DNA of 64,000 nt from Labia minor (lineage: Eukaryota; Arthropoda; Insecta; Dermaptera; Spongiphoridae): the NCBI GenBank assembly GCA_963082975.1, contig OY720347.1, positions 11,886,225 through 11,950,224 on the forward strand. Reading direction: 5' to 3'. This document shows, piece after piece, positions 1 through 64,000 of this stretch (positions within the stretch are counted from its first letter, which is position 1; each line of letters opens with the position of its first letter). The translations under genes and the position numbers were made by a program. Under the pieces are notes generated by a model. The model was not told the DNA's origin. It did no database searches and saw only the letters and a program-made list of their open reading frames with translations.

Positions 1-484
1 ATAAGAACAAGTGATACTAAAACTTTACTATGATCTGTTACTGTAATAAATGTTAAACGTTAAAGAAAGTTAACCAATATGAAAAATATAAAAATAATTT
101 TTTTTTATATAAAAAATTAATGGTTAATATAGTAGTTATGTTTTAAGAATGGTTGTGTATTGCAAGTAAAATAGAGAGTAAAGATAACTGGAGAAAAAGA
201 AAAGGAGAATTGTTAAAGGGAGGGAAAAAACGTGTCTAAGATAAGGTCAGTATTTCGGTTGATAAATAGGAAGAGAGAGAGAGAGAAGAGTTGGAGTGCT
301 TTGGACACTTTATCAACAACTACATCGAGATGCCAGTGCTGATTGTGTTCATTTTATGGATCATCTGATTTGATTCAAAATTCGTGTAGTTTTCTTCATT
401 CTACACTTGTTTTTTTTTTTTTTTTTTTTTGTATATATTCTTCATCGTTAAGAAAAATCCCGGTTTATGTGGCATATACCTATA

Positions 485-524
<40 letters not shown>

Positions 525-778
525 GGATAAAAAGAAGTGGAATGTGTTCATGTGTAATGGATGAGTTACATTTTAAATGAATCTCAACAAGCGGTACACA
601 TCTATGACTTGGATTCTTTAGAACAAACCGAAATGAGTGCGTTGCATATTTATTTACCAACATCCTCATGACAACAGAGAACAACTACGTTAATTAATTG
701 AACACAGTGGTCCTTTTGTCATGTCTGACTCGGTTGAATGTTTTTTTTTTTTTACTTGCATTATTCTTTTTAAAATGA
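1..778. other. AT-rich non-coding stretch with simple repeats
   Basis: No coding signal is seen. It holds a poly-T run near 409-431, a (TA)n tract near 486-527, a purine-rich patch at 230-290 and a second T-run near 740-752. The small reading frame across 448-684 is produced by the TA tract, which translates as Tyr-Ile repeats. Confidence 0.6.
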
Positions 779-1700
779 GAACCTGGTACACCGAACTATC
801 GCTCGACCCTTTAACAAATTTATGCAATTTATTATTATAAACTTTAAAAATTTTACAATTTTTTAATTATTTATTACAATTGTTAAATGGGTTTTATAAA
901 AATGACACATCAACAATTTGTTTCCTAAAATAAAATATTACAAATTAATTAAAATAACTTGATTTTCATTTCAAGATGAAAAATATATTCAAATTTATTT
1001 GATAAAATATTTGATCATATATTATATATATATAAATATGTTGTTATAATTAGATGTGGCTTCAGCTTTTTATTTTTCAAAATAACAATAACTTATAGAC
1101 TGTTTCGACCAAAGATTACTTCTGATAATAATAAAAATTCTGAAATGATATTGTGTGTGTGATACCTGTACTTGTCTATATTTTAATTAAGAAAGGAGGT
1201 TATATTTTTTTCTTTTGATTTATAATAATCAAATATCATTTATATTATTTATAATTTAATCTAAAAACATTTTAATTAATATAATATAATTATTTAATAT
1301 TATTAGATCAAATTTATTCAACAATTTATTTGAACTTTCTTCCTTTATATGTTGCTAACTTCATGAATATTTTTTTTGTGTTGGGGAATGGTAAATATAT
1401 TTCGTAATTTGATTCTAAAATATTATTAAAATAAATATTTTTAATTTTATTTCGAAATTAAATAAAAAATTTTAAAATATTTTAAATATAAAATAATATT
1501 AATAGAATATCAATTAAAAAGAATGTGAAGAGGCCAATTTCAATACGGATGACGTCATTTGTGAGTTCCTTTAAATCTACTATTTTAAAATAAGAAAATA
1601 CTAATAAAGTTGATTTTTCTCGAGGCTGAAAATACAGATCGATTTATCTTTATAAATATTATCTATGGTGTGAATTTCAAAAAAGTCCTTAGAGCGGATA
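779..1700 (-). mobile_element. F-family repeat, copy 1 (Helentron/MITE-like)
   Basis: Reverse-oriented copy of the element at 21785-22590. The left edge reads CTGGTACACCGAACTATCGC, the complement of the other copy's right edge. The right edge near 1690 carries GAGCGG, matching the other copy's CCGCTC start. In between, a TGACGTCA palindrome near 1551 and long AT tracts match the other copy. The family has a short subterminal inverted repeat (CGCTCGA/TCGAGCG) and a hairpin at one end (GAGC-GATA-GCTC in copy 2). It encodes nothing. The central part resembles B-family repeats (dinucleotide-rich AT plus GACGTCA), so the two may be related. Confidence 0.55.
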
Positions 1701-2149
1701 AATATCTCAAAAATATACAAATCTACATATATACATATATATATATATACATTTTTTGCTACTATAATAATATAAGATGTGACATATTTTTGTTTTGTTT
1801 TTGTTTTTTGAAATTTTTAATTCTTAAATATTAATATAATTAACCCCCCCCCCCACACACACACACAGAAAAATATTATACAAATACAAATTTATTTTTT
1901 AATAAGAATTTATTTATTAAAAACGTTTATTGATAGAAATTTCATTAGCTAAATGTGGTAAGGAAAAAAGGTTTTTAATCTTTAGTGGATTCATATTATT
2001 ATATACGAGATGAAATTAACTATCTAATAGCAAAAAGGTCAGCCTTAAATTATTATTTAATTAAATTCGAGATCTTATTTTTTTTCTTCTTCTTTCTTTT
2101 ATTTTGATCCTCGGCAGGTGTATCTGAGTGTGCTCTAATCATGAATGTA
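1701..2149. other. AT-rich spacer with C-run and (AC)n
   Basis: TA-rich tract near 1725-1750 and a poly-C run followed by (AC)n at about 1843-1866. No coding or repeat-family hallmark seen. Confidence 0.5.
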
Positions 2150-2350
2150 TTTATTTTCTTGTTGTTAGGTGAATAGGTCGGTCTACACACGAACACACAC
2201 ATTAGCACTTGTGGCTCGTGCCTAACGGAAGGAAATGGAGAGGAGGCCAAATAACAGGCAGCTGCCCGGGCACCTGACCCAGACAGGGTGCCAAGGTGAC
2301 CATCTACTACTACCCCACACTAATGGCATCCATCTAGATCTAGAAGCTTG
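2150..2350. promoter_or_regulatory. GC-richer unique island, candidate enhancer
   Basis: About 200 bases that stand out from the AT-rich background and have no copy elsewhere in the window. It carries several E-box-like words (CAGCTG within AGGCAGCTGCCCGGGCACCTG, and AGGTG). No open frame is plausible. That it is a conserved cis-element is inference from composition and motif density only. Confidence 0.3.
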
Positions 2351-3177
2351 AATTAAATAAGACATATATATTTAGTTATATATATATATATATATATTTA
2401 TGACGATCTGAAATATGATGATGTTAAGATGAAAGACAACATCGTTATAAGTACATTCATATTAATTAATATTTATTTGACGCAAAACGAAAAAATTATT
2501 TAAATTTTACTAACATAATCGAAATAAGAGAAAAATAAAAAATAAAAAAATACAATAGAAAATAACAGCTAAGTATCACAATTATATTTTCGCAAGAAAA
2601 AAGTAATAATATTTAGTAAATATACATATATTTTATGATTGAAAGTTTGTTCCTTAGAATTAATAAAATAGGATGTTAAGTAAGTTCATACTGTTGATAC
2701 AACTGGACCTGAGAAGTTATTTTTTATTTTTTTTTAAGTGTTGTTTTTCATTAATTTTCATCCTAACATAATATTTTTTTGAAATTGATATTAATAATAG
2801 TTTTTATATTAAAATTCCTTTTATCTTAGAAAATTAAATATTAATCGATAGAATTTATCTATCGAGTTGGCAAAGATAATTGAACAAAAAAGAAAAAAAA
2901 AGTGTGGACGTTAATAAAATATTATATTCTATACAAAAAATGATTAATTGTAAGATTTTGGATTTAATTCAAGCTACTTGTCAAATATTTAGTGTATGTT
3001 GACTAATTAAAGAAAAATAAATTTTTCAGTAATAGAGTTAGGTAGGAATATGATTTTTGAAATATACTTATATTTCGAGTGATGAATTTTTAAGTTTATT
3101 AGTTTATATAAAAATTATTTTTTTTTTAAATAACTTTAATTAATATTTAATAAATTAACTTAACTTTTTATTATATA
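2351..3177. other. AT-rich non-coding stretch
   Basis: A (TA)n tract near 2377-2398; otherwise A/T-rich sequence with no frame, family or motif I can name. Confidence 0.5.
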
Positions 3178-3179
3178 TA

Positions 3180-3574
3180 CGAGAGCAATCCAATAAGTCC
3201 GTGACATTTTGAATTTCCTGTCTCTTAAATGGAATGGTAACACTTATCCTATCAGCAGGCAACTATCACCTGACTCCTGTCGAAATTTGAACCATCTGGG
3301 TCTTTAAATTTTTTTGACATCCATTAAAGGGAAACTACCCCATGATGAGAAAAAAAATGGAAAAATGGAAATAAGTCAAAACAGTGGGTTTCACTGGGTG
3401 AAACGGCATCAAAGATGTCCTCGACAAGTCTTATTTTTTGAAAGGGATAAAAAATTGGAGAAACGTTGGATGAAGTGTATAAGCTCAAAGGAGTCTACTT
3501 TGAAAAATAAAATAAATTTTTATACAAAAAAACTGTTTCATTCAAAAAGTCACGAACTTATTGACCTGCTCTCG
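3180..3574 (+). mobile_element. Deleted mariner element (Tc1/mariner)
   Basis: Terminal inverted repeats of about 27 bp: the left starts CGAGAGCAATCCAATAAGTC and the right ends with GTCACGAACTTATTGACC then TGCTCTCG. Both sides carry the TA target dinucleotide (3178-3179, 3575-3576). Most of the transposase is gone. A C-terminal remnant remains near 3450-3512: a block KRWMKCI, then after a frame slip KLKGVYFEK, matching the W-x-K-C-I...G-x-Y-F-E-K end of mariner transposases. At about 395 bp against about 1.3 kb for a complete mariner, it is non-autonomous. Confidence 0.85.
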
Positions 3575-3640
3575 TACTAATTAACAAATTTTACTATAAT
3601 TAATAATCCTTGTATTTTATAATTGTATGCAAAATTATAT

Positions 3641-4690
3641 TAAAGCATATGACTCAAAATATTGGGATAAACTTTTACAAAAAAACTAGTAAGTATGATT
3701 CAAATTTGTCTTGAAGGTAATAAAGGATAAGTAATATGCGGAAATCAATTGTCAGATATTTTCGAATTTCGGATTGCGTTAAAAAAAGGTGACGCACTAT
3801 TTCCAATTTTATTTAATTTAGTTCTGGAATATCTGATTAGATAAATTGGGAAAAAATCAAACGGAATCCAATTAAACAAAAAATTCAAGTATTAGGTTAC
3901 GCATACGACTTAAATATAATAGGAGAATCAACAATTGCAATTAAAGATAGCTTAAAAAAAATGAATCGAAGCAGGAAAAGAGGTGGGTTTTGAAATTAAT
4001 AGTGATTATAGAAAATATTTAGTATCAGAGAAGACAAGAATTAACACACAAAACGTAGAATTTTAAATGTAGAAAAATTGAAATACTTATCTTCTGTAAT
4101 AACGAAAGGTAATAATATTCAAGAAGAATCTAAATCGAAGTTTCAATTGGGTAACGCCTGTTATCATGCAGTAAAGGGACTTATCTCGTCAAAATTATTA
4201 TCAAAGGGGATCAAAATTAAATTATATAAAACAATTATTTTACCGGTTGTATTATAAGGGTGTGAGGTATGGTCTATGACCATGGAAGACGAGAGCAGAT
4301 GAAGAGTATTTGAGAATATGATTCTTTTCAGCGTTTATGGGCCAAAGAAAGATGAGGTCACAATGGTGAAAACTTCATAACGAGAAATTGCATGACCTCT
4401 ATGCATCTCCAGATATAGTTAGAATTATAAAATCGAGAAGACTGCAGGCAAGGCACGTGGTTAGAATGGGAGAGGAAAGAATGGCGAAAAATATATTGGT
4501 GGGAGAAACCGATTAGGAAACTTCCGCTTGGAAGACCAAGGACGCGATGGGTAGACAATTTAGGAAGGGACGTGAGAGAGATGGGAGACGGTAGGAGTTG
4601 GATGGTTGTGGCTCAGGATAGGGACAGTTGAAGAAATGTGGTTGCTACTGCCAAGAACTTTCGAGTTCCGTAGAGTCACAGAGAGATAGA
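3641..4690 (+). pseudogene. Decayed RTE-like LINE reverse transcriptase (3' half)
   Basis: A frameshifted and stop-interrupted reverse transcriptase. Recognisable in order: KAYDSKYWDKL near 3641 (RT motif A region), LKKGDALFPILFNLVLEYLI at about 3778-3838 (the PILFN motif B region) and VLGYAYDLNIIGES near 3889-3930. The last is the catalytic YADD site, altered to YAYD. Then come KLKYLSSVITKGNNIQ, KLYKTIILPVVLYGCEVWSM and a tail ending GRPRTRWVDNLGRDVREM near 4527-4585 and VATAKNFRVP near 4647. This block order, including the R-P-R-x-R-W tail, is typical of RTE-type endonuclease-reverse transcriptases in arthropods. The 5' portion with the endonuclease is absent. Multiple in-frame stops and the lost catalytic Asp make it inactive and old. 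Confidence 0.8.
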
Positions 4691-4699
4691 TAGTATTTT

Positions 4700-5074
4700 A
4701 TAATATGGATTAATAATAAATATAATAAGTATTAATAATAAATAATTATTGGAAATTATTCTTTTCGTTCTTGCAATGGAAATAATTATTTTGACTTTTT
4801 TTAATTAAAAAAAATGAAATCTGAAAAAATAGTAAAATTTTTAATGTTAACAATTTAAAGGTAAGTAAAAAAATAAAATAAAAATAAATTTAAGTTAAGA
4901 GTAATTAATAAAAAAAAAGAAATGAAAAAATTAATTATTTCCAGTCGAAGTGGAATTCAATTGCTTGCGAAATCATCACCCGGGTCAGTAATTTCTGGGT
5001 GTTCCCTCTCCTTACCCCATTCCTCTCTCACATTCTCCATACTCAGCTGTTATAAATTCTTCATTATAATATAA

Positions 5075-5106
<32 letters not shown>

Positions 5107-6345
5107 ATAAAATTAAAAAAAATTAAAACAGGTTATATTATCTTGACAATCTTAGCCCGTAGAACAAAGATAATCAACATTTGAATAGTTTAATAAGAGA
5201 AATTAAAAACGTGAATTTTTCTCCCTTTGCACAATGCCCCCCCCTACCTACAAGGTTGTCAAACAATGTGTCTAATTTAAAATATAATAATTAGATGGCC
5301 TTCAAAAGATCATGCCAAAATATACAAAATAAATGTACAATAATATAAAATATATTCTTGTGAAACTTAAAAGTAAAAATAATAAAATATAAATAACATA
5401 TATATAATATTATATAATATAAATAAAATAAATTTTCTTTTCTTTTGAATTAATTATTATTTGGCTATAATAAATGATTTTTATTATCTAATTTATTTTA
5501 TAAATATTATATATTGTACCTACATAGGCACGCACATATTGTAATTTGAATATTTTACAAAATAATGTAATTTTCAATTAAACATACAAAAATACAAAAC
5601 TTAATAAAAATAATTTTTAATTAAAAATACGAGATGAAATTTCAAATTAATTGATTGATTTATTATTTAATTTATGTGCATTTCGGTTGTTACACCATCA
5701 TCTTTAATTCTCTTAAAAATCTCTTAAAATGAAATTTCTTCTAAAGATTATTAATGATTATGTCATTTTATAAAATATAAATTTAAAAAATAAATATATT
5801 TATTAAATCATAAAGTAATGTTTGATGCCTATCACTATAGTAGGTTCGAGTATATAAATTATTCAAAAAAGTTGAAGTTTGCTAAGTAAGGACGTGATTT
5901 AAATAGATTTTTTTTTCATTTCTTATTGATAGAGATAATGTAAGAAATTGAATATAAATTAGTATCAAATATTATGATTATTAGAAGACAAAGTGTGAAT
6001 TAGAAATTAATTCCAATCATATTCTTAATTTTAAATCTAAGACAAAAAAAAATACTTAGTGATTAAGAAATAATTTTCTTTACGATTGAGAAAGCCGTTA
6101 AACCTAATGATCTTATCAGATATTCAGTGGGCCGGAACAGGAAGTGGATAGTAACACACACATACACACACACACAAATACATGATTATAGTATATATCT
6201 ACAGGTGCTTTTTTTGATTTTCCAATGAGATATTAAAAGACATTTTTGATAACAAATTTTGTTTGCTTTTTTTCCAAATTACCTTTGTAAAATTTAAATT
6301 CAAAAAATCATATAGAAATAAAAATTATATTTAATTATAAATTAG
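4700..6345. other. AT-rich stretch with two small unique islands
   Basis: Mostly A/T-rich with short TAA runs (5078-5107). Two patches stand out: about 4945-5055 (containing GCGAAATCATCACCCGGGTC) and about 6085-6150 (GATA-like CTTATCAGATA and ETS-like AGGAAGTGG). A (CA)n tract follows at about 6155-6175. No coding signal. Confidence 0.45.
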
Positions 6346-6900
6346 CTGGAGTGTCTCCACTCGACTATCTCGCAATTTGAATTGGATTAAATAACATAAT
6401 ATATTATATTTAAATTAAATTAAATTAATAAATAATAATTATTAAACGAGTGCATGTTTGGTGCGTGAGATTTGCAGTGTTAAAAAATTAATTCTGGTAC
6501 TTTCAGCGATTCAATCAAGTTTAAATTTTATATATAGCAGTTTTATACAATTGTTAATCATGTGAAAAACTATCAAACATATATCTTTATTTTCACGATC
6601 ATTTTAGAGGAAAAAAAATCAAACGTTGTAAGTAATGACCCTCTTCCGGTTGAGCTACATTTCTCAAAAGTTGATAGAAAACGCGAACTTTGAATAATGC
6701 CCGTATACCAAATTTCATGATTCTAGCTCAAACCGGTTTTGCGTAATCTTGTCTACATACATGCATACACACACACACAGACAGACATTTTTCTCAACCT
6801 TAGTGAAAATGATTCAGGAACCTTTAAAACGTATAAAAACATCAAAATCTCAACATCGAAAATTTTAGTGATCGCAATACTATCTCTGACGAGATAGTAA
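6346..6900 (+). mobile_element. A-family repeat, copy 1 (near full length)
   Basis: Reference-like copy of the commonest repeat here. It starts CTGGAGTGTCTCCACTCGAC, continues with ACTATCTCGC, and ends with a degenerate copy of the family hairpin ACTATCTC-TGGC-GAGATAGT (here CTGAC in the loop region). ACTATCTCGC at the start and GCGAGATAGT at the end form a short subterminal inverted repeat. A central microsatellite (ACATACATGCATAC then (AC)n and CAGA) lies near 6758-6785. The first 200 bp are strongly AT-rich. Non-coding. Confidence 0.85.
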
Positions 6901-7559
6901 AAAAGTATATATATAAAAAAATATATATAAATTGGTAAGAAGATTTACATATATTATACGTTAAATGTAAGAAGAAATATTTTTGTTAAATAATAATCAA
7001 CACCTTATTTTGATAAATTTTTGAAAAAATAGTACACATTCAAAATAAAATTTTTAATAATAATTAGAAAAGCAATTCAGTAGAAAATGAATAATTGAAA
7101 TATTATTATTTTTTTTACCTTTTTAATTTATTTATTAATATAAAACAAAAAAACAAACAAAACAACAAATTAATCCTAAAAAGAAGAACTAATTTAGAAA
7201 AAAAAGTGCAAATTTCTCATAATCCAATACTTCAACTTTTAATTTTAATTTATTTTTTCTTTAAATCAACTTTTATTAGAGTTGGTCAGTATTATCTTTT
7301 ATTAATATTTTGTTAATTTAATTTTAATTAAATTCATTAATTATTAAGAGACCTATGCCCTAAGGGGCCTGGTTACACAATTTTAAAAAATTATAAATGT
7401 AAATATGGTAAAAATATGTATAAATGAACCATAATAAAGGCTAAAAATAAATAAATAAATAAATATAAATACAATTGAATAATTCTATATATATATATAC
7501 AATAAAAATAAATTCAGTTATGTTATAATTAATAAATAAATAATTGATCCAAATGAGTA
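6901..7559. other. AT-rich stretch with a possible LINE 3' tail
   Basis: At about 7348-7470 a short GC-richer block (GCCCTAAGGGGCCTGG) is followed by AATAAAGGCT and an (AAAT)n tail. That layout is typical of the 3' end of a LINE or SINE, but no coding remnant precedes it. The lysine/asparagine-rich reading frame at 7095-7316 is only AT bias. Confidence 0.35.
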
Positions 7560-8000
7560 GCGTCTGGCAAACCTGAAATAGTCATTACCATTTATAATAG
7601 TCCATTTGAGAGTATTTATTTATTTATTTATTTTTAATTTCCCGGCTAGGATGATTTGCATTTTGAAATCCAGATGATGAATGGTCTCCTAAATTCCTCC
7701 CTTCCTCCCTCCCTCCCTCCCTTTCTCCCTTCTAAGTTAGTTATTTCTTTTTTGGATTGAAGGGCCGATGCACATCGACACACAGACAAGACACAACTTG
7801 GGGAAACTATTAGCATGATTTGAATCGAACAATGCCATGCACTTCCATTGAAACAAACAACAAACCAATAATAGATAGGATGGATTCAAATTGAAAAGTA
7901 GATCTCGTTCTCTATTCCTCTTCTTTTTTGTTTTCTATCTCTTTCTTTAAAATTGGACTGACTTGAGTCGATGATCTGGAAGAGATTAGAATATATAATA
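7560..8000. promoter_or_regulatory. Unique island, candidate regulatory element
   Basis: Two non-repetitive blocks (about 7560-7615 and 7640-7980) with an octamer-like GATTTGCATTTTG, Sox-like AACAATG and CCAGATGATGAATGG, separated by an (ATTT)n run and a (CCCT)n run. No plausible exon. Regulatory role is inference. Confidence 0.3.
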
Positions 8001-8425
8001 CATACATATATATATACATACATCTTTCTTTCTCCCTTTATGCATATATATATAAATCAATGAGAATAATATATAAAAAAACAATATACTTTAAAAAAGC
8101 ATTTCAACTCATTTAGTTTATCATTATATTTTTAAAATGCAGGAAATTTTATTTATTTATTTTTTTTTTGTTTAATTTCCTTTCTGGAAGTTAAAATAAG
8201 GTAATTTAAATCTAAAATATAATAAATGATCAAAAACGTAAAAAAATTAAAGCAAAGTTGAAAATATAAGTAATATTTATTTTTATTCTAAATTATTCTG
8301 TTTAACAAATCTCAATTATTTGCTATTTAAGTATATTTTTTCTTTTTTCATTTTTCTAAGAGTACGACAAACAATTTACAAACTTATTAAGTATCCATAA
8401 TCTATCTCTAATCTTATTTTATATT
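8001..8425. other. AT-rich spacer
   Basis: TA- and T-rich runs only (about 7995-8060, 8150-8170). Nothing else recognised. Confidence 0.5.
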
Positions 8426-8427
8426 TA

Positions 8428-8612
8428 GGGTGACCAAACGTCCCGTTTTTAGGTGCTCTGTCCCGGCTTCCAGAAAAATGTCTTAGGGACTGCCTATTGT
8501 CCCGTTTTTTAAACATTTAGGACATTTCGTACTTTTTTCAAAATTTTTTCAATTTGGTTCTAAAAAAATTAAAAATATGTCCCGGTTTGGTCTTTTCAAA
8601 ATATAGTCACCC
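8428..8612. mobile_element. Small MITE with GGGTGACC ends
   Basis: About 185 bp flanked by TA (8426-8427 and 8613-8614). The left end reads GGGTGACCAAACGTCCCG and the right end TAGTCACCC. The interior repeats TGTCCCG/GTCCCGTTTT and contains the shared core TTTTTTCAATTTGGTTCTAA (complement of the TTAGAACC...TTGAAAAAA module found in many MITEs here). The termini match the first bases of the element at 49491-50841. Confidence 0.6.
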
Positions 8613-8832
8613 TATTTATATTGAATTGCAAAAAATTCTAATTTAATAAGTTTGTATTGTAGATTGTAGCATTGATTTGTCAAATCAATCTGTTGGAGAT
8701 AAAAATATTATTATTAATCAATATGTGTCAATAAATATTCAACAAAAATATTAAAATTTAAAAGATTGCAATGATTCAAAATGACTTACTTCTTACTGAC
8801 TATAGAAAACATAATTTATCTATATTACTGGT

Positions 8833-9856
8833 AAGGTAAAGGCAACAGTGTATGACACTCATAACTTTTTATTAGTTTGAAATTTAATCTCTAACCGATT
8901 GCACATTTAAAACTGCTAAAAATAGTTTTAAGTTCAATGAATTTGAGGTAGAGTTTATAAATCTTTTTTATTACACAAAAAAAAAATTATTAACAAAAAA
9001 TAAAAAAATGAGCAATTACTCACTTATTAACAGTTTTTCCCAGATATGGACACTTAAAGTTCAAGTCTTTGACTATGTATCTCAAAATATGTTCAGAGTA
9101 GAAAGTTTTACTTTTTAACACTAAAAAGTTGTTGTCTCTTTCTTGTCTGACAAAGAGGGGATATTTGTGCTACAGTGTCATGCCCAGAAAAGAATAGCAA
9201 ATCTTCGGGTTCAGGCCATTTCTACAGTCCACAGAAGATACCGATACTTTTTTTTGATGGTTAGAAATTATGAATTCTTCACTTTATGAAAACAATCGTA
9301 CAGAAATAAATTTTCTAACATTGGTTACTAGTTTATAACCCTTTATCTACCCCTCCCCCTCTCTCAAGGATCAACTAAGAGAATTAGCATGTTACTTACT
9401 CTCCGGGCAATGTGTTGTTATATTACCTACAAATTCTATAACAGTTTTATTTAAGAAATAAATGAAACAGTCAAACACTGGAGTTTTTCAGTTTTTGAAT
9501 TCCAGTAAATGACCATGAGAATAAATTATTTTTCTTCTCAAAATGAGAGAGATAAAGAAAATACTGCAGCATAATTAAAAGAATAACCAATACATACGTG
9601 CAAATTTCAAATTAATCAAGTGAAAAATAAGTAAGTAAGTATGTAAACTGATCAAAATCTAAATCACCTTAAGAATATTAATAATAACTGCTTATAAACT
9701 TACCAGTTTTCAGTTTTTATTTTCTTATTTTTAAAAGCCTTAAATAACTGATGTTTCTTACTTGATTTTATGGCACACAACACAAAACACAAAAAAATAT
9801 ATTATAGTGCCTTATATTGGAGGGATATTTAACCAATACACTGGTGCCTTTACCCA
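8833..9856. mobile_element. Candidate 1-kb TIR element of unknown class
   Basis: GGTAAAGGCAACAGTGTAT (8835-8853) is mirrored by ATACACTGGTGCCTTTACC (9836-9854), an 18 of 19 match as an inverted repeat. The interior (9040-9260) contains a GC-richer block without a long frame. No target-site duplication is obvious. It could be a decayed DNA transposon whose transposase I cannot recognise, or a chance pairing around a unique island; I favour a transposon. Confidence 0.4.
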
Positions 9857-10239
9857 ATTTAGTAAGAAAGTGGTATTTTTTAATATCAGTTTTACACGCC
9901 TATCTATATAACATAAGAAAGGGTTGAGGATGATGATTTGTGATGGAATTCCAGTTTATTGTAGATTTATATATTTATATAATAAAAATATACATTTTTT
10001 CAGAAATTTACAGGCACAGATAAAAAAAAGACAAAAAAATTATTTATTGATAATTATTATTATAAATTATTGGAATATAAATTCCATATTGTTTTTAGCA
10101 TATTTTTCACAGAGTCCTCCTTTTATTTTGTTATTTTTTTTTTATTTTGTAGAATGACATCTTCATTTATAATCTTATTATAATTAATATACAAGAGAAA
10201 GTAGTTAACCATTATCGATAAAAAAATTCAAGATCAAGA
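9857..10239. other. AT-rich spacer
   Basis: The 77-codon frame at 9924-10157 is Phe/Ile/Leu-rich and looks like AT bias, not a gene. Nothing else is seen. Confidence 0.5.
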
Positions 10240-10620
10240 TCAAAATCAAAATTTCTTTCTATAGTTAAAAAATGTGAATATCAAAATGAATCTGCAACAT
10301 ATTCTTTTATTTTCCAATCCATCCACCCACCTTAAATTTAGTTCCCACTCTCTGTAACATTCCACACCCTCTTGTCTGTCATTGTCCCCCCCCCCCCACC
10401 GCCATTCCTCTCCCTCTCGTATGATTCTCATTCCTGATGTTATGTTTCCTGAATGATGATTAGAATGATTGAAGATTAGCCTTGAGGCGACATCAAATAG
10501 TTTTCAACTATGATACCGTCCCCTCTTCAATGAGCCCGACTAGTTATTTAATTCAAGAAGCGAAAATTGATCTAATCGCTTTTTCTATTTGGACAATTTT
10601 TATGCTGGACGCGCAAGGCC
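10240..10620. promoter_or_regulatory. Unique island, candidate enhancer
   Basis: Non-repetitive block with clustered homeodomain-like words (GATGATTAGAATGATTGAAG near 10453, AAAATTGATCTAATCGC near 10563), a poly-C run near 10386-10398 and GGCCTTTAAAG at its end. The frame at 10246-10431 has no recognisable domain. Regulatory role inferred from motif clustering and contrast with the background. Confidence 0.3.
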
Positions 10621-11093
10621 TTTAAAGAAATTAATATATAAAAAAAACAACAACAAAAGCCCCCCACTAAGAAGTGCTGAGAAATTCACACGATTCCAAT
10701 TTAGTACTATAAAATATTAGGTAAGTACAATGAACTGATTTTAAAATAAAATAAATTCAGGATTCCATGGATATTTAGAAATCTTATATAAAATCATAAA
10801 GTGTTTATATTAATTTAATTAATTTCTGGATTGTTTTTTGAAAATTTACTGATTTTACAAATGATGGTTTAAAAATATATTGCAAAGATTTATTTATTGC
10901 TTTTATTCCAAGTTAAACTTTTATTATAATTATAAAGTATTTTTTTTTAAATTTTCCTTTTAATTAATGGCAAAAATATTATTATACTCATAAATATATA
11001 TAAATATATATATATATATATGTGACATGAAAGGAGGTTTAAAGATTTTAATAATATTATATTTGTTATATAAATATAAAGAATAAAAAATAT
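10621..11093. other. AT-rich spacer
   Basis: TA tract near 11005-11021; no other structure recognised. Confidence 0.5.
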
Positions 11094-11328
11094 GGAGTGT
11101 CTCCACTTGACTATCTCTCAAATTTGAATTGGATTAATTAACATATATTATATTTAAATTAAATTTAATTAATTATTTAAATTATAAATTAAAAAATAAC
11201 ATTTAATAAACCAGCGCGTGTTTGGCACCAAGCCACGTGCAGGCGCGTGATTGGCAATCAACGTGTAAAAAATATAGAAAATTAATTCTGGTACTTTCAG
11301 CGATTCTATAAAACTAAATATAATATAG

Positions 11329-11378
<50 letters not shown>

Positions 11379-11490
11379 GAGAGAGACAGACATTTTCTGA
11401 ACCTTAGTGAAAATAACTCAGGGACCTACAAAACGTATATAAACATCAAAATCTCGACATTGAAAATTTCGTGATCTGGCGAGATAATAA
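11094..11490 (+). mobile_element. A-family repeat, copy 2 (internally deleted)
   Basis: Starts TGGAGTGTCTCCACTTGACT and ends CTGGCGAGATAAT. The middle third is missing: after the GTACTTTCAGCGATTC block it jumps through an expanded (CA)n/(TA)n tract (about 11330-11373) to the ACATTTTCTGAACCTTAG block. The predicted protein across the TA tract is spurious. Confidence 0.8.
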
Positions 11491-11939
11491 AAAAAATATA
11501 TGAAAATATTTATTACTATTTTTATCGAAATAGTGTCTAATGTAAATTGAAGAGATTTTATAAGATATAATATATAATATTACAAAAGTATAACTGTTTC
11601 TGCAAATAATGTTATTTATCTATATGGATTATAAATTGTGTTAAGTAAATAGAAAAAAATTAAAATTTAATTGTAATCATCAAATTTTATGGTTGCATGT
11701 TTAATGAGTGATGATTTATTGTAAATAAGTATAATTAAATTGGATATTATTTTTTCAAAAGAAGTTGAAAAGTTCAAGAGATGTATGTGAGTGTATGTGT
11801 GTATATATGGATAAAGTAGATAAAAAGGAGGAGGGGGGGGATGAAAACAAGCATCATAGTTCAAGTTGTAATATAAGTAGAAATCATAAAAATGCGTGAA
11901 TCTTGATGTCAACGTTTTGTGTTTGTTGAAAGGAGACCG
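11491..11939. other. AT-rich stretch with G-run
   Basis: A G-rich run GGAGGAGGGGGGGGATG near 11827-11843 and a (TGTA)-rich patch near 11780-11808. The frame at 11667-11942 shows no family features. Confidence 0.45.
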
Positions 11940-12670
11940 CAAGACAAGAGGGGGCCTCTCTCTCTCTCTCTGATTATATATTAATATATTTAATTGCCGT
12001 TCAAGTTGGAAACAGTGAATTATTACACGGCGCAGGATTGAAAGGACAGACAGACATTCCTAACAATTTGTCTTGAATTATATTTATTATGAATCCGCGG
12101 GGCGTGCGCACGACCAGCCGCCGCTCGTTGAAGTCTCCAAATATATATATATATATATATAAAAGTCGTTTTTTGGCTTTTTGTCTCAAAGACAACTTTT
12201 TGTTTGTATTTTTCAATATGACAGTTGTGTGTGTGTATGTGTGTATGTTGGTGAGTGGCCATAAAGGTAGTAAGCCTGTTGTAACGACAGGCGCGGCCCA
12301 GCGCCCGGCCGAATACAAACGACACATTTGTCAAAGCTCAAAACGAAATCCATAGATTAAGGTACCTCCTCTTTTTCCTTCTCTTTCTCTTTCTCTCTCT
12401 CTCTCTCTTGTTCATGAAGGTCCTTAGAGGAGAGAGATCACCATCATCCTGGAATCCAGCAGCAACAGAGGCAACATACTCGTACAGCTGCTCTCACTCA
12501 CCTACAACTTCCTCACCCATCCATCCATCCATCCATCCCTCCCCCCACTATATACTAAGGTATCCACCCTTCATCAACATCAAATGAGAATGTGTGGTTG
12601 CCCCTTTCGATCCTCCTCTTCATCATCATTTTCCCACTCACTACTCAACCCTACCCTCTCTCAAAAGACA
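11940..12670. promoter_or_regulatory. Large GC-rich unique island, candidate regulatory block
   Basis: Contains the most CpG-rich text in the first 25 kb (CCGCGGGGCGTGCGCACGAC near 12098, GCGCGGCCCAGCGCCCGGCC near 12290), interrupted by a (TA)n and a (GT)n tract, then a CT-rich run (12370-12410), E-box CAGCTG near 12487, (CATC)n near 12519-12538 and another unique block. GGCCATAAAGG near 12258 resembles a Caudal/posterior-Hox word. Overlapping frames exist on both strands (12001-12355), but the TA tract translates as Tyr-Ile and no domain is visible. An exon cannot be excluded without transcript data. Confidence 0.35.
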
Positions 12671-13145
12671 TAAAATAAAAATACCTCCGTTCTGAGAAAC
12701 ACAACATTTCTCTTTATCTATCTATTAATTAAACTTTCACATAAAATCCGACAGACAAAGGTCTCTAATGAAAACTAACATAGAATGACAAATTCTACCT
12801 AAAATTTAATTATAAAATTTATATTTCAACCATAAGGGCGAGCGTTTTAATTCCTTTAGACATTCATTGTATTTAAGATTTCTCTATCTACGTTAGCTAT
12901 AAAAATAATTCTCTACTCAACACAGTCTATCAATTTAAAAAATAAATAAAATATATAAAATATGTATATAATAATTTAATAAACAAACAAAAATCCATTA
13001 AATATTTGTTATTAATTCTAAGAGTCACTACCAAATTTTTTTTTATACATATTAATCTACATATATTTTTAAGTATATTATATTTTGGGGTAAAAATTTA
13101 TTCATTCTGCAGACAATTGAAATGAGTTTTTACAATATTATGTTC
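12671..13145. other. AT-rich spacer
   Basis: No repeat family, frame or motif recognised. Confidence 0.5.
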
Positions 13146-13153
13146 ATATAGAG

Positions 13154-13426
13154 CAGTGATTCTCAACCACTGTGCCGCGGCACTTTTGTGTGCCGCGAGA
13201 CTATCAAATTATTACAAATGTAAAGAGGCTCTTAAACATTTCCGATTTTTTTTCTAAATTTTTTCAATATGATTCTAAAAAAAAAAAAAAAAAAAAAAAG
13301 TAAACCGTTTTTGGGACCTACTTTTTTCAATATGGTAAATTTTTACACTTATATTTTTCTTTGTGTGTCGCCAAATTTTTAAACCGTTAAAAGTGTGTCG
13401 CGCTAAAAAAAGGTTGAGAATCACTG
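13154..13426. mobile_element. hAT-type MITE (GCCGCGGCAC group, copy 1)
   Basis: Inverted ends CAGTGATTCTCAACC and GGTTGAGAATCACTG, flanked by near-identical 8-bp duplications ATATAGAG (13146-13153) and ACATAGAG (13427-13434). The interior has TGTGCCGCGGCAC near the left, the TTTTTTCAATATGATTCTAA core, a poly-A run and GTGTGTCGC near the right. It is a relative of 24970-25236. Non-coding. Confidence 0.85.
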
Positions 13427-13434
13427 ACATAGAG

Positions 13435-14073
13435 TTATTACTAATTTTAATTAATAATAAATCATGAGGGTAGTAAAAAACTCATTTCAAGTTATATTTC
13501 GTACATACATTTACTGAAAAACCTTCCTATCTTGTACAAATTCTCTTAATAATATAATATTATATAATAATTATACGAATATTATCAGTTTCCATTCTCG
13601 AATAATTTGTATTTCAGATGGTATAATTAAATAAAAAAAAATTACAATAAATTTATAATGATAAGAATAAAATTGAAGAAATACCAATCAATTTCAATAG
13701 TAATTCTTTATTTCTTATTTTATTTTTCTTCATCACCGCCTCCCCATCCGTTTCCATAATAACCATCATCGTTGCCCATTTATAGAATAAATATAGTCCA
13801 TTTTTTGAATAAATCACTTCGTTGAATATTTTCGAATACTCAAACACTTTTTTATTATCACAAATGATATTTTATAAAATAAAAATTAAAATTAAAATTT
13901 TATTTTTAGTGTTGCACATTATTATATAAAAAATCTATCGAAAATGTCTTTCTAAGATAAATGATTCAAATTAAAATATAACTTAATTAGATGAGAGATA
14001 ATGGAGAAAGATAAAAATTTAGTAGTAGTACTATAAGTATATTTTTAAGTCAAGAACAAAGTCAAAAAAATAA
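13435..14073. other. AT-rich spacer
   Basis: The 64-codon minus-strand frame at 13653-13847 has no recognisable domain. A moderately unique patch lies at 13715-13850. Confidence 0.45.
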
Positions 14074-14710
14074 GTTGACCTGTGGACAGGTCCGAACAGA
14101 CCGACGGTTTGAAGTAAATTAATTTCCAGCTACAGAAACAATTTCAAATAATTTTAATATATCTATTAATGTAATAAAAAACAGATATGGATACATAAAT
14201 AATAAATATAAACATTTTTGATTTTATTTTATTTATAATATATATGCAAGACCAGGCTGTGACGTCATGAATGGCTGGATAACGTCATATAATTTTAAAT
14301 TAAGAAAAAACTAATAAATATGATTTTCCTGAGGATAAAACCAATACAAAGTGCATGATTCGTGGTGATATATAAAAAAATCTTCTCATGTGAAATTTGG
14401 TGTGAAAATAACCCTTCCCTTCCTATCGTCGATCGCTAATACTACCACTTCCGGTTTCCGGATTTGCACCAAAAGTTGATCAATTCATCCCACTGATGGA
14501 TTAAGTAAATATACCAAATTTCATCGAAATCCGTTTAGCCGTTTAGGCTGTACACATCTATACGGACAGACGGACGGACGGACGGACAGACATCATGCTA
14601 AAAATGCTTTTTTCTGTTAAGAAAATGCATGATTCGTGGAGATATGTAAAAATCTCCACATGTGAAATTTGGTGTGAAAACAATACCTCCCTTACTATCG
14701 TCGGTCGGTA
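14074..14710 (+). mobile_element. B-family repeat, copy 1 (full length)
   Basis: Begins GTTGACCTGTGGACAGGTCC, whose GACCTG-TGGA-CAGGTC can form a hairpin. Subterminal ACCGACGG-type sequence pairs with the terminal ATCGTCGGTCGGTA. The centre has TGACGTCA words, then two related half-units starting ATGATTCGTGG, one ending CCTATCGTCGATCGC and the other ACTATCGTCGGTCGG, separated by a (GGAC)n microsatellite near 14572-14590. Non-coding. Confidence 0.85.
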
Positions 14711-14865
14711 AAAAGATGAAAACATTAAAATTAGAAAATAATTTTAGTTAATAATAATTTGATAATTCCTATTTGTGCTAATCTAATATTTATCTTTCAA
14801 TAAAGATTTATTATAAGAAAAAAGAATTTATCTCAAATATTTATGCTTAGTTTGTTTATTTAAGC

Positions 14866-15236
14866 TAGCCTTTCTTAACCTTGGACCAATCGCCCACTTC
14901 GTAAGGCCGGCTCCATAATTCGCCCCCCCTATAAATTTTAACAGATAAAAATTGCATGATAATCCCTAATATAAGGTAGGTACACTGGGTGATACTTAGA
15001 GCCATACTGAAAAATCGAGTTTCAGAACCTGATCATCTTACCTTTTTTTTAGAACTATATTGAAAAAAAAATTGAAAAAAATCGGAAATGTTTAAAAGCC
15101 TGATCGCAAAATCATCTTACCGTTTTTTAGAGTTGAAAATGATTTCGCCCCCAGAAAATACGTATCGCACCCCAAAAGAGTATAGTCAAATAATCGCCCT
15201 CTTTAAGATGTCGATCGTACAGGTTGAGAATCACTA
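14866..15236. mobile_element. hAT-type MITE (TAG-ended)
   Basis: Ends TAGCCTTTCTTAACCT and AGGTTGAGAATCACTA, flanked by perfect 8-bp duplications ATTTAAGC (14858-14865, 15237-15244). The interior carries two tandem copies of the shared core (TTTTTTAGAACTATATTGAA near 15049, then ATCGCAAAATCATCTTACCG near 15102). Confidence 0.85.
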
Positions 15237-15244
15237 ATTTAAGC

Positions 15245-16184
15245 TCTTCTAGAAAAAAATGAAAATAAACAGGATTAGACACCTACCTACATATTATATT
15301 TACTAATTTTAAAAGTATAAATTATTCTATTAATAAATTAATAATTATTCGTATTTTTAAACGTGTTATTTAAGTTAAGAAGGCAATTAAGCCATTAGAA
15401 ATATAATATGATTATTAAAAAGATAATAAGTTAATTTGAATACGATGAATCATAAAGGTATGTTTTCTAATTTTTTTTTTTTTTTCATTTTTTTCATAAT
15501 AATATGATACTAAAAGTAAAAGTGAATATTCTAATCAAACATCATCACTGAATTTGTTTAATTGATGTTAATATTTTTTTTTAATTATATTATACTTTTA
15601 AAAGAATATCATAAATATTAAAGTATTAGAAGATTAACGAATATTATCAAAAGAACGATCTCATTTGAAAGAATTTATTATTGATTCGTTACAATTATTT
15701 ATTCACTGTTTTTTTTTGTTTCATTCCAGGTCCAATTTTTGATGAGATGATAGATTTAAGTGACCATTTTATTAATGTTTGGAACACTGTTAATTTTGTA
15801 GTGAACATTTTCCAACACCGGACAAGAACCAATCAATTTGATGGCCCTGTCTGACGAAAGAAGATCAACTAGCTTCTTGTTTTCTTTACTGATGTCATCC
15901 GGTTGAGAAAAAATACCAACATGAGATTTATCCAACTAAAATCTTTAACATCGATATCAATGATAGATTAAAGAAAGTATTTTTTATATACTAGTTTGTT
16001 TGTTTTTTAAACAAGAACCAAAAATGAAATAATTAATAATTAATAAAATCAATTTTAGGTGATGTTATTAACAAAGAGGAACAACTGAAGAATATTAAAA
16101 GGTAATTTAATATTTTTATAATTATTTTATATTTGGAGATTTTGATTAAAAAAAAAATTTCAATAGTTTTAAGAATTTTAAATA
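15245..16184. promoter_or_regulatory. AT-rich spacer with a unique island at 15725-15930
   Basis: 15245-15720 and 15960-16184 are A/T-rich with nothing recognised. The island between them contains AACCAATCAATTTGATGGCC and CTGTCTGACG, words resembling Pbx/Hox and Meis sites, plus CTGATGTCATCCGG. No frame or repeat copy; regulatory role is inference. Confidence 0.3.
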
Positions 16185-16745
16185 AGTTGACCTGTGGCCA
16201 GGCACAGAACCGACCGACGGTTTGAAATAAATTAATTTCCAGCTACAGAAACAATTTCAAATAATTTTAATATATCTATTAATGTAATAAAACACAGATA
16301 TGGATATAACATAAATATTTTTAATTTTATTTTATTTATAATATATAAGGAGGCGCTGGCTGTGACGTCATATAATTTTAAATTAAGAAAAAACTAATGA
16401 AGATGATTTTTCCCGGGAATAAAACCAAAACAAAGTGCATGATTCCTGGAGATATGTCCTCACGTGAAATTTTGTGTGAAAATAACCCTTCCTTTCCTAT
16501 CCACTTCCGATTTCCGGATATACACCAAAAGTTGATCAATTCATTAAGTAAATATACCAAATTTTTATCAAAATCCGTTGAGCTGTTCAAGCTGTACACA
16601 TCTCTACGGACGGACGGACGGACAGACATCATGCTAAAAATACTTTTTCTGTTAATAAAATGCATGATTCCTTGAGATATATAAAAATCTCTACATGTGA
16701 AATTTGGTGTGAAAACAATACCTCCCTTACTATCGTCGGTCGGTA
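16185..16745 (+). mobile_element. B-family repeat, copy 2
   Basis: Starts GTTGACCTGTGGCCAGGCAC and ends ATCGTCGGTCGGTAAAAA. One of the two central TGACGTCA blocks and part of the left half-unit are deleted. The (GGAC)n microsatellite lies near 16608-16625. Overlapping frames on both strands (16378-16675) are repeat sequence, not genes. Confidence 0.85.
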
Positions 16746-16877
16746 AAAATGTTAAATTTTTTAATGTTTATAATGAAAAAAAAAAAATTAAAAATCATTT
16801 TTAATTTTTCAAAGAAATGAACCAATTACCATACTTTCATCTTTACACATTACTATGTTATCTCTAACATTCTAGAA

Positions 16878-17335
16878 CAGAGGTTCTTAATCTTATGTAC
16901 TCTGCGGACCCCCACTTGAAAAAATTTTTTTTGACGGACCCCATTCCAACTTTAGGTACTTTAGGTCATTTTATTAGTTAGCTTACGATCTCATAAGAAC
17001 AAGGATATATGATGAATATTTCTAACAGTGATTGGTGAATAACGATTTTTTTGCATATTGTAGAACACATTTTATTAGAAATTATAATATTGAAGAAAGA
17101 AAATTCTGCTAAATATGAAGATGGAAACGGTAGCAATAGTTTTCTTGCACATTTCGTTGAATTTGGGTATTTGATCTCTGTTTCCTCACAAAGCCATGCC
17201 ATCGCTTCTTTTATATTAAATAAAGTTTTAACCGACTCATCATTTTCTCGTGCACCTGTACGATGGCTTTGCGGACCCCCAGTAAAGGCTTCGCGGACCC
17301 CTAGGGGTCCGCGGACCACAGTTTAAGAACCTCTG
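16878..17335. mobile_element. hAT-type MITE with GCGGACCCC repeats
   Basis: Ends CAGAGGTTCTTAA and TTAAGAACCTCTG, with perfect 8-bp duplications TTCTAGAA (16870-16877, 17336-17343). Subterminal GCGGACCCC words occur at both ends, in the layout of hAT transposase-binding repeats. The 91-113 codon frames inside (17051-17326 plus, 16978-17319 minus) may be relics of a former transposase, but I see no hAT dimerisation motif. Confidence 0.88.
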
Positions 17336-17343
17336 TTCTAGAA

Positions 17344-18649
17344 AATTATTTTACAGTAAAAAGCTACTAGTTTAAATAAATAAAAAATAGAAAACACATA
17401 ATAATTAGATGTATCATTAAAATGGCATTATATATGTAGGTTATATGTACAATTTAACAAATAACAAAATAAAATAAATTCCTTTCTATTGCTAATAACC
17501 AGAAAATATAACAAACTATTTTGTTAAAAGAAAAAAAATAATATGAAGTTAGTGTTATATATATATATAATATATAGGTATATAAGAAATGATTATGATG
17601 TTATCAATTTTAGTTTCTCTCAACAGGTGGTTGGAAATGGAAAAGATCCTATCCCTTAATATACACAAGGAAATATCTATAATTTCAATGAATAGTAAAA
17701 GATCATTTAGTATAATCATAGTGAAAAAAGAAACAAAAATAAAAAGAAAATAGTAAAAATAAAGGAATATATAGCTTTTTTAAAAAAAGGATTATACATA
17801 CTCTTAAAGAAAATGATTGATTAATTTTATGATTTTTAGATAAATTATTTTTATTCAGGTTTAAATGAAATAAAATTAATTTTTTGTAAGAATATACTAC
17901 TGATTAATTAGAATAATAGAATGCCAAATGTATAAATAGAAATAAGTAATATAATACATATAGTTTAATATTAAGGGGTAGTTTGAGGGAGGGGTTGTTC
18001 AAAAAAAAAATACAATATGTTTATAGATGTCACTCACAATCAGTGTTTATACCTTTAATAGATAATAAATATTTTCTTCTTCTTTTGTTTTGTTTTTTTA
18101 GTTTTCTTGCTTTGTTCTTTGTGGTTATATAGTAAATTGTTTAAATATGTTTAAGGATTATATATTACCGTATATAAATATATACGAAAGAATAAATTTC
18201 GTTTTTTTTTTCATATATGTGTGTATATACAAGGTGAAAATAAAATAAAAAGACAAACCGGTTTCTGAACATGTCAAATTGTTCCGACAAAAATGTTGAT
18301 AGAAGGTAAATGTCTATAGTATTTCAACGGGTGAATAATTTATTAGATAAATAAAAATAAAGAACTCCCTTCGATTGAATAGAAACAGAATAAAAGAGAC
18401 AATAATAAACCAGATATGAAGGGAGAAAAAAAAGAAGAAACAAGTGAAGATGAATATTTTATTACTAATTCAATTACTATTATTATTATTATATAATATT
18501 ATCATTTCTTTTGTTTAAATTAATCATTAATTAATCCTATTTTATCTATATGAACCATTAATTAGAAAAAAAGGAGCAATGAATTAATAAAATTTAGAGA
18601 AATTATTTATTTAATAAAAATTAATTTTTTTTTTAATATTAAAGAAAAA
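17344..18649. other. AT-rich stretch
   Basis: TA tract near 17560-17575. Slightly more complex text at 17985-18060 and 18245-18430 (ACCGGTTTCTGAACATGTC), without copies elsewhere in the window. No coding signal. Confidence 0.45.
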
Positions 18650-19357
18650 ATGAGCTGTGGTCAGGCACAGAACTGACCGAAGATTTAAAAATAATTAATA
18701 ATAACATTATATGTATGTATGTATTTTTTATTTCACCATTTAATGAAATAAAAAAATTTCCGACAATGAATATAAAATTAATACTTTGTAAACTACCACT
18801 TCTGGTTTCAGAATATTCACCAAAAGTTGATGAATTCATGCTACTGATGCATTAAGTAAATATACCAAATTTTATCAAAATCCATTGAGCCGTTCAAGCT
18901 ATAGACATCTAGAGAGACTCACAATGGACAGATGGACGGACAGACGTACAGACATCATGCTAAAAATACTTTTATCTGAACAAAATGCATGATTCGTGGA
19001 GATATGTAAAAATCTTCATATGTGAAATTTAGTGAGAAAACAATACCTTCCTTTCAGTGTCACATTTAGCTTTTCGGAGGCCCTAGGCACAATGTCAACC
19101 TGTGGCCCCACTCGGAGGGGGGGGAGGAGGGTTGTATAATAAAAATAATTTTCAGAAAATAATTCAAGGGAAAATATATTATTTAATACATAACAAAAAC
19201 AAATATAAATTATATAAGAGTTCTTATAACCTAAAGATTTTTAAAAAATATTTTAAAAATAAATATTAAAACTGGGATTAAAGGCCCCTTAGGAAGCGAG
19301 GCTCATGTGCCTAGTGGTAAATGCGACACTGCTTCCTATCTTATCGTCGGTTGGTGA
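18650..19357 (+). mobile_element. B-family repeat, copy 3 (interrupted)
   Basis: Diverged copy beginning GAGCTGTGGTCAGGCACAGA and ending ATCGTCGGTTGGTGAAAA. The left half is largely deleted, and a hAT-type MITE sits in the right half-unit at 19055-19331. The MITE is therefore younger than this copy. Confidence 0.8.
19055..19331. mobile_element. hAT-type MITE nested in a B repeat
   Basis: Ends CAGTGTCACATTTA and TAAATGCGACACTG. The duplication is 8 bp, CTTCCTTT (19047-19054) against CTTCCTAT (19332-19339), and removing it restores the B-repeat text CTTCCTATC. The interior has a G-run and GGCCCC words near both ends. Confidence 0.88.
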
Positions 19358-20696
19358 AAATGAAAAATAAACTATGATAACTTTGATGGAAAATTAATCT
19401 TTCTTTTTTGAGCGTATTTTCTTATGAATAAAAAAATAAACTATATCAATTTTAAAACAAAAATTATAAAATAAAATAATAATTTATAAAACATAGAAAA
19501 ATTTATATTTAATGTATTTAAAATTATTTTCAAAATATTGTTTAATATATATATATATTCAAGAAAAAGTGTGATTTTTATAATATAATAAAATAGTACA
19601 AATTTATTGTAATTGTAGAATGTTTAAAGAGGTTTTTACTTTTAAGTTACAGATCCGTAAATTAATATAAATCTTATTTTTAATATTGGAGAAAATAATA
19701 TAATTATTAAATTATTGAGAAAAAAACTTTTTACCAACATCGAATTAAAATTCAAAAATATTAAATAAAAGCCAAGTATATTACAGATAATAAATAAGAT
19801 AAAATGTAAAAAATAAAAATTGTTTATGTACTTTTTTTTGAAAGAAAAAAAAATATGAAATTGGTTAAAACCTAAAATGTAAATGAAAAATTGACTAAAT
19901 TTGGCAAAAAACTGATTTGATGAAAAAAAAAATATTATATAATATAATATGCTATAATAGTAGATTTGAAATTCACAAAATATATACGAATTTATTTCCT
20001 TCTCTTTCCTTTATAAATATTAATACATTTTTGAGATTCTTTTAAAATGATTCATAATCTATTAGCATAATTTATCTCCCTTCCCCTTGGCATTCCCTAT
20101 CCACTACTACTGCCTTAAACCATTTGGTTATGGATATGGATCTCTAATTTAATTTTTCTAAATATATATTTTTCTTCTTAATAATTTAAGAAAAAAATTT
20201 CAGTTTAATTTATTAATCTAATTTTAAAAAATAATAATAATAAAAAAAAAGAAAGAAAGAAGAAAAAATGTAAGAAATTTTGTAATAAATAAAATGAAAA
20301 ACCAATGCAATTCCTATCAAAATTATTACTTATAATATAAGTAATTTAAAATATAATAATCGTATAATAACTTTATTGAATTTATTTATGTTTTTAATTA
20401 TAAGTATATAAACAATTTATATATATATATATATATTTTATATTATTTTATTAAAATTATATAAATCAAATATTTTCTAAAAAACTATTATTATTTTCTC
20501 CAATATTATGCTACATATACACAATTTTACAAAATTTTTTGTAAAAAAAAGACTAAATAAAATATAAATAACAACCCACTATCAGTTATTGAAACGCGAG
20601 TATGAAATTAATGAAATTAAAGTTTTTTTATTAAATTAAGGCCGGACCCGTCTATTGAAAGTAATATAATAACCGTTTTAAAAGTGAACTGAAATT
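19358..20696. other. AT-rich stretch
   Basis: TA tracts near 19545-19557 and 20420-20436, and a TAA-rich patch near 20230. A small unique patch at 20035-20140 contains TTGGCATTCCCTATCCAC. No genes seen. Confidence 0.5.
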
Positions 20697-20704
20697 ATTT
20701 TAAA

Positions 20705-21000
20705 CAGGGCCGTTCCTAGAGTATATGCCGCCCGGGTGCGAGAATAATTTTGCCGCTCCTTCCCCCAAAGTTGATAAAAATTTACAAATAAAAAAAAGAT
20801 AAAGCAAATTTAAGTTAATTTAGTTTTTAAGAAAATCGAAAGTATTTAAGATGCTGATCGCAAAATCATTTGACTTTTTTAGAACCATATTGAAAAAAAT
20901 TTAAAAAAAACATAAAATGAATAAGTACTTTTAAGGCGGCTCAAGCCGCCCCTCTAGGCTTGCCGCCCGGATGCACCGCACCCCCTGCAACCCTGCCCTG
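20705..21000. mobile_element. hAT-type MITE (CAGGGC-ended, GCCGCCCGG group)
   Basis: Ends CAGGGCCGTTCCTAGAG and GCAACCCTGCCCTG, flanked by perfect 8-bp duplications ATTTTAAA (20697-20704, 21001-21008). TGCCGCCCGG occurs near both ends. The shared core TTTTTTAGAACCATATTGAA lies near 20875. Confidence 0.88.
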
Positions 21001-21008
21001 ATTTTAAA

Positions 21009-21603
21009 TACTTAATAAAATAAATAAATATTCTCAATTGATAAAAATTATATTTTTATAAAAATTCATAAATTTAATTTTATAAAAAATGTTTAATTTC
21101 TAACGATTTTAACTTTATTTTAATAGTATGTACATATATATATATTATACAATACCTATATAATATTTTTAATTTATTCGTGTATTATAATTATATTACT
21201 TTAAAACTAAAAACAACCACTAGTAATAATAATAATAATATATTTAAAAATGAATAAAATGATAATTTACATTTTATGTGTTTAATAAGAAAATTGTTTA
21301 TGTTTAATATTTTTATTATTAAATAAAAAAGTATATAAATAAAATATTTAAATAAAGGATATAATAAAAAAATATTATAAAGAGGGATGAAAAAGATAAA
21401 GAAAAGTTCATTGTTTGCACCTTTTCTCTTAATGTACATAATAATAAAATTATTCATGTTCATTTGCTCTTTTAATTCTATGTAGTTTTTTAATCACAAA
21501 AAACTTAATTACTCACATTAATCTAAAATATTTAATAACTTGTAGCATATGAATTTATATTTTGATTATACTTTGTTAGTATTTATAGTATGTAGTATGT
21601 ATG

Positions 21604-21639
<36 letters not shown>

Positions 21640-21784
21640 TTTTAAATGCCAAAAATTATCTAAATATAAAAATAAAAAATAATTATATTTCTTTTATTTG
21701 TTAATTAATAATTTATCTCACATATTTTTTTTAATTTTCTATGAATTTTCTATATATATATATTGTTAGATTAATTTATTAATT
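21009..21784. other. AT-rich stretch
   Basis: TA tract followed by (GA)n at about 21603-21640. The Ile/Leu/Phe-rich frame at 21191-21463 reflects AT bias. Nothing else. Confidence 0.5.
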
Positions 21785-22590
21785 AACCGCTCGAAGGATA
21801 TTTTTAAAATTCACCCATAGATATTATTTATAAATATATTGGTGTCAGTCTGGAAAAATATCATCTTCATTAGTTTTTTCTTAATTTAAATTTATATATG
21901 GATGACGTCAAAAATGGCATCCATATTGAAATTTGTCTCTTGCCAATTTTTTTTTTAATTGATATTGTATTAATATGTTTTTTATATTTAAAATATTTTA
22001 AAATTTATTATTTGATTTCGAAATAAAATTAAAAATATTTATTTTAATAAAATATATTTTTTAATCTCCCAAAAAAAAAAAAATCAAATATGGCTTGGTA
22101 ATTGTCTTGCAAACATTGTAAATAATGTTATTTTTATTCTCTAAAATATATTAGCTGCGGGATTAAACGATTGGTCCGACGACTCGATATTTAAAAATAA
22201 AAATAATAAAATGAAGATATATCGTATATTCCAAAAAAAGACAAATTTTTTGAAATGTTTTGTCGTTAAATTTTTTGTTAATTCTTATAAATTTTTATTA
22301 ATTAATTTTATGTTATTTTTTTTATCTATTTTCGTGTTTATTTTTTATTAAATTACTAATTAATAATATAATATAATAATATTCATTGTTCTTTTATTAA
22401 TTTTTATAATTTATAGTTTTATAATTTTTAATATTTTTTTACTAAAATATTATTTAATATTTATTATTTATTATTTTTGAGGACCCCAAGTTCCATTCAT
22501 TTTAATCAGATTGATTCAATGATGTAACATTTAATAATTGTAATAAATAATTAAAGAATTGGGTCGAGCGATAGCTCGGTGTTCCAGGTA
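21785..22590 (+). mobile_element. F-family repeat, copy 2
   Basis: Starts ACCGCTCGAAGGATA and ends GGGTCGAGCGATAGCTCGGT followed by GTTCCAGGT. CGCTCGA/TCGAGCG form a subterminal inverted repeat, and GAGC-GATA-GCTC a terminal hairpin. It has a TGACGTCA palindrome near 21902. It is an inverse copy of 779-1700. Confidence 0.55.
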
Positions 22591-23331
22591 CTTATAATAT
22601 AATAAGTATTAGTCATCACAATTCTTTTATTTATTTAATTAATTTAGTCAATAAAGTAATTAATATACTCTATTTAAGTAACTAATAAGTTACCCACACA
22701 CATATACTAGTATATAATAAATAATCAACCAATTTCCATTTGTTAATCAATAACACATTTATTAATTTTGAAAAATAATCTCATTTTTTGTTATTTTATT
22801 TTAATATCCAATTAAATATACATATTTTTGTTTTCAAAAGTAATTTATTAAAAATGTAAAAAAAAAAATTATAAATAATAATTTATTATTTATTTAATGT
22901 TGAAAAAAAACTTAAACGATTTTACATTAATATTTTATAAAAATATTAACTCCAAGTTCTAATTTATATAAATATTTTTAAAATAAAATTTATACCTGCT
23001 TTTAATTAAAAAGTAAAATATTGATAATAAAATGATTTCAGATAACCAAATTGGCAATTGATATATAACCAAGGCTAATAAAAAAAAAAGTTTTCAAGAT
23101 TCGAATTTCATCTCCATTGGATTTGGATTGGTAAATTAATTCTTGGCCAGTGACAAGCAGATAGAGAGACAGCAACCAGATACGGGTTTCATTCAATCCT
23201 TACAAGCTACTTGATATAAATAAGCAGAAAAAACAAAATAAAAATAAAAAAAAACATATCAAGAAAGTAAATATGTATTTTAGATATTGAAATTATGTGT
23301 GTGTATAAATTATGAATATTTATTTAAAAAA
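22591..23331. other. AT-rich spacer with a small unique island
   Basis: Mostly A/T-rich. At 23095-23225 a unique block (CTCCATTGGATTTGGATTGG, GCCAGTGACAAGCAGATAGA) stands out and could be a conserved element. No frame. Confidence 0.4.
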
Positions 23332-24040
23332 ATTTTGGTAATTATTTAGATAGACTCGTCCTGGTTGGGCAAGGTTAATTTCTTTACCAATAGGTTCCTT
23401 TTGAAATTACTAATCTTTACTACTTTAATAAGAAATTTATCTGGGCATCTTATAATTTTTTCAATATTTTTCGAGATAAAAAAGATTTAATTTTCCAGAT
23501 ATTTCCCCTTTAATTATATTATATTATTTAGACAGCATTTGTTTGGTTCTGGCATTTGGTCTCTTGAGCGCTTCACCTACACCACCGTGAATGTTTAAAT
23601 TTAATCTATTTAAATTTAAATAAAAAAAAGTTGAGAAATGACTTAAGTAATATTTTAAATTTTTATTAAAAGAAAATAAACCGAATTAAAAACCGAAAAA
23701 GTTAAGAAATGACTTTAGTATGAATTTAATAATTTAAATTCATTAAAATAAACCGAATTAAAAACCGAAAAAGTTAAGAAATGACTTTAGTATGAATTTA
23801 ATAATTTAAATTCATTTAATAATTTAAATTCATACTAAAGTCATTTCTTAACTTTTTCGGTTTTTAATTCGGTTTATTTTATTTTTAAATTAAATCTTTT
23901 TTATTTCGAAAAATATAGAAAATTATAAGATGCCCAGAGAAATTTCTTATAAAAGTTAGTAATTTCAGAAGGAACCCATTGGTAAAGAAATTAACCTTGT
24001 CCAACCAGAACGAGTCTATCTGAATAATTACCAAAATTTT
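23332..24040. mobile_element. Large foldback element (G family, copy 1)
   Basis: Inverted arms of about 150 bp: left 23332-23487 contains GGGCAAGGTTAATTTCTTTA and the right arm 23890-24040 its near-complement TAAAGAAATTAACCTTGTCC. The centre holds a 65-70 bp module (ACCGAATTAAAAACCGAAAA...) twice in direct and once in inverted orientation (about 23679-23745, 23752-23812, 23823-23875), so the middle is itself a hairpin with a stem of about 48 bp. Non-coding; no transposase. Confidence 0.75.
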
Positions 24041-24045
24041 AAACT

Positions 24046-24339
24046 TATTATTTTAATATTAAATTTATTACAATTTCATTCATTTCATAATTTATTTATT
24101 GTCATATAATTTTAAATTTTTTAGTAATCTTAATCAATTCTCTTATATTAATTAGCAAGTGTAGTGTGTTTTTAGAAATAACGTTAAAATGAAAAACTTT
24201 TATACTAATGAAAACAAGTAATATTGAGTTATATAGAAAGTAATTTCGTTTTTGATCTATATATAAGTATATTATACCTGTATGTCGAGTTTTTTTTTAA
24301 TTTAAAGTGATAATGAAAGGGAAAATTCAATAAATTTAA
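24046..24339. other. AT-rich spacer
   Basis: Nothing recognised. Confidence 0.4.
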
Positions 24340-24495
24340 TCTTTCATCGATTCCATCTGTTAGTTCGTTGTTTGTTATTCAACCGTTTGCATCAATAAAT
24401 TCCTTTATTTTGTCTCAATCAGCTTTAACAGGCCTCCCAGAAGGTCGTTCCAAATTTCTCAAAGTATTAAAATCCTGTTTTTCCACTAGTATTAT
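24340..24495 (-). pseudogene. Mariner transposase N-terminal relic
   Basis: Read on the minus strand from about 24490, the frame gives VEKQDFNTLRNLERPSGRPV, then after a stop DKIKEFIDANG. This matches the end of the N-terminal helix-turn-helix region of mariner transposases (F-x-x-G-D-F-x-T...ER-x-GRP followed by a D/E-x-I block). At least two stops; no terminal repeats found nearby. A fragment only. Confidence 0.6.
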
Positions 24496-24961
24496 TTGGC
24501 GACAATACCTGCAACTTCTCTATGACTTTTGTCTTGCTTGAGTATAAAATAAATTAATCTTTTATTAAATCAAATGCCACTTTCAACTTGTAAATTGGAA
24601 AGAATATTAAAAAAATAAATTATTATTCAGAATCAAGGGAATTTTTCTTCATTTCTTACCTTGCTATATATCACTTGTCAAAATAAATATCAACAAAGCA
24701 GTTTAAATTTGTATTTAACAATGAAAAATACAATTAAATCATCTAAATAAAAAAAAAAATACTAACCCCATACATAGAAACTATATTTTACTATAAAAAA
24801 TCTCTCTGGAAACTTCTTTAATATAAACTTACTTATATTATAATAATAACTAAATTAAAACAATAGAAATAAACTATTTTATGACTAGTATAAAGAAAAC
24901 ATTTCAAAACGTAAAATAATATAATAATAAAAATAATATATTGTATAATATTATATGTACG
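24496..24961. other. AT-rich spacer
   Basis: 24496-24560 may be further mariner relic; the rest shows nothing recognisable. Confidence 0.4.
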
Positions 24962-24969
24962 TTATAGAT

Positions 24970-25236
24970 CAGTGATTCTTCTCTTTTTTTACCGCGGCAC
25001 ACTTTTAACAATTTAAAAATTTGGCGGCACACAAAGAAAAAGATAAGAGTAAAAGTTTACCGTATTGAAAAAAAGTGGTCCCAAAAACGGTTCACCTTTT
25101 GTTTTTTTTAGAACCATATTGAAAAAATTTAGAAAAACAAAGTCGGAAATGTTTAAGAGCCTCTTTACATTTGGAATAATTTAGCGGCACATTTTCATAA
25201 TTTCGCGGCACACAAAAGTGGTTGAGAGAATCACTG
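24970..25236. mobile_element. hAT-type MITE (GCCGCGGCAC group, copy 2)
   Basis: Ends CAGTGATTCTTCTC and GTTGAGAGAATCACTG, with near-identical 8-bp duplications TTATAGAT (24962-24969) and ATATAGAT (25237-25244). The interior CGCGGCACAC words and the core TTTTTTTAGAACCATATTGA match 13154-13426 in reverse orientation. Confidence 0.85.
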
Positions 25237-25244
25237 ATATAGAT

Positions 25245-25639
25245 AAATATATTTTCACTAAAAGATGAAAAAATGTTTTTTATAAAATATACATTTAATA
25301 CAATAGAAAAGATGTTCAAAAAAAGTTTGAATATTTTTTTAATATAACCAGAAAACATTTTCTTTTTTTTCTTTATTTTATTCATAATATTTGAACGCAT
25401 GTATTTAATTTCTATTCCATAAGATCGAAAATCTAGTAATACATATAATTTTAACGTTCTTTTTTAGATTTATATTTTATGTAAAATAAATTTAAAATAA
25501 AAATCTTTATTATTATTATGATAACAAAAAAAAAAAAAAAAAATGTTGGCAACTTTAAATATTCAAATAAATTTTATCCATAATCTTGGAATTTTATAAC
25601 AAATATTTCAGTAGTAATCTATAACTATAATTTTTTTTT
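25245..25639. other. AT-rich spacer
   Basis: Poly-A run near 25528-25543. The Lys/Phe-rich minus-strand frame at 25092-25400 overlaps the MITE and is not a gene. Confidence 0.45.
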
Positions 25640-26101
25640 CCTGATGACGGGAGAGAGGAGTGATGGTGATGGTGAAGAGTTCTAATAATAATGTATTTTT
25701 TCAGTAAGTTGAACATATATCTTCATTTTAGTCTGGGATTTCCTGGAGATTTCAATGGAATGATTAATCATTTGGTTAATACCTTAACAATCAGGTATGG
25801 TAGGTACCTACTAATAGGATGGATGATAGAAAAAGTATTTAAGTGGATATGGAACTCCGCCCATTGGGCGTTGAACTTGAATGGGATTGGCCGTTGATTC
25901 TAGGAGCACGAGGAGTCTAGGGCGGTGCTTTAACCGGCCCTGAACACGCACGCACCTACACACCGAAACGCACTGGATATACAACACACTAGGAGACCGA
26001 CCGACCTATACCACCTCAAGGCAATGCTTGGTCACCTGAAACTGGACGGTGTTTTCATTCAGGAGGCGACATCTTGCGATCGTACACCTGATCCACCTTA
26101 A

Positions 26102-26132
<31 letters not shown>

Positions 26133-26165
26133 GTAGGATCGAAATGTCGACCTGTATGCTTGTTC
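25640..26165. promoter_or_regulatory. GC-rich unique island, candidate regulatory block
   Basis: About 0.5 kb of non-repetitive text ending in an (AC)n tract at 26102-26129. Notable words: CGCCCATTGGGCG (palindromic, near 25858), GATTGGCCGTTGATTC, CACCTCAAGGCAATGC and TCACCTGAAACTGGACGG. The 68-codon frame at 25691-25897 has no known domain. Either a conserved non-coding element or an unrecognised exon. Confidence 0.35.
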
Positions 26166-26506
26166 TACGGCATTCCATTGGAGAGTTAGACAAACATAAA
26201 CAGAAATGAAAATGAAATCTTATAAATATTTTTGAAAATAATTAAAATAAAAATCCTCCTCTAATGAATTCATTCGTCATTTTTACTTTGCTTTATTTGA
26301 AAATTAACTCTTTAATGAAATTAATACATTTACTTGGGAAAATATATCAATTTTCATTTAAAATTAAATTAATTACTAATATATAAATAATAATAATAAT
26401 AATTGTATAATCCAAAACATGATACACTAAACAACATAAAAAGATGTGATTGAAATTATATTATATTACTTAAATTAAAGAAATTAAATATTAATTAAAA
26501 ATAAAA
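26166..26506. other. AT-rich spacer
   Basis: TAA run near 26385-26402; nothing else. Confidence 0.45.
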
Positions 26507-27110
26507 GCTGGAGTGTCTCCACTCGACTATCCCGCAATTTGAATTGGATTAATTAACATATATTATATATTAAAATTAAATTTAATTAATTATAAATTAA
26601 AATTAAAAAATAATATTTATTAAATCAGCGCATGTTTGGGTCTTTGTTGATGGCACCACGTCACGTGTTGGCGTATGATTTGCAGTGTTGAAAAATTAAT
26701 TCCGGTACTTTCAGCGATTCAATCAAGCTAAAATTTTATATATAGCAGTTTTATACAATTTTTAATCATGTGAAAAATTATCAAACCTAGATCTTTATTT
26801 TTACGGTCACTTTAGAGGAAAAAAAATCAAAACGTTGTAGGTAATGACCCTCTTCTGGTTGAGCTACATTTCTCAAAAGTTGATAGAAAACTATGAATTT
26901 TGAATAATGCCCTTATACCAAAATTCATTATTCTAGCTCAAACCGTTTTTGCGTAATCTTGTCTACATACATACACACACGCATACACATACAGACATTT
27001 TTCTCAACGTTAATGAAAATGATTCAGGAACCTTCAAAACGTATAAAAACATAAAAATCTCAACATCGAAAATTTTAGTGATCGCAATACTATCTCTGGC
27101 GAGATAATAA
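26507..27110 (+). mobile_element. A-family repeat, copy 3 (full length)
   Basis: Starts GCTGGAGTGTCTCCACTCGA and ends with the hairpin ACTATCTCTGGCGAGATAAT. It retains the CACGTCACGTGTTGG block near 26655 and a short central microsatellite (ACATACACACACGCATAC). One of the best-preserved copies. Confidence 0.9.
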
Positions 27111-27893
27111 AAAAGAAAGAAAAAAAATAAATTTTAAATTTTACATTTCATTTTCATCTACCAAAACGAAATTTAAAAAATCTGATATTTGGACTAAATT
27201 ATTTATATAGGTAATATAGATATATACCAAACATTATAAATTTAATTCTAATGTAAAATTAAATTAATATATATTAAGATTTTAATTTAAATTAAATTAA
27301 TTTATATAAAAACAATTTCATTTTCATCCCAAAAAATTATTTATATTGTAATAAATAAAATGAATAAAATACATATAAAATGAATGTAGGTACAAGTAAA
27401 TGTATGTGTGACTATTTAATTTAAAATAATACCTATTAATAAATTATTATCGAAAAATATTTTTATATTTCTTTATAATTTATAAAAATCAAATTGAAAT
27501 ATATGAATGATGATGAATGTGAAATATATATACTTACACATCTTTAATATTTATTTTAAAATTTAATCAATAACACTTTTCGGTCAAGGTATGTGAAAAA
27601 AGAATGGCTCACAGAATAAATATAAAGTGATTGTGAGAAGGATATGCAAATGAACTTCCGAACAAGTAAAAAGAAAAAAAATACTTAAAAATATAGGTAT
27701 ATAACTTATTAATATTTCTAATTTGATACAGATTAAACCTAAGCATTTCCTATTTAATTTTATTTAATTATTATTATTTTTTTTTTTTTTTGTATATTTT
27801 TTTTATTCAAGAATTATATAAAAAAAAAATTAAAATCAGTAGAATGTAAATTTAAAAAAAAAGATTTCAAATAAATAATTTAATTATAAAATA
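27111..27893. other. AT-rich stretch
   Basis: T-rich run near 27778-27792. Nothing recognised. Confidence 0.45.
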
Positions 27894-28031
27894 AGCTGGA
27901 GTATCTCCATTCGACTATCTCGCTTGAATTAGATTAAATAACATAATATATTATATTTAAATTAAATTTAATAAATTATAAATTATAAATTAAAATTAAT
28001 AAATAATATTTATTAATCCAGTGCTTGTTTG
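27894..28031 (+). mobile_element. A-family repeat, copy 4 (5' fragment)
   Basis: GCTGGAGTATCTCCATTCGA through the AT-rich block to CCAGTGCTTGTTTG, then the match stops. Only the first quarter of the element is present. Confidence 0.8.
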
Positions 28032-28609
28032 TTATATACCTACATATAATAGGTAGTTGTACATAATTTTAAATATTATACAATTTTAAATATTATATTA
28101 TCTAAATTAGGAGGACCAAATATTATGTAAATCTTTAATAAAACATTAATTAAAATATCCTCCTCAATGTTAAGCGTTTGTATCATTTGACAATGTAAAA
28201 AAAAAGAAACATTAAAAGAAGATAAAATAAATAAATGTTTAAATTTTAATCGTGAAAACTAAACCAACAACTTCATTTCAATTAACAAATTCATGATCTT
28301 AACCAATGTAAATGAATTCATTCCATTGCTTTTCTATTTAAAAGCAAATAAAACATGGTAATTAAAGAATGACTCGATGAATCTATAAAGACTCCACCAT
28401 AACTTAAATCTTAACTAAATCGATATTTTTTTTTTAGAAAGGTGAAGGTGAATTTTATTTTTATAATCTATCCAATGAACTTTAAAAAATATTCGTATAA
28501 TTCCATTTTAAATTGATCACAAAGTATCCTATAAATATGTATATACATCACTTTCATCACTTTTGATTTACATTTGTAAATTATCCAGTAAAAGATTGTA
28601 ATTTATTTA
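28032..28609. other. AT-rich spacer
   Basis: Slightly more complex text at 28255-28400 without copies here. No coding signal. Confidence 0.4.
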
Positions 28610-28920
28610 TGTGGGAATTGAAACCTGCTCATGCTTGAGACAGGGCCTTTGATGACGTCCAGGAGAAAGTCTCCCACCTCCTTCTCCCGCCACGATGGTC
28701 GGTAGGGGCGGGATTAAGATATAAATTGAAAAGCGAACTCCCGCAAGGGATTCTTCTTAGATTCTTGATTCTTCGCTATGATGATGAGAGAGTGTTTGTA
28801 TTTGTATAGGTATATTATTTGTAAATAAACCATTTTATAGAAAAGCCCAAACAAGAAGTCTTCCTGTTGCTCTATCGAGAAAGTCACCAATCGAACCCCT
28901 TCCACATTGCTACATTTATA
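28610..28920. promoter_or_regulatory. Unique island rich in transcription-factor-like sites
   Basis: Contains CCTTTGATGACGTCC (TCF-like CTTTGATG overlapping a CRE-like TGACGTC), TCTCCCGCC (E2F-like), GGGATTAAG (Bicoid/Otx-like), TTGTAAATAAACC (forkhead-like) and a second GATTCTT block. The 63-codon frame at 28714-28905 shows no domain. Clustered sites in an otherwise AT-only region suggest an enhancer; this is inference. Confidence 0.35.
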
Positions 28921-30058
28921 TAATTCCTAAATATCTAAAAAATTATTTGGAGAGAGGAAGTGGATTTGGGGGGATTTGAAGATAATATTATTAAATATGA
29001 TGATGATGTATATGTAATAAAAACTTTTTATCCTATTATTATATATATTTTTTTTAAAATAGTTTCAATTTTACCTTCTCATCTCAGAATTTTTATAAGA
29101 TTAAATAAATAAAACCGCAACGTTTTTTTTCGATTGCAGAAGGAGTAATCGAAACGTTGTGTATTTTTAGTGTTTTTGAATAAATTTACAATAAAATATC
29201 AATATATGGTTTTATTTACAAAATTCCCTTATAAGAATGATTTAAATTTTTCTTTAATATAATACAGAGAAAGATTATGTATTATTTAATTTAATTTAAT
29301 AAATGTATACTTTAAAATATCAAAATATATATTTATTTCACTCGAAAGATTTTATCAAAAAGAATATATACCTAAATTTAATATAAGAATACTATTGTAG
29401 TTGTAGTATTTATCAAGTGTTAAAATTGAAATTGATTTGTGCTATACTTAATGTATTGATTAATTCATTTATAATAAAAACATCGATAATTACCTATATG
29501 ACATAAAAAACAAACAAATATAATAATAATAATAATAATAATCATAATAATAATCGGCATATAACATTAGTAATATTTAATAGTAGGGTCTCTTTAGCAT
29601 GACCCATGACCATGCTAATCCTCCACTTAACATTATCAACCTTTTAAAAAAAGCAAAACTAGACAAACACATACACACACACACATACACACAAATATAT
29701 ATTCATACACTATTAGATGTGGACAATTTTTTTGCATAGGTATAGAATTTATGATGTTTATTAAGTTCTAACTTATATTTTTAGATCTTATCTTGAAAGT
29801 TTAATAGCTATAATTAAATTTATTAAATGACAAATATTTAAATGAAATAAAATAAAAATATAAATTGTATTTTTTTTTTTTTGATCACCCATAAATTCAT
29901 TAAAAGTAAAATTAATGCTTTTAATCATAATTTATGAAAAAAATGTAATAATACTTATTTTATTTGTATTGTAATTTTATCACTCTATCACGAGGCGCTT
30001 AAGAAAAATTTACTATAAAAAAACAAACAATCAGACAGACATACAATAATTTTTTGAA
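28921..30058. other. AT-rich stretch
   Basis: TAA run near 29523-29553, (CA)n near 29668-29692, T-run near 29870-29882. A short inverted pair around 29110-29158 (CCGCAACGTTTTTTTTCGAT and ATCGAAACGTTG) may form a hairpin. No genes. Confidence 0.45.
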
Positions 30059-30557
30059 GGTAACTGTTTACAAAACGGAAAGCTTCAGGGGTTCGGATGA
30101 AACTTTGCCAATGGATTTCTTTTTTAATTCCAAAGAAACTCTATGCAATATTTCTCGGTCTCTTCTACTTTAAGAGATAAAAAATATTAAAGTTTGACAG
30201 ATAAACTAGTTATGAATGAGCAGCGATTTAATAATGTTTTATTGACTAATTCACTAATTTTTGGTTTTTTCGGTTCATTTTGAATATAGAAAAATTATTT
30301 AATTAATTATTTTTTTAATTTTCATATATCCAAACCGAACTAAAAATAAGCAAAAATTAGTAAAGCCCTCTGCTAGCCAAATAATAAAACATGGTAGCTA
30401 AATTGAATTTTAATGAATTTATATGTTAATAATTTGTATGTCAAAAATTAGAAGAGACCGAGAAATATTGCATAGAGTTTCTTTGGAATTAAAAAAGAAA
30501 TCCATTGGCAAAGTTTCATCCGAACCCCTGAAGCTTTCCGTTTTGTAAACAGTTACC
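30059..30557. mobile_element. Foldback element with perfect 109-bp arms (G family, copy 2)
   Basis: Left arm 30059-30167 begins GGTAACTGTTTACAAAACGG; the right arm 30449-30557 ends with its exact complement. I found no mismatch over 109 bases by eye. The interior has a second inverted pair (CACTAATTTTTGGTT / CAAAAATTAGT). It shares TTTTTCGGTT-type words with 23332-24040, so the two look like one family. No coding capacity. Confidence 0.85.
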
Positions 30558-30609
30558 AAAAAATATTATTTTTATTAATATTAATTTTTTATATTATTAT
30601 TATTATTGC

Positions 30610-30895
30610 CAGGGCCGCGGCGTGCACGTGTGCAAGGTGGGCGCTGCCCACGGGCGCCTGGTGTAGGGGGCGCCAAACTGACAATTCTTTTTTATTTTAT
30701 GTATTCTGACTATATTTTTAAATTTATTAATTTATTTAGAAATATTCAAACTGTGAATTAGAGCATTGTGCGTAAAAGTGTAAATTAGTGCCAATAGCAA
30801 GTAAGATAAGTGGTAAGCTTTTATTGTTCTATTGATAAAGGGGGCGCTTTTTAAAAATTTGCACACGGGCGCTTTGCACCCACGTCGCGGCCCTG
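30610..30895. mobile_element. hAT-type MITE (CAGGGCCGCGG group)
   Basis: Ends CAGGGCCGCGGCGTG and CACGTCGCGGCCCTG, an almost perfect inverted pair. GGGCGCC words occur near both ends. Flanks ATTATTGC and ATTATTAT suggest an 8-bp duplication in a TTA-rich target (6 of 8 match). Confidence 0.8.
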
Positions 30896-30903
30896 ATTAT
30901 TAT

Positions 30904-31469
30904 TATTATTATCTATAAGTAAAGTTATATGAGTGAGTATGAATGAAAGTCTGAAAACATAAAAATAAATATTTGCAAAATTAAAATATCATTTATTGGT
31001 GTTTTTTTAGAATATGTAAATAATAAAGAATTTTTCTTTTACTTAAACTATTGTTTCCTCTGTAAAAAAAAATTTGACCAACTTTAAAAAAAAAAGAATC
31101 AGAGATAATTTTTTCGATTTAGAATAAATTTATAATAAATGTTTATCTTTTTAAAAATGTTCAAATATCATTATATGAATTACATACATATATTGCGTAT
31201 ATACCTACGTTTTAATATGTATATATGTTGATAGAAATGGAAGAAATTGAAAATTCAGTAAGAAATACGTATGTAGATAAGTACAAACATTTATAGTAAC
31301 TAACCATAGTTGAAATCTGAATAGGTTTGTTATCTTTTTTTTTTTAATAATATTGACTTTGATTTACTTTTTAAGTTGTTTTGTTCTCGTTTAGTTTGAC
31401 ATTTTGAATCCCTATTTAATGGTTAAAAAAAAACACAAATCTAGTAAATCAAGTCTGAATATTAATTGG
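30904..31469. other. AT-rich spacer
   Basis: No recognised structure apart from homopolymer runs. Confidence 0.45.
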
Positions 31470-31935
31470 ATTTGATACATTCACTCTCTGAATGCTGTAA
31501 TACAGTAAATCTGCCCTCCTGTGACATGCTCTATTGTACATCTGTGTGGTCTGTGTGTTTTGCAAGGTTTCGGACTCATCTGGAAATTGAAAACGAACCT
31601 CTCTCTCTCTTTCTTTCTTGGAGGGCAATTAGACGGCGCCCGGAGAGCACATACAACTCGGGCGCATTGTATGCTAATCGCGGGGGTCTGCTTTAGAGGA
31701 TGGGGGAGAAAAGACCAAACAGCCATGTCTTGTGGTGTGTGGCACAAGACCACACAAGGCCTGGCTAAATGCTGCGACACTTGCATAACACCCGTGGAAC
31801 CCATCGACGATTCTTATCGGGGTTGGCCATCGATACTCGGAATTCCGTATGTCCACCGAAAGCTAATTCTGCAAGACAACACACTTGTCGCTTTACTTCT
31901 TACCACACACACACACACACATTCAGAGAGAGAGA
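31470..31935. promoter_or_regulatory. GC-rich unique island, candidate regulatory block or exon
   Basis: Non-repetitive text with an octamer-like GTATGCTAATCGCGGG near 31668, GACGGCGCCCGGAGAG and TTATCGGGGTTGGCC, ending in (AC)n and (GA)n near 31902-31937. Open frames run on both strands (for example 139 codons at 31521-31940), but none shows a known domain, and several frames open at once is what GC-richer sequence gives by chance. I favour a conserved non-coding element. Confidence 0.35.
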
Positions 31936-32047
31936 GATAGAAAAATATTCATGTTCTTAATTAATTATAAAATTTTAATTAAAATAATAAATAAATAAAT
32001 AAAAATAACTTCTTTATATAAAATATCATCAATCATCAATCAAATTG

Positions 32048-32215
32048 TGACCGCTGATTTAGTTTCACATCGTGTCCTATCGTCAAATTTTGCAAGGTGA
32101 ATTTGACTCACTTCCCAATGTTCGAATGAGCTGAAATTTTTCATACATATGTAACTTCGATGACAATGCAACTTTCAGGTTCTTCCCAGTTCATAGGCAA
32201 CCTCGGAGGTATTAT
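32048..32215 (+). repeat. Direct repeat, unit 1
   Basis: About 168 bp starting ACCGCTGATTTAGTTT and containing CCAATGTTCGAATGAGCTGA and TTTCATACATATGTAA. Closely matches 32645-32815. Its first bases look like the end of a CAGCGGTC-type MITE. Confidence 0.75.
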
Positions 32216-32371
32216 TAATTAATTATTTGAATTTGTATAGAAAAATAATAATATAATAATAATAATTTAATTGAAAGATATAACATTCATTCATATCTGA
32301 CATAAAATAGTTAAAGTTTATTCAAATGTTAAAGAAATAAAAACAAAAAAGTTTTCTTTTTTACACTAAAT

Positions 32372-32652
32372 CAGTGGTCGGAGAACCGGGGTAAATTACC
32401 CAAAATGGGGTAAAAATGAAACTTTTGTGAGTAAAAAGTATATATTTTTAATTTGCTTTATAAACCTGTTAGTATTTTTACAAATTAAATTTTTAGTTAT
32501 TGCTTTCTTTTCAAAATTATCATGAGGGCTATAATAAGAAAGATGTTAAAAAGAGGCGATTTCGTTTTTTTTTTTTGCTCTTCACCATGGGGTAATATCA
32601 ACTTACAGAAAGCTATTTCGGAGTAATGATTAAAAAAGTTCCCCGGCCGCTG
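32372..32652. mobile_element. hAT-type MITE (CAGCGGTCGG group, copy 1)
   Basis: Ends CAGTGGTCGGAGAACCGGGG and GTTCCCCGGCCGCTG. GGGGTAA words occur on both sides. It matches 53347-53614. The flanks CTAAAT and ATTTAG are inverted, not direct, so no clean duplication is visible and the locus was probably rearranged. Confidence 0.8.
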
Positions 32653-32815
32653 ATTTAGTTTTACATCGTGTCCTGTCATCAAATTTTGCAAGTTGAATTT
32701 GACCCACTTCCCAATGCTCGAATGAGCTGAAATTTTTCATACATATGTAAATCCGATGACAATCATCCCAGATCATAGACGACCATAGGTATTATTAATT
32801 ATTAACACTAAAACC
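32645..32815 (+). repeat. Direct repeat, unit 2
   Basis: Second copy of 32048-32215, beginning inside the right end of the MITE (GCCGCTGATTTAGTTT). The two copies bracket the MITE, consistent with a duplication that included one MITE end. Confidence 0.75.
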
Positions 32816-32884
32816 TGAAATCATCAACCGTGCGAAATTTTTGTCAAGACTAAAAATTAAGAAATAAAAAGAATATAAAAAACA

Positions 32885-33251
32885 CTTTTTAAAAACACGC
32901 TTTTATTTAAATTCACTAAAAAGGAGAAAAAATAATTTCTCCACACACACCACGATTTCCTTATAATTAATCATATCTAAAAAATGAAAGCGTGGGCGAC
33001 AAACATGCAGGGAAAGGAAAAGAATACGAAAGATATTTCACTGTATATGCACAAACCTTTATGTATTTTTACCTTTTCCACTATACTTGATAATTATTTC
33101 TATTTAAAGTAGAATTTGCATTTTTCTTTGAAGGTTTGGCATCCACGCTTTCATTTTAGATATGATTAATTGTAAGGAAATCGTGGTGTGTTTGTGGGGA
33201 AATTATTTTCACCTTTTTAGTGTATTTAAATAAAAGCGTATTTTTAAAAAG
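32885..33251. mobile_element. Foldback MITE with about 110-bp arms
   Basis: Left arm 32885-32995 contains ACACCACGATTTCCTTATAA and GAAAGCGTGG; the right arm 33143-33251 contains the complement (CCACGCTTTCATTTTAGATA, AGGAAATCGTGGTGTG). Roughly nine of ten bases match. The loop of about 145 bp is non-coding. Class unclear; target duplication not resolved in the flanking A/T runs. Confidence 0.8.
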
Positions 33252-33689
33252 TTTTTTTTTTATATTTTTTTAAAAATATATATAAGTATATATATATATA
33301 TATATATATTTATAGCTATACCATATATTATCAATCATTATTATCAATTAATTTAGTATTATTAAAAAATAAAATAAATAATAGTTAACCTCTAAAAAAT
33401 AATAATTAAATAAAATTATTATATGAAAAAGAAATATTTCTATTGAACAAGAATAGATAAACAATTTCTTTAAGAATATATTAAATATATATATATATGG
33501 TGTTTGTGTGTGTGTGTGTTTGTTGGAAGCCAGTGTAGGCTTATCAGTTTTTAGCAACAAGCCGGAATTTTTATTTATTTATTTTTTTTTTTTATTTTTG
33601 TTTTTTTTCTTAACATTTTATTCAACCTTGTTGAGAGATTTGAACGAGCGACTTCATCGATAAACATAAAAAAACGAGAGAGAAGAGAG
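33252..33689. other. AT-rich spacer with simple repeats
   Basis: (TA)n near 33288-33308, (GT)n near 33504-33520, T-run near 33582-33594. The GAGCGACTTCATCGATAAAC text near 33645 is unique. Confidence 0.45.
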
Positions 33690-33870
33690 AGAATATTCAA
33701 GAGTGGTTTGTCACGAGTAGAGACCCGGCGGGGATTCGTTAACCCTGTAAAGAAGAAGAAAAAAACATCGATTTTTGATTAAAATAAAAATATTTGTGTT
33801 GCAGCCCGGGGTTCGATGCCTGGCAATAGCGGTCCTGGGTATTTGTCCGTTGAATGCAAGCGGCCTTTTA
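33690..33870 (+). repeat. Possible tRNA-derived SINE fragment
   Basis: GGTTCGATGCC near 33810 fits the pol III B-box consensus GGTTCGANNCC, followed by CCTGGCAATAGCGGTCCTGG and an A/T-rich tail. No matching A-box at tRNA spacing and no cloverleaf, so it is not a functional tRNA gene. No second copy in the window. Confidence 0.35.
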
Positions 33871-33929
33871 TAATATAATAATAAAAAAAACAAAAAAAAA
33901 ATCATCGTAAAAATAAATGTAAAAAAAAC

Positions 33930-34438
33930 CACTCGCGCGCCTCCTCTTCGTCTACTATGTAATTTTCTCGAGATAAGATTTTCACATACTTTATACCAAT
34001 AATCGAACTAGTTAATTATAAGTTAGGGTCGCGCGCTCTCTCAAGCAGCCTTTCCTTTTCTATGCTCGTGGGCTCTCAGATCTCTCTCTTCCCCCCCCCC
34101 CCCACCTCTCCCCTTCTTTATATTCCCCCGCTTACCCTTCTGACCAAATCAGTTGCCTTCATACATACATGGATTTACTTATAGATAGACTAGATGGCTT
34201 GGTGTGTGTGTGTGTGTGTGTTGCTAACAAGCCTATCGACGCGGCAGCCCAATTGCAGGGCTTTGATCTATCATCATTATCATCATCATCATCCACATTA
34301 TCATCATTTCTATTACGCGATTAATCGATTTAGACACTTTTAATTTATTTTTAAGACTTTTTATTACAAATAAACAAAATTAAATGAAAACAAAAACTTA
34401 GAATAATATTATGTAAATAATCATATTTAAAAAAAAAT
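33930..34438. promoter_or_regulatory. Unique island with simple repeats, candidate regulatory element
   Basis: Blocks CTCGCGCGCCTCCTCTTCG, GGTCGCGCGCTCTCTCAAGC and GACGCGGCAGCCCAATTGCA, interrupted by a C-run (34092-34103), (GT)n (34202-34220) and CATCAT runs. No repeat copy or frame. From about 34325 it is plain AT-rich spacer. Confidence 0.28.
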
Positions 34439-34837
34439 CTGGAGTGTCTCTACTCGACTATCTCGCAAATTTGAATTGGATTAAATAACATAATATATTA
34501 TATTTAAATTAAATTTAATTAATTATAAATTATAAATTAAAATTAATAAATAATATTTATTTTTCCAGCGCATGTTTGGCTCTTTGTTGATGGCACCACG
34601 TCACGTGTTGGCACGAAAGATTTGCAATGTTAAAAAATTAATTCTGGTACTTTCAGCGATTCAATCAAGCTGAAATTCTATATATAGAAGTTTTATACAA
34701 TTATTATACATGTGAAAAAATTATCAAACATATATCTTTATTTTTACGGTCACTTTAGAAGAAAAAAAAAAACGTTGTAGGTAATGACCCTCTTTCTCTC
34801 GGTTGAACTACATTTCTCAAAAACCGTTTTTGCGTAA
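34439..34837 (+). mobile_element. A-family repeat, copy 5 (5' two-thirds)
   Basis: CTGGAGTGTCTCTACTCGAC through the CACGTCACGTGTTGG block to AAAACCGTTTTTGCGTAAT, then abruptly fused to the tail of an opposite-orientation A copy. Both outer ends of the composite at 34439-36909 are therefore A-family 5' ends. Confidence 0.85.
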
Positions 34838-34915
34838 TTTTCGATGTTGAGATTTTGATGTTTATATACGTTTTGAAGGTTCCTGAATCATTTTCACTAA
34901 GGTTGAGAAAAATGT

Positions 34916-34919
<4 letters not shown>

Positions 34920-34950
<31 letters not shown>
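34920..34950. repeat. (GT)n microsatellite, LINE 3' flank
   Basis: About 15 GT units, belonging to the A repeat's central tract, directly followed by the LINE's poly-T (poly-A on the minus strand). Confidence 0.9.
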
Positions 34951-34988
<38 letters not shown>

Positions 34989-36371
34989 TATAGCGAAGGA
35001 AATACATTTACGTATCATTAGGTTTATAAGGTTTGCCTAGTATGTCGGACTCAAGATGTTAATACCGACTAAAACCTCCGCTTTCCTCCAACCTCAATCC
35101 CTCACGGGAACCGCCGTTAGGCATTACTTCGTGGGGGGAGGACATAGCTAATGCTCTTCCTTCAGGTAGCTAAGGTGTTATTTTTCCTTTCTCCTAGTTG
35201 TTATCATTAGCTCTTTTTCTTTCTATGTAACGCAAGTCTGTAAGAACTTGTGTTGCAAATATGCTGATTGCGTTCCAGGCAGCCTCTGATGACAACATTG
35301 CTTCCACTATAGACTCTGGATAGATTCCTGTGTTTATAGATTTCTCTACATCATCTCGCTGTTGAGAAAAACGTATACACTCAAAGAAAACGTGTTCCGC
35401 ATTTTCTATAACTCCTGGACAGGACGGACACTCTGGAGAATCGTCATGCTTGAAACGGTGAAGATACTCACGAAAACAGCCGTGCCCTGACAACATCTGT
35501 GTTAGGTAATAGTTGACCTCGCCGTGACTCCGGTTCAGCCAAACATCAATCCTTGGTATTAGACGGTGCGTCCATCTACCCTTTTCCGCGGCATCCCACT
35601 GTAACTGCCATCGTGAAATACTATGTCGCCGTTCTTCTGCTCTCAGTTCTTCGGTGCTCATTATGTTTGACCTCTTCCGATGGTAGAGGTTCCGTCTTTC
35701 TTCAGCCAGAACTCTAAGTGGCAGAGTTCCTGAAATGACACACACCGCTTCCTCTGATATTGTTCGGAAGGCGCTGGCCACTCTTAACGCGCTTAACCGA
35801 TATACCGGACCAGCTCTTCTCCGCGATTCCTGGATCTCAAGTGCGTCAGCCCAAATGGATATACCATACGTGAGGACCGATGTAACCACTGATGATAGCA
35901 ATAACCTCCTCGTGTGCTTTGGGCCTCCGATGTTAGGCATAAGTCGTGATAGGCTAGCTACTACTGCTGATGCTTTAGCACTCACGTGTTCCACCTGCTG
36001 CTTAAACTTGAGCCGAGCATCAAGCATCACTCCCAAATATCGGATATAAGGTTGTGATGTGATCTCTTGTAGGCCGACTTTCAGTTTGATGGTCTCTATC
36101 ACTTTCCTGCTTGTAATAAGTACAGCCTCCGTTTTCTGTTTAGCCAGTTGAAGGTTCGCTGTATTCATCCACCGGTTAACTTGCTCGAAGGTGGTATCGA
36201 ACATGTGGTTGATCTCATCAAGGTGTTTGGCGACCACTACCACGGCTACATCATCCGCATATGCTACGAGTTTAACACTCCTTGGCAGATTCAGTCTCAA
36301 CAACCCGTCATACATGATATTCCAGAGAAGTGGACCCAGTACAGAACCTTGTGGTACTCCTCCAGTAACAT

Positions 36372-36373
<2 letters not shown>
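34951..36373 (-). mobile_element. 5'-truncated R1-clade LINE inserted in (AC)n
   Basis: Minus-strand non-LTR retrotransposon: a 37-base A tail (T run 34951-34987), a 3' UTR of about 200 bp containing TAGTCGGTATTAACATCTTG, and the end of the pol frame. It begins within RT motif B. (AC)n lies immediately on both sides inside one A-family repeat. R1-clade families such as Mino and Waldo are known for AC- or ACAY-repeat targets, so the placement fits target-specific insertion. Truncated, hence dead. Confidence 0.85.

Positions 36374-36375
<2 letters not shown>
35194..36375 (-). CDS. R1-clade LINE pol, RT C-terminal part (partial)
   Basis: Open frame of about 393 codons without internal stops, cut off at its N-terminus by the (AC)n junction, so the Met at 36315 is not the real start. 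Upstream of that Met the frame continues as TGGVPQGSVLGPLLWNI (RT motif B). YADD, the catalytic pair, lies at residues 19-22 counted from the Met; then come QLAKQKTEAVLI and IRYLGVMLDARL (thumb region, typical of R1/LOA-type pols). A CPSCPGVIENAEHVFFEC block (C-x2-C-x8-H-x4-C) near residue 320 is the C-terminal zinc knuckle. The role was target-primed reverse transcription. The fragment lacks the apurinic-type endonuclease and RT motifs 1-A, so it is inactive, but the intact frame suggests a recent insertion. The assignment to the R1 group is strong; the exact family is not certain. Confidence 0.85.

Positions 36376-36443
<68 letters not shown>
36374..36443. repeat. (GT)n microsatellite, LINE 5' flank
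   Basis: About 35 GT units, the longest dinucleotide tract in the 34-37 kb block, joining the truncated LINE to the A-repeat remnant (CATGTAACCAGGATTACGCA). Confidence 0.9.
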
Positions 36444-36444
<1 letters not shown>

Positions 36445-36909
36445 ATGTAACCAGGATTACGCAAAAACGGTTTGAGCTAGAATGATGAAATTTGGTACAT
36501 GGGCATTATTCAAAATTCATAGTTTTCTATCAACTTTTGAGAAATGTAGCTCAACCGAAAGAGGGTTATTACCTATAACGTTTTGATTTTTTTCCTCAAA
36601 AGTGACCCTAAAAATAAAGATATATGTTTGATAAATTTTCACATGATTAACAATTGTATAAAACTGCTATATATAGAATTTCAGCTTGATTGAATCGCTG
36701 AAAGTGCTAGAATTAATTTTTTAACACTGCAAATCTCACGCGCCAACACGTGACGGTGCCATCAACAAAGAGCCAAACATGCGCTGTTTTAATAAATATT
36801 ATTTATTAATTTTAATTTATAATTTAATTAATTTAATTTAATTTAAATTAATATAAGTTATTTAATCCAATTCAAATTTGCGAGATAGTCGAGTGGAGAA
36901 ACTTTAGCT

Positions 36910-37200
36910 TATTTTTTAAATTTGGTTCTAAAAAAAAAAGTAAACCGTTTGTCCCGGTTTGGTATTTGATGCCTGATGCATTAAGTACATAAATATCCCA
37001 AATTTTATCAAAATCCGTTGAGCCGTTGAAGCTTTACACGTCTATACGGAGACACAGACGGACAGAGGGACGGACAGACACCATGCTAAAAATACTTTTT
37101 TCTGTTAACGAAATGCATTATTCGTGGAGATATGTAAAAATCTCCAGATGGGAAATTTGGTGTGAAAACAATACCTTCCCTTCCTATCGTCGGACGGTAA
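36910..37200 (+). mobile_element. MITE-core fragment fused to B-family repeat, copy 4 (3' part)
   Basis: 36912-36965 carries a fragment of the shared core (AATTTGGTTCTAAAAAA, then TGTCCCGGTTTGGT as in the MITE at 8428). From 36966 it is the 3' third of a B repeat (TGATGCATTAAGTAC, the GGAC microsatellite, terminal ATCGTCGGACGGTAAAAA). The mosaic implies repeated deletion or template switching. Confidence 0.7.
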
Positions 37201-37586
37201 AAATTAAAAAACCAGGACATTTTTATTAGAGATCATTTTTTTTTCATTTTTTTCTTTTATAAATTTTTTTTTAATTAAAGTTTAAAAAAAGTATAAGTGA
37301 GTTTACTAATAATAATGTATTTAATATATGTTAAGGGTAAATAAGTATTTTCATTTAATTTCTTACATTGGGTTATTATAATTAAATTTTACTCAATATC
37401 AATTTTAGTTAATATTTCCACTAATATAGTATTATCCTTATTATACGATAATAAATATGTGTATAAGATCATAAAGGCAAATTGTTAATCTAATATGAAG
37501 CCCACACTATCATTAAATGGATCCTTCAATGAATGGGTCTACAAAAATGGTAGGGAATAAATCATTCATTCATTATAATTAGGTTA
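37201..37586. other. AT-rich spacer
   Basis: A short more complex patch near 37495-37560 (ATGGATCCTTCAATGAATGG). Nothing recognised. Confidence 0.4.
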
Positions 37587-37606
37587 ATTTATTATTATTA
37601 TTATTT
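37587..37606. repeat. (TAA)n tract, LINE 3' flank
   Basis: ATTATTATTATTATT on the plus strand, directly beyond the 3' end of the minus-strand LINE. Confidence 0.75.
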
Positions 37607-39244
37607 TTACATATATATAACTTTCTCAGCATTGGTGCCGGAAATATTGACCTATCCCTGAGATGTTATTTGGATTAGGTTCGGTTGATGTGGAAAGGGA
37701 ATTCACCCTGGCTCACATATCTGTGGTGGTGTGCTTTTTAATTGAGAAACTTTCGTACGATATGGCAAGTTTGTAATAAAATCGCTCTTTGGCCATTCGT
37801 AAAAATGTTTGTATTAAGTTGAAGTTTCTCAATATTAAAATGGAAGGTCTTGGAGACAACTCCCTCTGCAGACATCACTAATGGACAAATAGATACGTGG
37901 TCGAGCTTCCATATGTTTTTCAGTTGAAAAGCGAGTTCCTCATATTTCTGTTTTTTCTCTATCTCAATTTTATTGAGATTATGTGTGAGAGGGACTCCTA
38001 TTTCAACTATTGTGGCTGTGGATGTGTTGTTGTTTATGAGAAGGATATCAGGTCTGTTGTAATCAATTGACTTGTCAGTGAATACAGGTCTGTCCCAGTA
38101 AAGGATGATGTTGGATTTCTCTAAGACTGGTGCTGGGTCGTATTTGTAGTATGGTGGCGTGGTAATGTCTAACAATCCATATTTTATGCCCAGTTGTTGA
38201 TGAACTAATTTCGCAAGTTGATTGTGTCTATTTAGATAGGCATTATCAGCCAACGCAGAACATCCTCCCATTATATGCTCAATATTTTCACCTACTATGC
38301 CACATTTCCTACACTTGTCCTCAACGTTGGTCTTTAGGATATATTTCTCGTAATTTTTAGTTCGAATTACCCGGTCTTGGATGGCTATAATAAAACCTTC
38401 AGTCTCCGGATAAAGGTTTCCATCTCTCAGCCACTCGAAGGAAGCATCCTTATCCACGTTCTCGTTTTGGAGTAAGTTTGGAAATTTTCCGTGAAGTATT
38501 TTACCTCTCCAGGGTTCCCTTTCCTTCTTATTAATTATGAAGTCATTCTCATTCAGGTGTAGGGGAGTATAGCCCTTGTCTACTTGAGTTATGAGTTTCA
38601 TAAGTTCGTCTTCAGATGTTCGAATTCTGTTCCTCATATTTGCCTCTATTGATCTGCATAGGTTGAATATATCGATCAATCCTCTTCCACCTTCTTTTCT
38701 TGATAGATATAATCTTGTTGTAGAAGAGTTTGGATGTAGACAGCGAAATTTTGTAAGAAGTCTTCGGGTGGTTCTATCGAGTTCATCAAGGTTAGTATCT
38801 GACCATTTCACTGTTCCAAACGAATAAGTGAGTACAGGTATTGCCCAAGTGTTGATGGCTATTATAACATTCTTTCCTGATAATTTTGTATTTAGAATTT
38901 TCGTTACTCTTTTCCTGTATTTTTCTTGAAACGACTTCTTAAGTTGGGTGTGGTCAAATCTGATGTTTTGATATAGACCTAGATATTTATAGCTATCTTC
39001 AGCTCTTAACTCTTGAATGCCGTTTAAAGGTTCTCCCATGGAATCTTGTTTTCCCTTTTTGATGTTAATTATGGCACATTTGTCTAAGCCGAATGACATA
39101 CTAATGTCATCACTGAAATTTTTCACTGTATTGATTAAGCTTTGTAATTTTTCACGATTCTCCGCGTATAACTTTATATCATCCATAAATGAAAGGTGAT
39201 TTATTTTCCTCATATTCCTTTTGATTCTATAACCAATGTTCTCC

Positions 39245-39246
<2 letters not shown>
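37607..39246 (-). mobile_element. 5'-truncated R4/Dong-like LINE inserted in (TAA)n
   Basis: Minus-strand retrotransposon fragment with a short 3' UTR (about 37607-37737) and a pol tail with RLE-type endonuclease. It is bracketed by (TAA)n at 37587-37606 and 39247-39275. Dong, an R4-clade element first found in silkworm, is known from TAA-repeat targets, so the context agrees with the protein. Truncated just upstream of the RT catalytic box. Confidence 0.8.
37738..39246 (-). CDS. RT plus restriction-like endonuclease tail of an R4/Dong-like LINE (partial)
   Basis: About 500 open codons with no internal stop; the frame continues upstream of the Met at 39213 (ENIGYRIKRN) into the (TAA)n tract, so the N-terminus is missing. 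Residues counted from that Met: HLSFMDDIKLYA (6-17) holds the catalytic MDD of the RT; FSDDISMSFGLDKCA (33-47) and YKYLGLYQ (75-82) are thumb-region blocks; RKEGGRGLI (172-180) is characteristic of this group. A CRKCGIVGENIEHIMGGC block (301-318, C-x2-C-x8-H-x4-C) is the zinc knuckle. YNRPDILLI...TIVEIGVPL (385-409) supplies the PD...E core of a restriction-enzyme-like endonuclease, followed by K-rich KIEIEKKQKYEELAFQL. Such proteins nick the target and prime reverse transcription from it. The fragment lacks most of the RT fingers/palm and is inactive; the open frame suggests recent arrival. R4/Dong is the best fit; R2 or NeSL-like are alternatives. Confidence 0.85.

Positions 39247-39275
<29 letters not shown>
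39247..39275. repeat. (TAA)n tract, LINE 5' flank
   Basis: About nine TTA units on the plus strand directly abutting the truncated LINE. Confidence 0.85.
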
Positions 39276-39276
<1 letters not shown>

Positions 39277-39379
39277 ATCAATTGTATAATCAGTTTAAGA
39301 ATAAAGAATATTTGATTCATAATCAAAAAAAAGAGATATTGAAGAAAGTGTATTGATATTAACAAATTATTCTATATAC

Positions 39380-40295
39380 CAGAGGTTCACAAATTTTTTC
39401 GGTATACGGCTCCCATAATACATCCATAATACGGCTCCCTTAATTAGGGTGACCATATTTCGAAAACACCAATTCGGGACAAACGGTTTACCTGTTTTTT
39501 TTTTTAGAAGCAAATTGAAAAATTTTTAAAAATAATCGAAAATGTTCAAAAGTTTCCCCACAAAATCATCCTACCTATTTTTACCGACCGACGATAGTAA
39601 GGGAGGTATTGTTTTCACACGAAATTTCACATGTGGAGATTTTTACATATCTCCACGAATCATGCATTTTCTAAACAGAAAAAAGTATTTTTAGCATGAT
39701 GTCTGTCCGTCCGTCTGTCCGTCCGTCCGTATAGATGTGTACAGCCTGAACGGCTCAACCGATTTTGATGAAATTTGGTATATTTACTTAATGCATCAGT
39801 GGGATGAATTGATCAACTTTTGGTGCAATTCAGGAAACCGGAAGTGGTAGTATTAGCGATCGACGATAGGAAGGAAAGGGTTATTTTCACACCAAAGGAG
39901 ATTTTTTTATATATCACCACGAATCATGCACTTTGTATTGGTTTTATCCTCGAGAAAAATCATATTTATTAGTTTTTTCTTGATTTAAAATTATATGACG
40001 TCATCCAGCCATTCATGACGTCACAGCCTGGTCTTGCATATATATTATAAATAAAATAAAATTAAAAATGTTTATATTTATTATTTATGTTATATGCCTA
40101 TCTGTTTTTTATTACATTAATAGATATATTAAAATTATTTGAAATTGTTTCTGTAGCTGGAAATTAATTTATTTCAAACAGTCGGTCGGTTCGGACCTGG
40201 CCACAGGTCAACTTTTTTTTTTTTTAGAACCAAAAAATTTCAAGTATTAGGAAATTTTCCTCAGGGAACCGCGGCTCACAGTTAAGGAATCACTA
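39380..40295. mobile_element. hAT-type MITE (CGGCTCCC group, copy 1) with nested insertions
   Basis: Ends CAGAGGTTCACAAATTTTTT and AGTTAAGGAATCACTA, flanked by perfect 8-bp duplications CTATATAC (39372-39379, 40296-40303). ATACGGCTCCC words near the left and ACCGCGGCTCAC at the right match 60619-60976. Inside are a GGGTGACC-type fragment (from about 39446, AGGGTGACCATATTTCGAAA) and a complete reverse B repeat (39577-40212). Confidence 0.85.
39577..40212 (-). mobile_element. B-family repeat, copy 5 (full length, reverse)
   Basis: Reads TTTTTACCGACCGACGATAG at the left and GGCCACAGGTCAACTTTTT at the right. Both half-units, both TGACGTCA words and the (GTCC)n microsatellite (about 39704-39730) are present. 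It lies inside a hAT-type MITE, so it is the younger insertion. Confidence 0.9.
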
Positions 40296-40303
40296 CTATA
40301 TAC

Positions 40304-41119
40304 AAATGATTTGTTGAATGATGGTAAACATCAGTACACACCCTTAATAAAATTATCTAAAATAACTTTTTTTTTTAACTCACACTTTTTAAAATAAAAT
40401 TGAATTGATTAAATAATGAAGTTTCAATTGAAAATATTTCAAATCAATAGATCTTATTAAATTAGATTTATATCAGATTTTTTTTCCTACCACCAGAATA
40501 AATAAAATTTAATATATATTTATAAAGATATATAAATGGCTTATTTAGATAGTAGATGAATTGATAAGATAAAACGCCTCACTGAAATAATACTATTTAT
40601 AATCTGTGGTTAAATATTGATCAAAAAACTGGAGTGAATGAGCAAAGAAATACATAATTATATTTATACATTAATATACAGTAGTATATAAGTGTTTAGC
40701 GAGCTTATATACTATAGATGTATATTCGATGATAAGTGTTAAATAGATAAATGATCATTGTGGAAGTTTTTATAGAATTGTTATTTTTTTTTTTTGGATG
40801 TGTCTGTTTTATTAAATTGTTTGTGTTTCACTTATTTATTTAATTATATAGTTCACTAATGGCCTTAATTTTAAGCCCACTTTATTCGAAAGATCATGAT
40901 AACATTTTAAGGGGAGAGGGAAAGGGAATGAAATAAAAAAAAATAGATGAAAAAAAATTATTATTTATGTGGATTATCAACGAAAGATATTGTCTTTGTA
41001 TGATTATAATTAGAATAGTTTGACAATTTTGATGGACTATGTCAGATTATTTACCTATATTAAATAAATCATAAATATCTAAATATCTAATGATAAAATA
41101 AATTTCATATGTACTTATA
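40304..41119. other. AT-rich stretch
   Basis: T-runs near 40370 and 40785; no coding or repeat signal recognised. Confidence 0.45.
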
Positions 41120-41121
41120 TA

Positions 41122-41570
41122 CAAGGCCAATGCACAAAGTAGGTTACGTTTTGGAATTAAGACAAAACTAGTACAGGAAAATGTTTTTTATTATATACAT
41201 TTGAAAGAGCAACTAAAATACTATTTTTCTACATAATCGCTAAAAAAGTAGAGACATTTCTCGTAGCGATGAACGAGCTTCGAAATTCCTTCCTCATAGA
41301 AATCCGCCGCCTGAGTGTGGTACCCACCTGGAACAAAACTTATGGTAGCCTAACTTTTGAGAAAGATTTTCTTACATTAAATTGACCTTTTCACCAGTTC
41401 ATTTTTTTTTTCACCGTCGTTTCACCACAACCAATGTCTCAACTTTTTTGGCGATTATGTAGAGAAATAGTATTTTAGATGCTCTTTTAAATGTATATAA
41501 TAAAAAAACATTTTCCTGTACTAGTTTTGTCTTAATTCCAAAACGTAACCTACTTTGTGAATTGCCCTCG
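41122..41570. mobile_element. Palindromic mariner derivative made of two 3' ends
   Basis: Flanked by TA (41120-41121, 41571-41572). Ends CAAGGCCAATGCACAAAGTA and the complement of CGAGGGCAATTCACAAAGTA. The arms stay inverted-complementary for about 138 bp and both include the transposase stop codon: the left arm, minus strand, encodes ADFYEEGISKLVHRYEKCL then FFSDYVEK and stop (about 41219-41320); the right arm, plus strand, encodes CLNFFGDYVEK and stop (about 41442-41478). The true 5' end is absent. Confidence 0.85.
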
Positions 41571-41572
41571 TA

Positions 41573-42269
41573 CTTATATTTTTCTTGAATACTCTGTGAT
41601 TCTCTTAAAATAGAAAATTATAAATTATGATTTAAAATTTTGTAAATTATATCCACTATAAAATATTCTACTATCAAATATGATATTTTATAATATTAAT
41701 ATTAATGTAAAAACATTAATTATTTAAAATAAATTTAAAAAAAAATACGAACTTTAGTGAAAGCCATTTTGAAAATTTGTCAATCAAACATTCTCAGAAT
41801 ATCTCAAAATAAAATCTATAAATTCTTCTTGATAATAAAAATAATTTTATTTAACATAGATCCAATGAGATTAATTCATATTGAAAAAAAAAATTGTAAA
41901 TATATAGCCACTCAGAAGCTAAATTGATTAATTCCACATATAATTATTATAGTTATTGATTACATAAAAATGTCTATTGCAATGCAATATTAAGATTATC
42001 AAGTTTAATATTCACTTCATATGTTGCAGATTACATTACATTACATTATTATATTAGTAGCAAAAATTTTAAAAATTGGGTTTGGCTTCTTAGTTAAGGT
42101 CTTAAATTTAATTATTGATACAAAAATATTTTTCACTTTGAAGAAGAATAAAAATGTATTAAAAAATTAATTAATTCAATTAAATGTCTTATTACTTTTT
42201 TTTAAAAAAAATATAAAATGAATAAAAAAACAAAAATATAAAACAGAATTATTGGTCAACTATAATTTT
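41573..42269. other. AT-rich stretch
   Basis: Nothing recognised; a short ACATT repeat near 42031-42047. Confidence 0.45.
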
Positions 42270-42855
42270 TTACTATCTCGCCAGAGATAGTATTGCGATC
42301 ACAAAAATTTTCGATGTCAATATTTTGATGTTTTTATACGTTTTGAAGATTTCTGAATCAATTTCACTAATGTTGAGAAAAATGTATGTCTGTGTTTGAG
42401 TGGGTGTGTGTATGTAGACAAGATTACGCAAAAACGGTTTGAGCTAGAATCATGAAATTTGGTACATGGGCATTATTCGAAATGCGTATTTTTTTCTCAA
42501 CTTTTGAGAAATGTAGCTCAACCGGAAGAGGGTCATTACCTACAATATTTTGATTTTTTCCTCTAAAGTAACCATAAAAATAAAGATATATGTTTGATAG
42601 TTATTCACAGGATTAAAAATTGTATAAAACTGCTATATATAGAATTTCAGCTTGATTGAATCGCTGAAAGTACCGGAATTAATTTTTTAACACTGCAAAT
42701 CACGCGCCAACACAAAGAGCCAAACATGCGCTGATTTAATAAATATTATTTATTAATTTTAATTTATTATTTATAATTAATTAAATTTTTAATTTAAATA
42801 TAATGTATTTTAATTAATCCAATTCAAATATGCGAGATAGTCGAGAGGTCCAGCT
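42270..42855 (-). mobile_element. A-family repeat, copy 7 (full length, reverse)
   Basis: Left end TTACTATCTCGCCAGAGATA (the terminal hairpin), right end GCGAGATAGTCGAGAGGTCC followed by AGCT. The central (GT)-rich tract near 42393-42412 is short. The block between CACGCGCCAACAC and AAGAGCC has lost the CACGTGACG part. Confidence 0.88.
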
Positions 42856-43199
42856 TTGTTATAATACACTTTTGTTTATATGTTTGTTGTTAAAGTAAAT
42901 TTTATCATAAATTTAATAAGTAGTACTTTTTTTAATTTTTTAAATCAGATAATTGATTTGAAAAATTATTAATAAATAATTTTCTCTACCTAAAAAAAAA
43001 ATAGAATATTAATTGAAATAAAAATGAAATGAAATTCTCGTTCTTATTTTTTTATTTTTTAATCGAAAAAAAAAAGAAAGACTGAGATAAATGTAGCCAG
43101 AGGGAGAGGGAGAGAAAAACGAAACAAAAAAACAAACAACAAAAACAAAAAACAAAAAACAAAAAAAAAAAAGTTAATATAAGTATCCGTGTATGTGGC
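42856..43199. other. AT-rich spacer with A-rich tract
   Basis: Ends in a (CAAAAA)n-like run near 43125-43170. No gene seen. Confidence 0.45.
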
Positions 43200-43384
43200 T
43201 TCTGGTTGGATTTTTCAATATATTTATTTTTTGTAGGTCTTCAGGGGTATTTGCATAACAAATTGAGTCCGAGAGTGCGAGCACGGGGTGGTCCAATCTC
43301 TCGTTTGCGGTCCCGTCGGACATCGCCTAATCTATCTTGTCTCACTGCCCGAGCAACGTCACATCAACGGGGGGTCCATTTCTT

Positions 43385-43423
<39 letters not shown>

Positions 43424-43660
43424 TATATTATATTTTGTATATGTATATCTATCTATGGATATGAATGTATTGGAGAGAGAGAAACTTTTTTCTTCTTGTT
43501 TCTTCATTGCTTCTGTTCTGTATCTTTTTTTTGGCTGCTGCATCAAACGAAATGGTCACTCCTCAAATGCGGAGTCAATTTTTTATGTCCACGACACATC
43601 AACAACAGAACAAGACAAGATGAACTGGCGAGTTGGAATGCAAAACCATTTAACCAGTCT
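43200..43660. promoter_or_regulatory. GC-rich unique island, candidate regulatory block
   Basis: Two unique blocks (43235-43385 and 43530-43650) around a CT- and TA-rich tract. The first contains an octamer-like GTATTTGCATAACAAATTG and GTCCCGTCGGACATCGCC; the second TCAAACGAAATGGTCACTCC. Two plus-strand frames (43206-43673, 43337-43744) pass through the TA tract as Tyr-Ile runs and show no domain. A regulatory element is more likely than an exon. Confidence 0.33.
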
Positions 43661-43832
43661 GTCGAAGAACTAAAGAGAGAGAGAGAGAGTAAGGAGGGGA
43701 GAGGGGGAAGAAAGAAAGCAAAAAAAATAATAATAAATAAATAAATAAATAAAAATGTAGAAAAAAGAGAGATTGTAAACGGATGTGGTGGTACTCGATT
43801 GGGAATTGAGTGTAAGAAAAACTAAAAGAATA

Positions 43833-44295
43833 AGCTGGAGTGTCTCCACTCGACTATCTCGCAAATTTGAATTGGATTAATATATTATATTTAACATATA
43901 TTATATTTAAATTAAAAATTTAATTAATTATAAATAATAAATTAAAATTAATAAATAATATTTATTAAATCAGCGCATGTTTGGCTCTTTGTTGATGGCA
44001 CCACGTCACGTGTTGGCGCGTGAGATTTACAGTGTTAAAAAATTAATTCTGGTATTTTCAGCGATTCAATCAAGCTGAAATTCTATATATAGCAGTTTTA
44101 TACAATTTTTAATCATGTGAAATATTATCAAACATATATCTTTATTTTTATGGTTACTTTAGAGGAAAAAAAATCAAAACGTTGTAAGTAATGACTCTCA
44201 AATGTTTAGTGAAAATGATTCAGGAACCTTCAAATCGTATAAAAACATAAAAATCTTGACATCGAAAATTTTCGTGTTCCCAATACTATCTCGCC
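43833..44295 (+). mobile_element. A-family repeat, copy 8 (internal deletion)
   Basis: GCTGGAGTGTCTCCACTCGA start and a degenerate CAATACTATCTCGCC end. It skips from GTAATGACTCTC straight to TTAGTGAAAATGATTC, so the central microsatellite and its flanks are missing. Confidence 0.85.
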
Positions 44296-44718
44296 ATTAT
44301 TAATGTCAATAACTAATAATAATAATTTGAATAAATTATGTAACAGGTCAATATATATTAACTTCTATATGTACTTACATAATAGAAAGAATTAAAATTA
44401 TTTAAAAAGGATTTTTCAAAGTTAATAATAAATATAATTTAATTTAATATTAACATTTTTTATATATGTACATATTATAAATATATTACTTAAAGTATAA
44501 ATTATATTATAAATATTATGTTTTTTAACGATTGCATTTATTGTTTTGATTTTAGATACCCATCTGCTTAGTAGTTAGTACTTGAATGAAAAATACAAAA
44601 GTAAAACAATTTATATAACTTGAAAATAAAATAAATACCATATATGCACGAATACAGCCAATATTTCAAAAGATTATTCAAGTAGAATAAAAATACGGTC
44701 AGAGAGAGAGATCATTTA
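44296..44718. other. AT-rich spacer
   Basis: Nothing recognised. Confidence 0.45.
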
Positions 44719-44720
44719 TA

Positions 44721-45355
44721 CGAGGTTTGTTCAAAAGAAATGGTGAATTTTGAATTTTCACGGGCTGTATCGAAATTGACATTATCAGTCATTTTGGATT
44801 AGTAGTTTGTTTTTTGACATTTAAAAAAGTTAGTCACGTTTTTGTGTGTTGTTCGATTTTCTGCTTTTTTACGCATTATGAGTTCTTGCCAACAGGTTAT
44901 ACTGTTATAATAAGGTATGCTACAAGGAAGTTTGCATGAAGCAATATGGCTCAAACGATCGGAATTGTGGAAAAACAAATCATGGATTCTGCATCACGAT
45001 AATACACCAGCTCACATATCATTGGTTGTTTTTAATTTTTTGGCCAAAAACAACACCGTATTCACCAGATTTGGCTCCCTGCGACTTTTTCCTATTTCCA
45101 AAACTGAAGAAACCAATGAAAGGAAAGCGTTTTGGCACAATTGATGAGATAAAGACGAATACAATCGAAGAACGAGCTGATTGCCATACTGAAAAGCGCA
45201 TTTCGGAAGTGATTCCACAATTGGAAGAAGAGCTCGGATAAATATCTTATATCTGAGGGGAATTACTTTGAAGGGGACAAAATGAATATTAATGAATAAA
45301 TAAATACTTTTCGAAATAATTCAAAATTCACCTTTTCTTTTGAACAAACCTCTTG
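44721..45355 (+). mobile_element. Internally deleted mariner
   Basis: Ends CGAGGTTTGTTCAAAAGAAA and TTTCTTTTGAACAAACCTCTTG (about 22 bp) with TA at 44719-44720 and 45356-45357. It spans 635 bp against about 1.3 kb expected. The text after the 5' UTR (ATGAGTTCTTGCCAACAGG near 44878) jumps into the C-terminal third of the transposase. Confidence 0.9.
44879..45300 (+). pseudogene. Mariner transposase remnant
   Basis: Starts with ATGAGTTCTTGCC (MSSC), then a large deletion. Recognisable after it, in two alternating frames: LKRSELWKNKSWILHHDNTP then AHISLVVFNFLAKNN (the second catalytic Asp in HHDN), then PYSPDLAPCDFFLFPKLKKP (the third catalytic Asp in SPDLAPCDFF), KGKRFGTIDEIK and, after another slip, LISEGNYFEGDKMNINE and stop at about 45295. 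At least two frameshifts plus the missing N-terminal DNA-binding and first-Asp regions make it inactive. Cut-and-paste transposition into TA was the original function. Confidence 0.85.
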
Positions 45356-45357
45356 TA

Positions 45358-45610
45358 TAGTCGTATATATAGATTGGCTATGATTGATTGAGTGGAGAGA
45401 TGCGGGGGCGCAACCCACTAAGGTGAGATGCCTGATACTATTAATAGGTAATAGATAATTACTTGGGCAGCTTTAAGAGGTGTTAAACCTCTCTCATCAA
45501 AAAATGATTTGTTCAAAATGGGTGCCCAGCGGGAGGTCACAAGATAGGGATTCAGCTGCTGCAGAATCCCCACCCTCTCATACTCATCATGGTTATTTAT
45601 ACACACTACG
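45358..45610. promoter_or_regulatory. Unique island, candidate regulatory element
   Basis: Contains ATGATTGATTGAGTGG (homeodomain/Pbx-like), GCAGCTTTAAGAGGTG and GATTCAGCTGCTGCAG. The frame at 45418-45606 (minus) has no known domain. Confidence 0.28.
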
Positions 45611-46107
45611 ATAGAATAGAATTGACTAAAAAAAAATACATTTAAATATTCTTCATCACATCTATAATTAATTATTTATTGATTAAATTCTAATAACTAA
45701 TTCTTTCTCTTATTTCAACGATTCAACTGATTATTATTAATGGACCAATATCAGAAGAAGTTTTTAGTTAAATACATTACACTAACAAACCATTAAGGAA
45801 TCAATTTAAATTTATTTTTTAAAAGTAGGTCCCATTTTTCTAATGATACATTTACATTTAATATGTATATATACTCTAAAATTTATTTATTTATTTTAAT
45901 AAAAAAAAAACGGATCAAATTATTTATATTTTTCCTTTTGAAATGAATAATTTTTAGAAAAAATATTTTTATTTTATAAAAACATTACTTTATTTTCTAT
46001 TCCATTATATCATACTCGTTTATCAAAATAATTAAAAACCAAAATATAAAAATCAAGAAAGTTATATTTTATTAGTTAGGATAATTGCACTTCCAATATT
46101 AAAATAT
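45611..46107. other. AT-rich spacer
   Basis: Nothing recognised. Confidence 0.45.
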
Positions 46108-46690
46108 GCTGGAGTGTCTCCACTCGACAATCTCGCAATTTGAATTGGATTAAATAACATAATATATTATATTTATATTAAATTTAATTAATTATAAATT
46201 ATTAATTAAAATTAATAAATAATGTTTATTAAACGAGCGGATGTTTGGCTCTTTGTTGACGTCACGTGTTGGCGCGTGATTATCAGTGTTAAAAAATTAA
46301 TTCTGGTACTTTCAGCGATTCAATCAAGCTGAAATTCTATATATAGCAGTTTTATACAATTTTTAATCATGTGAAAAACTATCAAACATATATCTTTATT
46401 TTTGCGATCACTTTAGAGGAAAAAAATCAAAACGTTGTAAGTAATGACCCTCTCTTCCGAATGAGTTACATTTCTCAAAAGTTGATATAAAACTACGAAT
46501 ATTGAATAATGGCCGTGTACCATATTTCATGATTCTAGCTCAAACCGTTTTTGAGTAATCTTGTCTACATACATACACACATACACATACACACACAAGG
46601 ACATTTTTCTCAACCTTAGTGAAAATGATTCAGGAATCTTCAAAACGTATAAAAAACATAAAAATCGCAACATCTAGTTAGAGAGAGTAA
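46108..46690 (+). mobile_element. A-family repeat, copy 9
   Basis: GCTGGAGTGTCTCCACTCGA start; all internal blocks including the (CACATA)n microsatellite near 46568-46598. The terminal hairpin has decayed to TAGTTAGAGAGAGTAAT. Confidence 0.87.
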
Positions 46691-46784
46691 TAAAAGTAAT
46701 TAAAAAATATTAAGAATTTTCAAATTGTTTATTTTATACAAAAAATTACAAAATAATTATACAAAAAAAATAGAAGTAATTTTT

Positions 46785-46841
46785 CAAAACGTATAAAATC
46801 ATCAAAATCTGGACATTGAAATACTATCTCAAGATAGTAAA
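46785..46841 (+). mobile_element. A-family 3' end fragment
   Basis: AAAACGTATAAAATCATCAA through a shortened hairpin ACTATCTCAAGATAGT. Only the last 57 bases of the element. Confidence 0.7.
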
Positions 46842-46959
46842 AATTATTTCATTTAATTTTAAACCAATGACATAATTTTAAAAATAATTAATTCTCTTTT
46901 TAAAATATATATAATTATAATAATAAAAATAATAATCATCTTCATAATTATCATAATCA

Positions 46960-47500
46960 TGATAATAATAATAATAATCATCATATTTGGTAATGGTATT
47001 CTCTGTTGAATGAATGATGGAATTATCTTTGCATGCGGGTCTTTGACTCCCTTTGGAGTTATAAAGGTTAATAATAATCATTACAAGTGTTAATGTCCGA
47101 GTCTTCTTGTCTAATCCACTTCTTCCCCATCCCATTCCTATAACCACAATTAGAATAATTCATTAATAAATATCTTTCAATTTAACCGTATCGGTATCTC
47201 CCTTTTCTGCCCCTTCCCCATGCTTAATACCATCGTAATTGATTTGAACTATTGTCTAGTATGATGAAGAATATTCTTCCAAATGGCACTCATTAACAAC
47301 GAATATAATTGAATTATGAAGGCGTATAATTTTCTAAACGGTTAATAGATTAGAATGTGCTGAAGAAATGGAAGACGAAGCCTTTGGAGGCTGAGAGGGC
47401 ACCGACACTCTCCGACTTTAATTGCATCTATTCATTCCAAACTATTTGAAATGTTTTCAAATATACTATCTTACATGTACAGGTATACCTACAGGTATGT
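46960..47500. promoter_or_regulatory. Unique island, candidate regulatory block
   Basis: Low-repeat text with ACCACAATTAG (Runt-like plus homeodomain-like), GGAGTTATAAAGG, CATTAACAACG, GAGGGCACCGACACTCTCCG. The minus-strand frame at 46878-47147 ends in AT-biased Tyr/Asp runs. Regulatory role is inference. Confidence 0.28.
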
Positions 47501-47546
47501 AATGATCATCAAACATCATTCATAGTGAATTTTGTCTTTTTACTAT

Positions 47547-48136
47547 CTCTTTTCCTCTAAAGTAACCATAAAAATAAAGATATATGTTTGATACTATTTC
47601 ACATGATTAAAAATTGTATAAAACAGCTATATATAGAATTTCAGCTTGATTGAATCGCTGAAAGTACCGGAATTAATTTTTTAACACTGCAAATCATGAG
47701 CCAACACGTGACGTGGTGCCATCAACTAAGAGCCAAACATGCGCTCGTTTAATAAATATTATTCATAAATTTTAATTTTAATTTATATTTAATTAAATTT
47801 AATTTAAATATCTTCTTCTTAAGGTGCCGTCTCCCTTTCGGAGTTTGGCTATCATCATGACTAGGATAGCTTTAGAAGCAATGATAATTTTTCTTGGGAA
47901 TGTTAATGCGGTGGTTTCCCGTTGCCTTACGCATGTATAGAACCAGGAACTGACAGTTCCTGGAGCCGGAGACAGCTGATGTTAAATTGATTTTTATTAG
48001 AAAAATTTGTTCTTAGTTGGAATTGAACGCCGACTTCTTGTGTAGAAAATTGTTATGCTACACTCTCGGCTAGCTGTCTCCTTAATTTAAATATAACATA
48101 TGTTAATTAATTCAATTCAAATTTGCGAGATAGTAG
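47547..48136 (-). mobile_element. A-family repeat, copy 10, inverted 5' half
   Basis: Reverse-oriented 5' half of an A repeat (CTCTAAAGTAACCATAAAAA at the left, GCGAGATAGTAGAGG at the right), directly followed by a forward 3' half at 48137. Together the halves make one complete element whose 5' half is flipped. A SINE is inserted at 47811-48081. Confidence 0.85.
47811..48081 (-). mobile_element. tRNA-derived SINE nested in an A repeat
   Basis: Minus strand. The head GGAGACAGCTAGCCGAGAGT contains an A-box-like TAGCCGAGAGTG about 10 bases in, and GGCGTTCAATTCC at about base 53 fits a B-box, both at tRNA spacing. The body includes GGCAACGGGAAACCACCGCA, and the tail GGGAGACGGCACCTTAAG ends in (AAG)n. 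Flanked by a perfect 12-bp duplication TTAATTTAAATA (47799-47810, 48082-48093), proof of insertion into the A repeat. Depends on a LINE for retrotransposition. Confidence 0.85.
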
Positions 48137-48403
48137 AGGAAAAAAAATCAAAACGATGTAGGTAATGACCCTCTTCCGGTTGAACTACATTTCTCAAAAG
48201 TTATTAGAAAATTATGAATTTTGAATAATTCCCGTATACCAAATTTCATGATTCTAGCTCAAACCGTTTTTTCGTAATCTTGTTTACATACACACACACA
48301 CACACAGGCATTTTTCTCAACCTTAATGAAAATGATTCAAAACGTATAAAAACATCAAAATCTCAACATGAAAATTTTCGTGATCGCAATACTATTTCTA
48401 CTA
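48137..48403 (+). mobile_element. A-family repeat, copy 10, forward 3' half
   Basis: Begins AGAGGAAAAAAAATCAAAAC and runs through the (AC)n tract (48291-48305) to ATCGCAATACTATTTC. The terminal hairpin is lost. Confidence 0.83.
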
Positions 48404-49188
48404 ACTATTACTTTAAATTATTATGATTTCCTTTAATCAAATAAACCATGACCGTATACCACTTCTACATTTTTAATATATTTAATTTAATTTTTCATAC
48501 TTCTATATTTATTACTATATTTTTAATTCTGTTAATTTTTGATTCAATTTTTATTTCCAATTCTAATTGATACTGTTGTAGAAAAAAGAGCTTCAGGCAG
48601 CCTGTAATGATAATATTAGGTTAATTTTTTTTTAAATAAGCAGAAAATCAATTCTAAATGAGTTTTTAAACAACCTATTATATTATTATTAAAAAGGTCT
48701 AACTAAATATTATTTTATATAATTTACACCTAACTAATAATCACGTAAAAAAGCAAGAAAAACCTTAGTCACGTTTTTGGTAGGAAAAAAAAACTTGCTT
48801 CGTAATCTTGGCTCCCTTGAAATTGTCTACCTTTAATAATTAGGATATAGAAAATAGATAGATAGATAGATAGACAATTAATTTAAACGCATTCTCTCTA
48901 TTCAAATAGATTGATCGAATGAACCAATAACAAACACATGTTAAACTTAAATTTATTGAACAAAAAATTAATGGCGACAAAAAGGGAGGAGAAGGGGGGG
49001 ATTGAAAATAAAAACAAAACAATATTGATTTGAATTAATAAATAGTAATATGATACATTTAATAAAAAAAAAAGTTAAAAATATTCCATTTGAATAATTT
49101 ATTTATAATAAATGAAAATTAAAATAGATATATACTTTTATTTTTGGTTTTAATAAAATATTTTATTCTCTATGTATATTATGTATGG
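48404..49188. other. AT-rich stretch
   Basis: (GATA)n near 48857-48875 and a G-rich patch near 48982-49001. No coding signal. Confidence 0.45.
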
Positions 49189-49477
49189 CAGGGGTCGGTT
49201 TTTCAATATTCAGCGCTTTGTCGAAATAATATTATAGGGATTGACACACTTGGTGATATTTTTTTTTTTTAGAACCATATTGAAAAAATTTAAAAAAGTC
49301 TGATCGTAAAATCATTTTACCTTTTTATACATTTACATTGTAAAAAAGACGAAAATATTTAAAAGTCTGATCTCAAAATCATTTTATCATTTTTTTTAGA
49401 ACCATATTGAAAAAATTTAAAAAGTCCAGCGAGGGCGCAATAAAAATCGATAGGGGACGCCGCGCTGCCTATCCCTG
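49189..49477. mobile_element. hAT-type MITE (CAGGGGTCGG group)
   Basis: Ends CAGGGGTCGGTTTTTCAA and GCGCTGCCTATCCCTG; flanks ATGTATGG and GTATATGG match at 6 of 8. TTCAGCGC/GCGCTG lie near the ends. Two copies of the shared core lie in tandem (TTTTTTTTAGAACCATATTG near 49263 and again near 49392). Confidence 0.75.
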
Positions 49478-49490
49478 GTATATGGTAATA

Positions 49491-50841
49491 GGGTGACCCA
49501 GCCAGTAGTTGAACCCCTTCCAGTAGTTGAACAAATTACCAAAAATCCGCCAAAATCTCAAGAGGAAACATGCTTGGAACGTGAAATTTTATTTTATTTT
49601 TAAGTTGTTATGTTGTCGCAATTGAAACACCTATCGTCTGCTGCACGTGACTTAAGTACTCAGAGATATTATTTTTTTTCTCAAATGAAATGCTTGTTTT
49701 TGCATTCACGACTAGTCTACTGAAAATACGGTAAATAAAAGTAATTCACGTGCATCCTAGTCATTTTTAGAGATATTTTTACCGAATTGCTCTTAAATTA
49801 AAGCTAAAGGACTACATTTTGAAGCATGATATTAAGGTATAGATATTTTGTATTTTTTAGAGTTTTAAACTGACTGTTCAACTAATGGCACTGTTAAAAT
49901 GCACAAATTCCAGTAATTGAACAGTGGTGAACGGTGCCCGCCATCAAAGATCACCAGACTGTGAATGTTCAATCCCTTTTATACCTTGAATCTCTCTTCC
50001 CCAAGGGTAGGCCTGAAGAATTTAGAAAAGTGCAGGGGAAGAGTGGGAGGGTAATATTGAGGCCCGTGAACTGTTTCAGTTTTGGAAAAGGCTTCGGAGC
50101 AAATGTCTTAATGAAACTCAGACAAATGGCCTTTTGTCTGAGTGTATTGAAAAAGAGCCCGAAATTAATCATAATTTTGATGCCTCACCTTCAGCATTGA
50201 ATGTTAGTGCAATCCAAGCAACACTTTCAAGACAAACGGACTCGCCTAAAGTAAAGTAAAGTAAAACCAGGAATCTGTATGCAGTAACGGGACTCGACTC
50301 CCAAAGCAATTTCGTTTCAAAAGTTTAAAAAATTTTAAAAATATTTTTAATTTTGTATCTTATGTGTATATTGCCGATTGGTGTTTGTTTGAAATAAATA
50401 AATAAATAAATATATGTATTATTGTTATTATTATTATTATAATTTAAACATTGAGCAATGTTTGGAATGTGAATCAGCCTTGTATTGTGTTATGAGTGCT
50501 CAAGCTATAGGCCTAGATATTTGTTAAGTCGTTTTGGATGTGTACCTAAACTTAAAATAAAAAAAAACTATGAAATAACGGGTGTTCAATTACTGGAATA
50601 TCGAGCGTTCAAAAACTGGACATGTCTGTTCAACCACTGGGATAAAATCATAAAAAATGATGTGAATTTTTTTTTGCTTTTTATTTTTCAGTTAAGCACT
50701 GTTTAATATTTTTTTTAATAACTACAATAATAAAGCTTTGTTAAAAATCCATTAGCTTAGTTTTACGGCTAATAGTATAGAACTTACAACAGGATCCGTG
50801 GTAAACTGGCTTTATTTGTTCAACTACTGGCTGGGTCACCC
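49491..50841 (+). mobile_element. 1.35-kb TIR element with repeated GTTCAACTACTGG motif
   Basis: Perfect terminal inverted repeats of about 23 bp (left GGGTGACCCAGCCAGTAGTT, continuing GAAC) with TA on both sides (49489-49490, 50842-50843), as in Tc1/mariner/pogo-type elements. The 13-bp word GTTCAACTACTGG or its complement recurs near both ends (about 49502, 49520, 49878, 49907, 50583, 50605, 50627, 50818). The middle holds a decayed frame: FPKGRPEEFRKVQGKSG at about 49997, and in another frame EARELFQFWKRLRSKCLNET from about 50060 to ATLSRQTDSPK, with a frameshift between. I see no DDE motif, so this is probably the tail of a transposase or a captured fragment. Confidence 0.75.
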
Positions 50842-50938
50842 TAGTATGCAATTGATAACATTGTATTAAATCAACATATTTTTATGACTAGGTAATATAA
50901 TTAATAAGTAGTGATCAAATTAAAATTAAATAAAATAA

Positions 50939-51571
50939 GTTGACCTGTGGTCAGATCCGAACCGACGGACGGTTTGAAGTAAATTAATTTCCAGCTAGAG
51001 AAACAATTTCAAACAATTTTAATATATCTATTAATGTAATAAAAAACAGATATGGATATAACATAAATATTTTTAATTTTATTTTATTTATAATATATAG
51101 GTAAGACCAGGCTGTGACGTCATGAATGGCTGGATGACGTCAAATAATTTTAAATTAAGAAAAAACTAATAAAGATGATTTTTCTTGAGGATAAAACCAA
51201 TACAAAGTGCATGATTCGTGTGGTGATATGTAAAAAATCTCCTCATGTGAAATTTAGTGTGAAAATAACCCTTACCTTCCTATTGCCTATCGCTAATACT
51301 ACCACTTCCGGTTTCCGGATTTGCACCAAAAGTTGATCCATTCATCATACTAATGCATTAAGTGAATATACCAAATTTCATCAAAATCCGTTGAGCCGTT
51401 CAGGCTGTACACATCTATACGGACGGACAGACGGACAGACGGACGGACAGACATCATGCTAAAAATACTTTTTTCTGTTAAGAAAATGCATGATTCGTGG
51501 AGATATGTAAAAATCTCCACGTGTGAAATTTGGTGTGAAAACAATACCTCCCTTACTATCGTCGGTCGGTA
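50939..51571 (+). mobile_element. B-family repeat, copy 6 (full length)
   Basis: GTTGACCTGTGGTCAGATCC start, TGACGTCA words near 51115-51140, both half-units, (GGAC)n near 51419-51450, end ACTATCGTCGGTCGGTAAAA. The frame at 51350-51544 is repeat sequence. Confidence 0.9.
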
Positions 51572-51654
51572 AAAATTAAATAATTAAGTTTGAACTAATA
51601 ATAATAACCTCAGAAATTTAAATGTAAACGTATTTAAGTATTATAAAGCATAGG

Positions 51655-51697
<43 letters not shown>

Positions 51698-51879
51698 GAT
51701 TTTTAAAATAAATAATTTAATTTTTTTTTTTTAGAAAAAAAATATTTTATTTCAGATTAGTATCTAATCTTGGATTTATTGAAAGTAAACAAAAACGTAA
51801 TACTAAAATTTGGTCTCCTATTTATAGAATAACTACTTGTTATATATTGTGCAAATTTTTTTTACATAAAATCTAGTTT
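51572..51879. repeat. AT-rich spacer with long (TA)n
   Basis: (TA)n at about 51656-51692; the rest is A/T-rich with nothing recognised. Confidence 0.7.
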
Positions 51880-52600
51880 TTGTCTTTTATGTTACATAAT
51901 TGTATTGATAATAAATCGATGGCAGTTTCAGATAGGAAACACGCGACGAGCATGACATGCCAAAGTGGGAATAAAACCGCTCGTGAGAGCACACGAAGTG
52001 GAAGATTCAAGAGGCGGAGTCTTGATCTAGCAATCCTCCCAGAGCCTTTAACAGAAACTAGAAAAAAGAAAGAGAGAGAGAGAGAGATGAGCATCTGCAT
52101 CAGCAATAACAACAGCAGCAGTAGCATTAACAGCAAAAAGAACAATAACTACGACGACTACGACGACTACAACTACGACGACGACGACGTCGACGATGAC
52201 GATGACGATGATGATGAAGACGACCAAACGAACGATCAATTTCTTAACAAACTGGCTTGTTGGGCGTTGTTCCTTCAGCGGGGTGGAGGACATGGATGCT
52301 TGGAGATGTCGAGATGCTGCTGCTGTTGCCTGACAGCATGAGCAATGGACCTCGAGCGTATCGCCTCCGTGGACACTCGTCCGACAATTAAACCAACATT
52401 TCTACACGAGTTACACTTAATAGGGACCCGAAACCAGCAGCCATTCCGTGGGAACAGGCCAATTTACCTGCCTGCCCAAATATATAGATAAGTAAACTGA
52501 GCAATTGATTGGTTGCCACGAGCCAATTATCTAGCCAGAAGACATAACCCTCCCCCCCCCACACCACGACCACACCTCTCCATAACCAAAAACACTAACT
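51880..52600. promoter_or_regulatory. Large GC-richer unique island with a long open frame
   Basis: Unique text with ATAAATCGATGGCAG, GAGCAATTGATTGGTTGCC, CCAATTATCTAGCC and CCAATTTACCTGCCTG (homeodomain- and E-box-like words). A plus-strand frame at 51880-52341 (153 codons) has a non-simple first half (TARESTRSGRFKRRSLDLAI) and then Lys-, Ser/Asn- and Asp-rich runs from (GA)n, CAGCAG and GACGAC repeats. No domain recognised and no splice context can be judged, so I leave it as a candidate regulatory block with possible coding potential. Confidence 0.33.
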
Positions 52601-53338
52601 GGAGATGTTCTCTACTCTGATAAAACATGGATCTCCAAATGAAATTGATTAATTATAAATTATAAAAGAATAAAATATTAAATTTGGTTTTAAAAATGAA
52701 AAATTGATTGGCAAATGACATTTTTCCAAAATAATTGGATTCAAATAAACATCTCTCTCTCAACTTATTATAATTATTCTTCTTATCCTAATATCAAGAC
52801 TCATTAATTTATTAAAATTATAGTTTTTTATTTAATATGTTTAAATATAACAAAAGAGATTATTTTCACATAATAAATAAGCAAGTTATAAATTCCATAA
52901 AGAACGAGTAAATGGTATTTTTTAATATAATTCTTCTCCTCCATTAGCAGCTCATTTAATATGTACTTTTAAATCACTATTTGTTTTTTTTGTTTTATTT
53001 TTTATTTTTATTTTTCCTTTTTATATATAACGATCTATAAAAAAAATTCTTGCTTAATTATTTCTTTCTTCTTTCAAGAAATAATTAATTTAATTGCCCA
53101 TTTGGATCTTGAAATACCATTTATTTTAAAATAATTAAAATCTCGAAGAAATTTAATGAAGTTGTCGTAAGGATTAGGCCAGATTGTTTTTTTTTTTACT
53201 TAAGTTAAATACTTTCATTTGGTTTGTTTTAAATGCAGATTCTCTCTCAAACTTGACTATTATCAATTGATATATAGTGTAAGTATAATAATGTAATTTA
53301 ATATAAATTTAAATATTCAAATATTCTTGGTTCTTAGT
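52601..53338. other. AT-rich stretch
   Basis: T-runs near 52982 and 53185. Slightly complex text at 53090-53180. Nothing recognised. Confidence 0.45.
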
Positions 53339-53346
53339 GACTAAAG

Positions 53347-53614
53347 CAGCGGTCGGGGAATCGGGGTAAATTACCCCAAATGGAGTAAAGATGAAATTTT
53401 GTGAGTAAAAAGTATATATTTTTAATTTGCTATTTGAGAAACCTTTTAGTATTTTTACAAATTAAATTTTTATTTATTGTTTTCTTTTCAAAATTATAAT
53501 GGGGGGGGGGGGCTATAATAGGAAAGATGTTTTTTTTGCTCTTCACCATGGGGTAATATCAACTTACACAAAAATATTTTGGGGTAATGATTAAAAAATG
53601 TTCCCCGACCGCTG
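53347..53614. mobile_element. hAT-type MITE (CAGCGGTCGG group, copy 2)
   Basis: Ends CAGCGGTCGGGGAATCGGGG and TTCCCCGACCGCTG, flanked by perfect 8-bp duplications GACTAAAG (53339-53346, 53615-53622). GGGGTAA words near both ends; a G-run near 53502-53511. Close relative of 32372-32652. Confidence 0.9.
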
Positions 53615-53622
53615 GACTAAAG

Positions 53623-53980
53623 TAATAGAATGAAAAATAAATAAATTAAAAATTATTTAAGAAAATTAAAATTTATTATTGGAATAATACGCTTATATAA
53701 ATAAATTTAAATTTGAGTAAAATTGTAATTTTAAATAACAAGAAATCAATTACAAATTTTATTTTAAGGTTAATACATCCCGATTTTGGCGGGACAGTTC
53801 CACTTTTTAGAAAACATCTGCATTTCTTATTTTAAATGTAAAAATATATAACGCAATTAAATATTAAAACTTTAAAATCTAGATTAAGTGTAATATATAA
53901 CCAAAATTTAACCAGCTCATGTAAAATACAATTACCCAAATTTATATGTAGAATATTATTTGAAACTAATTTTTAAAGTA
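53623..53980. other. AT-rich spacer
   Basis: 53766-53825 contains ATCCCGATTTTGGCGGGAC, resembling GTCCCG words of the MITE at 8428; otherwise nothing. Confidence 0.4.
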
Positions 53981-53984
53981 TCAT

Positions 53985-54290
53985 GGATTTGGATAAACCT
54001 TACCAGTGGATTCCTTTTTTAACCCCAAAAACTTACGAGTTTACGAGATGAAAATTATTAAAGCTTGAATATAAATTCATTTGAGCTCATATTTATAATT
54101 CTTTTTTGATTTGGCCTCAAGAGGGCTTCACTAATTTTCTGGATTTTTTTTAGTTCGGTTTTGATATAGAGAAATTTAAAAATTAATTAATTAAATAATT
54201 TTCCTATAACCAAACAAAATTGATAAAGACCGAAAAATAGTGAATAATTGAATAATTAGAGAATTAGTCAATGAAACATTACTTTAAATT
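53985..54290. mobile_element. Decayed G-family foldback
   Basis: CCAGTGGATTCCTTTTTTAA matches the arm of 30059-30557 (CCAATGGATTTCTTTTTTAA). GGCCTCAAGAGGGCTTCACT and TTTTTAGTTCGGTTTTGATA match the centre of the other foldbacks. Arms no longer pair well. Confidence 0.5.
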
Positions 54291-54386
54291 ATTCATCGAA
54301 TAAGAAAATTGGTCATTTTAACCATTTTGAGTTAAATTTTTGACAATTTCTTTAAACATCATCATCATCTCACCCTATTGGTCCAG

Positions 54387-54423
<37 letters not shown>

Positions 54424-54939
54424 ATATTTTTAAATTTATAAATATTATGGAAGAGAAAATTTAAATTAAACTTGTAATGGAAATTTTAAAGTAGTATATT
54501 TTTTCTAATATAATAATATAATAATAACTTTAACAAGAGAATCCTTGGAGAAATAGTATTACTTTTATTTTCAGAAATTTAATTAATTCGATCAGATAAA
54601 GATAAAAGGTTTTTGAAAATTAAGTTTTTTGTTTTTTTTTTATAATTAGTAAATATGTATACAAAAAAATGAAATTGTATTTATAAATTTGCTATTATCA
54701 TCTAGATTTTAGATAGAGGTGATTTATCCCTTTAAAAAAAATCGATCCAAATGAATATCTAATCGGATTATTTTCAATTCAATCCATTATCGTATTATAC
54801 GAATATCTGAATATTTCTTTGGACTTAAATTGAAAGAGGAGGGGGTGGGGGGGGGGAGAAAGTAAATAGTAAATCGTATAAAAAAAAAAAAAAGAATGAA
54901 AGAATGAAAGCGAGATAAAAATAAGAAGAACAGAAGGAA
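54291..54939. other. AT-rich stretch with simple repeats
   Basis: (TA)n near 54387-54423, G-rich run at about 54838-54857, A-run near 54880-54893. No genes. Confidence 0.5.
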
Positions 54940-55400
54940 TTATGCAAAGTTGCAGAGTATTTGGCTGTCAAATTATGACTTTAATACAATGAACGATTAC
55001 CAGGCATTTTCATCAGAGGGGGACATATTCAAGGGAGGCTGGCTGGACCAGGTGACTTATCGGGCCAATAGCATCGGCAGTGATTTATGACAAGGCGCTC
55101 TCGGACTCGGTCCCACCATCATCCCTCTCGCTCGCTCACTGATCGAGATTTTAATGACACCCTTGACTGCTCCTGCTACCAGCCAGCAGCCTCCGTTTGT
55201 CATTTTAACAACAGGAGATGAAATGAATCGTCCGATCGTTTCCAGATCCATTTGCAACGTTCCATCTCCCTCCCCCACTCCAGTCTCTCTCTTCAGTCTT
55301 ATCATCATCTTCCGATGTGACAGCCACGAAACGACTGAGACAAGTGATTTAAAGACCTCACTTTCTCTCCCCCCCCCCTCCCCACACACAAACATTTTGT
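54940..55400. promoter_or_regulatory. GC-richer unique island, strongest enhancer candidate
   Basis: About 460 bases, unique, with TGGCTGTCAAATTATGAC (Meis-like plus homeodomain-like), GTGATTTATGACAAG (posterior-Hox-like), TTTTAATGACACCC, TTTGTCATTTTAAC, ATGTGACAGCC and a GGGCCAATAG box. Frames on both strands (55057-55395 minus, 55154-55423 plus) lack domains. The density of TGACA/TTTATGAC words is the main support; function is inference. Confidence 0.38.
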
Positions 55401-55980
55401 ACTGTTTGTTATACTTCTTATAAAAGAACTCTTCTCATTTATAACTGACAGATTTCCATTGATTCCCATTTAAATACGTATATACTTATAAATAAATATA
55501 CGTGTCCATATACATATATATATTATACCTACATCAATGTCAGATTTTAAAATAAATAAACAAAAATTTATTCAATCAATATTTAATCAGTTAATAGTTT
55601 TGAAGAATTTAATTATTTTTCTCAATTCATTCATAAATAAATAAAGTCTAATCCTATTCCTATTCCTGTGAATAAAGAGTATTTAGATAAAGATATGAGT
55701 ATATACGTAGGTACCACAAATATAAATTGATTGATTCATATTTATTAGAGTAAAATCAATTTTTCCGAATTCTTAAATCATAATGATTTTTCTTTTGATA
55801 TTTTTCAAAAATAAATTAATTTTTATAAATCTTAAATTAATTACTCTTTCTCTTAATTTTATTATTAAAAAAAAAATTTCAATTAATAAATCTTTTATTT
55901 ATTTAAAATTAATCATGATTTAAAAAAGATTAAATAAGATATGAATATATTAGATATAATATGTTATTAATACATTAGAG
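55401..55980. other. AT-rich stretch
   Basis: No coding or repeat signal recognised. Confidence 0.45.
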
Positions 55981-56331
55981 CAGTGATTCTCAATCTGTGG
56001 GGCGCGTCCTCCTAGGGGGGCGCGAGCACACTAATGGGGGGGGGCGATCATATCAAGTGCCCCCAAAGGCATTTCAAGTGCAAACTTTTGAAAATTTTCA
56101 ATTTTTTTTTTCAATATGGTTCTAAAAACGAAAAAAGGTCAAATGATTTTGCGATGCTCTGAAACATTTTCGATTTATCAATATGGCTAAGTGTGCTCAT
56201 TATTTAAAAAAATTGATTAATTCAGTGAATGTAAAGAGGCTCTCAAACAACATTTCCGACTTTTTTACAATATGGTTCTAAAATTATGATTGAAAATTTG
56301 GCCGTAAATACTAAAAGGTTGAGAAACATTG
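55981..56331. mobile_element. hAT-type MITE (GGGGCGCG group)
   Basis: Ends CAGTGATTCTCAATCTGTGG and AAGGTTGAGAAACATTG. GGGGCGCG words lie near the left end. Shared core TTTTTTCAATATGGTTCTAA near 56108 and again in part near 56265. No matching target duplication, so one end may be rearranged. Confidence 0.65.
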
Positions 56332-57520
56332 TGGAATGTGACCTATTATGAGATCCAATCCTAATATGAGATAATCCTCCACAGCCTCTGAGGGATCTAA
56401 CTTAAATGCGGATTCTCTATTATCTCTTGATTCTAAAGGATACAAACAAATTATCGCTTTTTACAATCCCTGAAACATTCTTTGCTGCCCAATTGTAAAC
56501 AAATGTTTTTCTAATCACTTTTCAAAACAATCTAGAAACATTCAGGTAACTTTTATCACAATTATATTTATTGAAAATGGTTTATTGTATATCTTAGTTT
56601 CTACTCTTTTATTTTAATTTTTACTTAATTCTAATTTTTCAAATTTTTATAGAAATAAGTAAAGATATTTTTTGGAGTGCCTATACAACAACAGGCCTAC
56701 TAAGATTGTGGGAAAATAAAATATTCCATATTTCTATGCATTTTTTTGTTTCGAAATCTAATCTTTAATGTACTCATTTGAGAAATATTTCTCATTTCCA
56801 TGACTTTTTCAGAAATTTTTAATAAATTTTTTAAAACAGAAATATCTGCATTGATTTAAATATTTTATTTTGAGTTAATAATTGTCATGAATTAAACAAT
56901 TTTGATTGAATAAAATTAGTATATTTCCAAATACGTATATGTTTTTTTCAGAAGATTTTTTGAAAGTTGATTTAATATAAAACAGTCTAATTTTGGAAAC
57001 ACTTCGTATCTCATGAGGCAATGCACTGTCTGAACAAATAAAAAAAAATTGAATAGATATGTTATTTATTTATTTAAAGACTATTTATCAACACAAATAG
57101 TAAAAAATCAAAATTATATTTAAAAAATACTGAAAATATATCAAAGACTAAAAAATCACTACAACAAAGTGTTGCTTGATATAAGGACTGATCAAGAACT
57201 TGTAAAGATAATGTGGATATTTGGAGCATATAGCAAGAAATAACAGTAAATATGATCTACTATTGGAGGGAAAATAAAAGACAAGAGAAGGTAAATAATA
57301 TAAAGAGCTGTTTGATTCTGACAACTACAAAAATTCTACATAAAGCGCATAATAGAGAAAGATATAAACGCAAAAGACGTAAAAAACGTTAAAAGATAGG
57401 ATTATAGGATTATAAGATAGGAATTTAATTATTAATCAATCTATATTGGATTATTATATTTTATATTATTATATTATTAAATTATATTATTATATTATAA
57501 TTGGATTGTGATGATTTAGT
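56332..57520. other. AT-rich stretch
   Basis: A more complex patch at 56340-56480 (GAGATAATCCTCCACAGCCT). The rest is A/T-rich; no gene recognised. 57420-57505 is a TTA/TATTA-rich tract. Confidence 0.42.
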
Positions 57521-57528
57521 ATATAGAC

Positions 57529-57994
57529 CAGTAATGGCGAACCTATGACCCGTGGGTCAGACACTGACCCACACTTTGATTTTTATAAATTTTTTTTTAA
57601 GTCAAAAAAGAGAATAAATAGTTCAAAAAAAGGTAAGATGATTTTGTGGCCAAACTTTTGAACATTTTCGATTTTTTTTCAATTTTTTCCAATATGGTTC
57701 TAAAAAAAAGGTCTGCTGATTTTGCGATGCTGTGAAACATTTTCATATAGCCAAGTGTGCCAATTATTTAAAAGGACGAGATGAAAATTATGATTGAAAA
57801 TTGGGCCGTGAATACTAAAAGGTTGAGAAACACTGATATACCTATTAATTATTTATAAATATTTATACAAAATATATATTGTATGTGGTTTTCTTTATTC
57901 CTTTTTGAATTAAATACTTAGTGACCCAAGAGCTAGATCTAAAAAAATAATGATCAAAATACGACCCACTTCTCAAAAAGGATTGCCATCATTG
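57529..57994. mobile_element. hAT-type MITE (CAGTAATGGCGAACC group)
   Basis: Ends CAGTAATGGCGAACCTATGA and GGATTGCCATCATTG with perfect 8-bp duplications ATATAGAC (57521-57528, 57995-58002). GACCCAC words near both ends. The interior contains a second MITE end (AAGGTTGAGAAACACTGATA near 57818) and the shared core near 57690, so it is a nested composite. Confidence 0.87.
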
Positions 57995-58002
57995 ATATAG
58001 AC

Positions 58003-58476
58003 AATTTGAGGAATGTGATTATTGCGGCCTAAAACTCTCAAGTTTAATAGTAGCCTGTTCAATGTATGACATTGGGGAAGCATTTGAGGACAGAAAAGAT
58101 AAATTTTACACAAAATGCTTCTCAATTCTAATTTAAACTATATTATGTAGAATTTCTTACAAGTTAATTTATGGTGTTATGTTTTTCAAGTTTAGGACTG
58201 TAATGATGTAGGAGATTATAGAAACTACATTTAAATATTGTATTGATTAAAAAGTTTTTTGATTTCCTACTGAATAAACTTGAAAACTTCCAATTCCAAT
58301 CTATTTAAAATACAAGAAATTTATTTTGAAAATTCATTATAGTTTATTTTTTAAAATTGTCCCCTAATTGATAGATATTAATTATTAAATATTAAACTAA
58401 TAGATTTTGTGGTTTAATGGACGATAAAATTATATATTTATGAAAAGTGCAAGTATTGTAAATATAAATTATGAAA
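58003..58476. other. AT-rich spacer
   Basis: Nothing recognised. Confidence 0.4.
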
Positions 58477-58652
58477 ATGAAGGAAGGAATTTCGAAGCTC
58501 GTTCATCGCTACCCTAAATGTCTCAACTTTTTTGGCGATTATGTAGAAAAATAGTATTTTAGTTGTTCTTTCAAATGTATATAATAAAAAACATTTTCCT
58601 GTACTAGTTTTGTCTTAATTCCAAAACGAAACCTACTTTGTGAATGGACTTG
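58477..58652 (+). pseudogene. Mariner 3' end fragment
   Basis: Encodes KEGISKLVHRYPKCLNFFGD then YVEK and stop, followed by the 3' UTR and the inverted repeat ACAAAACGAAACCTACTTTG-type text to about 58652. Same family as the two arms of the palindromic element at 41122-41570. The rest of the transposon is missing. Confidence 0.8.
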
Positions 58653-59329
58653 TATATTTCTTAATTTCTAAATATTTACTAATATAATTAAATAGGGATA
58701 GAAAAGATAATGAAATTTATCAATTATTTCAAACTCTTTTGAATTTCTATTAAAAATTTGACTATTACTTTTGCAAATACTTAATAAATTATTTAAAATA
58801 AATTCATAAATAAATGTAATAGAAATTAAACAAAAAAAAGTATGTATCATTTAATTTATTACTTGGCTGAAATGATAAATGACTGCATTTATTATAAAAC
58901 CACATCTCCCTTTTTCTCTGTGTGTTGACTATAATAAGTAATTCTACCCTTATGAACTTTGTGGTCATGACGAATTTATCTTTTCTCTTTTTCTCATTTC
59001 TTATTTGAACACCATAAGAAAAGAATTCATAATTTAGATTAATTTCTTAATAAAATTTGATCATAAATTAATATAAAAGAAAAAATAGAATAAAAAAAAA
59101 GTTCCAAATTATTTCTTTTTAAAAGAATTTAACATTAATAAATATAAGATTAAGAAAATTACTTTTTTTTTGTATGATGATTATTATGATGATTATTATT
59201 ATTAAATGAATATATTATATATACAGTAAAACACGAATTCTATCTTGATATCGATTTGATCAATTCTAAATTAATAATGTTGAAAATGGACTTAGATGAA
59301 GAAGAAGAAGAAAAAAGAAAACAAAGCCT
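58653..59329. other. AT-rich stretch
   Basis: TTATGA-rich patch near 59177-59205 and GAAGAAGA run near 59297-59312. No gene. Confidence 0.45.
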
Positions 59330-59530
59330 GAGGAGGTGTGGGCCGCGGCGGTTAACAAGCCGATGTGGTCCGCATTGTCTGCAGTCCCAACGGGGTGTCC
59401 CGGCTAATTTTCCTTGATGACTTTTCACAAAGTTGACCCACAAATGGTATTCTGTTAACACTCACGGCAGGAGGGCCATACCATCAATGAGATTAAAATA
59501 AGAGGAGGAGGAGGAGGATGAAAAAGAAAC
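59330..59530. promoter_or_regulatory. GC-rich unique island, candidate regulatory element
   Basis: GTGGGCCGCGGCGGTTAACA, GGTGTCCCGGCTAATTTTCC, CCTTGATGAC and AGTTGACCCAC (nuclear-receptor-half-site-like). No copy elsewhere; the minus frame at 59240-59461 has no domain. Confidence 0.33.
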
Positions 59531-60610
59531 GAACCAAAATACAATAAAAGACTATGTAGTTAACTCATATCCATTGTCTATGTATTGGTGTTTCCGATTG
59601 ATTCTAAAGATCTCATCGACACTATCGATTTTACTAGTTAGTAATCAAAAGGTAACCAATTTAATCCTGTACTAATCATTTTTAATATTTCTCTAATAGC
59701 CATAGCTAGAAATATATTAGTATAATCAATGCTAAGTTTATTTTTTTAATTTTTAAATAATCATAAATACAATTTTAATGATTTAAATTTTTAGGCAAGT
59801 CATGTACCAATATTTACACCATGTATGTGTGTGTTTTAGTGTATATTTGTACATATCTCTTCAGAATATTTTAAGTATAAGTAAATCCAATTTTATAACG
59901 TATACAAACTTGTTTACAGACATAAATAAAATTGGTAAATAAAAAAATTCCCTTTACTAGCACAAAGAGCTTCTGAAAACTAAAATTGATTCTCATTGAA
60001 CTGTAATAAATTAAATTTAGAAATATAAGCAAAGGTGTATAATGTTTAAAAACTATTACTTTAAAGAGAAGATTTATATATAAATTCTATATCATGATAA
60101 AGACTATTTGTCATGTTTATTACATTTAAAGTTCATTGAATGTCTCATATATTTATTATTTTTAAATACGAGTATAGTTGAAAGCATTCTTTACTTTTTA
60201 AAATTAATAATAATTAGAAATAATAGAATATATAAGTTTTCTAAGTACAAAAATTATATTTTATGTTCATATTATACTTAAAAGTTTTTAAATAATATTT
60301 CTTATTATTTCATAAAAATTTATCTATCTTTAGATTATAAATCTTATAAATTGATAGGGTTGTTTATTTGGTTGCATAAGTTTAAGGCTATGATTGAGTA
60401 AATACAATAAATTAATTTAAACATAATTATATATATATTGATTTCTGATATAAATTTTTCTAATAAATTAAATTAATTTAAAACTAATGTATGAATGATC
60501 AGAAAATTTGAATTAAATAAATTTTTCTATCTTTATAAACATCCGAATTTTATTTGGATTCTTATTTAAATGAATTTAATGAAATGTATCTATAAAAAAA
60601 TATAAATATA
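59531..60610. other. AT-rich stretch
   Basis: 59580-59700 is slightly more complex; otherwise A/T-rich with nothing recognised. Confidence 0.45.
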
Positions 60611-60618
60611 TATTAAAC

Positions 60619-60976
60619 CAGAGGTTCCCAATTTTTTTTTGGTTTGCGGCTCCCTAAATAATCGGATTTTTTCCGAGGCTCCCTTAATACATCCGATTTT
60701 TAAATAAATTTTTGCTCGCTTGAAAAATTGGAAAACTTTTCTTCCCTCCCTACTCGGAAATGTTTCAGAATCATCGCAAAATCATCTGACCTTTTTTTTT
60801 TGTTTTTTTAGAACAATATTGAAAAAAATTTAAAAATAATAGAAATGTTGAAAAGTTTGCCCACAAAATCATCTTACCTTTTTTTTTTAGAATCAAAAAT
60901 TTCAAGTATTAGAAAATTTTTTCACGGCTCCCTTATGACGGCATCGGGGCCGCAGCTCACAGTTTGGGAATCACTG
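60619..60976. mobile_element. hAT-type MITE (CGGCTCCC group, copy 2)
   Basis: Ends CAGAGGTTCCCAATTTTTTT and AGTTTGGGAATCACTG, perfect 8-bp duplications TATTAAAC (60611-60618, 60977-60984). GCGGCTCCC words near both ends; two shared-core copies near 60808 and 60880. An uninterrupted relative of 39380-40295. Confidence 0.9.
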
Positions 60977-60984
60977 TATTAAAC

Positions 60985-61927
60985 AAAAAAAAATTATTAT
61001 GTTGTAAATTTACAATAGTTTATATTTATTTCTTTGTTTAATAAAAAAAAATTTAAAATATGACAATTTCATGAGAATTTTTTGATGTTATTGTTTTTTT
61101 TTTTTTTTTTTGTTCTTTTTATTTTTTAGCCTTTTACACAAATTATACTTATTTTTTTATATGTTCTGTGAATACATGTTGCTATTTATTTCTAGAACAA
61201 AAGCACGGATGTATTGCGGGATATGTTTATCTGAGAGATTTCGAATCTGTTGCTTCTTAAGTCCACATCCATCCACATCCATATATATATATATATATAT
61301 ATATATATGGAATGTTTCATGTGTCAAGTGTCATTGTGAGCTACTAAATCACTAAATCATGGAAAGAACGTGAGTGCACTACCAAGATGAAAAGTGAACT
61401 CCTTATTTTCTAGTCATGTTATGTTAACACAATAAATCAACCAATGGGTTGTTTACATTGATGTAATCATAAAAACAATAGATATAAGAAATATATTATT
61501 TAAATTATTTTTTTCTTCTCTCTCAATTTATAAATAATCTTTTTTGTTTTAATTCTTTATTTATAGAAGATGATGATGATGATGAAAGGGGTTAGGAAAC
61601 ATATAAAAAATATAAGAAAAGGATTATCTTAAATTGTATAAAATATTCGAAACAGAAGAAAATTGCATCATTTATCAGTAGAGATTTATATTTGTGAATT
61701 TAAATATAACAACTTAATCAAAGACATCAATATTATTAAGAATAAATAAATAAAAGATTTTGTTAAATACATAATTAAATTCAATTTTAAATAATAAAAC
61801 AAGAAATCAAATAATAGACAGACATATTAGAAAAATCAATTTAAATCAACCGAAATTATAAGAAGAGAAATTTAAAAACTGAGAACAAATGGGAAATTTT
61901 AAATTGATATTTTATTAAGCAAAATTA
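60985..61927. other. AT-rich stretch with a small unique patch
   Basis: T-run near 61091-61109; unique patch 61185-61400 (GATGTATTGCGGGATATG, split by a (TA)n tract). GATGAT run near 61570. No domain in the small frame at 61110-61355. Confidence 0.42.
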
Positions 61928-62557
61928 GTTGGAGTGTTTCCGTCCACTTGACTATCTCGCAATTTGAATTGGATTAAACAACATAATATATTATATTTCA
62001 ATTAAATTTTATTAATTATAAATTACAAATTAAAATTAATAAATAATGTGTATTAAACCAGGGCGTGTATGGATCTTTGTTGATGGCACCACGCCACGTA
62101 CTGGCGCGTGATTATCAGTGTTAAAAAATTAATTCTGGTACTTTCAGCAATTCAATCAAGATGAAATTATATATATAGCAGTTTTATACAATTATTAATC
62201 ATGTGAAAAATTATCAAACATATATCTTTATTTTTACGGTCACTTTAGTGGAAAAAAAATCAAAACGTTGTAGGTAATGACCCTCTTCCGGTTGAGCTAC
62301 ATTTCTCAAAAGTTGATAAAAAAACTACGAATTTTGAATAAAGCCCATGTACCAAATTTCATGATTCTAGCTCAAACCGTTTTTTGAGTAATCTTGTCTA
62401 CATACATACATACATACACATACACACACAGAGACAGACAGACATTTTTCTCAACCTTAGTGAAAATGATTCAGGATCCTTCAAAACGTATAAAAACAAC
62501 AAAATCTCAACATCGAAAATTTTCGTGGCCGCAATACTATTTCTGGCGAGATAGTAA
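61928..62557 (+). mobile_element. A-family repeat, copy 11 (full length)
   Basis: GTTGGAGTGTTTCCGTCCAC start and the hairpin ACTATTTCTGGCGAGATAGT at the end, all internal blocks present, microsatellite ACATACATACATAC/(CA)n near 62399-62445. Directly abuts the Helitron-like unit starting at 62558. Confidence 0.9.
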
Positions 62558-63136
62558 TCTATATATATAAAAAAAGGTTTTTGTCTGCACATTGCTCAGA
62601 ATTTAAAATTTTTTGCATATCTTCGCGTTTCATGACCTCTAGAATCCAAAAGTGACTTTAGAATTTTTCACGTCTGTCTGTCTGTCTGTCGGTCTGTCTG
62701 TCTGTCTGTCCGGAAAATTACTATTTTATAGACTCAGAATTGGCTGAACCGATTTCTTTGAAATTACATCACAATATTCTTATATACCCCTAGAGTAACA
62801 TAGGCTATACATTTTATTAATATCTTATCAATAACCGCAGAAATTAATTTTTTAAAGTTTATATAATTCTCCGTGTTGTTCATTCAAGAGCAGCTCGCGG
62901 CTCACTGCCGGCCTAGCGGAATCATTTCAAACAATGAATTATCATAGCTATTCCCAATCAAAGAATTATTATAATATTTCACTTTATTTTAAATTCTAAT
63001 ATACAAATATCAATTCAATTAAATAATTTATTCTAAAAGTTCTCAATTTAATTAAAATATTTATTAGATCATATTTTTATCTTAAATTATTTTTTATTTA
63101 ATTGAATATTTCTTCTTTTCTATAATATATATATAA
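62558..63136 (+). mobile_element. Helitron-like 5'-end unit, tandem copy 1
   Basis: Starts TCTATATATATAAAA after an A, the 5' signature of many insect Helitrons (TC start, insertion between A and T). Contains a (GTCT)n tract near 62673-62710 and CAGCTCGCGGCTCACTGCCG near 62892. Non-coding; no Rep/helicase. Length 579. Confidence 0.7.
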
Positions 63137-63250
63137 TCTATATATATAAAAAAAGGTTTTTGTCTGCACATTGCTCAGAATTTAAAAATTTTTGCATATC
63201 TTCGCGTTTCATGACCTCTAGAATCCAAAAGTGACTTTAGAATTTTTCAC

Positions 63251-63345
<95 letters not shown>

Positions 63346-63772
63346 CGGAAAATTACTATTTTATAGACTCAGAATTGGCTGAACCGATTTCTTTGAAATT
63401 ACATCACAATATTCTTATATACCTCTAGAGTAACATAGGCTATAAATTTTATTAATATCTTATCAATAACCGCAGAAATTAATTTTTTAAAGTTTATATA
63501 ATTCTCCGTGTTGTTCATTCAAGAGCAGCTCGCGGCTCACTGTCGGCCTAGCGGAATCATTTCAAACAATGAATTATCATAGAGATTCCCAATCGAAGAA
63601 TTATTATAATATTTCCCTTTTTATTTTAAATTCTAATATACAAATATCAATTCAATTAAATAATTTATTCTAAAAGTTCTCAATTTAATTAAAATATTTA
63701 TTAGATCATATTTTTATCTTAAATTATTTTTTATTTAATTGAATATTTCTTCTTTTCTATAATATATATATA
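63137..63772 (+). mobile_element. Helitron-like 5'-end unit, tandem copy 2
   Basis: Head-to-tail repeat of 62558-63136, starting again with TCTATATATATAAAA. It differs by a few substitutions and an expanded (GTCT)n tract. The element may continue past the window; the last 230 bases (63773-64000) are A/T-rich with nothing recognised. Confidence 0.7.
63251..63344. repeat. (GTCT)n microsatellite
   Basis: About 23 GTCT units inside the second Helitron-like unit, against about 9 in the first. Confidence 0.95.
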
Positions 63773-64000
63773 ATAATATATAAATTTTATCATTGAATAA
63801 TAAAAAAAAATATTATTTAACCTGAATTAAAATGACTGAATTATATTATCTTTGTTTTTTATTTTAATTTAATTACTCTATTATTAATTACTAAATATAT
63901 ATATATTATATAAAAATTAAAATATGATGATATAAAGTTGTTTTAAATTTTTGACATTTTTAAATTGGGTATATTTTTTAAATTTATTAAAATGTCTTTT

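Follow-up and report, generated by a model that had tools for sequence, protein, structure and literature searches.

A truncated LINE of likely R1-clade affinity nested in the AC microsatellite of a DINE-like repeat

The window analysed here, the whole 64-kb stretch of DNA, contains a 5'-truncated LINE with an AC tract at each end. Since these two tracts and the sequences outside them make up a single interrupted copy of a dispersed repeat, named repeat A, which can be aligned with its sister copies, the conclusion that the LINE was inserted into the built-in AC microsatellite of repeat A is well supported by the sequence comparisons, and the nested insertion is clear. This single case unites two known things: LINEs that target AC repeats, and microsatellites carried by DINE-like elements.

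The LINE and its interrupted host copy of repeat A

The LINE lies on the minus strand at 34951-36373 and is 1423 bp in length. It starts inside the reverse transcriptase, immediately ahead of the GVPQGSVLGP motif, and retains the 3' part of ORF2 (35194-36372, minus strand; 392 aa plus stop), with reverse transcriptase followed by a CCHC motif. Beyond the stop, the LINE ends in a 3' untranslated stretch of 206 bp and an uninterrupted poly-A tail of 37 nt (34951-34987, minus strand; T(37) on the plus strand). An AC tract of 70 bp (36374-36443) abuts the truncated 5' end and one of 32 bp (34919-34950) abuts the poly-A tail; both are pure, both lie on the minus strand and read TG on the plus strand, and the sense strand of the LINE is the AC strand. 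As the AC tracts and the poly-A tail are pure and the reading frame is open, the insertion appears to be young. An earlier note on this DNA had described a minus-strand LINE with (AC)n at its poly-A end and at its truncated 5' end, which is borne out, and its coordinates were correct to within a few bases.

Outside the two tracts lie the two parts of the host copy of repeat A, both on the minus strand. The main part (36444-36907) forms the 5' side and carries the sub-terminal motif GACTATCTCGC at 36880-36890, and the tail (34836-34918) forms the 3' side, where the terminal hairpin is absent and the last 3 bp are common to a neighbouring A copy. Read along the minus strand, the A main part (36907-36444) is followed by an AC tract (36443-36374), the LINE (36373-34951), a second AC tract (34950-34919) and the A tail (34918-34836/34838). 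When the host flanks were compared with the window by BLAST, main part and tail were found adjacent in other A copies, with order and orientation unchanged, for instance at 26493-26968 and then 26993-27074, and the joined flanks align with the sister A copies across the tract in a MAFFT alignment. Both results confirm the earlier claim that a single A-family copy holds both AC tracts. An AC or ACAN tract is present at the position of the LINE in seven of the nine A copies that span it, the host counted; the other two have no AC-like tract there, with mainly TA-type sequence in c2 and a deletion in c8. Three plus-strand A copies that carry both the tract and the 3' hairpin but no LINE serve as empty-site references: 6346-6899 with an AC tract, 26508-27109 with an AC/ACAT tract, and 61936-62556 with an ACAT/AC tract, the start of the last being its BLAST start; this copy may in fact extend a few bases further upstream.

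At the left junction, the host tail meets a second A copy (34439-34838, plus strand), which is inverted relative to the host, is truncated ahead of its microsatellite position and matches 36535-36927 by BLAST; the two inverted parts share 88.7% identity across 406 alignment columns. Host tail and inverted copy have the 3 bp AAT (34836-34838) in common at the junction, and the 3' hairpin is missing from both (34439-36907). Despite this neighbour, both AC tracts belong to the minus-strand A copy, as follows from the strand polarity of the AC repeats and the orientation of the tail. We also considered whether the two tracts could come from two inverted A copies. The LINE is indeed flanked by one minus-strand and one plus-strand copy, but that arrangement predicts AC on one side of the LINE and GT on the other. 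It was rejected, since AC is the minus-strand reading of both tracts and the tail beside the left tract is minus-oriented.

The host tract is exceptional in length, with 102 bp of pure AC in two pieces against 16-28 bp in the six other A copies under a loose scan, or up to 32 bp in those copies once the ACAN scan is joined in. An AC-targeting insertion, the model preferred below, does not by itself account for this excess. The host tract might have been long before the insertion and hence a better target; growth of the tracts by slippage after the insertion is also possible.

Repeat A and the local supply of AC tracts

Nine A copies span the position between main part and tail: c1 (at 6.3 kb), c2 (11.1 kb), c3 (26.5 kb), the host, c7 (42.5 kb), c8 (43.8 kb), c9 (46.1 kb), c10 (48.1 kb) and c11 (62 kb). 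The partial copies c4 (27872-28031), c5b (the inverted neighbour) and c10b (47550-47811) lack this position and are outside the nine, but are included in the area assigned to repeat A below; c5b is also among the ten copies scanned for motifs. Short BLAST matches of 39-81 columns in AT-rich stretches were excluded from the A copies.

In the motif scan, a start like CTGGAGTGTCTCCACT (up to three errors) was found in seven of ten copies, and GACTATCTCGC (up to one error), located after the start, in all except c10. The 3' hairpin (up to three errors) was present in c1, c3, c7 and c11, four of the ten, and absent at that threshold from c2, the host (c5), c5b, c8 and c10, while in c9 a shorter hairpin match occurs some 150 bp beyond the tail. 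The hairpin takes the form TACTATCTC-TGGC-GAGATAGTA in c7; its arm matches 10 of the 11 bases of GACTATCTCGC in reverse complement. The flanks of the A copies are A-rich. DINE-1 and HINE elements are described as Helentron-related, with inverted repeats in sub-terminal positions, a palindrome at the 3' end and a microsatellite (PMC4067079). Repeat A has the sub-terminal inverted repeat and 3' palindrome that mark these elements, and an internal microsatellite in seven of nine copies; like DINE-1/INE-1 and HINE it is short, with its motif in a 5' sub-terminal position and A/T-rich flanks (PMC4067079). The spacing differs, however. In repeat A the motif starts 17 nt from the 5' end seen here, and the hairpin arm itself serves as its 3' counterpart; the sub-terminal repeats of HINE are placed 2-4 nt from the 5' end and 38-60 bp from the 3' end (PMC4067079). 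On these sequence features, repeat A resembles DINE-like elements, short of being a proven Helentron derivative. Helentron-type non-autonomous elements insert between TT without target duplication, and have an autonomous Helentron partner. A search of viral contigs with a sequence pattern of repeat A returned 0 matches.

A second dispersed repeat family was seen at 36973-37211 and again at 14493, 16539, 18844, 39799 and 51350, with 82.6-88.7% identity by BLAST. It carries short repeats of the GACGGACAGA/GTCC type and recalls the GTCY-carrying insect elements named in PMC4067079.

Of the 62,577 LINE-free bases of the window, 486 bp (0.78%) are AC-like tracts and 248 bp (0.40%) are such tracts within repeat A; without the two host tracts, these values are 374 bp (0.60%) and 136 bp (0.22%). 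The loose AC scan places 7 of 17 AC-like loci in repeat A, which occupies 9.4% of the LINE-free window (binomial P = 5e-4). In this count the host is among the seven and the two tracts flanking the LINE are one locus; the A extents that give the 9.4% were drawn manually on the basis of BLAST and MAFFT. The other 10 loci are outside repeat A. The stricter ACAN scan lists 16 rows, of which 7 fall in repeat A; counted as loci, repeat A has 6 of the 15, with 196 of 448 bp. Repeat A enriches the local DNA in AC targets, and does so by construction since the AC tract is part of the repeat. The longest tract of the ACAN scan, a pure ACAG-type array of 94 bp at 63251-63344, lies outside repeat A.

Domain content and clade of the LINE

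Pfam comparison of the LINE ORF gave a match to RVT_1 (E=1.6e-14) and one to zf-RVT (E=3.6e-4) whose 21.6 bits fall below the cut-off of 27.5. A C-x2-C-x8-H-x4-C (CCHC) motif is located at residue 315, and no Pfam match to RNase H was found in the ORF. The TRAS elements of the R1 clade are described with an endonuclease, reverse transcriptase and zinc finger layout that includes zf-RVT (PMC4686597, PMC5563155). The domain layout of the LINE, as predicted from its ORF, is compatible with the R1 clade, and other clades may share the same layout. The R1 clade is described as target-specific, and the earlier statement on Mino is borne out in print, where this R1-clade element is said to insert into AC repeats (PMC3124438). 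Given the domain layout together with the AC target, the LINE is likely to be a member of the R1 clade. Its target specificity is unreadable from the endonuclease, as this copy is truncated within the reverse transcriptase domain and lacks the endonuclease region.

Waldo-A and Waldo-B, which are also R1-clade elements, have an ACAY target. The LINE is like them in its AC-type microsatellite target, and the ACAT/ACAC tract of repeat A is similar to theirs, but the LINE was inserted in the pure AC part of the tract; this likeness is one of description. Mino is likewise matched by description and not by sequence comparison, in an AC-repeat target (PMC3124438) and an R1-compatible layout, with the differences that the present copy lacks the endonuclease region and that its AC target was seen once. 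A microsatellite target of AC/TG type is also found outside the R1 clade: Togen, a NeSL-related element from fish and thus of a different LINE group, is reported as TG-microsatellite-specific (PMC4640811), and by description alone it resembles the LINE in this respect.

Searches of sequence collections returned distant matches at most. These collections comprise viruses, phages, plasmids and prokaryotes, with no animal genomes as such, and are uninformative on the abundance of the LINE. The LINE protein gave pattern matches in two stretches of viral contigs and matches to the reverse transcriptase core in five, none confirmed by tblastn; a degenerate DNA pattern for R1-type reverse transcriptase gave 0 matches in the viral contigs, and tblastn of the LINE against phages and plasmids gave 0. 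Four loci came from a scan of the contig collection. Two are distant and RT-like, L001 with 26% identity over 257 columns (E=9.6e-9) on a contig of 62% GC and L002 with a 45-column piece (E=9.8e-6) on a contig of 69% GC; L003 was without a match and L004 gave nothing better than E=2.9. The four loci were left out of all later comparisons. Against solved structures, all six matches were weak (E 0.0056 to 0.47), and they comprised group II intron, maturase and retron-type reverse transcriptases plus one Cas6-RT-Cas1.

Probable insertion by AC targeting and its alternatives

We consider it probable that target-primed reverse transcription placed an AC-preferring LINE, presumably of the R1-clade Mino/Waldo type, in the AC tract of the DINE-like repeat A. 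This model is supported by the split of repeat A at its microsatellite, the AC on both sides, the agreement of the LINE sense strand with the AC strand, the poly-A placed directly on AC and the truncation within the reverse transcriptase domain. Against it stand the single insertion, the two of nine spanning A copies that have no AC-like tract, and the zf-RVT score under the cut-off. A target-site duplication is undetectable at this locus because the LINE sits inside an AC repeat. In such an insertion, the GT strand of the tract in repeat A would be nicked and cDNA synthesis primed from the poly-A tail. Synthesis would then have halted early, within the reverse transcriptase gene, and the truncated 5' end would have been joined to AC, perhaps through a short overlap. 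Junctions of 5'-truncated R1 and R2 copies with short overlaps are described in PMC2718515. Repeat A as such would not be required by this mechanism; it would merely offer AC tracts, so that targeting of A copies would scale with their content of AC DNA.

Alternatively, a LINE without target preference may have hit the AC tract of repeat A by chance, with simple repeats being merely tolerated or prone to nicking. We judge this unlikely. With AC-like tracts at 0.78% of the LINE-free window, the base rate for a blind hit is low, and the layout of the LINE domains would suit a clade with known target specificity; the same 0.78% means that a chance case picked post hoc is conceivable. The landing of one blind LINE in an AC tract is thus improbable, but n is 1 and the case was chosen post hoc: by BLAST and ORF comparison, the 64-kb window holds no second copy of the AC-flanked LINE. 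It is also conceivable that the LINE first resided in an AC tract elsewhere, and that it was then linked to A pieces, maybe from different A copies, through recombination or gene conversion involving AC tracts at both places. The site is rearranged in a manner that would suit such an event: the host tail directly adjoins the inverted A copy, and at this junction neither copy has its end. Yet the host pieces are ordered and oriented as in a single A copy, and one insertion is simpler, which makes recombination very unlikely. The AC tracts might instead have arisen after the insertion, out of the poly-A tail of the LINE and not from repeat A; microsatellites are thought to originate at the A-tails of retroposons. 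Growth from the poly-A tail alone was rejected, as AC is also present at the 5' end, where the LINE has no A-tail. An origin of the tracts after insertion is largely refuted by the alignment, in which six other A copies show an AC-like tract in this position, and we regard it as barely credible.

The earlier note proposed that the microsatellite of repeat A acts as a landing pad for the LINE. This proposal is partly supported. The insertion does lie in the AC tract of repeat A, and repeat A does hold 7 of the 17 AC-like loci, but the window has only one LINE copy, and a single copy cannot demonstrate such a role. By extension, the spread of repeat A may multiply "safe" targets for the LINE. 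The stronger proposition, that DINE-like repeat A is the main genomic niche of the LINE and that most LINE copies reside in its tract, we consider doubtful. If it were true, the copy number of one transposon would set the target supply of another. Should the pattern be genome-wide, the spread of the carrier repeat could be used to measure, and to date, the supply of targets for a site-specific LINE.

A second truncated LINE is present at 37589-39274 on the minus strand, with an ORF at 37741-39294 that matches RVT_1 (E=2.4e-7). By eye, its C-terminal part is like the restriction-like endonuclease of R4/Dong-type elements; Dong inserts in TAA repeats. The element lies between AAT-type repeats at 39245-39274 (30 bp) and 37589-37603 (15 bp), and 11 AAT-type tracts of at least 15 bp are found in the window. 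If this reading of the second LINE is true, both recognised LINEs in the window sit in microsatellites.
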